Shown: positions 1 through 35,358 of the stretch, one piece after another
Position numbering within the stretch: the stretch's first letter is position 1
Layout of the letters: the number at the start of each line of letters is the position of its first letter
DNA from: Methanobacteriota archaeon
GTDB taxonomy: Archaea; Thermoplasmatota; Poseidoniia; Poseidoniales; Thalassarchaeaceae
DNA: 35,358 nucleotides
Assembly (NCBI GenBank): GCA_002712285.1
Contig: PATC01000027.1
Coordinates: 1 to 35,358, forward strand
Direction: 5' to 3'
The notes under the pieces: model-generated
What the model was told of the DNA's origin: nothing
The model's database searches: none
Seen by the model: only the letters and a program-made list of their open reading frames with translations
Program-made: the position numbers and the translations under genes

Positions 1-30
1 GCTACGGGCACGAATTACTAGCCAAGCCAT
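1..30 (-). CDS. rpl30: Start of ribosomal protein uL30 (truncated by left edge; MAWLVIRARS...)
   Basis: Reverse complement of 1-30 begins ATGGCTTGGCTAGTAATTCGTGCCCGT; the ATG overlaps the uS5 stop (ATGA); uL30 follows uS5 in the archaeal spc operon. Confidence 0.6.
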   Translation of the reverse strand, partial: MAWLVIRARS

Positions 31-797
31 CAGGACATCCCTCCACGAGCGATATGAAGGCGTTCGACGTCTGCACGACTGATACGTAGTAGGTTTGTTT
101 CCTTTAGCGCGTTGAAAGTTGCACGAGCAAAGTTGTACTGAGTACGTGTCTGACCCTTACTACTCGACCAAACATCGGTGATTCCAGCCATGTCGAGAAT
201 CATTCGTCCAGTCTCGCCAATTACAAGCCCCTTCCCAGTGGGTGCTGGCATCAAAGTAATGCGAGTTGAACCAGCTCGACCTGTAATCTTCATAGGAACA
301 GAACGCCCAGGACCGCCACCTGATTCCCAAGAACCATTACCACGACGGACGCTAATCATGTTGAGTTTAGCCTTGTTAGTAGCTTTCTGGATTGTAGCTG
401 CTACTTCCTTTCCTTTCGAGGTAGCTAACCCAACTACTCCATCCTTGTTACCCACGACAACCATGACATTGAACCGAGTTCTTTGACCGGAGTCTGTCAT
501 CCTCTGAATTCGTCGAGGTCGGCCAATCATCTCAACATGGAGGTTCGGCTGGAAGAATGCATCAACAATCTCAGGCTCCCGGATAGGGAGGCGTGAAGAA
601 ATCGCCTGCTCAAAGGAAGTAATCTCCCCGTTGATGACCATGCGGCCAAGACGGGTGCGTGCACCATTCTGGACCCATTCCCTCAATGCAAGGCGAGGAT
701 CAGGACCGCGGCGACGTGGACCTCCCGAATTGGAGTCGTCTTCAGATTGACCGAGAGCCCAAGCTAGACCTGGTGCGATAGCAAATTCATCACTCAT
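30..797 (-). CDS. rps5: 30S ribosomal protein uS5
   Basis: NVMVVVGNKDGVVGLATSKGKEV and ITLMPAPTGKGLVIGETGRMILDMAGITDVWSSSKGQTRTQ are uS5 motifs; operon position. Confidence 0.97.
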   Translation of the reverse strand: MSDEFAIAPGLAWALGQSEDDSNSGGPRRRGPDPRLALREWVQNGARTRLGRMVINGEITSFEQAISSRLPIREPEIVDAFFQPNLHVEMIGRPRRIQRMTDSGQRTRFNVMVVVGNKDGVVGLATSKGKEVAATIQKATNKAKLNMISVRRGNGSWESGGGPGRSVPMKITGRAGSTRITLMPAPTGKGLVIGETGRMILDMAGITDVWSSSKGQTRTQYNFARATFNALKETNLLRISRADVERLHIARGGMS

Positions 798-1312
798 GAC
801 ATAGCCCCCTCAATCTTGGTGCGAGTTTTCTCGACTGCCCCTGCAATCTTCTCACTGATATGTTCACCATTTACGCGATCCTCGGAAGGCAGGATTTCTT
901 CGCTGTGAGGGATATGCATCCCTGCGTCAACCATTCCCTTGAGGGCAGAGAAGGCGCGATTACCGCGTGTGGAAGCAGCGAGGCCAATGTCTAAGACTGC
1001 CTCGTCGATACCCGCTGCGAGCGCTTTCTTACCTAATGCGAATCCCGTTAGGTAGGCTGAAGGGACTGACTTAACGGATGCATCCTTTGGCCAACCGTGA
1101 GAACGAAGGTCACTACTAGTGAACTGAAGACGGACATTGTCACCATCGAGATCGAATTCTACAATCTGAGCGACAACACGAGTGTTACTGATGCGAACGA
1201 CAGCACGTGGGACCTCTCCGCGAAGAAGCTTGAGGCGCCTCCTGTAGTCGGTCTCACCTGTGCGTCGACGCTTGTACCTCGCTCGCTGATTCTTGCCATG
1301 TGCAGCCATCAT
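794..1312 (-). CDS. rpl18: 50S ribosomal protein uL18
   Basis: RYKRRRTGETDYRRRLKLLRGEVPRAVVRISNTRVVAQIVEF; operon position. Confidence 0.96.
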   Translation of the reverse strand: MMAAHGKNQRARYKRRRTGETDYRRRLKLLRGEVPRAVVRISNTRVVAQIVEFDLDGDNVRLQFTSSDLRSHGWPKDASVKSVPSAYLTGFALGKKALAAGIDEAVLDIGLAASTRGNRAFSALKGMVDAGMHIPHSEEILPSEDRVNGEHISEKIAGAVEKTRTKIEGAMS

Positions 1313-1785
1313 TCATCGCCTCCAATAGAGATTCCATCCAACTCAATGTTGGCCCGCATGTGTGCAATCGAACGGTAACTCCCGCCCTTCGCCTTACGGT
1401 AGTAGTAACGATATTGGCTTCGGTCAAGAGTTCCGCCATCTCGGAAATCCTTGAGGACACGGCGTTGAGCGCGAATAGTCTTCATCCACTTTTCCTTCTT
1501 TGGGGTGCGGGATTTCTTGGAACCCTTACGGCTTCCATGACCTACACGACGGCCCTTCGCACGTTGGATGTCCGCTTTGCGAGCACGTCCTCTGCTGGTA
1601 CCTTTTATGGGTCGAGCCTTGATTACGCCCTCATCAATAAGTTCGCGAATATCTTCCTTCTGGACTGCGCTCGATATCTGATCGATGTAGTCCGGATGAA
1701 TCCAAACACGATGAACACCAACAGTGCGCCCTTCACGCTTCGATAAGATACTGGCTGCCATTCGGCGCTGGTTTGTAATTTGCAT
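1309..1785 (-). CDS. rpl19e: 50S ribosomal protein eL19
   Basis: QRRMAASIL...RVWIHPDYIDQISSAVQKEDIRELIDEGVIKARPIKGTSRGRARK is typical eL19. Confidence 0.97.
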   Translation of the reverse strand: MQITNQRRMAASILSKREGRTVGVHRVWIHPDYIDQISSAVQKEDIRELIDEGVIKARPIKGTSRGRARKADIQRAKGRRVGHGSRKGSKKSRTPKKEKWMKTIRAQRRVLKDFRDGGTLDRSQYRYYYRKAKGGSYRSIAHMRANIELDGISIGGDE

Positions 1786-2450
1786 CAGAGATCACCTCTC
1801 TTCTCGATTGGACGACGATTGAGGACACGAATGCCCATCTCATCGGCCTTGTCATGGATTGCACTGCGCTTTCGATTACCTACTCCACGTGCGACACGGA
1901 TTGCTTGAGTTGCAGGATCTACCCCCTCAAGCCCCCCTGTATTGTGCACAAGTACTTCTTCAAACCCAGACGGGTGAAGATTACGGGCTGACTTGATTTT
2001 ACCATATCCAACACGTGCCATTGGGGTTCTGTACTTCATGTTTAGACGCTGTTTGGACTGATACCCCTTCGGCTTACGCCATCCTGAACGAGAAAGACGC
2101 TTGTAACGGTACCACTCTTGACGACGGAACTTGGGTTGCTTACGACTCTGTGCATCGCGAGTAGCGAGAGCTTTACGAGTTTCATCATCGAGCTCAGGTT
2201 TCTGCTTGGCACGATGGATTTCTTCCTCATCATCATCATCCCAATCGTCGTCGAAATCATCGAAATCGTCGTCTTCATCGGCATCCTCTTCATCAGCTTC
2301 CTCTATTACAGAAGGCTCCTCTTCAGGAACATCTTCAGATGCCGCTTTGAGGCGCTCAATAAGATCCGCTTTCTTGCCAGTGCTCGAAAGACCGAGCTCC
2401 TTCAGAAGCACCTTGAGTTCTGCTACTGTCATGTCTTCATATTCGGACAT
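1785..2450 (-). CDS. rpl32e: 50S ribosomal protein eL32 with N-terminal SAP-like domain and acidic linker
   Basis: C-terminal half FRRQEWYRYKRLSRSGWRKPKG...HPSGFEEVLVHN is eL32; N-terminus MTVAELKVLLKELGLSSTGKKADLIERL is SAP-like; D/E-rich linker between them. Confidence 0.95.
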   Translation of the reverse strand: MSEYEDMTVAELKVLLKELGLSSTGKKADLIERLKAASEDVPEEEPSVIEEADEEDADEDDDFDDFDDDWDDDDEEEIHRAKQKPELDDETRKALATRDAQSRKQPKFRRQEWYRYKRLSRSGWRKPKGYQSKQRLNMKYRTPMARVGYGKIKSARNLHPSGFEEVLVHNTGGLEGVDPATQAIRVARGVGNRKRSAIHDKADEMGIRVLNRRPIEKRGDL

Positions 2451-2461
2451 CTTTTCTCACC

Positions 2462-3019
2462 TCACTCTGTCTCCGCCTTGGCAACGATGTAGATGCCATC
2501 CTGGAACACACGTCTATCTCGCTTGCGAATTCGACACGCACGCTCGATGTTAGCAGCCGTCTGACCGACTTTCTCGATGTCGGATCCAGATACAATCACA
2601 TCGACCTTGTTCTTGACCTCGACCTTAACGTCATTAGGACTCCATGGAAGAGGAGCAATACGTGGGACCTTCTCTCCAAACAGGTTGGTGATCGACATTT
2701 GGTTGCCCTCCACCTTGATGGTCATTGGAAAGTGAGAATACACGGCCTTGAGCCGATAAGTGAACCCTGAGTCTATGCCTTTGACCATATTACGAATGTG
2801 AGCTGCCCAGGTGCCCGAGAGAGCCTTCTCACGGCGACGTGGAAGAGAGCAATGAACCTCAAGAGAATCTCCTGAAACACGGACTGATATCCGGCTATGT
2901 CGGAATTCACGAGAAATTTGGGAGCCATCCTTGGATAGTGTTAGTGTATCACCATCCATTGAATGGCCGACTCCGTTAGGGAGTTTGATGGTGTGAATAA
3001 TTTGATCTAGTTTTACCAT
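2462..3019 (-). CDS. rpl6: 50S ribosomal protein uL6
   Basis: IKLPNGVGHSMDGDTLTLSKDGSQISREF ... NIERACRIRKRDRRVFQDGIYIV. Confidence 0.96.
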   Translation of the reverse strand: MVKLDQIIHTIKLPNGVGHSMDGDTLTLSKDGSQISREFRHSRISVRVSGDSLEVHCSLPRRREKALSGTWAAHIRNMVKGIDSGFTYRLKAVYSHFPMTIKVEGNQMSITNLFGEKVPRIAPLPWSPNDVKVEVKNKVDVIVSGSDIEKVGQTAANIERACRIRKRDRRVFQDGIYIVAKAETE

Positions 3020-3028
3020 TTTCTCACC

Positions 3029-3418
3029 TCAGAAGATATACGCTAGAAGACGGCCCCCAACACGGGCCTCCTTCGCTTTATCATGACTCATTACACCCTG
3101 ATTGGTAGTCATGAGAAGAACACCGAAGTCCTGAGCAGGAAGGAAACGAGATTCCCACTTCTCAAATTCACTTCGCTTGACAGAATAACGTGGCTTGATT
3201 ACACCACATCGATTGATTGCACCAATCAACTCGATTCGGTAAGAACCGCCTCGACCATTGTCAATCTTCTCGAATTCGCCGATATATCCACGCTCCTTGA
3301 TAATGTCCAACATGCTTCCAAGCAGCTTACTTGCAGGACTAACAGTAACAGTGTAGTGGCCAGCCTGTTCGGCGTTGTACATGCGTACAAATGCATCACT
3401 TAGGGGGTCGAATTGCAT
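3029..3418 (-). CDS. rps8: 30S ribosomal protein uS8
   Basis: DPLSDAFVRMYNAEQAGHYTVTVSPASKLLGSMLDIIKERGYIGEFE ... GVLLMTTNQGVMSHDKAKEARVGGRLLAYIF. Confidence 0.97.
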   Translation of the reverse strand: MQFDPLSDAFVRMYNAEQAGHYTVTVSPASKLLGSMLDIIKERGYIGEFEKIDNGRGGSYRIELIGAINRCGVIKPRYSVKRSEFEKWESRFLPAQDFGVLLMTTNQGVMSHDKAKEARVGGRLLAYIF

Positions 3419-3430
3419 CTCTTCATCACC

Positions 3431-3583
3431 TCACTCATACTTCTTGAATCCCAATTCCGGAGCGGAGTCGCGGAAACACTGGCGGCATAGACGTAGACCG
3501 TAACGACGTACCATACCTCGCTTGCGTCCACAGCGGCGGCACCCGATTGTGCGCCCGATTCTTTCTCCATGATCTCGTCCCAT
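3431..3583 (-). CDS. rps14: 30S ribosomal protein uS14 (zinc-binding; internal [10 protein letters not shown] start preferred)
   Basis: [36 protein letters not shown]; canonical short archaeal uS14. Confidence 0.95.
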
Positions 3584-3588
3584 GTTAT

Positions 3589-4113
3589 TCACTCCTCCAC
3601 AATAGTTAGTCCGTAATTCCCGGTGAAGTATTCCATACACTCCTCCCGGCTAACTCGATGATTTAATGCCACACGATGAGCGCGGCGTCGACGTCGGCTA
3701 ACCCTGTGACCAGGGCGCTCCAAAACGACGTTGATGTCCATACCAAATATACCAATATCAGGGTCATACTTCTGCTTAGGGAAATCGGTATAGTCTGAGA
3801 CGCCAAAGGACAAGTTGCCCTGTGAATCAAAATTCCACGCGGGAAGTGTATTTTCACGAACCCAGAAAGCATCCTTTAGGAATGACTGAATTTGCTCCTG
3901 ATTACGGATTGTGACTTTACAGCCGATTGGAGCGCCTTCACGTGTTCCAAGATCACGATTCGTCTTCTTAGAAAGAGTTCGAACTGGCGTAGCCCCAGTC
4001 AGAACCTCAAGCACACGCTCAGCCGTTTGGAGGCGGTTGCCGCCTTCACCAACGCCAATGTTGATTGTAACCTTAGTGACACGAGTCGCAGTCATCACAT
4101 TAGATTCACTCAT
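3589..4113 (-). CDS. rpl5: 50S ribosomal protein uL5
   Basis: [54 protein letters not shown]. Confidence 0.97.
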
Positions 4114-4820
4114 TCAGCCACCTCCAAAGGAAGAGAATCCGCAGATGGAATGACCATCACATAATCCTCGATAGTACCATAACCCTCTTCGAAAGTGATT
4201 TCGTTGGGCATTGAAGACCGCTTGGTCTCAATTTCCTTTAGTGTCGAAACCTCACCAACGTGATTCCCGCCAATAAGGTAGCATGAAGCACCTGCTTCCG
4301 CCTTGAGAGTATCCTTGATTTTACCTGATGCAAGATCAATGACACATGTTGAACCTGTGGCCCATGTTTCCTTACTCGCATCGTCAACAATAACCGTTCG
4401 ACCATCATGGAAAGAGAGTTGTGTCTTGCCTCCCTTGATTGTAGTCTTACCATTAAGACGACAGAACTTGATGCCTGCACTCTTCTTCGAAATTGGATTG
4501 TAAGCAAGACGTCCCCGGTTATCGAGAATACACATGTAATTCTGATCACCGACAGTAAGGATGTCTAGAAGACCGACACCTCGACCAGTAGATGTGACTA
4601 CTCGGCCATCGACCTCGACGACATTCTTGTTCAAAATTTGACTGACCTCGCGACGAGTACCTGCAACACCGAGAATATCTCGGAGAACAATACCGATTGG
4701 CATGCACCGATCAATTGGATGACCACAAGGATCTGGGCGCTGTACCCAAACACTAGTCTTCCGTGGAAGTGGCCAACTCCGCGGCATTGCCAATCTCTTC
4801 ATGTGACTACTTCGACCCAT
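4110..4820 (-). CDS. rps4e: 30S ribosomal protein eS4 (start at MGRSSHMKRLAMPRSW)
   Basis: MGRSSHMKRLAMPRSWPLPRKTSVWVQRPDPCGHP plus RNA-binding region; between uL24 and uL5. Confidence 0.95.
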   Translation of the reverse strand: MGRSSHMKRLAMPRSWPLPRKTSVWVQRPDPCGHPIDRCMPIGIVLRDILGVAGTRREVSQILNKNVVEVDGRVVTSTGRGVGLLDILTVGDQNYMCILDNRGRLAYNPISKKSAGIKFCRLNGKTTIKGGKTQLSFHDGRTVIVDDASKETWATGSTCVIDLASGKIKDTLKAEAGASCYLIGGNHVGEVSTLKEIETKRSSMPNEITFEEGYGTIEDYVMVIPSADSLPLEVAE

Positions 4821-4821
4821 C

Positions 4822-5253
4822 TCATGCACCTCTGTTTTCGCGCTCAGCAAGCTTAGACATACGCTTTGCATCGGAATCATCGAGTTTGATGACCACTACG
4901 TTTGAGGCTCGGACTGGCATAGGCTCATCCTTACCATCAGACTTGGTTACGGCGATACCCTCGATGTGAAGAGTACCATCTGGATTGACTTTGAGAACCT
5001 CGCCCTCTACACCAGATGCGCCTCGCTTACCCTGGTTGCGCTTACCGCGACCCTCGGATTTCTTACTGTTTGGGAATCCAAAATCACCGCGAACGACCTT
5101 GACCGTGTCGCCTGCGCGAACAGTAATGTTGCGGACGCCTGTGAAGGAATTATCCTCAAGTTGTAGACGTGCACGAACTCGCTTACGCTGACTATGAGTG
5201 GGGGCGGAACCCGCCGCCTTCCTTTGCTTTCTTGGCTGACTACTTCTTACCAT
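4822..5253 (-). CDS. rpl24: 50S ribosomal protein uL24 (start at MVRSSQPRKQRK)
   Basis: SQPRKQRKAAGSAPTHSQRKRVRARL ... VRAGDTVKVVRGDFGF KOW motif. Confidence 0.95.
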   Translation of the reverse strand: MVRSSQPRKQRKAAGSAPTHSQRKRVRARLQLEDNSFTGVRNITVRAGDTVKVVRGDFGFPNSKKSEGRGKRNQGKRGASGVEGEVLKVNPDGTLHIEGIAVTKSDGKDEPMPVRASNVVVIKLDDSDAKRMSKLAERENRGA

Positions 5254-5263
5254 ATCTTTCACC

Positions 5264-5662
5264 TCACACAATCTGCTTCGCGGTCGCAGCGACACGTGGC
5301 CAACGCTCCGCGGATTCCCGGCTGACTGGACCCTTGATGTCAGATCCTTTGAGCTCGCCCTTCTCGTTAGTTAAGACACAAGCATTGTCCTCAAACTGGA
5401 CCCAGGTTCCATCAGCACGACGGAATGGTCGGCGCTGTCGAACTATGATAGCATGGTGAACCTTGCGTCGCACTTCAGGAGTACCACGCTTTACAGTGAC
5501 CTGAACCAAATCACCTACACCACCTGCAGGGTAACGTCGATGCACAGAACCTCTGCGAAGTACTGTAATCAATTGAACGACCTTTGCGCCGCTGTTGTCA
5601 ACACAAAGCATCCTCCCCATGGACGGAATTGCACGAGTAACCTTGCTAGAAATGCCCTTCAT
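5264..5662 (-). CDS. rpl14: 50S ribosomal protein uL14
   Basis: MLCVDNSGAKVVQLITVLRR ... GVGDLVQVTVKRGTPEVRRKVHHAIIVRQRRPFRRADGTWVQFEDNACVL. Confidence 0.97.
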   Translation of the reverse strand: MKGISSKVTRAIPSMGRMLCVDNSGAKVVQLITVLRRGSVHRRYPAGGVGDLVQVTVKRGTPEVRRKVHHAIIVRQRRPFRRADGTWVQFEDNACVLTNEKGELKGSDIKGPVSRESAERWPRVAATAKQIV

Positions 5663-6000
5663 TCTGCTGCCTCCTTCTCAATTACACAGAAACAGACCGT
5701 TTTGGAAAGGGGGCGACATTCCATGATACGAACACGATCACCAACTGCAATATCACCGATACAGGCAGGGAGATGAGCATTGTAGCGACTGGTGCGTTTC
5801 TCGTATCTCTCGTACTTCTTCATCGAACGGATTCTCTCATTTTGAACAATGATTGAGTTATTCATTCCAACGCTTGCAACAAGTCCTTCGATAATCTGTC
5901 CGCGCACACGGAGGCTTCCATAGAACGGACAGTTTTCACTGCCATCCCATTCTCCCTCTGGTGCCTTCACGTCGACGCCGATATCCCTGGGTGTGGTCAT
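5659..6000 (-). CDS. rps17: 30S ribosomal protein uS17
   Basis: DENCPFYGSLRVRGQIIEGLV-type archaeal uS17; KYERYEKRTSRYNAHLPACIGDIAVGDRVRIMECRPLSKT. Confidence 0.96.
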   Translation of the reverse strand: MTTPRDIGVDVKAPEGEWDGSENCPFYGSLRVRGQIIEGLVASVGMNNSIIVQNERIRSMKKYERYEKRTSRYNAHLPACIGDIAVGDRVRIMECRPLSKTVCFCVIEKEAAE

Positions 6001-6001
6001 T

Positions 6002-6256
6002 TCACTTCATCCTCCAATTCATATGAATCCGATTCTCAGGCCTCTGGCATACAGAACGCCCATCGATGGCTTCTGAACCATCAATCGAGAATCGGATTAC
6101 GGACTTTGGAAGGCGAACTTCTCGCTCTCCATTTTGCACGACTAGCGTGCGGCGCGTCTCGTCCAAAACGCGACCTTCTACGCCCTCAAGGCTTGGATCA
6201 TTTGAACTTACGACTCGAAGATTTCGATGAAGCCAAGGAAGATGGATGAACTCCAT
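6002..6256 (-). CDS. rnp1: RNase P protein component 1 (Rnp1/Rpp29)
   Basis: VVSSNDPSLEGVEGRVLDETRRTLVVQNGEREVRLPKSVIRFSI; located between SUI1 and uS17 as in other archaea. Confidence 0.93.
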   Translation of the reverse strand: MEFIHLPWLHRNLRVVSSNDPSLEGVEGRVLDETRRTLVVQNGEREVRLPKSVIRFSIDGSEAIDGRSVCQRPENRIHMNWRMK

Positions 6257-6556
6257 TCAACGCACCTCCACAGTGTAGCCATTTTGCTCGAGAACCTTTG
6301 CAGCACGCTTCTTGTGATCGCCCTGAAGTTCAATTGTGCGCCCTTTTACAGTGCCTCCACTGGCGCACTGACTCTTGAGCGTCTTAGCGAGTTTATGGAT
6401 ATCAATAGCCGAATCATCGATTCCTTCAACGATAGTTACCATCTTTCCATACCTCCTTCTATCTGTACGAATAATTGCTTTCTGTTGCTCCTTTGCGATT
6501 TCTTGACAAATACATAGTTCATCAGGTAGGCCGCATAGATTACAGATGCTTGCCAT
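6257..6556 (-). CDS. Translation initiation factor SUI1/aIF1 homolog
   Basis: CNLCGLPDELCICQEIAKEQQ and KLAKTLKSQCASGGTVKGRTIELQGDHKKRAAKVLEQNGY. Confidence 0.95.
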   Translation of the reverse strand: MASICNLCGLPDELCICQEIAKEQQKAIIRTDRRRYGKMVTIVEGIDDSAIDIHKLAKTLKSQCASGGTVKGRTIELQGDHKKRAAKVLEQNGYTVEVR

Positions 6557-6562
6557 TCGTGT

Positions 6563-6769
6563 CTACTCCTTCTTCTCGTTCATTTTGGTAAGTAGGCGAG
6601 CAATACTTCGCCGAGTCTGCTTGAATTCACCTGAGTTCTGTACCGAACCACCAAGAGACTTCTGGGCCCTCAGTTGCAACAGTTCCTCACGGAGCTCAAT
6701 GAGGCGCTTCTCACGAGCTTCGTCGCTCATCTCATCGATTTCGCGAGCCTTGAGGTGTGTCATATTCAC
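6563..6769 (-). CDS. rpl29: 50S ribosomal protein uL29
   Basis: LKAREIDEMSDEAREKRLIELREELLQLRAQKSLGG. Confidence 0.94.
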   Translation of the reverse strand: MNMTHLKAREIDEMSDEAREKRLIELREELLQLRAQKSLGGSVQNSGEFKQTRRSIARLLTKMNEKKE

Positions 6770-7557
6770 TCCTCCTCCCTGCCATCGGCCATCCCGGCTT
6801 CAATTTCTAAAAGAGCTTGGACGCTAGCCTCGACCATCTCTTCTTCAGACATGTCAGGAACGGCCTCATCCTCGCTAACCGGAGTTTGCACAATGCTCTC
6901 GGTAATCTCGTAGTCGTGTGGGAGAGGCTCAAGGCCTACCTCTTCTCGACTCTTGATGATAAGCTCGTTTGGCAGACGTGTGCCAGGACGCATGATCGCA
7001 ACGGTGCAACCGATGGTTCCAAGTTTCTTGACTGCAACAGAATAGCCGACATCCATAGTAGATAGAGCAGTTTCACCACAGAACTTGATGTGGCCGGCCT
7101 GGAACTTCTGGGTCCGATTACGAGCCCCACTAACCTTTCCGGAAAGAACGATCAAACAACCTCTTGCGCCTGCATTCATGATATTCATGGCAGTGCTATT
7201 TCCAGCACGGCGGAAGAACCAACCACGCTCTAGTGAAGATGCGAGGCGACTTGCCATAATCTGAGCGTTAAGAGCTGGAGTTTCACATTCACCTACCTCA
7301 AGCTTGGGCTGATACAAATTGAAGTCCTCCTCCAAGCGGCGGGTCAGTTCATTGATGATACGCCCACGTGTCCCGATTACTCGGCCAACGTTCTCAGCCT
7401 CAAGAACAATCATTTCACCTTCAGGTGTCCTCTTGAACGTAAGTCCACCAAAGCCAGCATCCTGAGTCTCGTGTAGTAAGAACTCCTTGACCAAATGACG
7501 TTCTACATTTCGATTAATGAACGTACGAACTATGTTTTCTTTACTTCCCTTAGCCAT
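6766..7557 (-). CDS. rps3: 30S ribosomal protein uS3
   Basis: KH domain VGRVIGTRGRIINELTRRLEEDF; MDVGYSVAVKKLGTIGCTVAIM. Confidence 0.97.
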   Translation of the reverse strand: MAKGSKENIVRTFINRNVERHLVKEFLLHETQDAGFGGLTFKRTPEGEMIVLEAENVGRVIGTRGRIINELTRRLEEDFNLYQPKLEVGECETPALNAQIMASRLASSLERGWFFRRAGNSTAMNIMNAGARGCLIVLSGKVSGARNRTQKFQAGHIKFCGETALSTMDVGYSVAVKKLGTIGCTVAIMRPGTRLPNELIIKSREEVGLEPLPHDYEITESIVQTPVSEDEAVPDMSEEEMVEASVQALLEIEAGMADGREEE

Positions 7558-7568
7558 CTTGAATCACC

Positions 7569-8192
7569 TCAGAAGTCTCCGTCATCCATATCCCAATCGT
7601 CGCCTTCAGCGACTGCCTCAAGGAAAACCTCGAGATTGACTTGGTAGTGATTCTTCGGACTTGCCCGACCACGTGCACGAGGGCGGAAAGCACGGCGAAC
7701 CTGCCCTCTATGGGCTGCAATGTGTGTAATCACCATATCTTCAACATCGTCAATGTCTTCATACTGCTCGCGAGCATTGTTCATTGCCGAGCGAAGAAGA
7801 CGAATATATGCGAGAGAAGCCTTGACAGGGAAACGACCAGGACCCATACGACCTTTGCGGTGACCTGCCATTGTGTTCCCACCCTTACCCTTGCGGGATC
7901 GGCGAACGTAAGGAATAGCACGAGCCTTACGACGAATGTGATGCTCATTGTGACGCTTGTAACCATCCGGATTGTTTGGATCTTCAATCCAACCATCTGC
8001 CTTGATAACTAATTCAAGATAATCAATAGCGTCACCAACAGTCTTGTTGCGTAAGAAACGACAAATCTGGTAGCAATGCTTGTGATGAATATCTAGATTC
8101 ACCGCACGGGCAGTGGTTAGGCTGTGGAAGCCAGGGGTGCTCTGAAGTAGCTGAGTATATCCGCTACGAGGCTTTGTTGAATCTCTTGCCAT
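7569..8192 (-). CDS. rpl22: 50S ribosomal protein uL22
   Basis: HHKHCYQICRFLRNKTVGDAIDYLELV ... THIAAHRGQVRRAFRPRARGRASPKNHYQVNLEVFLE. Confidence 0.96.
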   Translation of the reverse strand: MARDSTKPRSGYTQLLQSTPGFHSLTTARAVNLDIHHKHCYQICRFLRNKTVGDAIDYLELVIKADGWIEDPNNPDGYKRHNEHHIRRKARAIPYVRRSRKGKGGNTMAGHRKGRMGPGRFPVKASLAYIRLLRSAMNNAREQYEDIDDVEDMVITHIAAHRGQVRRAFRPRARGRASPKNHYQVNLEVFLEAVAEGDDWDMDDGDF

Positions 8193-8203
8193 CTTCCTTC
8201 ACC

Positions 8204-8695
8204 TCACTTCAATGCCACATGCTTCGAACCACGGGTAGCACCTACACCTACACCTGTGTGCGTAACTCCACGTCGAGTTGGAGCAAACTCACCTAGTGCA
8301 TGACCAATCATTTGTTCCCGCAATTCGACTTCGACGAACTTTTGCCCGTTGTGAATTGCGATGGTCTTGCCTACCATTGCAGGCATGACATACATACTTC
8401 GACAATGGGTACGCACAGTACGCTCACTCTTGACTACACGATCGTAGAGGTGCTGTTGCTCACGCGGAAGTCCATTCAGAAGAGTACGACGAACCTTTGC
8501 AGGTACTATGTCCGCGATGCAAATACCTGGATCATCATCTGGAAGGACGAGTGGCATTGCCTTGAGTTCATCAATCTTGTAGCCACGGTAAAGGAATTCA
8601 CGTTCTCGGCGGCCTGCTAGTTTAGAGCGACGCTTGCGTGCCTGGCGGCGCGCAATCTTCGGTGTGCGGAACATCTTCTTCTTCTTACGACCCAT
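8204..8695 (-). CDS. rps19: 30S ribosomal protein uS19
   Basis: EFLYRGYKIDELKAMPL ... VKSERTVRTHCRSMYVMPAMVGKTIAIHNGQKFVEVELREQMIGHALGEFAPTRR. Confidence 0.96.
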   Translation of the reverse strand: MGRKKKKMFRTPKIARRQARKRRSKLAGRREREFLYRGYKIDELKAMPLVLPDDDPGICIADIVPAKVRRTLLNGLPREQQHLYDRVVKSERTVRTHCRSMYVMPAMVGKTIAIHNGQKFVEVELREQMIGHALGEFAPTRRGVTHTGVGVGATRGSKHVALK

Positions 8696-8698
8696 GAA

Positions 8699-9421
8699 TC
8701 AGACCTCCTTTGATTTTGAACGGCCGCGGCCAGTTCTACTAGGTGCGATATGACCAACTTTCTGTCCTGGTGGAGCAGTTCGCGGTACGGAGTTTGGACC
8801 ATGGACTGCCTGATGGTTTCCACCACCATGCGGGTGATCTACAGGGTTCATGGCTACGCCAGAAACAGACGGGTACAACTTTCCACGTGCCTTAGCACGG
8901 TAGTGAGCAGAACCGGCCTTCATCATCGGCTTATCAGTTCGACCGTGGCCTCCAAGAACGCCAATAGATGCACGACAATTGGCATTGAGTTCTTTCATGC
9001 GACCTGATGGAAGACGGACTCTGACAATATCGCCCATGTTAGATTCTACAACAGCTGAGTTTCCACCACTACGAGCGATCTTACCACCGTCACCAGGACG
9101 TGCCTCAACATTGCTAATTGGAGTGCCTTCTGGGAGGTTACCCAATGTAGTGATATTTCCTGGCCGAAGGGAGACATTTTGCCCAATAGCAATCTTCTGT
9201 CCAACGCCCATTCCCTCAGTAGCTACAATGTGGAAATCCTCACCACTATCTCTCTTCACATGCGCGAGCGGCGCAGTGTGGACTGGACTGTGGATTAAAT
9301 CGACGACAGTCACTACTTCATCCTCTATTCGAGGAACCTGGGAACGACCAGGGAATCGATGGCTTCGGACGCGGTTTTTAGGGGATGATCCCCGGCGTTG
9401 TGAACGTGTTCTCTTACCCAT
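8699..9421 (-). CDS. rpl2: 50S ribosomal protein uL2
   Basis: GGGRTDKPMMKAG / VSGVAMNPVDHPHGGGNHQ-type uL2 signature present (VSGVAMNPVDHPHGGGNHQAVHGPNSVPRTAPPGQKVGHIA). Confidence 0.98.
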   Translation of the reverse strand: MGKRTRSQRRGSSPKNRVRSHRFPGRSQVPRIEDEVVTVVDLIHSPVHTAPLAHVKRDSGEDFHIVATEGMGVGQKIAIGQNVSLRPGNITTLGNLPEGTPISNVEARPGDGGKIARSGGNSAVVESNMGDIVRVRLPSGRMKELNANCRASIGVLGGHGRTDKPMMKAGSAHYRAKARGKLYPSVSGVAMNPVDHPHGGGNHQAVHGPNSVPRTAPPGQKVGHIAPSRTGRGRSKSKEV

Positions 9422-9433
9422 AATATCACCACA

Positions 9434-9736
9434 TCAGAAAGCGCCGAGTTTCAGCGCTGCCTCCTCCGCATCATAGCCTTCCGCGAGTTTGACACTCGCG
9501 TGCTTTCCAGTTTTCATGATTCTCGTGTTGACTTTAGCAACCTTGACCTCTAAGAGTTCTTCAACAGCTGCTTTGATGTCAGCCTTAGTTGCACGGCGAC
9601 GAACAATGAACTCGATTCGGTTGTTGTTCTCTCGATATCCACTAGGATCAGGATCAGCAACGCGACGCGCGTTGAGAGATTTCTCAGTAATCCATGGTTG
9701 TAGAATCACGTCATAGGGGTCTACCATCTGAATCAC
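9434..9736 (-). CDS. rpl23: 50S ribosomal protein uL23
   Basis: DVILQPWITEKSLNA ... NRIEFIVRRRATKADIKAAVEELLEVKVAKVNTRI. Confidence 0.96.
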   Translation of the reverse strand: MIQMVDPYDVILQPWITEKSLNARRVADPDPSGYRENNNRIEFIVRRRATKADIKAAVEELLEVKVAKVNTRIMKTGKHASVKLAEGYDAEEAALKLGAF

Positions 9737-10548
9737 CTCATCTCCTCGACTGCTTCTTTGGTGTATACCGTTAGTCGGCCAACGTCACCACCTGGAGCAA
9801 GATGCTCAGCAGAGAGATCTTTCACAGCGACGACGTCAACACCTGGAACATTACGAGCAGCGCGTCCTAAAGTGGAATTATCAGAAACTACGAGTAAGAC
9901 GCTCTTTGGAGTCTTACGACGACGTCCACGCATCTTACCCTTACCTGCGCGGATGCTGCGACCATTCTTAGCGCGAGAGAGATCATCACCTACGCCGATC
10001 GCCTCCATCATAGATACGAAACGCTGAGTTCCCTTATCGAGGTCAAAGGATTCGATACTTCCCTTAGCTGCTTCAATGACAAGTGGGAAAGATACATCCT
10101 CTGAAACACGATGGCCACGTGAACGTACAGTGTCAGAATCATTGGAAGCAGCAATAGCACTATCTCTTGCAGCACGACGCTCCTTCTGGTTAAGTTTCTG
10201 TGACCAATCCTTGGCGACCTTGGGACCATGAGCGCGACGACCTCCGCGTGTATGTGGATTCTCAGCACCCTCTCGGGAACCTGATCGGCGCATAATTCGA
10301 CTTACACCGCGCCCCTTGCCCCACCACTCAACGGAGTGCTTCATACCAGCAACCGGCTTTCTTCGGCCTTGGTGAGCACGATGGCCATACGGCTGACGAC
10401 GGTTTGCTCTAGAAGAGTGCACAGCACGACGCACAAGGTCGGTCCGGATTACGGTCGAAAACGCATCGGGGAGGGACAATGAGGAACCTTCCTTAGCAGA
10501 AGCAGAAGCTTCATCCGAGAATGAAATGGCAATAGTCTTCGTCTTCAT
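9733..10548 (-). CDS. rpl4: 50S ribosomal protein uL4
   Basis: RRAVHSSRANRRQPYGHRAHQGRRKPVAGMKHSVEWWGKGRGVSRIMRRSGSREGAENPHTRGGRRAHGPKV. Confidence 0.96.
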   Translation of the reverse strand: MKTKTIAISFSDEASASAKEGSSLSLPDAFSTVIRTDLVRRAVHSSRANRRQPYGHRAHQGRRKPVAGMKHSVEWWGKGRGVSRIMRRSGSREGAENPHTRGGRRAHGPKVAKDWSQKLNQKERRAARDSAIAASNDSDTVRSRGHRVSEDVSFPLVIEAAKGSIESFDLDKGTQRFVSMMEAIGVGDDLSRAKNGRSIRAGKGKMRGRRRKTPKSVLLVVSDNSTLGRAARNVPGVDVVAVKDLSAEHLAPGGDVGRLTVYTKEAVEEMR

Positions 10549-10551
10549 TCA

Positions 10552-11643
10552 TCACACCCCCTGCTTGCTAGAGTTACTCACGTGGGTAATCTCAATCTTC
10601 TCAGCCTCGACATCACCCTTCGATCGTGTAGCATCACGGAATCGAAGAAGACGCTTAGTCGGCCCAGGAAGGCTTCCCTTGATGATTACATATTGATTCT
10701 TAACTTCGCCATAGCGAAGGAACCCACCAGCTGGAGTAATGTTATTGTTATCTGAATCATCAATTCGTAAGATACGCTTGTTGTATTCAGTGCGGTGATG
10801 GAAACCAACTTGACCCGCTTGAGGAACCGTAGAACGAACGTATCCTGTACCGAAATCACCAAGATTACCTGCCTGTCGACGCTTCTTACTATTCTTGTGA
10901 CTAAGGAGTTTTACGCCCCATCGCTTGACTGAACCTTGGAATCCTTTGCCCTTGGTAATACCAATAACATCAACATCCTGCCCAACAGAATAGACATCGT
11001 CGAAAATAATCTCCTTGCCGAGATTCTCCTTACCCCATTCTAAACGTGCCTCAATATCACCGCCAGTCAAGCCTAGTTCCATGATTTCAGGAGTCTTAGA
11101 AGGTGAACCACTTACCAAGGATGGCTGTGTGGCTACAAGAAGACGGACTTCTTCAAGAACACGATCTTTCAATGCGTTGAAATTGGTTTCAGAATCATGA
11201 TTCTTAGGCATGGTCTGACGACCTCCACGCTTGGCAGGCTTGATACCATCCTGCATCTGACTATCAGCCTTGGAGCGGTTAGCGAAACGTGGGAAAAGCC
11301 CCTTGATGTTCTCATCGAGATCTTCGGCATCAGCCCATGCTTCTCCTGCGGTTTGAAGACCATAGGGCGTCATGTGGTAACCACGGACTGCGAGGACGCG
11401 AATTGGGGGAACCTCGACAACAGTGACTGCGTGGCGAACTTCAACGCCAGCACTAGGGGAATAGGGATTGAGGTCACGCATCAACACGTGAGTCATACCG
11501 GCTTTCCAACCAGCGAATCCCTGAACTCGAACCTCATCTAAATCGGTCGAAGGCCAGGATTTTACTCGTCCATGTTGTCGATTTGCCCGCTTGCGGGGGC
11601 TAAACGCCATGCTACCTCTGCGAGGGCGATGCTTGTCGGCCAT
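10552..11643 (-). CDS. rpl3: 50S ribosomal protein uL3
   Basis: HRPRRGSMAFSPRKRANRQHGRVKSWP; VDVIGITKGKGFQGSVKRWGVKLLSHKNSKKRRQAGNLG. Confidence 0.97.
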   Translation of the reverse strand: MADKHRPRRGSMAFSPRKRANRQHGRVKSWPSTDLDEVRVQGFAGWKAGMTHVLMRDLNPYSPSAGVEVRHAVTVVEVPPIRVLAVRGYHMTPYGLQTAGEAWADAEDLDENIKGLFPRFANRSKADSQMQDGIKPAKRGGRQTMPKNHDSETNFNALKDRVLEEVRLLVATQPSLVSGSPSKTPEIMELGLTGGDIEARLEWGKENLGKEIIFDDVYSVGQDVDVIGITKGKGFQGSVKRWGVKLLSHKNSKKRRQAGNLGDFGTGYVRSTVPQAGQVGFHHRTEYNKRILRIDDSDNNNITPAGGFLRYGEVKNQYVIIKGSLPGPTKRLLRFRDATRSKGDVEAEKIEITHVSNSSKQGV

Positions 11644-11949
11644 GTTTTGTTTCCTCCAGTTGGGGTTGTTTGCAGAACAGAGGCCACCGAAGCGGCATGA
11701 ACCGGCTCAGGGAACGCAGGAGCAACCGTGACACCCAACCGCGGCGGCGATTGCCTTCGCGGCGTGCCGGGATACTGTTGCAGAGCCCGTCAGTGTCTGG
11801 TTGCTCGCGTACTGAGCAGCCCTCCGACCTCAGTCGAGTATATCAACGGTTCGACTTTCAACAAGCATCTCTTCGATGCACGCCGCCCCGAAATCTATCC
11901 TTGGAACTTATGGAACCATTTTCAACCCTGACGATAGAAGGAGGGTTCC

Positions 11950-13740
11950 ATGCGACCTATGGTTCTGCACCCTTTCCTTCGGGATGGAGCTGTAGAAGCA
12001 CGTGCTTACCAGCTAGAAGCCGTCAACGCATGCTTGGCAACATCTACCCTCCTAGTTCTCCCTACAGGCATGGGAAAGACTGCCGTTCAATGGATGACGA
12101 TTGCCGAAACGCTCCGAACTAAAGATGGAAGAGTCATACTTGTTGCACCGACAAATGCCTTGGTTGATCAGCAACATCGTGATCTTCAACGAATCCTAAT
12201 TGAGAATGGTGACAATAAGATTGGTAGACTGACGGGATCCGTTCCTCCTGCAAAACGAAAAGACGAATGGTGCATGAATCGAGTCACTGTAGCTACACCT
12301 CAAGTGGTTCGAAATGATGCAATTAAAGGAACCTTAGACCTATCTGAAATCGATTTACTCGTAGTTGATGAAGCACATCGTGCCACCGGGAATGCCGCCG
12401 TAGCCCAACTAGGAGATCTGTTGATGATGGCGAATCCCGAAGCACGGATCCTTGGAGCAACAGCCTCGCCAGGGTGGAATGAAAGTAGTGTAGAGGAAGT
12501 ATGCGAACGACTTCATCTCTCAGGGATTCATGCCAGAGGTTCCAAAGAGACGATGTTGGAACCATATGCCTCAAACCTCGAGGTTGAAGAAATCAAGGTC
12601 CCCGTCCCAAAAGAACTCAGAGAACTCGTAAAACCCCTAGAAGGATGGTTGGAAGCTATCGTACAAAGAGAGCGTCGTTTAGGCCATTATGTACGAAGTG
12701 GAACGATTACAATGGGAGGATTGAACGAAGCAATGCGCAGGGTACAAGCCGCAATTGCTCGAGAAGAACGAATTGCATATAGGAGTGCTGCGGATCTTGG
12801 AGTATCTATCCGCTTACTGATACTCAGTAATTTGCTAGTTTCACAAGGTGTTGCGGCTGCCCGTGAATCTCTAGGCCGCATGGAAGAACGAGCAAAATCA
12901 AAAGGGAAAGAGGCACGATCAATTCAGGAATTTATTTCAGATCAACGAATTCGCCACCTCTCCAATCGATTGGATACAATGGATGAAATCCATAGCAAAG
13001 TATCGTTCACACGCCGTGTAGTACGTGATGAAATTCGACGGAATCCCGATGGTAAAACCATCGTATTCGCTAATTACCGTGATACTGTATCTGCCATAGT
13101 TGGCCATCTCCAAGATATTCCAGGTGTTCGAGTTACACCCTTTATCGGGCAGACAAATCGTGCTGGACAATCGGGTATGAACTCTACTGAACAAATTGCT
13201 CGACTTAACTCGTTCCGAACAGGCGAATACAATGTCCTTGTTGCCACCTCGGTTGGAGAAGAAGGTCTAGACATCCCACGTGCCGACCTAGTCCTATTCT
13301 ACGAACCTGTTGGAAGTGAGATTCGAACGATTCAACGAAGGGGGCGGACAGGACGTCAAGACGAAGGGATGGTGTATGTGCTGATTGCAGAGGGGACTCG
13401 TGATGAAGGGACACAAGCATCGGCTCTCCGAAGAGAAGAACGAATGCTTATCGCAATTCAACGTGTAAGACGAAGACGTCGAAACTTCAGTCCAGATCTG
13501 GCTCTACTCAGTCCATTTGATGTAAGAATGAAAGAGGATAAACACACGGCAAACGAGTTTGTTCTTGATGAGCGCACTCGATTGACACGAACAATGGAAA
13601 CAGTAGATGATACACCAATCAATGATGTAAAAGACGATTCAAAATTGAATATTGTAGATATTCCCCTTGAACAGCGGCGCCCACAAGGGCAAAGCGGATT
13701 AGAATCATGGACCAAAGAACATGGTGACAAAAAAATCTGA
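11950..13740 (+). CDS. Hef/MPH1/FANCM-type superfamily 2 helicase; no nuclease domain present
   Basis: Walker A LLVLPTGMGKTAV, DEAH box VVDEAHRATGN, motif VI QRRGRTGRQDEGMVYVLIAEGTRDE; ends at 596 aa with no ERCC4 nuclease ERKxxxD motif. Confidence 0.9.
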   Translation: MRPMVLHPFLRDGAVEARAYQLEAVNACLATSTLLVLPTGMGKTAVQWMTIAETLRTKDGRVILVAPTNALVDQQHRDLQRILIENGDNKIGRLTGSVPPAKRKDEWCMNRVTVATPQVVRNDAIKGTLDLSEIDLLVVDEAHRATGNAAVAQLGDLLMMANPEARILGATASPGWNESSVEEVCERLHLSGIHARGSKETMLEPYASNLEVEEIKVPVPKELRELVKPLEGWLEAIVQRERRLGHYVRSGTITMGGLNEAMRRVQAAIAREERIAYRSAADLGVSIRLLILSNLLVSQGVAAARESLGRMEERAKSKGKEARSIQEFISDQRIRHLSNRLDTMDEIHSKVSFTRRVVRDEIRRNPDGKTIVFANYRDTVSAIVGHLQDIPGVRVTPFIGQTNRAGQSGMNSTEQIARLNSFRTGEYNVLVATSVGEEGLDIPRADLVLFYEPVGSEIRTIQRRGRTGRQDEGMVYVLIAEGTRDEGTQASALRREERMLIAIQRVRRRRRNFSPDLALLSPFDVRMKEDKHTANEFVLDERTRLTRTMETVDDTPINDVKDDSKLNIVDIPLEQRRPQGQSGLESWTKEHGDKKI

Positions 13741-13742
13741 AA

Positions 13743-14603
13743 TCAGGACCCGATCACTTTGACTCTAGTTCGTAGTTGTGCAAGACGTGTGTTCAAGTGG
13801 CCGAAAGAAAATGCCAGCATATCTGTGAAATGAATCACGGGAATACTGGTATCTAATCCGGTAATCCTTGATGCCTTTACTTGATAGATATCTAGGACTG
13901 CATGGGATAGATTACAGATGCTCACGAGTAATTCAGCACCTTCATCGACTGCTTCGGATAAGACACCAGCCGCCTGTTTCAACGCAGTAGACTCCTCGGA
14001 AAGCAGGCTTGGAACGCCTACACTCTGGGTCCTACTGACTAGAGAAATTGGGGTGCCACCGATAACCTCGATTACATTTTCAAGATAATTCGGAAGGAAT
14101 ACGTCATCTGACCCACAAGCACCCTTTCGCTGGATATTGGGCCCATAGTATCCTGAAATTTTGAAGTCGAGAGGATTAACCACTTTTTCTTCGAGTTTTT
14201 CAAGACCGATATCTTCGACAATGACATGCATTAGGTGACGAACTTTCATCTCACCTGAGAACTGCATATTACATGTAGACTCCAATGTACGATTGACTTT
14301 AGCAAGCAAATCCGGATTACGCCGAAGTTCTTCCAAATCCTCACACAAGTTGCCTGCTGTTGCAGCGCATGGTGTTACGATTTCAAGACCCAATGCTTCA
14401 GCCATTGCGAATGTTCTAGCGTTCAAGGTCAATTGTAACCGACTATTAGCTTGTCGAATTATCCCGGCACCACAACTAGTAGCTCCTTCAAGAGGCACAA
14501 GATCAATTCCAAGTGAACGGGAGATTAATGGAATTGTATCCTCAACTTCCATAGCACTACTGTGAGCAACATTCCCAGGGTGATAGGCATAGGAATTGGG
14601 CAT
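13743..14603 (-). CDS. HdrB/SdhE-like CCG-domain protein with most Fe-S cysteines lost
   Basis: YAYHPGNVAHSSAMEVE...LGIDLVPLEGATSCGAG (family: YYPGC...CCG), YYGPNIQRK (family: YYGC), TQSVGV (family: CCG), ICNLSHAVLD (family: CPLC..NLD). Confidence 0.75.
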   Translation of the reverse strand: MPNSYAYHPGNVAHSSAMEVEDTIPLISRSLGIDLVPLEGATSCGAGIIRQANSRLQLTLNARTFAMAEALGLEIVTPCAATAGNLCEDLEELRRNPDLLAKVNRTLESTCNMQFSGEMKVRHLMHVIVEDIGLEKLEEKVVNPLDFKISGYYGPNIQRKGACGSDDVFLPNYLENVIEVIGGTPISLVSRTQSVGVPSLLSEESTALKQAAGVLSEAVDEGAELLVSICNLSHAVLDIYQVKASRITGLDTSIPVIHFTDMLAFSFGHLNTRLAQLRTRVKVIGS

Positions 14604-16855
14604 CAGAAACCACTTCCAATTTCATTGTAAATGGCGACTACTTCGTGATGATTATTCACTGGTGTATTGAACTGTTTAGGCATCTTACCCACTCCAGCAG
14701 GAGGGGCAATCATGCCTAGAAGCCCATTGAATACGCGCCCACCAGTTCGAGTGAAACCTAGCATCATCCTAGCAGAAATTCCTGAAGTGAGATTACTGAT
14801 CAAACCAATTGGGCCCAATACTTGGCGATAAATCACTGCATCATTCACCTTTCCACTCATTTTGACACTCCAACAATACCACCATACATGCTTCCCATGA
14901 CGTGAATCAGAAAAGGCACCATCTCTCAAAACAGATGTTTTGGCATCGAGCATGTGGCTTGAAATTTTCATACCAAGTTCGCCATTTCTTGAAATTGATG
15001 ACAAATCTGTTTCTGCCTTTATGCCGCCCACAGATGAAAGAGATTTCATGTGTTCAATTCTGTTCTTGTCTGACGTACGAGGGTCGGTAACTCTGGACCA
15101 AAGTGAAACAACATTTGAGGGGCCGATGTATGATTCATTGTAAGGCAAAGTATCTGAGAAGGAATCGACAAGTAAAGCGCTAGTGAAATCACGAATTTTG
15201 TGTATTTCAGTTGCTTCACTAGAGGACATTGACCCGATTACTCCTTGAGATAACTCTATGCCATCTCTAGTAGCACCATGGAACCAAGGCTTGAGAGATG
15301 AACGCTTGATATCATGGATGGATAAATCTACTACAAGATCTCGAATTACTTCTCCGCCTGTAAGAGGTTCAATGACTATTTTCCAAGAACCATTAACCGA
15401 GGATGCAATATCAGAAATCTTGGTTAATCCAGGTAATACATTACGTCCATTAACTGAAATTACGGTACATGGATCATTTGCTGGCCCATCACGGAAGGTA
15501 AGGGAGCCGTCTTCAGTGGCTTTCACTGTTCGAAGAAGCTGGAGAACCGACATATTTCCAGGGAGAACGCATGCCCACTCATCAGTTCCACTTTCTCTCT
15601 CTAAACAATCGTAACGAAATACTTGTACGTTGACTTGAAGCTCCTCTGACTCGAAGTTAGGGACGACAAAGCCATCATCTCCTTCAACAGCAACATCGTC
15701 TCCACCACTAAGTTCCTCAATGATGAGTTCAACCATTTCTGCTTGGAAGGTACCATTTCCATCTACTGCGGACATATGAGCTAGAGCTGATTCAGCCCAT
15801 ATAGCCGAGGGTGCGTCGTAATCGACATCACAATCCACACGGTCGACTAGTCTTGTTCCACCTAACTCTTCAAAGCGCTTATCCCATTCCTTACCAGATT
15901 CACAGAAGAGTTCGTAACTTGTATCTCCGAGTGCACATACGCTGAAATGAGTTTGGCTAAGTGATGGAGCACCGTCTGCATTAGCAGCAATCCAAAGTGC
16001 CTCTGCATTGTCAGGCTGCTCACCCTCGCCCCACGTGGAACAAACAATCAGGACGCGAGACATTCCTGATAGAGATGATACGTCAAATCCATCCATATCG
16101 TGCACTTTGGCATCAAGACCGTATGCCGAGGCACGTTTGCTAATCTTCGCAGCCAAGCCTTCAGAATTACCGCTCTGCGAACCGAATAGGATGTGTAATG
16201 ATCGATCACCCTCATGCATGAACACCTGGGTATCACTTCCTCCTTGAGCAGTAACCTTCGAACCGGCATCATCGGATGCGGGAGCGGGCGTATCTGATGC
16301 ATCTAATGACCCACCGGATGATACAAATTCAGAGATAGAGGACACTTTACCTTCTTGGAATACTCCATCTCCATCTACTGCTGCCATTCGTGGAAGGGCC
16401 ATTTCAGTCCAAGTGGCTGCAGGTTTGTCATAATCCACATCACAATCGACTCTATCCAGTAGCCTCTTACCGCCTAACTCTTCAAAGCGCTTATCCCATT
16501 CTTTACCAGATTCGCAAAACAACTCATAGCTCGTATCACCTAGAGCACAAACAGAAAAATTTGTTGAACTCAAGGCAGGAGCGCCATCTCCATTGGCAGC
16601 ATTCCAAAGATCTTCAGCATTGTCGGGTTGCTCGCCTTCACCCCATGTAGAACAAACGATTAGAACACGTTTCATTCCAGAAAGTGAGGCTATATCGACA
16701 TCACCCATATCATGAACTGTAGATTCTAAGCCATAGGAAGAGGCTTGCTTACCAATCTTAGACGCCAAGTCCTCTGAATTACCGCTTTGAGAACCGAAAA
16801 GGATGTTCAGAGTGCGGTCACCACTCGTCAGAAACTGAACCAAACCATCTGACAT
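14603..16855 (-). CDS. Fusion protein: two tandem CysJ/CPR-type flavodoxin domains plus SdhB-like domain lacking Fe-S ligands
   Basis: GSQSGNSE, STWGEGEQPDNA and LGDTSYELFCESGKEWDKRFEELGG occur twice; C-terminal VFRYD...SLTFRDG...VNGR...IVIEPLTGGEVIRDLVVD...SYIGPSNVVSLWSRVTDPRT is SdhB-like. Confidence 0.85.
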   Translation of the reverse strand: MSDGLVQFLTSGDRTLNILFGSQSGNSEDLASKIGKQASSYGLESTVHDMGDVDIASLSGMKRVLIVCSTWGEGEQPDNAEDLWNAANGDGAPALSSTNFSVCALGDTSYELFCESGKEWDKRFEELGGKRLLDRVDCDVDYDKPAATWTEMALPRMAAVDGDGVFQEGKVSSISEFVSSGGSLDASDTPAPASDDAGSKVTAQGGSDTQVFMHEGDRSLHILFGSQSGNSEGLAAKISKRASAYGLDAKVHDMDGFDVSSLSGMSRVLIVCSTWGEGEQPDNAEALWIAANADGAPSLSQTHFSVCALGDTSYELFCESGKEWDKRFEELGGTRLVDRVDCDVDYDAPSAIWAESALAHMSAVDGNGTFQAEMVELIIEELSGGDDVAVEGDDGFVVPNFESEELQVNVQVFRYDCLERESGTDEWACVLPGNMSVLQLLRTVKATEDGSLTFRDGPANDPCTVISVNGRNVLPGLTKISDIASSVNGSWKIVIEPLTGGEVIRDLVVDLSIHDIKRSSLKPWFHGATRDGIELSQGVIGSMSSSEATEIHKIRDFTSALLVDSFSDTLPYNESYIGPSNVVSLWSRVTDPRTSDKNRIEHMKSLSSVGGIKAETDLSSISRNGELGMKISSHMLDAKTSVLRDGAFSDSRHGKHVWWYCWSVKMSGKVNDAVIYRQVLGPIGLISNLTSGISARMMLGFTRTGGRVFNGLLGMIAPPAGVGKMPKQFNTPVNNHHEVVAIYNEIGSGF
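15743..16210 (-). repeat. Flavodoxin domain copy 2 of an intragenic tandem duplication (copy 1 about 16358-16816)
   Basis: Long identical protein blocks (RVLIVCSTWGEGEQPDNAE, FSVCALGDTSYELFCESGKEWDKRFEELGG, DRVDCDVDYD) recur in both halves. Confidence 0.9.
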
Positions 16856-16937
16856 AACTATGCACCCAATCAGATGAACTAAACCAACAGAATGGGATTA
16901 TTGAACATAACGGGCTGGGGTCCAATTAAGGAGCAAC

Positions 16938-18548
16938 TCAAAGGTCCATGCCGTCCATCATTCCCTGATCTCCAAGGCTGACTCCTTTTGATGAGATTAC
17001 ATCATCAATTCTAAGGATCATAGTGGCAGTCTCGGTAGCACTTTGGATTGCTTGCTCAACGACCCTAACTGGCTCCACGACATTTGCGTCTTTCATATCC
17101 ATAACGCCACCCTCGAATACATTAACGCCAAATGTCGACTTCCCCTCTGCGTGTGCTTTTCTGACATCGATGATCGTATTCACAGGATCGAGACCTGCAT
17201 TCTCAGCGAGGGTACGCGGAATGACTTCAAGAGCCCCTGCAAAGGCCTCAATCGCCATTTGCTCCCTACCTCCTACACCTTCTGCAAAGGTTCGCAGATC
17301 TCGGCTAAGTGCAGCAAGAACACTACCTCCGCCAGTCAATACTGCTCCATCTTCATGTGCAACACTGACTACACCAATCGCGTCATCGAAAGCACGGCGA
17401 ATCTCATCCACTACGTGGTCAGTTCCACCTCGAAGAAGTACACTTACGCTCTTTGCTTCATCACAACCAGTGAGGAAGACCATGTCAGATTCCCCAATTT
17501 TGCGCTCCTCGACCTTGTCACATCGGCCAAGGTCTTCTGAACTCAAGTCATCGATATTGGTAACGATTCGACCACCAGTGGCTTTCGAAAGAGCCTCCAT
17601 ATCCGACTTCTTAGCACGTCGGATGGCAAAGATTCCAGCCTTGGCCATGTAGTGTTGAGCTAAATCATCGATGCCTTTCTGACAGATGACTACATTAGCA
17701 CCGGATTCAATAATCTTATCCACTAGACCCTTGAGATAGCCTTCTTCCTCATCGAGGAATTGAGCCAGCATGTTAGGGTCAGTAATCTGAATCTTAGCAT
17801 CAACTTCCGTCTTCTTGACCTCAATTGCAGAATTAATCAGAGCAACTTGAGCGCCACTTACAGAACGGGGCATTCCACTATGAACTCGTTCCTTATCGAG
17901 AATGATTCCATCGACCAAAGTACTATCCTTAATCGAACCACCCTGCTTCTTCTCTACCTTGACATCATCAAGATCGACCATTATCTCGCCGTCTGACTCT
18001 GTAGCGACCTTGAGAACAGCATTCACACAAATCTCTGCAAGGAATGCCTTGACAGCCCCTGCACTCTTTCCAGTGAGAGCAGTCTTTGCCACTTCATGTA
18101 GCATCTCAGGATTAACGGGAATGGAATGATTGTCGAGAAGTTCAAGACAACGCTCGGCTGCTATCCTGAATCCTTCACAGATAATGGTCGGATGGACATT
18201 CTGCTCGATCAAATCCTCAGACCGCTTGAGCAATTCTCCAGCTAGTACGACTGCTGATGTAGTTCCATCGAAACAATGTGCCTCCTGAGTTTTAGCAACC
18301 TCGATAATCATCTTAGCCGCAGGATGTTCAATATCCATCTCTTTCAGAATAGTGGCACCATCATTGGTAATGATGACATCACCCATAGAATCAACCAACA
18401 TCTTATCCATCCCCTTGGGGCCAAGTGTTGTACGCACTGCATCGGCTACCGCCTTAGCTGCTGCGATGTTGTTACTCTGTGCAGTCTTCCCTCGACTGCG
18501 AGTCGTCCCTTCTTTGAGAATGAAGATTGGTTGTTGCCCTGATTGCAT
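16938..18548 (-). CDS. Thermosome subunit (group II chaperonin), start likely [17 protein letters not shown]
   Basis: [68 protein letters not shown]. Confidence 0.98.
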
Positions 18549-18621
18549 GATTATCGCTCCATCCGACATCCCGCCGACAAAGCATTGCGCCTTAAGGGCA
18601 CGGGAAAACAAGACGGGACCT

Positions 18622-21600
18622 TCAGAGGCCCTGCTGATCTAACCACTGTTGACCATAATGCTGCCATTGGTCCATTGTCCAACCATCAGGTAGACCACCC
18701 TCTGGGAGAGGAGGTCCAGATGGGGCTGGCGCTTGTGAAGTAGGAGAAGGCGCATGAATTGTCTCAACTGGTGCAGGAGTAGGGCTGCTGAATGAATCCT
18801 GTACGGGTGCCATTGTCGGAGCAGACATTATATCAGGAGCAGGTGCGATTTCACGGTACTTGCCCTCAAGAGAAGTCTGGTAATCAGCAAGACTGACAAC
18901 CTCATCCTCAATCTGTTGAGTTCCCATAATAATCCGAACAAAGACAAAGAGTAGAGCAATGACAACAAGAACACCAAAAATAACTCCAATGATGCCGACA
19001 ATACCTGATCCAGAAGCCGTGTCCTCGGCTTCAGATTGCATGCGTATGAAGGTGATTTCTTGTCGATATTCTACAGTGTCGAGGTCAGCGTCTATCTCAA
19101 GAGTGAAGTTTCGTGTAATCTCCGCAAAGGGCAGATTGAGTAGAGCTACTTCGGATGGCTCTATCTCAACTGTGATAATTCGCCGCTGATCAGGGCCAAG
19201 TTGGAATTCACGATCTGATTCGACAATACGTGGATTAAATCCGTAGGCTGTCATCTCATTTGCGCTGACATCTAGGCGAATCTGCTGAGACACAGTTGGA
19301 TGCCGATTATGAAGTTCAAATGTTAGGGTTTCTGTCTGTATAGCTCTATCAATCACCATGGGCCCTTGGCCAACTACATTGATCCAACCCTGTGTTCCAA
19401 CATCAAACACAGCAGAACCAGTATCTGAAGGAGCATCCCCTGTGCCATCATAATTTAATGAGGTACCTGTCAAACTTAATGTTTGGTCGCCTTGTGTACC
19501 TTCGACGAAAGCGTAACAGAACGTCACATTGTAGGAACTTCCCGGTGCAACAACAGATGTCTCCGCAGGAGATAGAGGTTGACCATTGATATCACGGAGT
19601 TCGACTGTGATGGTATCTGGATGATCGACAGCGATAGAAAAACGATCATCCATGTTACCGATGTTGGTAATCTCCCACTTACCTGTACGACAGGAATCGC
19701 CTGGAGAAAAAGTCTGGCCGCTCATATCAAGATCCTCTACAATCAGTTCATAGGTAGGGGGAACCGTGAGACGTATCTGCTGCACAACATCATAGTTTGG
19801 ATCTGACTCAGAGGTTGCTGTCACCTCAATCAAGTAGATATCTGGACGAAGACCGTAAGGCATTGGCAGAATTAGATACACTGTAGTATCACCACCGAAA
19901 GCATCGAGTAAACCTGTAGAAATAATGGACAAAGTCGCATCAAGTCTGTTGTCTGCTAATAGACTGAGATTGTAGTTCTCATCGCTATTACCGTTATTCA
20001 CAAGAGTCATCTCGACCTGAACCATCTGACCATTAGATGGAGCTGTAACATCAGCAGTCATTGCAGAAATACTCAGATCTGACACAGAAGGAACCTCAAT
20101 CTGAATCGACCAAGTTGCCTGTGCACTAGCAGGAGGAACTGCATTTGTCAGCAATGTAATTTCAACAGGGCCTGGGACAGCGTCCACTGGGGCGGTAAAC
20201 TGTGCAATGACGTCAACAGTGACACCACGTGGCACCATTATACTAGTCGCCGGTGCACCAGAGGAGTCAAACCATTCTAAGTTTGAATTCGACCATAAAG
20301 GATCATTGAAGTAGGCTCCAAAGGTCCAACCAACATCCTCATTTCCAGTATTCTGCAAAGTCATCGTTACATTGCCTGTTGCAGCTGGTGGGAGAGTTAG
20401 TGCAGGTGTTACAATATTCGCTTGACGGAAACGAGCCGAATAGGATGACACAACATTGACGTCATAATGGCGCTGGCCCTTGTTTTGAGCGTTAACAGAA
20501 TCATTTAGCCAGATAGACCAGTTGACTGTCTCTACATTTGAACCAGCAGGAATGGAAAGATTCACCCAGAACTCAGACGTATTTCCTGGATCGACAGGCA
20601 TCATTGTCACAGTGTTATCAAAGTCCACTGGATCTGTGGAATCTATCCTTATTGGGAACTGAGACATCCAAGAAGAGTTGTCCACCTTACTATGGATAGT
20701 GGGTGAAACACTGACATAACCGTTGTTTGTCATTGTGCAGCGAATTGAGGGAGGACTTGGATCAGCAGGTATAACATTGAACACGCCATTCGCAGGTTCA
20801 TCACAATCAAGATCGATTGTATATTCATCGACACGCTCGATACCGAAGAGCATTAGATCGTCTACATGAATACCTTGAGTTGCATCGTTGTTATCCGAAC
20901 TGAAATGGAATGCTAATCCATAATTAGAGTTGGGGAATACATCAGTCATGTTCCAGATAACAGGAGTCCAATCACCGGATGTTGCTCCAATCGTTGCTTC
21001 AGAAAGATTGAGGCGTTCCTGAGAAAGGCCAGTGTTAGCTTCAAGGGAGAGTTCGTCTCCTTGACCCATGGTACCCCAAGCTTGCACACGTGCCTGCAAA
21101 GATACGAACTCGAAACCCTTGACTTGGACCGTGCAGATGTATATGCCGTAAGCGTTTGAAAGAGTACCATCATTTTGACCATATCCTAGAGAATCGAATC
21201 CATCGTTACAGTTCTGATTCGCATCCGGCCATGCCCACCACATACGGTCATTGCGACTGCTGATGTATACACCCGAATCACTTGCAATCTGTAGATGTCG
21301 GTTGCCCTCCGCCGAAGTAGAGGAAGAAAGCATTTGGAATTGGCCTTCATCCTTTATTGAGAAGTCGTTGCCCACATCGTAACCTGCTCCAACCCACATA
21401 GGGACAGAAAGAGCATTTGGGCAATCAACTGACCCATCGCCATCTACATCACCACATAGTGAGTTCTCAACACGATCGTGGTAGAGAGCAACGATGATAT
21501 TCTCATCGTATACATCATTCACTTCGTTTCCATCGAGTACACCTGCATCAACGCTACCACGGAGAATGTATCCTCCTCCAAGAGTCCCATCATCCGAAAG

Positions 21601-22029
21601 ATGACTATGAGCCGCCATAGGAGTCCAATCCACAGACTCGACAGTAGATTGTCCACCCGCAAGAGACAGATTCACTGTCCAAGATTCAACTACGAAACCA
21701 ATCGGGTGCCAGACCTCCATGGTACCGACAGCATCAGCCGGGTCTAGACGAGTACCAGCATTTCGGAATTCAAACGTAAGAGAAATGGTCTCACGTACGT
21801 AGATGTAATCGACACTGTTACCATCTGGCTGAGTAAACGTACTAGCGGCAGATGATACATTTCCGAAACTGATGTCACTTACTGTGAAATCAACCAGCGC
21901 TCGGCCCGAGGTGTCAAAGGTCTCAATTGGAGAATCAGAGGGTGATGGAGGCGCAAGCAATGGGCCCACAGACATAGCGACCAAAGTGATGACCAACAGA
22001 AATGCACTCAAGCGACCCATCGACACCAA
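18622..22029 (-). CDS. Large secreted/membrane-anchored protein with CARDB-like beta-sandwich repeats, C-terminal TM and cytoplasmic tail
   Basis: N-terminal signal-like [19 protein letters not shown]; repeated [24 protein letters not shown]-type segments; [30 protein letters not shown]; tail ending [21 protein letters not shown]. Confidence 0.75.
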
Positions 22030-22176
22030 CAGTCAACGCAGTCATGACGCGATAATAAGGTTGAGGCGAAACCGAGCGCCCCAATAACGGCGACTTTCTA
22101 TGAAATCGGTCTGAAACACACCTTCGCGTTCTCTTCATCGGCAATCACTTAGGTCGAGAGGTTAGCAGGAACCTCC

Positions 22177-23325
22177 GTGGCTGTCGTCCGATCTCTCTTC
22201 GCCCGGATTTGGCTCACAATGATAATCGGAGGACAGGTCCTGATTGCTCCTGCCGTCGCATTCTCGATCACATATCTTGTTGAGGTCGATACAGAATCGG
22301 GACTAACACTATCCATCCGAACAGAACTAATGCCTTGGATTCTATCCGCAGCGCTCGCCTACGGAATTATCTCATTCATCCTAGCACTTGTCGCTGGGGG
22401 ATTTATGCCCCTTTCAGTTGCTAACTCTGGTGGTTGGCTAGCCCAACTTAGGTTGAGTAATCGATACCGTAACCCTGAAGCTGTTGAATCAGCAAGAGAA
22501 AGGCTACGAACAAGTCCATTCGGCCGTATGATTCGAATTGTCCACGAACAAGTCCAAACACGTCGTCGAGGGCTTCTGGAAGTACATGGAGGCCTACAGA
22601 TTCTTGCGGCACCTATGCAGGTCATCCTCGTCCTTATCCCTGTAATCGCCATGCAATACGTGCCAGAGAGTATGATTGCGGATGGACACTTATTCGAATT
22701 TGGTATAATGGTCTACTTCATTGGCCTGATGGCAGGATTCCGGATTTATCCCTTGTATGCTGGCAGATTTGTAGGTGCCGCATCTACTCTACGCATGTTG
22801 ATGGAGAAAGTGACAACAAAACTAACGTGGATGCTACCCGTCCTCATATTCTGGTTAATCGTTCGCTTCCTGATTGGAATTTCTTTTAATTGGCTCGGAA
22901 TTGAAATGGAGAACTGGCAATCACTCGCTGTTGAGAAACGTTTGATCGAGTCTCTACTACCTGTCGAAGCCACAGTTCCAGAATCTTCCTTCATCGATAT
23001 GCTCGTCGCCCTATCCGTCCTCCCCATTGCAACATTTACCACTATGACCGTGCTTGGAGGAGGCGCTATTGCAGTCCCCCGATGGATGCAAGATCCCACC
23101 AATCGCCTAGTCGAAATCGAAACCCAAAGAGAAGACAATGAGGGAATTTCTTACGACTATGAATTCGACATGTTCACGCCTTCAGAAGAAATTTCTGAAT
23201 CAATGGATGTTGTATCAAATACTGAAGCTGGCCTACTTCCTGAAGTTCCGATTGGTAGATTATCAGGATGGGTTGCATCGCAAGTTGCAGAAAGATTGGA
23301 AGCACGAAGAAAGGGAAGAGAGTGA
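22177..23325 (+). CDS. Polytopic membrane protein of unknown function (GTG start)
   Basis: Long ORF with several hydrophobic segments, divergent from the 18622-22029 gene. Confidence 0.7.
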   Translation: MAVVRSLFARIWLTMIIGGQVLIAPAVAFSITYLVEVDTESGLTLSIRTELMPWILSAALAYGIISFILALVAGGFMPLSVANSGGWLAQLRLSNRYRNPEAVESARERLRTSPFGRMIRIVHEQVQTRRRGLLEVHGGLQILAAPMQVILVLIPVIAMQYVPESMIADGHLFEFGIMVYFIGLMAGFRIYPLYAGRFVGAASTLRMLMEKVTTKLTWMLPVLIFWLIVRFLIGISFNWLGIEMENWQSLAVEKRLIESLLPVEATVPESSFIDMLVALSVLPIATFTTMTVLGGGAIAVPRWMQDPTNRLVEIETQREDNEGISYDYEFDMFTPSEEISESMDVVSNTEAGLLPEVPIGRLSGWVASQVAERLEARRKGRE

Positions 23326-23910
23326 TCATTCTTCTTCAGCGGCATCTGTGAATGGACGTCCGTCGAGAAGAATCACGCGCATGGCTCCAACTAGCAAATT
23401 ATCTGAGCGGCGGCGACCGATATCAGGTCGAGATTCAGCAAGAAGTAGACGGTCACAAGAAGTACATCTGACACCATCAATTTCCCACACTGGAATAGGA
23501 TTAGGGCAACATGCAGGCGGTTCAAGACGAATTCTATTCAATTCATGAATTAGGCCCATTGCATAGGGGTAGCGTTCCATTGAATCAAGCGCAAACGGTG
23601 TAATACGTGCAATTAGGACCCAAGCCGCCCCAACAATCAACCCAAAACCAAACGAAGAGGGGGATTGAATTATCATCAATAATCCGATAACGATGGGAAC
23701 GAGACCAATCGGAATCGATGCCCAGTATGCTCGACGGACCCGTAGTAATTGAAGGATGAGAGCCTCATCAACTGGAGGAGATGCAGGATGATCAACAAGA
23801 GGCAAATCATGCAAATTTATTCGAGGGAGGAGGTAAAGAGGAATCCGAGTCAAAAACCAGGAGATGGAAAGAGCGACTATGAAGCGAGCCATTTCAACGC
23901 TGAAAGACAT
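23326..23910 (-). CDS. Small membrane protein with C-terminal CCPNP...CTSCD zinc-ribbon-like motif
   Basis: Internal start MSFSVEMARF fits just downstream of the aminotransferase stop; two to four hydrophobic segments; EPPACCPNPIPVWEIDGVRCTSCDRLLL. Confidence 0.65.
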   Translation of the reverse strand: MSFSVEMARFIVALSISWFLTRIPLYLLPRINLHDLPLVDHPASPPVDEALILQLLRVRRAYWASIPIGLVPIVIGLLMIIQSPSSFGFGLIVGAAWVLIARITPFALDSMERYPYAMGLIHELNRIRLEPPACCPNPIPVWEIDGVRCTSCDRLLLAESRPDIGRRRSDNLLVGAMRVILLDGRPFTDAAEEE

Positions 23911-23911
23911 C

Positions 23912-25060
23912 TCACTCCCCTCGCAGGCGACGAAGAACAGCCTCGACCTTATCCATACCCGCGGAGATATCGTCGCGCGCAATGGTATATGCGAATCGGA
24001 TATGGCCCTCTCCGCTTTCTCCAAAGGCGGAACCGGGCGAAGCAAGAACGCCCCCATTTAGGAGTTCAATCGCAAGCTCTTCAGATGTCATACCGGGCAC
24101 CTCCATCTTAGGGAACACGTAGAATGCACCCTTGGGCACATGGCAAGAAACACCTGGCATCGCATTGAGGCGCTCACAAATTAAATCACGCCGGGCTTGA
24201 AATTCCTTTGCCATCTCTTCAGGATAACTTGAGGCTTCATCAAAAGCGGTTAGCACAGCATACTGCATGGCATCATTACTACAAGCCGTGATATAGTATT
24301 GCATTTTAATTATTTGACCTACAGTTTCGGGGTTCGGACAGCAAATGTATCCGATTCTCCACCCCGTCATCGCGAATGTCTTGGAAAAGGAATTTATCAG
24401 CAATGTCTGATCATATCCCGTACCAAGAAACGAGACATGATCTACATCGTAGACGATTCGATCGTAGACCTCGTCGGTGATAATCCAGAGATCATGACGT
24501 TTTGCGAAATCTAATAATTCATCACGTTGCTGTGTTGTAATCGTCGCCCCAGTAGGGTTACTGGGGAAATTGTAGAGGATTGCTACTGTGTTATCGTCAA
24601 CTAGGGATTCTAGAACATCGATTTGGGGAATAAATTCGTGTTCAAAAAGACACGGATAGAATCTTGACTCCCCACCAGCAATCAAGACATCTGGGCCATA
24701 GAGAGGAAAATATGGCTCAGGCATAAGAACATTAGAACCAGGATTAACCAGAGTTAGGAAGCAATTCAACAACGCATTCGTCCCACTCATTGTCATACAG
24801 ACATTGGTCTCATCCATCCCTGGCTGAAGATGGCCTAATGACTCTGCAATCTTGAGGCGAAGTTCGGGTAGGCCTGCTGTCGTAGTGTACTTGTTGTGGC
24901 CAGCTAGCATTGCTTGATGCATTGCATCAATAGCAACCTGAGGAGGTTGGAAATCTGGCTCCCCAAGACCGAAGGAAATGACATCGTCTCCTGCCATATC
25001 GAACATCTTACGGACGCCTGTTGGCTGGATGGAATTCGCCCTGTCAGAGAATCCCGCCAT
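23912..25060 (-). CDS. Class I/II PLP-dependent aminotransferase (aspartate aminotransferase-like)
   Basis: ISFGLGEPDFQPP, YNFPSNPTGA, DEVYDRIVYD, INSFSKTFAMTGWRIGY (PLP lysine). Confidence 0.95.
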   Translation of the reverse strand: MAGFSDRANSIQPTGVRKMFDMAGDDVISFGLGEPDFQPPQVAIDAMHQAMLAGHNKYTTTAGLPELRLKIAESLGHLQPGMDETNVCMTMSGTNALLNCFLTLVNPGSNVLMPEPYFPLYGPDVLIAGGESRFYPCLFEHEFIPQIDVLESLVDDNTVAILYNFPSNPTGATITTQQRDELLDFAKRHDLWIITDEVYDRIVYDVDHVSFLGTGYDQTLLINSFSKTFAMTGWRIGYICCPNPETVGQIIKMQYYITACSNDAMQYAVLTAFDEASSYPEEMAKEFQARRDLICERLNAMPGVSCHVPKGAFYVFPKMEVPGMTSEELAIELLNGGVLASPGSAFGESGEGHIRFAYTIARDDISAGMDKVEAVLRRLRGE

Positions 25061-25096
25061 GACCGACGCATACAGGGCCCGGTTATGAAGCCCCGG

Positions 25097-27322
25097 CTAA
25101 CGAGACCTGGGCACATCCCTCAGTCGTTGGATGAGATCATCCTTCTTTCCTGATATTGATAACCCCTCAGATCTGAGCATTTCCTTCAGTTCATTGACAG
25201 TCCGACTATCTAACTCGATATCATCAGAGGCGACTAATGTTGCTTCCAAAATGTCCGAAGAGAGATCAGTCTCATCCTCATCTCCAGTGCGAAGGAATAG
25301 TACCACACTAGATACAATAACCACAATCAGAACAATACCCAACGAGAATAAGTAAGCTGATAGCCCCGCAGCGCCTTCAGCAGACCCTCCTCCATCGATT
25401 TCAAGAACGACTGGGAGAGATATACCGTCGCTGTCAGAAGCACGAATCTCGACAATATGTGTTCCAGAAGACAGAGATGTTGTATCTAGAGCAAGAGTCC
25501 AATTGAACGGAACTAAGGCAGATAGATCAGATGGGACTCCCTCATAGGTCGTCTGGAACCACTGCCCCCCATCAATACGGAATTCAACGCGTTCAACTGG
25601 TGAATCGATCCCCCAAGAATGTCCAGTGATTATCGCCATATCACCATCCATCGTGGTGTTTATATGGTGATTCTGCAGAGTCCAATCTACCATTGATGTT
25701 TGATTAGTTTCAATCAGATGGAATGATAATTCAACTGCAGCAAGAGCATCTACCATGCCCCATCCAAAGTCTCGATTCCAATATGGATCAACCTCAGGTT
25801 GCGTAGCCTCACCTCGACGCTCCGCTGTCTGCTTCAGAACCTCTCGGATTTGTAGCGGATCGAGGTCAGGATTTGCTTCCATCATTAGTGCAATTACACC
25901 TGTGACTGCAGGGGTAGCATAGGATGTACCACTTCCTCGACCGGTGTAGTCATTGTCTGAAGCATCCTGCCCTGGAACAAGATTATTGCAACCCCCACTA
26001 GTAACACAACCCTCTGCTTGAATGATATTTGTACCTGGAGCGGATAGGTCAGGCTTGAGCTCATTAATTGGATTAGAGTCACCATTATCACGACGAGGAC
26101 CACGACTAGAATATCCTGCTACAGTGTCATCTTCGCGGTCGATTGTGTTCTTATCGTCAGTAGCTCCAACTGTAATAGACAGGCTACTTGACCCCATACC
26201 GGATAACCCGTCATTGTCTGGACCGTCATTACCTGCAGCAACACTAACTGTTACTCCCGCCAGAGTTGCCTCATCAAGAATACGGCTGTGCATATCCTCA
26301 CCGTCACTGCCACCACCCTCGTGACTCGTAATTCCCCATGAGAGCGATATGATATCGATCCCGTGTAGGTCTTCGTCGACTCCAGTCCAAGCCGTATCCT
26401 TATTGTCAATAATCCACTGAATACCATTCATAGCTGATTCGTAGAACTCTTGCTCAAGAAGATAATTCTCGAAGGGGCCTGCTCCTACATCAGTACCGAT
26501 ACGTACATCGACAAGCGAGGCGTTTGGAGCTGATCCGTAGTACTCGGTCTGGCTACCATCTGGACCGATACCGCTCGCCGCAGCCATTCCCATACATGCA
26601 GTACCATGCTGGTTCCCATCATCTGGATCGAAAGATCCATCTGTCTCCCGACCCCCATTAAGAATACATGTGGGGTCTGAATGAACAAAACAAACTGCAT
26701 CATATCCAGCCACATGCTTACCGATTAGACCAGGATGCTCACTGTCCACACCTGTATCTGTAAGAGCGATATTGATCCCATGACCAGAAACCGATAGATT
26801 CCATGCACCATCAGGGTAGATGTCTGAGGCACTCGCCTTCACTGCAGGAGTTTGGATATCACCATAGAAACGGAGAAGGCCATATTCTTCCACCATCACG
26901 ACTCCATCTAGTGCAGTTAGATTATCCAAATGAGAAGAATCGATCGCACCAAGAAGAACTGCATCGACAGCATCAATCTTGAGTTTGGCATCAATCCCAA
27001 GCGCTCGTAATGATTCTACATCTTGTTCAACTATATCACGACCGTAACTCAACCCAACCCAAAGGATTCCTTCGCGATTTTGGAGTGAATCATGGATTTG
27101 ATTACGATCATTATCCAGCGTAGTCCGCTCCCACCAAGGGATATCAGGACCTAGTTCAACAGATTGAGCGGGAATCTCCATTGTCCATTCCATCCGAGCA
27201 TATTGGTTCGGCGAGCCATGGACTGGTACAAATTCATTCGATGACATACCAATACTGCCAGTTAGTGGGAAGAGTAACAATAGAACCATGCCGATAGCAG
27301 GTACGATGGTGCGGGTCATCAA
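25097..27322 (-). CDS. Secreted, membrane-anchored S8 subtilisin-like serine protease with C-terminal SAP-like tail
   Basis: Asp motif INIALTDTGVDSEHPGL, His motif NQHGTACMGMAAASG, Ser motif GSGTSYATPAVTGVIALM; N-terminal signal; TM AYLFSLGIVLIVVIVSSVVLFL; tail TVNELKEMLRSEGLSISGKKDDLIQRLRD. Confidence 0.93.
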   Translation of the reverse strand: MMTRTIVPAIGMVLLLLFPLTGSIGMSSNEFVPVHGSPNQYARMEWTMEIPAQSVELGPDIPWWERTTLDNDRNQIHDSLQNREGILWVGLSYGRDIVEQDVESLRALGIDAKLKIDAVDAVLLGAIDSSHLDNLTALDGVVMVEEYGLLRFYGDIQTPAVKASASDIYPDGAWNLSVSGHGINIALTDTGVDSEHPGLIGKHVAGYDAVCFVHSDPTCILNGGRETDGSFDPDDGNQHGTACMGMAAASGIGPDGSQTEYYGSAPNASLVDVRIGTDVGAGPFENYLLEQEFYESAMNGIQWIIDNKDTAWTGVDEDLHGIDIISLSWGITSHEGGGSDGEDMHSRILDEATLAGVTVSVAAGNDGPDNDGLSGMGSSSLSITVGATDDKNTIDREDDTVAGYSSRGPRRDNGDSNPINELKPDLSAPGTNIIQAEGCVTSGGCNNLVPGQDASDNDYTGRGSGTSYATPAVTGVIALMMEANPDLDPLQIREVLKQTAERRGEATQPEVDPYWNRDFGWGMVDALAAVELSFHLIETNQTSMVDWTLQNHHINTTMDGDMAIITGHSWGIDSPVERVEFRIDGGQWFQTTYEGVPSDLSALVPFNWTLALDTTSLSSGTHIVEIRASDSDGISLPVVLEIDGGGSAEGAAGLSAYLFSLGIVLIVVIVSSVVLFLRTGDEDETDLSSDILEATLVASDDIELDSRTVNELKEMLRSEGLSISGKKDDLIQRLRDVPRSR

Positions 27323-27366
27323 ACCAAGCGAAGTAGTGGATAGAGATGAACCCCACGACTAGAATA

Positions 27367-27861
27367 TCAACAATCAAGTTCAGCAAGTACGGCATGCCAA
27401 TCAGGGAACGCCTCTGAGCCGAAGTGAATCCAACGTTGGCCCTCAATTTCTCCAAACTCTTTTGCACCATTGTTCGGACGATCATCGATTAGTAGGGCAC
27501 CTCGATTGAGGTCCTTTCGATGACTAAGAATCAATCTCTTAATCGGAAGATTAGGGAGATAAGTTTCTACCCATCTTCGCTTATCTGATGATGAAGAATG
27601 ATTACTCCAAGGGGCAGTGGATAGCAAATATACTGTGTAACCCCCGGCCTGAAGGCGAATGAGGGCGTCCGCTCCACCTACCATAGGAGGTAAAGTTGCA
27701 AACAGGCCTTCGAAATCGGAATGGTGATTTTTTGTATGCATACACCACTCTTTGCATTCCTCCCGAATAGATTCATGAACGTCTTCGATGTTGTATGGAA
27801 AATCGACAAGGACACCATCCATATCGACATAGGCAATCATCTCATCTGGTGAGTTCGTCAT
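27367..27861 (-). CDS. HAD-family 5'(3')-deoxyribonucleotidase-like phosphatase
   Basis: IAYVDMDGVLVDF (DxDG motif), LSTAPW, LIDDRPNNG. Confidence 0.8.
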   Translation of the reverse strand: MTNSPDEMIAYVDMDGVLVDFPYNIEDVHESIREECKEWCMHTKNHHSDFEGLFATLPPMVGGADALIRLQAGGYTVYLLSTAPWSNHSSSSDKRRWVETYLPNLPIKRLILSHRKDLNRGALLIDDRPNNGAKEFGEIEGQRWIHFGSEAFPDWHAVLAELDC

Positions 27862-27919
27862 GTTATGCCTTGACACAACTCGGTGTTTCATGCCTGCGGC
27901 CGGTAAAGGATGTTTGAGG

Positions 27920-28111
27920 TGGGGGCACTGGGATTTGAACCCAGATCAGCGGGTGTCTTCCGCTTCAGTGTGTGCAATTCCTGAACCGCACACTCTCGGG
28001 TCGCGACGGGTCGGCGCTCCAGTTGGTCATCAAACCACCTTCAGCATACCCACTTGTCGTCATCCCCGTGCAACTGGAGCCCGCGGTACTGCCAGGTTAT
28101 ACTATACCCCC
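27920..28111 (-). tRNA. tRNA-Trp(CCA) with 119-nt intron (exons 28074-28111 and 27920-27954)
   Basis: Spliced cloverleaf GGGGGTA TA GTAT AACCTGGCA GTAC C GCGGG CTCCAGA CCCGC TGAT CTGGG TTCAAAT CCCAG TGCCCCC A (73 nt); splice site ambiguous by about 1 nt. Confidence 0.9.
28011..28063 (-). ncRNA. Box C/D guide RNA embedded in the tRNA-Trp intron
   Basis: C-like ATGACGA, 12-nt guide CAAGTGGGTATG, CTGA, C' TTGATGA, 12-nt guide CCAACTGGAGCG, CCGA; the guides pair to positions 39 and 34 of the same tRNA. Confidence 0.75.
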
Positions 28112-28158
28112 ATGAGGTAAGTTCGGGGAAGCAAGACCCGTTTATGATTCCGACGGTC

Positions 28159-28266
28159 TCACTGCCGAGCCTGACGTCGGGCGCGCTTACGGCGCCGAAG
28201 CTTCTTCTTACGCCACTTCCAGCGCTGGTTGCCTCGCTTCTTCCAAGCCCGGGAACCACGCTTCAT
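28159..28266 (-). CDS. rpl41e: Ribosomal protein eL41 (35 aa, absent from the supplied ORF track)
   Basis: Translation MKRGSRAWKKRGNQRWKWRKKKLRRRKRARRQARQ resembles eL41 (W+KKK+R+L+RK+RK+R). Confidence 0.75.
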   Translation of the reverse strand: MKRGSRAWKKRGNQRWKWRKKKLRRRKRARRQARQ

Positions 28267-28350
28267 GCGCTTCCCCGACCTGCCCCCTGTATATCAGCGC
28301 TACGGAAGAGAATGGCCAAAGTAAATTACCAAACTACCGGATTAATGGGA

Positions 28351-28424
28351 TGGGCGATACAGGATTCGAACCCGTGTCAGCGGCTTAGAAGGCCACCATG
28401 ATATCCAGACTACACCAATCGCCC
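28351..28424 (-). tRNA. tRNA-Arg(TCT)
   Basis: GGGCGAT...GTGGC CTTCTAA GCCGC...CGGGTTCGAATCCTG...ATCGCCC A. Confidence 0.95.
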
Positions 28425-28462
28425 AATCCAATCCGAGGTGCGAACGCATTTCAATTATGCAC

Positions 28463-29404
28463 TCAATCCGACGCTGAGTCGCCCAAAGAGAGGGGATTCT
28501 TGAATCGCGTCGAACCAAACACAAGAAGAAGCAATAGAACTACGGCGAAGAAAGGATTCTGCTCACGAATCAAACTAACAAACCATCCAATAACAAATGA
28601 AAGAGCACAAAGAATAGTCAGACCCAGGAGAAAATATGGAGCAAGGCGAGGACGAGGATCAATGAATTCGTAGACATAGTAACCCCCGCCCCAGAGGGCC
28701 CATAATTCAGAGAAGATAAGATAGATTGCACCATATGTGAGACCGAGGCTAACCATAGGAGCCTGCACAGTCATCCATCCAAGGCCCAATTCAATCGCGA
28801 GAAGAATCAATGCCCAATTATGCATCACCTGTTCATGCGGCAGAAACATGTGATCGATAGGGCTTCCATTTTGAATCATTGAAGGAAGAATCACATAACG
28901 AACAACCACTGCAGTGAGAACTGCTGCACTAAATGCAGTGGCAAAAACTGCAACACCAGCATGGACTAGGAAAGGTGAAGGATGCACCCCAAAGAGAATG
29001 AAGAGAGACATCAGACCATTAATCCACATAGATAAGCCGAAGATCATTAGAGTCCATGAACTGAAAGGAACAAGCCGTTCCAAACCAAGAGAGGGATGGG
29101 GCTTAACCACCAGATCTTTTCTGAAGAGAGGCTGCATGGAACCGGGTACAGGATTCCTAATCATCCAGAACAACAATGTGTGAATAGCGAGATATCCTGC
29201 TGCAATTCTGTAGAATCCTCGAATGAAACTATCCAAACCACCAGTGCCATGTAAGAGATAAATGTCAAGGGTATTCCCACTACCGTGAAAACGAGTGTAA
29301 AACATCACAGAGAATAACATCAGCAATAAAATTAGCAATCTGGAAACCAATGTTCTGTCATAACCCTCGAGGTCGACAGATCGGCCCATAGATATCAATC
29401 CCAA
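28463..29404 (-). CDS. Polytopic membrane protein of unknown function
   Basis: 313-aa ORF with multiple hydrophobic segments; no family recognised. Confidence 0.7.
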   Translation of the reverse strand: MGLISMGRSVDLEGYDRTLVSRLLILLLMLFSVMFYTRFHGSGNTLDIYLLHGTGGLDSFIRGFYRIAAGYLAIHTLLFWMIRNPVPGSMQPLFRKDLVVKPHPSLGLERLVPFSSWTLMIFGLSMWINGLMSLFILFGVHPSPFLVHAGVAVFATAFSAAVLTAVVVRYVILPSMIQNGSPIDHMFLPHEQVMHNWALILLAIELGLGWMTVQAPMVSLGLTYGAIYLIFSELWALWGGGYYVYEFIDPRPRLAPYFLLGLTILCALSFVIGWFVSLIREQNPFFAVVLLLLLVFGSTRFKNPLSLGDSASD

Positions 29405-29407
29405 TTC

Positions 29408-30010
29408 TCAATGTTCACCATCACGTGAACTCTCATGAGCGATTACTGCGGCACGAGCGCAACGGGGGCACCGCTTTGGACGCGATACCGTAGTACGCTT
29501 CCATGAAGTGCCACAATTGGTGCATAACCACTCTTGAATATCTTGACCATCCAATACCTCAGAACGTAAACGCATCAAGACAGGGGATTCAGCAAGAGAA
29601 GGAGCAGGAGCAATCTCTTCAGTTAGAGAAGCATGACGATTATTATGGTCAGTTAGGCCCACCGCATGAAGTAACTCGTGGACAAAAGTATGTGCGAGCA
29701 GAGCAGAGTCATCTACAAGGATTGGATGTAATTCGATATGGACTGGGCCACTTGGAGCACGCATACGTCGCCTACGCATCAACTCATTCGGATCCAATTC
29801 AAACCGAGTAACACCAAGTAAATCAGAGGATGGTTCGGACCAAGAAACCTTGAGCCAACGACCCAATCCTTTGAGGAATGGAGCTTCAATATCAGTTACA
29901 TGTTTACGAATAATTTCCAACCACCTCATAGGGTCAGGAGGTGCCCGATTTGTTGGAGTGGCATCAACTGAAACCACGCGATGCGGCACCCGCTTAGCCC
30001 GGTCCACCAT
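29408..30010 (-). CDS. SprT/WLM-like zinc metallopeptidase with C-terminal zinc ribbon
   Basis: HTFVHELLHAVGLTDHNNRH (HExxH plus downstream H); CTNCGTSWKRTTVSRPKRCPRCARA. Confidence 0.75.
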   Translation of the reverse strand: MVDRAKRVPHRVVSVDATPTNRAPPDPMRWLEIIRKHVTDIEAPFLKGLGRWLKVSWSEPSSDLLGVTRFELDPNELMRRRRMRAPSGPVHIELHPILVDDSALLAHTFVHELLHAVGLTDHNNRHASLTEEIAPAPSLAESPVLMRLRSEVLDGQDIQEWLCTNCGTSWKRTTVSRPKRCPRCARAAVIAHESSRDGEH

Positions 30011-30065
30011 GACCTTCGAGAGTGCCGGGCATCCTTAAATCGGGCCGGCTAGTCGCTCCCTTATT

Positions 30066-30142
30066 GGGCGTGTGGCGCAGCTTGGAAGCGCGCTTCCTTG
30101 GCATGGAAGAGGCCCCGAGTTCAAATCTCGGCACGTCCACCA
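30066..30142 (+). tRNA. tRNA-Ala(GGC) with encoded 3' CCA
   Basis: GGGCGTG TG GCGC..GCGC..CTTCC TTGGCAT GGAAG..CCGAG TTCAAAT CTCGG CACGTCC A CCA. Confidence 0.95.
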
Positions 30143-31153
30143 TCAACAAACCGATTTTGTTGTTGAAATGATGACTGCCCCAATCTTGTAGGGGTCGCCA
30201 TTAGAAGCAGGTCTACGATCTTCCAGGCGACCTACCCATCCATCATTTGGCACTGAAGCCGGAACACGGATAGAAGCCCCCCGATCGGATACGCCATATG
30301 AAAACTGGTCAATTGATTGGGTTTCATGAAGTCCTGTTAATCGTTCTTCGTTGTGGGCTCCATAAACGGACATATGCTTGTCGATATTTTGACCGAATGC
30401 TTCACAGATATTGTCAAACAATTCCCTACCTCCTTTCTCCCTCATGACACCATTTGAGAAGTTTGCATGCATTCCAGAACCATTCCAATCGCCTTTGATT
30501 GGCTTAGGATGATATTCTATGTAGTAGCCATAACTTTCAGTCAAGCGATCTAGCATATACCTAGCAACCCATAATTCATCGCCAGCCTGCTTAGCACCCT
30601 TAGCGAATATTTGGAACTCCCACTGTCCACAAGCTACTTCTTGATTGATTCCTTCAAAATTAATACCGGCTTGAAGACATAAATCAGCATGCTCTTCCAC
30701 TAGAGAACGCCCATGTGTATTCTTTCCACCCACTGAGCAGTAATACAGCCCCTGCGGCCCGGGGTAGCCCCCTACAGGAAAACCAAGAGGAAGTTGAGTT
30801 GCTACATCCATGATGAAGTACTCTTGTTCGTATCCGAACCAAAAATCATTGTCATCATCATCTATTGTGGCTCTTCCATTGCTAACATGTGGAGTTCCAT
30901 CCGGGTTCATCACTTCACACATGACCAAATAACCGTTAATCCGCTGCGGATCTGGAAATATGTTCACTGGTTGAAGCAAGCAATCAGAGGCGCTACCATC
31001 GGCTTGGCGAGTAGATGAACCATCAAACATCCAAACAGGACATTCTTCAACTGTTCCTCCGAAGTTTTTTCTCACCATGGTTTTACTTCGCATGTTCTGC
31101 GTAGGTTCGTATCCATCTAGCCAAATGTACTCAAGCTTGCTGTGTTCGCTCAT
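30143..31153 (-). CDS. glnA: Glutamine synthetase type II (GSII, eukaryote/Bacteroidetes-like)
   Basis: KLEYIWLDGYEPTQNMRSKT, WMFDGSSTRQADGSASDCLLQPV, GQWEFQIF, DWNGSGMHANFSN, HNEERLTGLHETQSIDQFSYGVSDRGASIRVP, DRRPASNGDPYKI. Confidence 0.96.
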   Translation of the reverse strand: MSEHSKLEYIWLDGYEPTQNMRSKTMVRKNFGGTVEECPVWMFDGSSTRQADGSASDCLLQPVNIFPDPQRINGYLVMCEVMNPDGTPHVSNGRATIDDDDNDFWFGYEQEYFIMDVATQLPLGFPVGGYPGPQGLYYCSVGGKNTHGRSLVEEHADLCLQAGINFEGINQEVACGQWEFQIFAKGAKQAGDELWVARYMLDRLTESYGYYIEYHPKPIKGDWNGSGMHANFSNGVMREKGGRELFDNICEAFGQNIDKHMSVYGAHNEERLTGLHETQSIDQFSYGVSDRGASIRVPASVPNDGWVGRLEDRRPASNGDPYKIGAVIISTTKSVC

Positions 31154-31229
31154 AGCATTCCTTGTTGAAAAACTAGTGTATCAATTATTCGGCACATTAT
31201 TGACTATAAAATCATCATAAGACATTATT

Positions 31230-31247
31230 ATTATTCAATTGAATAAT
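31230..31247. promoter_or_regulatory. 18-bp perfect palindrome ATTATTCAATTGAATAAT in glnA/DUF898 divergent intergenic region
   Basis: Self-complementary by inspection; a second inverted repeat AATCATTTA-TCTTAT-TAAATGATT lies at 31252-31275. Confidence 0.4.
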
Positions 31248-31352
31248 TAAAAATCATTTATCTTATTAAATGATTAATTATCAGAAAGTGTGAGATAGAG
31301 GGGCATTTATTGAATGGGGAACGCCTATACGATGTAGCCCCAACCAACTTTC

Positions 31353-31850
31353 ATGACCAGCGCACAACAATACTACGATGGCTTAGTTCAGCAAGGGCAC
31401 GATGCGGCAATGGCTCTATCGTACACTCAGCAACATTACCCTGATTTTACGGCAGAAATTCAAGTTCCAGAACCCACACCTCAGCCAATGACTGTAGCAC
31501 CTGCTGCACCTGTAGTTGCAGATGTTACAACCGTGGCACCCTCTGTAGGAGGATGGGCGATTCAGACCGCAAATTTTGGACTATTTTTTACTAAAATTCT
31601 GGCCGCCCTACTGACGATGATCACCCTTGGATTCGGATATCCTTGGGCTAAGACAATGGTGTTCAGCAAGTGGGCAAGCAATGTTCGGATTGATGGAAGA
31701 GCAATTCGATACACAGGTACAGGACCAGGACTGTTCGGAGTTTGGGTCAAGGTATTTCTCTTGTCAATAGTAACACTAGGAATCTACTATCTATTCTGGG
31801 GCAGGAAAGCTGTACCAAAGTATGTAGATGCACACTTGGAATGGATCTGA
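31353..31850 (+). CDS. Small membrane protein, DUF898/YjgN-like
   Basis: Two TM segments with TMITLGFGYPWA and SIVTLGIYYLFWGRK repeats characteristic of the DUF898 fold. Confidence 0.6.
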   Translation: MTSAQQYYDGLVQQGHDAAMALSYTQQHYPDFTAEIQVPEPTPQPMTVAPAAPVVADVTTVAPSVGGWAIQTANFGLFFTKILAALLTMITLGFGYPWAKTMVFSKWASNVRIDGRAIRYTGTGPGLFGVWVKVFLLSIVTLGIYYLFWGRKAVPKYVDAHLEWI

Positions 31851-31960
31851 TTAGCGTCAGAGCCATGAACCGACAACCCTGATAGAGGGTTGCCGCGATG
31901 ATGAAGGTCCTCAGCCGAACGGATTGATGGGCGGACTGAGCGGCACTAGGAGTTTCGATA

Positions 31961-33463
31961 ATGCAACCCGTTCAGGGCCCAGATGGCCGAATATACCGGC
32001 CAATGCCCGTAACTAAGGTCACTAAACCCCAAGAAGAGTTGCGGATAGGACGCATGTCCAAGCCTTGGAAGGTTTACGGGCGAACGCTTGGTATTGTCAT
32101 CCTTGCTTTCCTCCTCGTCCAATTCCTATCTGTAGGAGTGATGGGTGTAATCGAAGGTGAGCCATATCTCACCGCTTGTGGAATCCTATTCAGTGCCCCG
32201 TTCCTAGCATTGATTGCCTATGTCCAAAGGCCTAAGATTGTAGATGTACGTGTCGCAATTCCAGATCCAAGAGGTAGCCATTACCATGCCATTGGACCCA
32301 ATGAGACACTATGGACTCCAGAGCCAACAAGATTTCGACGCCACATAGTACGCGATGCTTCTTCGTTAGACATCCCTCAAGCCAGATCACTTTGGGCTAT
32401 CTTCGCTGTCCTCATTACTACTTCATTAGCAATTTCACTTGGGCTCTGGACAGGTATTGCTACTGAAATCCTATTCTTGATCGCAATAATCATTGGAATT
32501 CCCTTCTTTCTCCTAGGGTTTTCAATTCCAGTGATGGCATGGTGGGCGATTTCAAAGGAACGGCTTGGAATATTGACCCGGCAACGTGATGCAGAATCTT
32601 GGCTTTTTTTGGGGATGATGTCAGGATTCCCTGCAATCGTGATCAATAGTTTCATTTTTCCTGAAATAGCTGGGATTCTTGGATTCGACACCACGAATCA
32701 AGAATTAATGCTGAGCCTTACGGCAGTCATCAGTGCACCAATAGGAGAAGAAATCTGTAAGGCTCTTGCTGTTGCCATATTTATGCATCAAATGGACGGG
32801 GGAAAACGTGGGTTCCAGATTGGGTTCACAGTAGGTTTAGGCTTCGCACTAATCGAAAACCTACAGTATATTCTTCTATCTTTTGAAGCCGGATTCACAG
32901 GTTTCGCACTTACAGCCTTAATCAGGGGTATCGGATCTATCCCGGGACATGCTTTTTGGACCGGAATAACAGGCTATGCCATCGGTTTTCTTGCTGGAGA
33001 AATGCGTGAAGCTGGTAAAACGGAGAGCGAGAAACCTGACGACCCTAGTCAAACATGGATGCTTTTTGATCCAAATACAGGGCAGGAAATCCAACCTCAA
33101 GATGCTGCCTCTTCGGAAACTAATGCACTAACTTCTGCATTCCATCAAACTCTTGAGTCACGTTTGCAACAAATCTCCTTGCCCAAGATTGAGGAAATCC
33201 CAGGTGGAATTCGTCCACCTTCAAGCATTGTAATGGCGCTAATGTGTGCAATTTTGGGCCACGGACTATGGAATGGTACGGCAGTATTTGTTCCTACAAT
33301 CGTCCTTTATGTAGGTGGTTCGGAAGGAGCCTCAATCCTTGCTAGCCTATTCGCAACTCTCCTACTAGTCGCAGGCGTACTAGTTCTTGGGAATGCACTC
33401 ATGAGAGGAGTTAACGGAGAAGACAAAGAGGCCAAAGGAACTCACATTCCCACTCCAACTTGA
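31961..33463 (+). CDS. PrsW-family intramembrane metalloprotease-like protein
   Basis: APIGEEICKALAVAIF (EExxK), GLGFALIENLQYI, IPGHAFWTGITGYAIG, LGHGLWNG on a multi-TM background. Confidence 0.8.
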   Translation: MQPVQGPDGRIYRPMPVTKVTKPQEELRIGRMSKPWKVYGRTLGIVILAFLLVQFLSVGVMGVIEGEPYLTACGILFSAPFLALIAYVQRPKIVDVRVAIPDPRGSHYHAIGPNETLWTPEPTRFRRHIVRDASSLDIPQARSLWAIFAVLITTSLAISLGLWTGIATEILFLIAIIIGIPFFLLGFSIPVMAWWAISKERLGILTRQRDAESWLFLGMMSGFPAIVINSFIFPEIAGILGFDTTNQELMLSLTAVISAPIGEEICKALAVAIFMHQMDGGKRGFQIGFTVGLGFALIENLQYILLSFEAGFTGFALTALIRGIGSIPGHAFWTGITGYAIGFLAGEMREAGKTESEKPDDPSQTWMLFDPNTGQEIQPQDAASSETNALTSAFHQTLESRLQQISLPKIEEIPGGIRPPSSIVMALMCAILGHGLWNGTAVFVPTIVLYVGGSEGASILASLFATLLLVAGVLVLGNALMRGVNGEDKEAKGTHIPTPT

Positions 33464-33496
33464 GCGATGGCTTGATGCGGATAAGATGAACCGTTC

Positions 33497-34258
33497 ATGT
33501 CGGGACACATGATTGATGCATTCACGGACTCGAATAGTCTTGTGACATTAGGCCTAGTTCTATTCCTTGGCGGCATCGCCGGAATACGAGGATTTCTGGA
33601 CAAGAGTGGGATCCTAGCAGCGTGCATGCTTGGAATCATTGTCGGGATTGGAGGTCATTGGACTTGGCTCGCAATATTGCTGATCTTCCTAGTAACCGGT
33701 TCTCTCGCTACGCGTTTCTCTTATGATGAAAAGGCGTTGATGGGTCTAGCCGAAGCAAGAGATGGAGCAAGAAACTGGACTAATGTAATCGCAAATGGTG
33801 GCGCCCCAGGGATGATTGCTCTTCTTGCATTGCTTACCGGTGAACCCGTAGTATTAGCCGCACCTTTCGTTGCAGCGGTCGCTGTCGCCTCCTCTGACAC
33901 AATGGCTTCAGAATTTGGAGTCCTAGACCCCCGCGTACGTATGATTGTAAACGGACAGATTGTTCCTGCAGGAACTAACGGAGGAATCTCGCCCACCGGG
34001 CAAGCCGCAGCATTAGGCGGATCACTACTGATTGCAATGACTGCAGTACCACTCATTGGATTCTTCGGAAGTGGATTCTCAGAACAATCATGGCGTGTTT
34101 TCCTTGTGATAGTTCTCGTTGGATGGTTTGGTTGTCAAATTGATTCAATCCTTGGGGCTATGTTCGAAAATCAAGGTCTGATGACAAAAGGCCAAGTAAA
34201 TCTCGCATCTACTCTCATTGGCTCATTACTTGCCTATTTGCTTCTCCTTCTAGCCTGA
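33497..34258 (+). CDS. DUF92/TMEM19-family membrane protein
   Basis: GARNWTNVIANGGAPGMIAL, VASSDTMASEFGVLD, GTNGGISPTGQAAALGGSLLIA. Confidence 0.85.
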   Translation: MSGHMIDAFTDSNSLVTLGLVLFLGGIAGIRGFLDKSGILAACMLGIIVGIGGHWTWLAILLIFLVTGSLATRFSYDEKALMGLAEARDGARNWTNVIANGGAPGMIALLALLTGEPVVLAAPFVAAVAVASSDTMASEFGVLDPRVRMIVNGQIVPAGTNGGISPTGQAAALGGSLLIAMTAVPLIGFFGSGFSEQSWRVFLVIVLVGWFGCQIDSILGAMFENQGLMTKGQVNLASTLIGSLLAYLLLLLA

Positions 34259-34302
34259 TAATTCTGCGAGGGATTGAACAACTCGGTCCACATGAACGGT
34301 GC

Positions 34303-35358
34303 ATGAACGACGCGAGGCACTCCAGTGTATCGGCGATTCTAATCGCTGTGCTCGTTCTAACTATGCTTGCAGGTTCCGTCACCGCAAAGCCAGATACAAT
34401 GGAAATTCCGGAAAATGAGGGGACTAGTATCTTCCAACCAGCTAACCGAAATCTGTTCTTACAAAACGAGACCTCAATGGATCTCATCTATCCCCTAGAT
34501 TCAGGCCAACCACCTGCCTTCGGGTTTAATCGATTCACAAATCAACTCTTGAGTGTGGACTCTGCGCCCGTAGAACATGCGACAAAATTCGAAGGAAACC
34601 TAACAGTTCGTCTGTTCGCAGGATTAAGCCTCGATGGACCAACTTGCCGCCTCACAAACCCTGTCCCAGGATCACCTGCAGATGCACAGACACAGTTTAC
34701 TGTCCGTGTCCTAGCAGGCGGCGCACAAGTATTCCAAAACACAACAAACAGGGTCACGATGGAGTTTGACTGGACACAACCCGAAGAATTCGTCACCTCC
34801 GCTTGGAATGTGAATTTCACACTTAGTCAAGGAGATGTCATCACACTTGAGATAGATGTAGAACATAACTGTTTGATTGATGGGCAACTTTACTTTGACA
34901 GATATGAGACAGCGTCTCGAATCGAATTAAATGGTCAGATGTTGGCTCCTGAACTTGATTTGAAAGTAGATCAAAATGGTGCGGCTAGAGTAGAGTTCAT
35001 TCCTGGGACTATCTGGGGAGACTCAAGTATAGATCTTACAGTCGTTGAAGTCGCAGGCGTCTACAATTCCTGGGCCGAAACAGTTCATGGAAATTGGCAA
35101 GAAGAACAGCGACTTAGCCACTTTGAGGACCCACAAAGTACGCGAGTTGGAGAAGGGAACCAATCTGTGTGGGTCTGGTCAGTCAATGGAACCTTAGAGC
35201 CAGGCATCCATATGGTGAGCATTTGCATGACGATGACTGATATCGATCCAAACGAAGATTGTCATGTCGTAATTGTTCACCGAACCATGGTGGAGGGGCC
35301 ACCTGAACCCCTTGCAGGTACTGGGTTTCTACTCATACTAATCCCCCTCATAACCGTA
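34303..35358 (+). CDS. Secreted/membrane-anchored protein, truncated at right edge
   Basis: Open frame MNDARHSSVSAILIAVLVLTMLAGSVTAKPDTMEIPENEG...EGPPEPLAGTGFLLILIPLITV to the window end; signal peptide and start of a C-terminal TM. Confidence 0.75.
   Translation, partial: MNDARHSSVSAILIAVLVLTMLAGSVTAKPDTMEIPENEGTSIFQPANRNLFLQNETSMDLIYPLDSGQPPAFGFNRFTNQLLSVDSAPVEHATKFEGNLTVRLFAGLSLDGPTCRLTNPVPGSPADAQTQFTVRVLAGGAQVFQNTTNRVTMEFDWTQPEEFVTSAWNVNFTLSQGDVITLEIDVEHNCLIDGQLYFDRYETASRIELNGQMLAPELDLKVDQNGAARVEFIPGTIWGDSSIDLTVVEVAGVYNSWAETVHGNWQEEQRLSHFEDPQSTRVGEGNQSVWVWSVNGTLEPGIHMVSICMTMTDIDPNEDCHVVIVHRTMVEGPPEPLAGTGFLLILIPLITV

Follow-up and report, generated by a model that had tools for sequence, protein, structure and literature searches.

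What might be the function of a gene pair that joins two flavodoxins to half of a complex II-like scaffold in which the ligands of the iron–sulfur clusters are missing? The window, a contig of 35,358 nucleotides (C29) from an archaeal MAG that is 74% complete, carries such a pair on its minus strand, here called B' and E'. The ORF, Pfam and NCBIfam matches and a structural model together give the 750-aa product of B' (14603..16855) the order Fld1, Fld2, cluster-free SdhB and C-terminal extension. Fld1 (residues 15-160, 16376..16813), whose place is taken by a [4Fe-4S] ferredoxin in many relatives, and Fld2 (residues 218-365, 15761..16204), which was found in every relative read, are both CysJ-type FMN domains. 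They are followed by the beta-grasp half (Fer2_3, residues 405-520, 15296..15643) and the helical half (residues 521-645, 14921..15295) of an SdhB-like part, and then by an extension (residues 646-750, 14606..14920) that is strongly conserved and matches the tail of type-E SdhB. E' (13743..14603) encodes 286 aa with an SdhE/HdrB fold and overlaps the stop codon of B' by one base, all of these features being on the minus strand.

Pfam identifies Flavodoxin_1 twice (1.8e-63) and Fer2_3 (1e-10) in B', and CCG (3.5e-6) in E'. The best NCBIfam match of B' is CysJ (2.8e-87), with SdhB models covering residues 402-615, and E' is matched by HdrB/SdhE models (7e-37 and 3e-31). In the translated ORF both flavodoxins have intact GSQSGNSE, STWGEGEQPDNA and LGDTSYELFC motifs. 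The flavodoxins and the SdhB part are modelled confidently by AlphaFold2 and the tail with low confidence; in Foldseek searches with this model the top PDB matches are SdhB chains of complex II (TM ~0.8 on the target), and the B' flavodoxin matches the CysJ flavodoxin domain 1ykg with a TM of 0.92 and 40% identity. Motifs, NCBIfam and Foldseek thus agree on a CysJ-type fold with FMN-binding loops, FMN binding itself being predicted, and they bear out the earlier note, made from the sequence of this DNA, which had read the gene as two intact flavodoxins fused to an SdhB domain.

The gene order in both Poseidoniales families is ribosomal genes, helicase, E', B' and thermosome, and a comparison of gene neighbourhoods found no redox partner. 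The thermosome gene adjoining the pair (window 16938-18611) is listed with a TTG start that gives an N-terminal stretch absent in relatives (e.g. L037), and its true start is probably downstream. At L010:1498-4458 (+) the B' and E' genes are naturally fused and share a frame of 987 aa, as they do in the Red Sea MGII record L288.

The SdhB-like part retains the fold but lacks the Cys ligands of the [2Fe-2S], [4Fe-4S] and [3Fe-4S] clusters. Alignment to a type-E SdhB of a different Thermoplasmatota lineage (L065), in which the motifs are intact, shows that B' has none of the three ligand sets, as the earlier note had proposed, and no CxxC was found in the last 340 aa of B' at any of 100 loci, ferredoxin-bearing forms included. 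The AlphaFold2 model of E' is confident (pLDDT 89, pTM 0.88) and resembles HdrB in Foldseek (TM 0.86-0.88), but both of its CCG motifs (C..CC..CxxC) are broken in this genome. The loss of ligands ascribed to E' is correct for the cluster motifs, which are broken, but not for every residue: each CxxC retains a single Cys (C79 and C230), and so does the first CC. Sulfolobus SdhE has a [4Fe-4S] cluster, going by a citation in PMC5861303.

Across relatives, the second CCG motif of E' is lost in every aligned row, while the first has survived in g5 of one family and in g17 and g21 of the other, all of them deep branches, and is broken elsewhere. Two changes on the tree, together with an intact outgroup, suggest that the first motif was lost at least twice independently. 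Partner genes with an intact first motif occur at L020, L140, L188 and L194. C79 is retained in 98/98 E' partners, the C230 motif in 96/98 and H234 almost everywhere.

B' is present in 221 of 244 genomes of Poseidoniales (Marine Group II), including all 35 of those that are at least 90% complete, and E' occurs order-wide. Among nine listed MGIII-like members of the same class, E' had no match in eight and one weak match in the other. The dN/dS of the pair (~0.03-0.13) indicates strong purifying selection, and in one comparison the cluster-free SdhB part had a value of 0.09 and the tail one of 0.02. B'E' characterizes the order Poseidoniales as a whole and is more than a chance association, which bears on the conservation in relatives that the earlier note had asked about. 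A search of open-access papers turned up no description of this architecture. MGII have been reported to possess a canonical complex II, and RnfB in many families (PMC6336850).

The N-terminal place of B' is occupied by a [4Fe-4S] ferredoxin in many relatives and by a flavodoxin (Fld1) in others, and is empty in some. The ferredoxin form (Pfam Fer4_13) is a single [4Fe-4S] domain with all four ligand Cys, and the aligned loci of this type share the pattern CxxCxxC...CP. We mapped these states onto a tree built from Fld2, the SdhB part and E', with the N-terminal domain left out, and this tree follows genera. It requires a minimum of 23 changes between ferredoxin and flavodoxin (28 counting the empty state), a minimum that is not inflated by the biased sampling of contrasting genomes but would be inflated by errors in what is a quick tree. 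Ferredoxin is likely the ancestral N-terminal domain, as g5, g17 and g21, which branch deeply, all have it. Fld1 has several origins: in this genus it is a copy close to the genome's own Fld2, in g6 and g11 it is nearest to a reductase-fused flavodoxin, and there are others too. The earlier note had suggested that FMN domains replace Fe–S clusters. An exchange of ferredoxin for flavodoxin is indeed real, but it concerns the N-terminal domain only; it was not the SdhB clusters that the flavodoxins replaced, since ferredoxin-bearing relatives have an SdhB part just as devoid of them.

It is extremely improbable that these swaps are artefacts of assembly or binning. Most of the genomes are MAGs that are 60-95% complete, which would leave room for such errors, but the reading frames are uninterrupted, the remaining parts give a tree that follows genera, and both N-terminal states recur across many independent assemblies. 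The double flavodoxin is also present in records AG-422-I18 and AG-447-I14, which we take from their names to be single-cell genomes.

Loci with a lone Fld2 and no N-terminal carrier are L014, L016, L018, L132, L135, L154, L156 and L169, and six of the seven genomes of this type that were scored have a flavodoxin-reductase fusion. The name codes of records L249-L328 offer a hint only, from few cases: Pacific-type records tend to be non-ferredoxin, ETNP records ferredoxin and ALOHA records mixed. Ferredoxin is replaced by flavodoxin under iron limitation in phytoplankton and bacteria. We hypothesize from the sequence comparisons that the repeated exchange in B' is likewise tied to iron limitation, and that iron saving may have been its driver.

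The genome also encodes a candidate source of electrons for the flavodoxins, a 619-aa diflavin protein composed of Flavodoxin_1, FAD_binding_1 and NAD_binding_1 domains (Pfam). Matches to this diflavin/NADPH reductase query occur in 243 of the 244 Poseidoniales genomes and, among the matches listed, consist of the reductase module (FNR) alone (~430-450 aa) or with an N-terminal flavodoxin (~620 aa). The FNR and B' genes are not adjacent. On contig C6 a flavodoxin-reductase fusion lies between MBL-fold and biotin carboxylase genes (L036:8263-10122, +), and in L330-L332 the reductase stands alone there. FNR also occurs in MGIII-like members of the class and, because B'E' is missing there, must have other uses in them; it was not found in eight other Thermoplasmatota tested. 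As possible clients, sulfite reductase and P450 were each sought and rejected (0/31 genomes for both).

The state of the N-terminal domain is correlated with the remaining flavodoxins of the genome, in a trait table compiled manually from the match counts of the diflavin query, a search that short-chain flavodoxins may escape. A further CysJ-type flavodoxin was detected in 37/53 non-ferredoxin genomes versus 5/45 ferredoxin genomes (Fisher 3e-9), and a flavodoxin fused to FNR in 24/53 versus 0/45 (Fisher 2e-8). Phylogenetically independent pairs give the same picture, with 9.5 pairs in the same direction and 0.6 opposite, of 18, for the further flavodoxin (median p 0.008), and 7.3 versus 0 for the fusion (p 0.016). 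Ferredoxin-type genomes usually have only two matches to the query, FNR and B', as is the case in the single-contig genome G024, so that in most of them the B' flavodoxin is the sole CysJ-type flavodoxin detected. There was no extra flavodoxin in 16/46 double-flavodoxin genomes, perhaps in part due to MAG incompleteness. The FAD/NADP(H) module of a CysJ-type diflavin reductase is present in the genome, and the swap pattern links it, as a putative partner, with the flavodoxins of B'.

Could the pair instead be a working succinate- or fumarate-type complex, in which FMN domains have replaced the Fe–S wire that would connect an SdhA-like subunit with E'? The earlier note had correctly placed any SdhA-like partner outside the window, and the genome search that it proposed found a canonical SdhCAB on a contig different from that of B'E'. 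Another candidate, on C40, scores as a true NadB and was rejected as a partner. A third SdhA-like protein, A' (541 aa, contig C16, L070:3353-4978, -), occurs in both Poseidoniales families and not in MGIII; its gene order is kept, beside a clamp-loader-like ATPase gene (also in L337). A' is monophyletic but has no clear sister in the tree, and since the test does not reject its grouping with type-E SdhA (p-AU 0.145), descent from the same operon is no more than a possibility. The aligned members retain the Rossmann motif and mostly the FHPT His, but four of the five catalytic residues checked are gone, namely the covalent-FAD His, the RGEGG Arg, the HY His and the NRL Arg. As far as these alignments go, A' is a candidate partner of B'E' and nothing more. 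A conserved A' and the retained SdhB and SdhE folds are what a succinate/fumarate-type complex would call for, but no catalytic SdhA is encoded at the locus, A' lacks the catalytic His and Arg residues and goes undetected in some of the genomes that have B'E', the SdhB part lacks clusters even in ferredoxin-bearing forms, and the genome already has SdhCAB. We consider this function, which is how the hypothesis of the earlier note can be read, very unlikely.

Two further functions can be envisaged for a scaffold of this kind. B' and E', with A', may form an enzyme with a new catalytic site of its own, for example at C79, C230 and H234 of E', fed by the carriers. The near-invariance of C79 and the C230 motif despite cluster loss, the strong constraint on E' and the first CCG motif still intact in g5, g17 and g21 would fit such a site, and yet the neighbours (ribosomal genes, helicase and thermosome) supply neither a substrate nor an operon partner, so that we regard a new enzyme as rather unlikely. 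Alternatively, B' and E' may be structural or regulatory pseudoenzymes, such as a redox sensor, whose carriers sense NADPH or the iron state and pass no electrons. This would account for the disappearance of the inherited cofactor motifs and for the constant position beside thermosome and ribosomal genes. The flavodoxin motifs are intact, however, the N-terminal domain is always a redox carrier if present, and the swap correlates with other flavodoxins, all of which make a purely sensory or structural role distinctly unlikely.

The explanation that we tentatively favor, giving it slightly less than an even chance, is that B'E' descends vertically from the SdhB-SdhE half of a type-E complex II and persists as a relic, now a cluster-free scaffold for grafted carriers that acts as a split diflavin reductase. 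Because the swap tracks other flavodoxins, and because ferredoxin-type genomes mostly have only the flavodoxin of B', we infer that Fld2 and the separate FNR may together form a split CysJ-like reductase. The path of the electrons would run between NADPH, the FAD of FNR, the FMN of Fld2 and, as N-terminal carrier, a 4Fe-4S cluster or a further FMN, and would lead from there to clients. Against this count the FNR of MGIII-like genomes that lack B'E', the separate locations of the FNR and B' genes, and the double-flavodoxin genomes in which no extra flavodoxin was detected. B' and E' would serve as a docking scaffold, perhaps with A' as a degenerate SdhA-like flavoprotein, and in the deep branches one cluster on E' may remain as the end acceptor. 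It is possible, though on balance doubtful, that an entire complex II ancestor (A', B' and E') was stripped of its catalytic and cluster sites and kept as a modular chassis for interchangeable ferredoxin and flavodoxin plug-ins, with a separate NADPH reductase to drive them; it would then be an electron hub of an undescribed kind.

If the scaffold and split-reductase explanation is correct, a respiratory iron–sulfur module has been emptied of iron and yet conserved throughout an archaeal group that is among the most abundant in the surface ocean. The order would also provide a natural, repeatedly replicated experiment of ferredoxin versus flavodoxin at one fixed protein position, and iron-saving carrier exchange would become testable with phylogenetic replicates.

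B'E' resembles several known systems in part. With the type-E complex II of other Thermoplasmatota (SdhABE operon, e.g. L065) it shares the folds, the adjacency of SdhB and SdhE and the type-E SdhB tail, but it lacks the cluster motifs and an adjacent catalytic SdhA, and has a ferredoxin or flavodoxin plus a second flavodoxin grafted onto SdhB. E' has the fold of HdrB of heterodisulfide reductase, whereas both noncubane cluster motifs are broken in this genome. Heterodisulfide-type chemistry is thus not expected here, but may occur in g5, g17 and g21, the few deep branches in which one CCG motif is kept. As in CysJ and NADPH-cytochrome P450 reductase, a CysJ-type flavodoxin and a CysJ-type FAD/NADP module are present in the same genome; unlike in those enzymes, the two are on separate genes in many Poseidoniales genomes, the flavodoxin is carried on a complex II scaffold, and sulfite reductase and P450 are missing. 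Finally, the exchange in B' is similar to the iron-limitation swap of phytoplankton and bacteria in that an iron protein is traded for an FMN protein, but it differs in that the domain exchanged is covalently joined to the rest of the protein and sits at one position, and in that the tree calls for at least 23 changes.

Follow-up and report, generated by a model that had tools for sequence, protein, structure and literature searches.

The closest described relatives of the gene pair reported here are the type-E succinate dehydrogenases/fumarate reductases (SdhABE; MFR, TfrB), with which it shares the same two folds, the same gene order, overlapping genes and a C-terminal extension of SdhB that is common to the pair and to SdhB-SdhE systems. 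Outside the order Poseidoniales (Marine Group II, MGII), a major group of ocean archaea, its nearest relatives are intact sdhA-sdhB-sdhE operons, in which sdhA adjoins sdhB and both SdhB and SdhE have complete ligand sets. By contrast, the Poseidoniales pair, hereafter sdhB'-sdhE', has no adjoining SdhA, carries ferredoxin (Fd) and/or flavodoxin (Fld) fused ahead of SdhB', and has lost every SdhB ligand and, except in a minority of copies, most of the CCG ligands. SdhE' also resembles, by profile and fold, the HdrB of the CoB-CoM heterodisulfide reductase (HdrB/HdrC), but it lacks the ligands of the non-cubane cluster in one or both CCG domains, and no HdrA gene was seen near the sdhB'-sdhE' locus. 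The flavodoxin domains are of the type found in CysJ, although, unlike CysJ and other diflavin reductases, the protein has no FAD/NADPH reductase domain and has SdhB'/SdhE' in its place.

In phytoplankton, flavodoxin is known to take the place of ferredoxin when iron is low (PMC10287166, PMC5322553). At the Poseidoniales locus, too, an FMN carrier replaces an iron-containing one, with the difference that the swap concerns a domain within one gene at one locus, has occurred at least nine times (by parsimony on the SdhB'/SdhE' tree) and is accompanied by cluster loss in the partner domains. Finally, a Helicobacter pylori protein of 514 aa whose function is unknown (PDB 3kwl) resembles both the SdhB' and the SdhE' half in a single chain, and was matched in fold searches by the models of window:14606-15655 and L054:3951-5831. 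This protein, possibly HydE, is bacterial and is likened to SdhB'/SdhE' by fold; it may be a bacterial parallel of the pair.

The window, i.e., the whole stretch of 35,358 nucleotides that was analysed, is contig C29 of an archaeal genome of 1.70 Mb in 51 contigs. The features of the pair are collected in Table 1. The start of sdhE' overlaps the stop codon of the sdhB' gene directly upstream, and the pair is present at nearly every locus fetched. In one genome (G005) the two genes are naturally fused, so that flavodoxin-flavodoxin-SdhB' and SdhE' make up one open frame of 997 aa (L054:2841-5831).

Table 1. Positions in the window of the sdhB'-sdhE' pair and of its domains and invariant residues.
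Feature	Position	Strand	Basis
750-aa protein: flavodoxin - flavodoxin - SdhB' (Fe-S-free, SdhB-like) - conserved C-terminal region	14603..16855	-	ORF, Pfam, NCBIfam
First flavodoxin domain, aa 18-142, FMN motifs present	16430..16804	-	Pfam
Second flavodoxin domain, aa ~222-345	15821..16192	-	Pfam
Former [2Fe-2S] domain of SdhB, Fer2_3 match at aa 410-512, 4/4 Cys ligands lost	15320..15628	-	
Former [4Fe-4S]/[3Fe-4S] helical domain of SdhB, 8/8 Cys ligands lost	14936..15319	-	
C-terminal region of SdhB', highly conserved, homologous to the tail of SdhE-adjacent SdhB proteins	14606..14935	-	
SdhE', 286-aa SdhE/HdrB-like partner with two eroded CCG domains	13743..14603	-	
Order-wide invariant Cys79 of SdhE', once a CxxC ligand of CCG1	14367..14369	-	
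Order-wide invariant Cys230 of SdhE', once a CxxC ligand of CCG2; invariant His234 follows	13914..13916	-	

The SdhB ancestry of the 750-aa protein is documented at several levels. NCBIfam PRK05950 matches aa 406-606 (E 3.7e-16), TIGR00384 matches the SdhB-like part (E 5.1e-14), and the Fer2_3 match (E 9.8e-11) lies above the Pfam cut-off. A PDB search with a profile built from 15 homologs returned 24 matches, all SdhB/FrdB, the best being the SdhB chain 6lum_B (E 1.9e-15). Both SdhB domains are confidently modelled by AlphaFold (in the SdhB-like part of the window protein, pLDDT ~80-95 for residues 1-120 and ~78-91 for residues 140-240), and with this model all Foldseek ranks from 1 to 32 were SdhB/FrdB chains (best E 6.8e-13; TM ~0.81 by target, up to 0.83). 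PDB profile, AlphaFold and Foldseek thus agree on the SdhB fold, a beta-grasp plus a helical domain, and the SdhB scaffold is therefore real. The initial annotation had read aa 408-640 (15634..14936) as SdhB-like and had named HHpred, Foldseek and AlphaFold as checks; its coordinates were right, and profiles, PDB and fold all give SdhB/FrdB. The homology runs past aa 640, into the C-terminal extension common to SdhE-adjacent SdhB proteins, and this non-ligand region is the best conserved segment of SdhB'.

SdhB' is not the genuine SdhB of the organism, since an intact SdhCAB operon, with its own SdhB (L055 5464-6231), exists elsewhere in the same genome on contig C25. The SdhA of this genome sits with that SdhB and not beside SdhB', whose fixed neighbours are a chaperonin, SdhE' and a helicase. 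A dedicated SdhA-like partner was also considered and set aside: several PF00890 proteins exist, none of which was found linked to the locus.

None of the Cys ligands for the [2Fe-2S], [4Fe-4S] and [3Fe-4S]/[4Fe-4S] clusters is retained in SdhB', and this loss extends to the whole family. When 115 Poseidoniales homologs were aligned with four genuine SdhB proteins, Cys occurred in 0 or 1 of the 115 at each of the 12 shared Cys columns; two of these columns hold Ser and Glu in all 115, and most others have hydrophobic or variable residues in place of Cys (F, I, L, A, P). In an alignment with the genome's own intact SdhB, 48 of 48 homologs lacked Cys at the SdhB Cys positions, save 10 with Cys at one position, which the larger alignment does not support. 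The ligand loss described in the initial annotation is therefore shared by the homologs in both alignments and is not a peculiarity of this copy. The single Cys which it took as left over from the 2Fe-2S motif, in NDPCTV, lies next to an ancestral ligand column, not in one, and is not conserved; across the family that adjacent column has T/S. Outside the SdhB-like core, that annotation passed over the two flavodoxins, the exchangeable N-terminal module, and the SdhE-like partner encoded downstream with the same kind of ligand loss, and it proposed no function.

By sequence search, the SdhB' domain is found in 185 of 195 Poseidoniales genomes, including all 34 near-complete ones, and spans 21 genera in two families, while it is absent from about 20 genomes elsewhere in the class. 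Matches in other parts of the phylum had far lower scores, and the ones inspected were genuine SdhB; phage records searched for sdhB'/sdhE' gave no match. Pairwise dN/dS is 0.03-0.07, an approximate range in which dS is high in some pairs. The gene order thermosome, sdhB'-sdhE' pair, convergent helicase is the same throughout, and the flanking genes (chaperonin, surface protein, helicase, ribosomal genes) name neither donor nor acceptor. In the window the helicase is of the DEAD/ResIII type (11950-13740, +), and its open frame is ~600 aa long in some relatives and ~850-930 aa in others. A 1135-aa protein at 18622-22029 (-), weakly CARDB-like and with a hydrophobic stretch towards its C-terminus, is probably a surface protein; its homologs adjoin the chaperonin gene in many relatives.

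A decaying pseudogene, a binning error or a sequencing error would account for the loss of ligands and for nothing further. Relaxed selection, stops and patchy presence were not found: the listed matches of the order contain no stops, and the dN/dS values, the order-wide presence, the occurrence in single-cell genomes and the fixed synteny reject this explanation, to which we give practically no credence. The earlier suggestion of repurposing rather than decay, for which dN/dS had been named as a check, is thus upheld by the SdhB match, the family-wide ligand loss, the presence in 34/34 near-complete genomes and the low dN/dS. The two genes are most probably (probability about 0.93) a selected, Fe-S-free relic of an SdhB-SdhE pair.

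SdhE' has an HdrB-like fold with two CCG domains: it matches HdrB by profile (TIGR03288, E 7.4e-37; HdrB structures in the PDB, E 5e-50) and by fold (TM ~0.85 by target). In the window protein, both C...CC...CxxC ligand sets are eroded. Across the family about 10 of 110 proteins (~9%) keep the first set and none keeps the second, 4/5 ligands of CCG2 being lost everywhere in the order. CCG1 is complete in ten loci, which belong to genera g7, g11, g17, g19, g21 and part of g16, and is eroded elsewhere. The sole invariant Cys residues are the first of each CxxC (Cys79 and Cys230 in the window). Genus g7, in which the CCG1 site is kept, also has a NuoF-type Complex1_51K domain (G017:C20:103143-103625; L119), which was not in the five other genomes searched.

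The module ahead of SdhB' takes the form Fd-Fld, Fld-Fld or Fld alone, and every full-length copy examined contains a redox module, whether Fd, Fld or both. In a Cayman deep isolate, ferredoxin is joined straight to SdhB' without flavodoxin (L013:1108-2520, also L155), a form that may be real or may reflect an assembly collapse. The flavodoxin domains of the 750-aa protein contain the FMN-binding loops SQSGN, STWGEG and GDTSY and are predicted to bind FMN. The first domain is missing or swapped for a [4Fe-4S] ferredoxin in many relatives, and the second is the more widely conserved. The N-terminal flavodoxins seem to have several origins, some lying near the second flavodoxin and others nearer to the genome's CysJ, as far as can be judged from short domains with limited support. 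Among the copies that can be scored, Fd is present in 9/9 with a complete CCG1 vs 24/49 of the others (Fisher 0.0036, a test that ignores relatedness).

The two ends of SdhB' tell different histories. The tree of its front part agrees with taxonomy, and a grouping of the CCG1-complete copies as one clade is rejected for it (AU p 1.7e-55), whereas the tree of its C-terminus plus SdhE' unites these copies across both families with a support of 99.9. In genus g16, congeners hold opposite forms of the pair (L037 and L089 vs L083 and L088). Here, L037 resembles its congener L083 up to alignment column ~315, within sdhB', and thereafter L092 of another genus, the identities to L092 vs L083 after the breakpoint being 88-100% vs 45-58% in SdhB' and 80-93% vs 29-65% in SdhE'. 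This breakpoint pattern and the conflicting trees indicate that the C-terminus of SdhB' and SdhE' moved as one cassette. Judged from the sequences, cluster-bearing and cluster-free C-terminal cassettes are exchanged by recombination, with a clear breakpoint in one genus, and spread by recombination makes up at least part of the history of the CCG1 state. Two independent CCG1 losses in the two families, as inferred by parsimony on the joint tree, are weakened as an explanation by the conflict between N- and C-terminal trees and by the breakpoint; convergent constraint could add to the CCG1-complete grouping, and the trees therefore fix no number of independent losses. Co-transfer as one cassette suggests that the C-terminus of SdhB' and SdhE' interact. 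In a model of the naturally fused orthologue the SdhB' half is poor (mean pLDDT 51.6) and the interface unreadable.

Regarding the electron-transfer context, a POR-family 2-oxoacid:ferredoxin oxidoreductase was found in 6/6 genomes searched and the 49-kDa subunit of complex I in 8/8, NuoF being found in 1/6. The pair holds the sole Fer4_13 match above the cut-off in 5/6 Poseidoniales genomes, the sixth, that of the window, having none, and the sole Flavodoxin_1 match sits in this unit in 4/6. On the basis of POR, of complex I with little NuoF, and of the sole Fer4_13 and often sole Flavodoxin_1 match, a tethered-carrier adaptor between 2-oxoacid oxidation and a putative acceptor is proposed. 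We consider it somewhat likelier than the contrary that the demetallated SdhB-SdhE pair has been repurposed as the platform on which a tethered low-potential electron carrier docks, with donor and acceptor inferred. A survey of MGII reported complexes I and II and an orphan RnfB, an RnfB-annotated gene occurring in many families (PMC6336850), so that the pair is not the sole possible route for ferredoxin electrons.

The two genes are best explained as the remains of the SdhB-SdhE relay of a type-E (sdhA-sdhB-sdhE) enzyme, from which the three SdhB clusters and the second CCG cluster of SdhE had already disappeared in the common ancestor of Poseidoniales. Comparison with the relatives, in which sdhA adjoins sdhB, shows that the position of the donor flavoprotein SdhA was taken by the fused ferredoxin and/or flavodoxin, the protein scaffold and the subunit interface presumably being retained. 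The adaptor mechanism itself is offered tentatively, at a little below even odds. In this scheme, the N-terminal Fd/Fld would receive electrons from the 2-oxoacid:ferredoxin oxidoreductase and hand them to the FMN of the second flavodoxin, from which they would reach an acceptor docked on SdhB'/SdhE', such as a complex I that lacks the NADH-input module; the passage from FMN to acceptor is deduced from the architecture. The unit of the window species would have no iron requirement. The Fd/Fld exchanges, and those between cluster-bearing and cluster-free forms, could represent iron sparing in surface seawater, a motive suggested by the kinds of change and by the phytoplankton replacement (PMC10287166, PMC5322553).

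Other functions are conceivable for the same scaffold. SdhB'/SdhE' might take no part in electron transfer and serve in assembly, membrane anchoring or regulation, with Fd/Fld as ordinary carriers kept near another enzyme. The absence of any conserved redox ligand from SdhB', the conservation peak in its non-ligand C-terminus and the likeness of both halves to 3kwl all fit such a role, which we nevertheless regard as rather unlikely, because each full-length copy examined has Fd or Fld and two Cys of SdhE' are invariant. These same residues, one per CCG domain and kept even where other ligands are lost, could instead form a redox pair reduced by FMN, so that the SdhE' pocket would act as a thiol/disulfide reductase, a metal-free echo of HdrB, which cleaves a disulfide between its two clusters. 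No thiol-substrate gene is found near the locus, and this function appears improbable. A further step down in likelihood is the binding of Fe-S clusters or another metal through changed ligands, such as the Ser/Glu columns, constant in 115/115 homologs, or the invariant Cys230/His234: the hydrophobic or variable residues at most other columns are unfit for a cluster site, which makes this a very improbable reading.

No description of the sdhB'-sdhE' pair was found in the literature, in a search that was not exhaustive; likewise, nothing relevant was found on cluster-free SdhB or on MGII with SDH plus Hdr, nor did the literature searched contain an SdhB-type subunit that has shed all its clusters order-wide and under strong selection. 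The pair is a concrete candidate that is open to testing. The graded series, in which outgroups have both CCG clusters, some copies a single one and most copies none, forms together with the repeated Fd/Fld swaps a natural record of an iron-sulfur relay losing its iron. The near-complete loss of iron-holding parts from two subunits that stay under strong selection and are joined to small exchangeable carriers suggests an iron-rich electron wire rebuilt as a nearly iron-free one. In its broadest form, which is speculative and on balance doubtful, the proposal is that Poseidoniales would possess a single modular redox complex that recombines, occurs throughout the order and has had the entire Fe-S wire of SdhB-SdhE deleted in favour of tethered FMN. 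For each of its two ends, lineages would swap a version that uses iron with one that does not (Fd vs Fld; cluster-bearing vs cluster-free SdhE' cassette). If this is true, such exchanges would adjust how much iron one important step of electron transfer costs.
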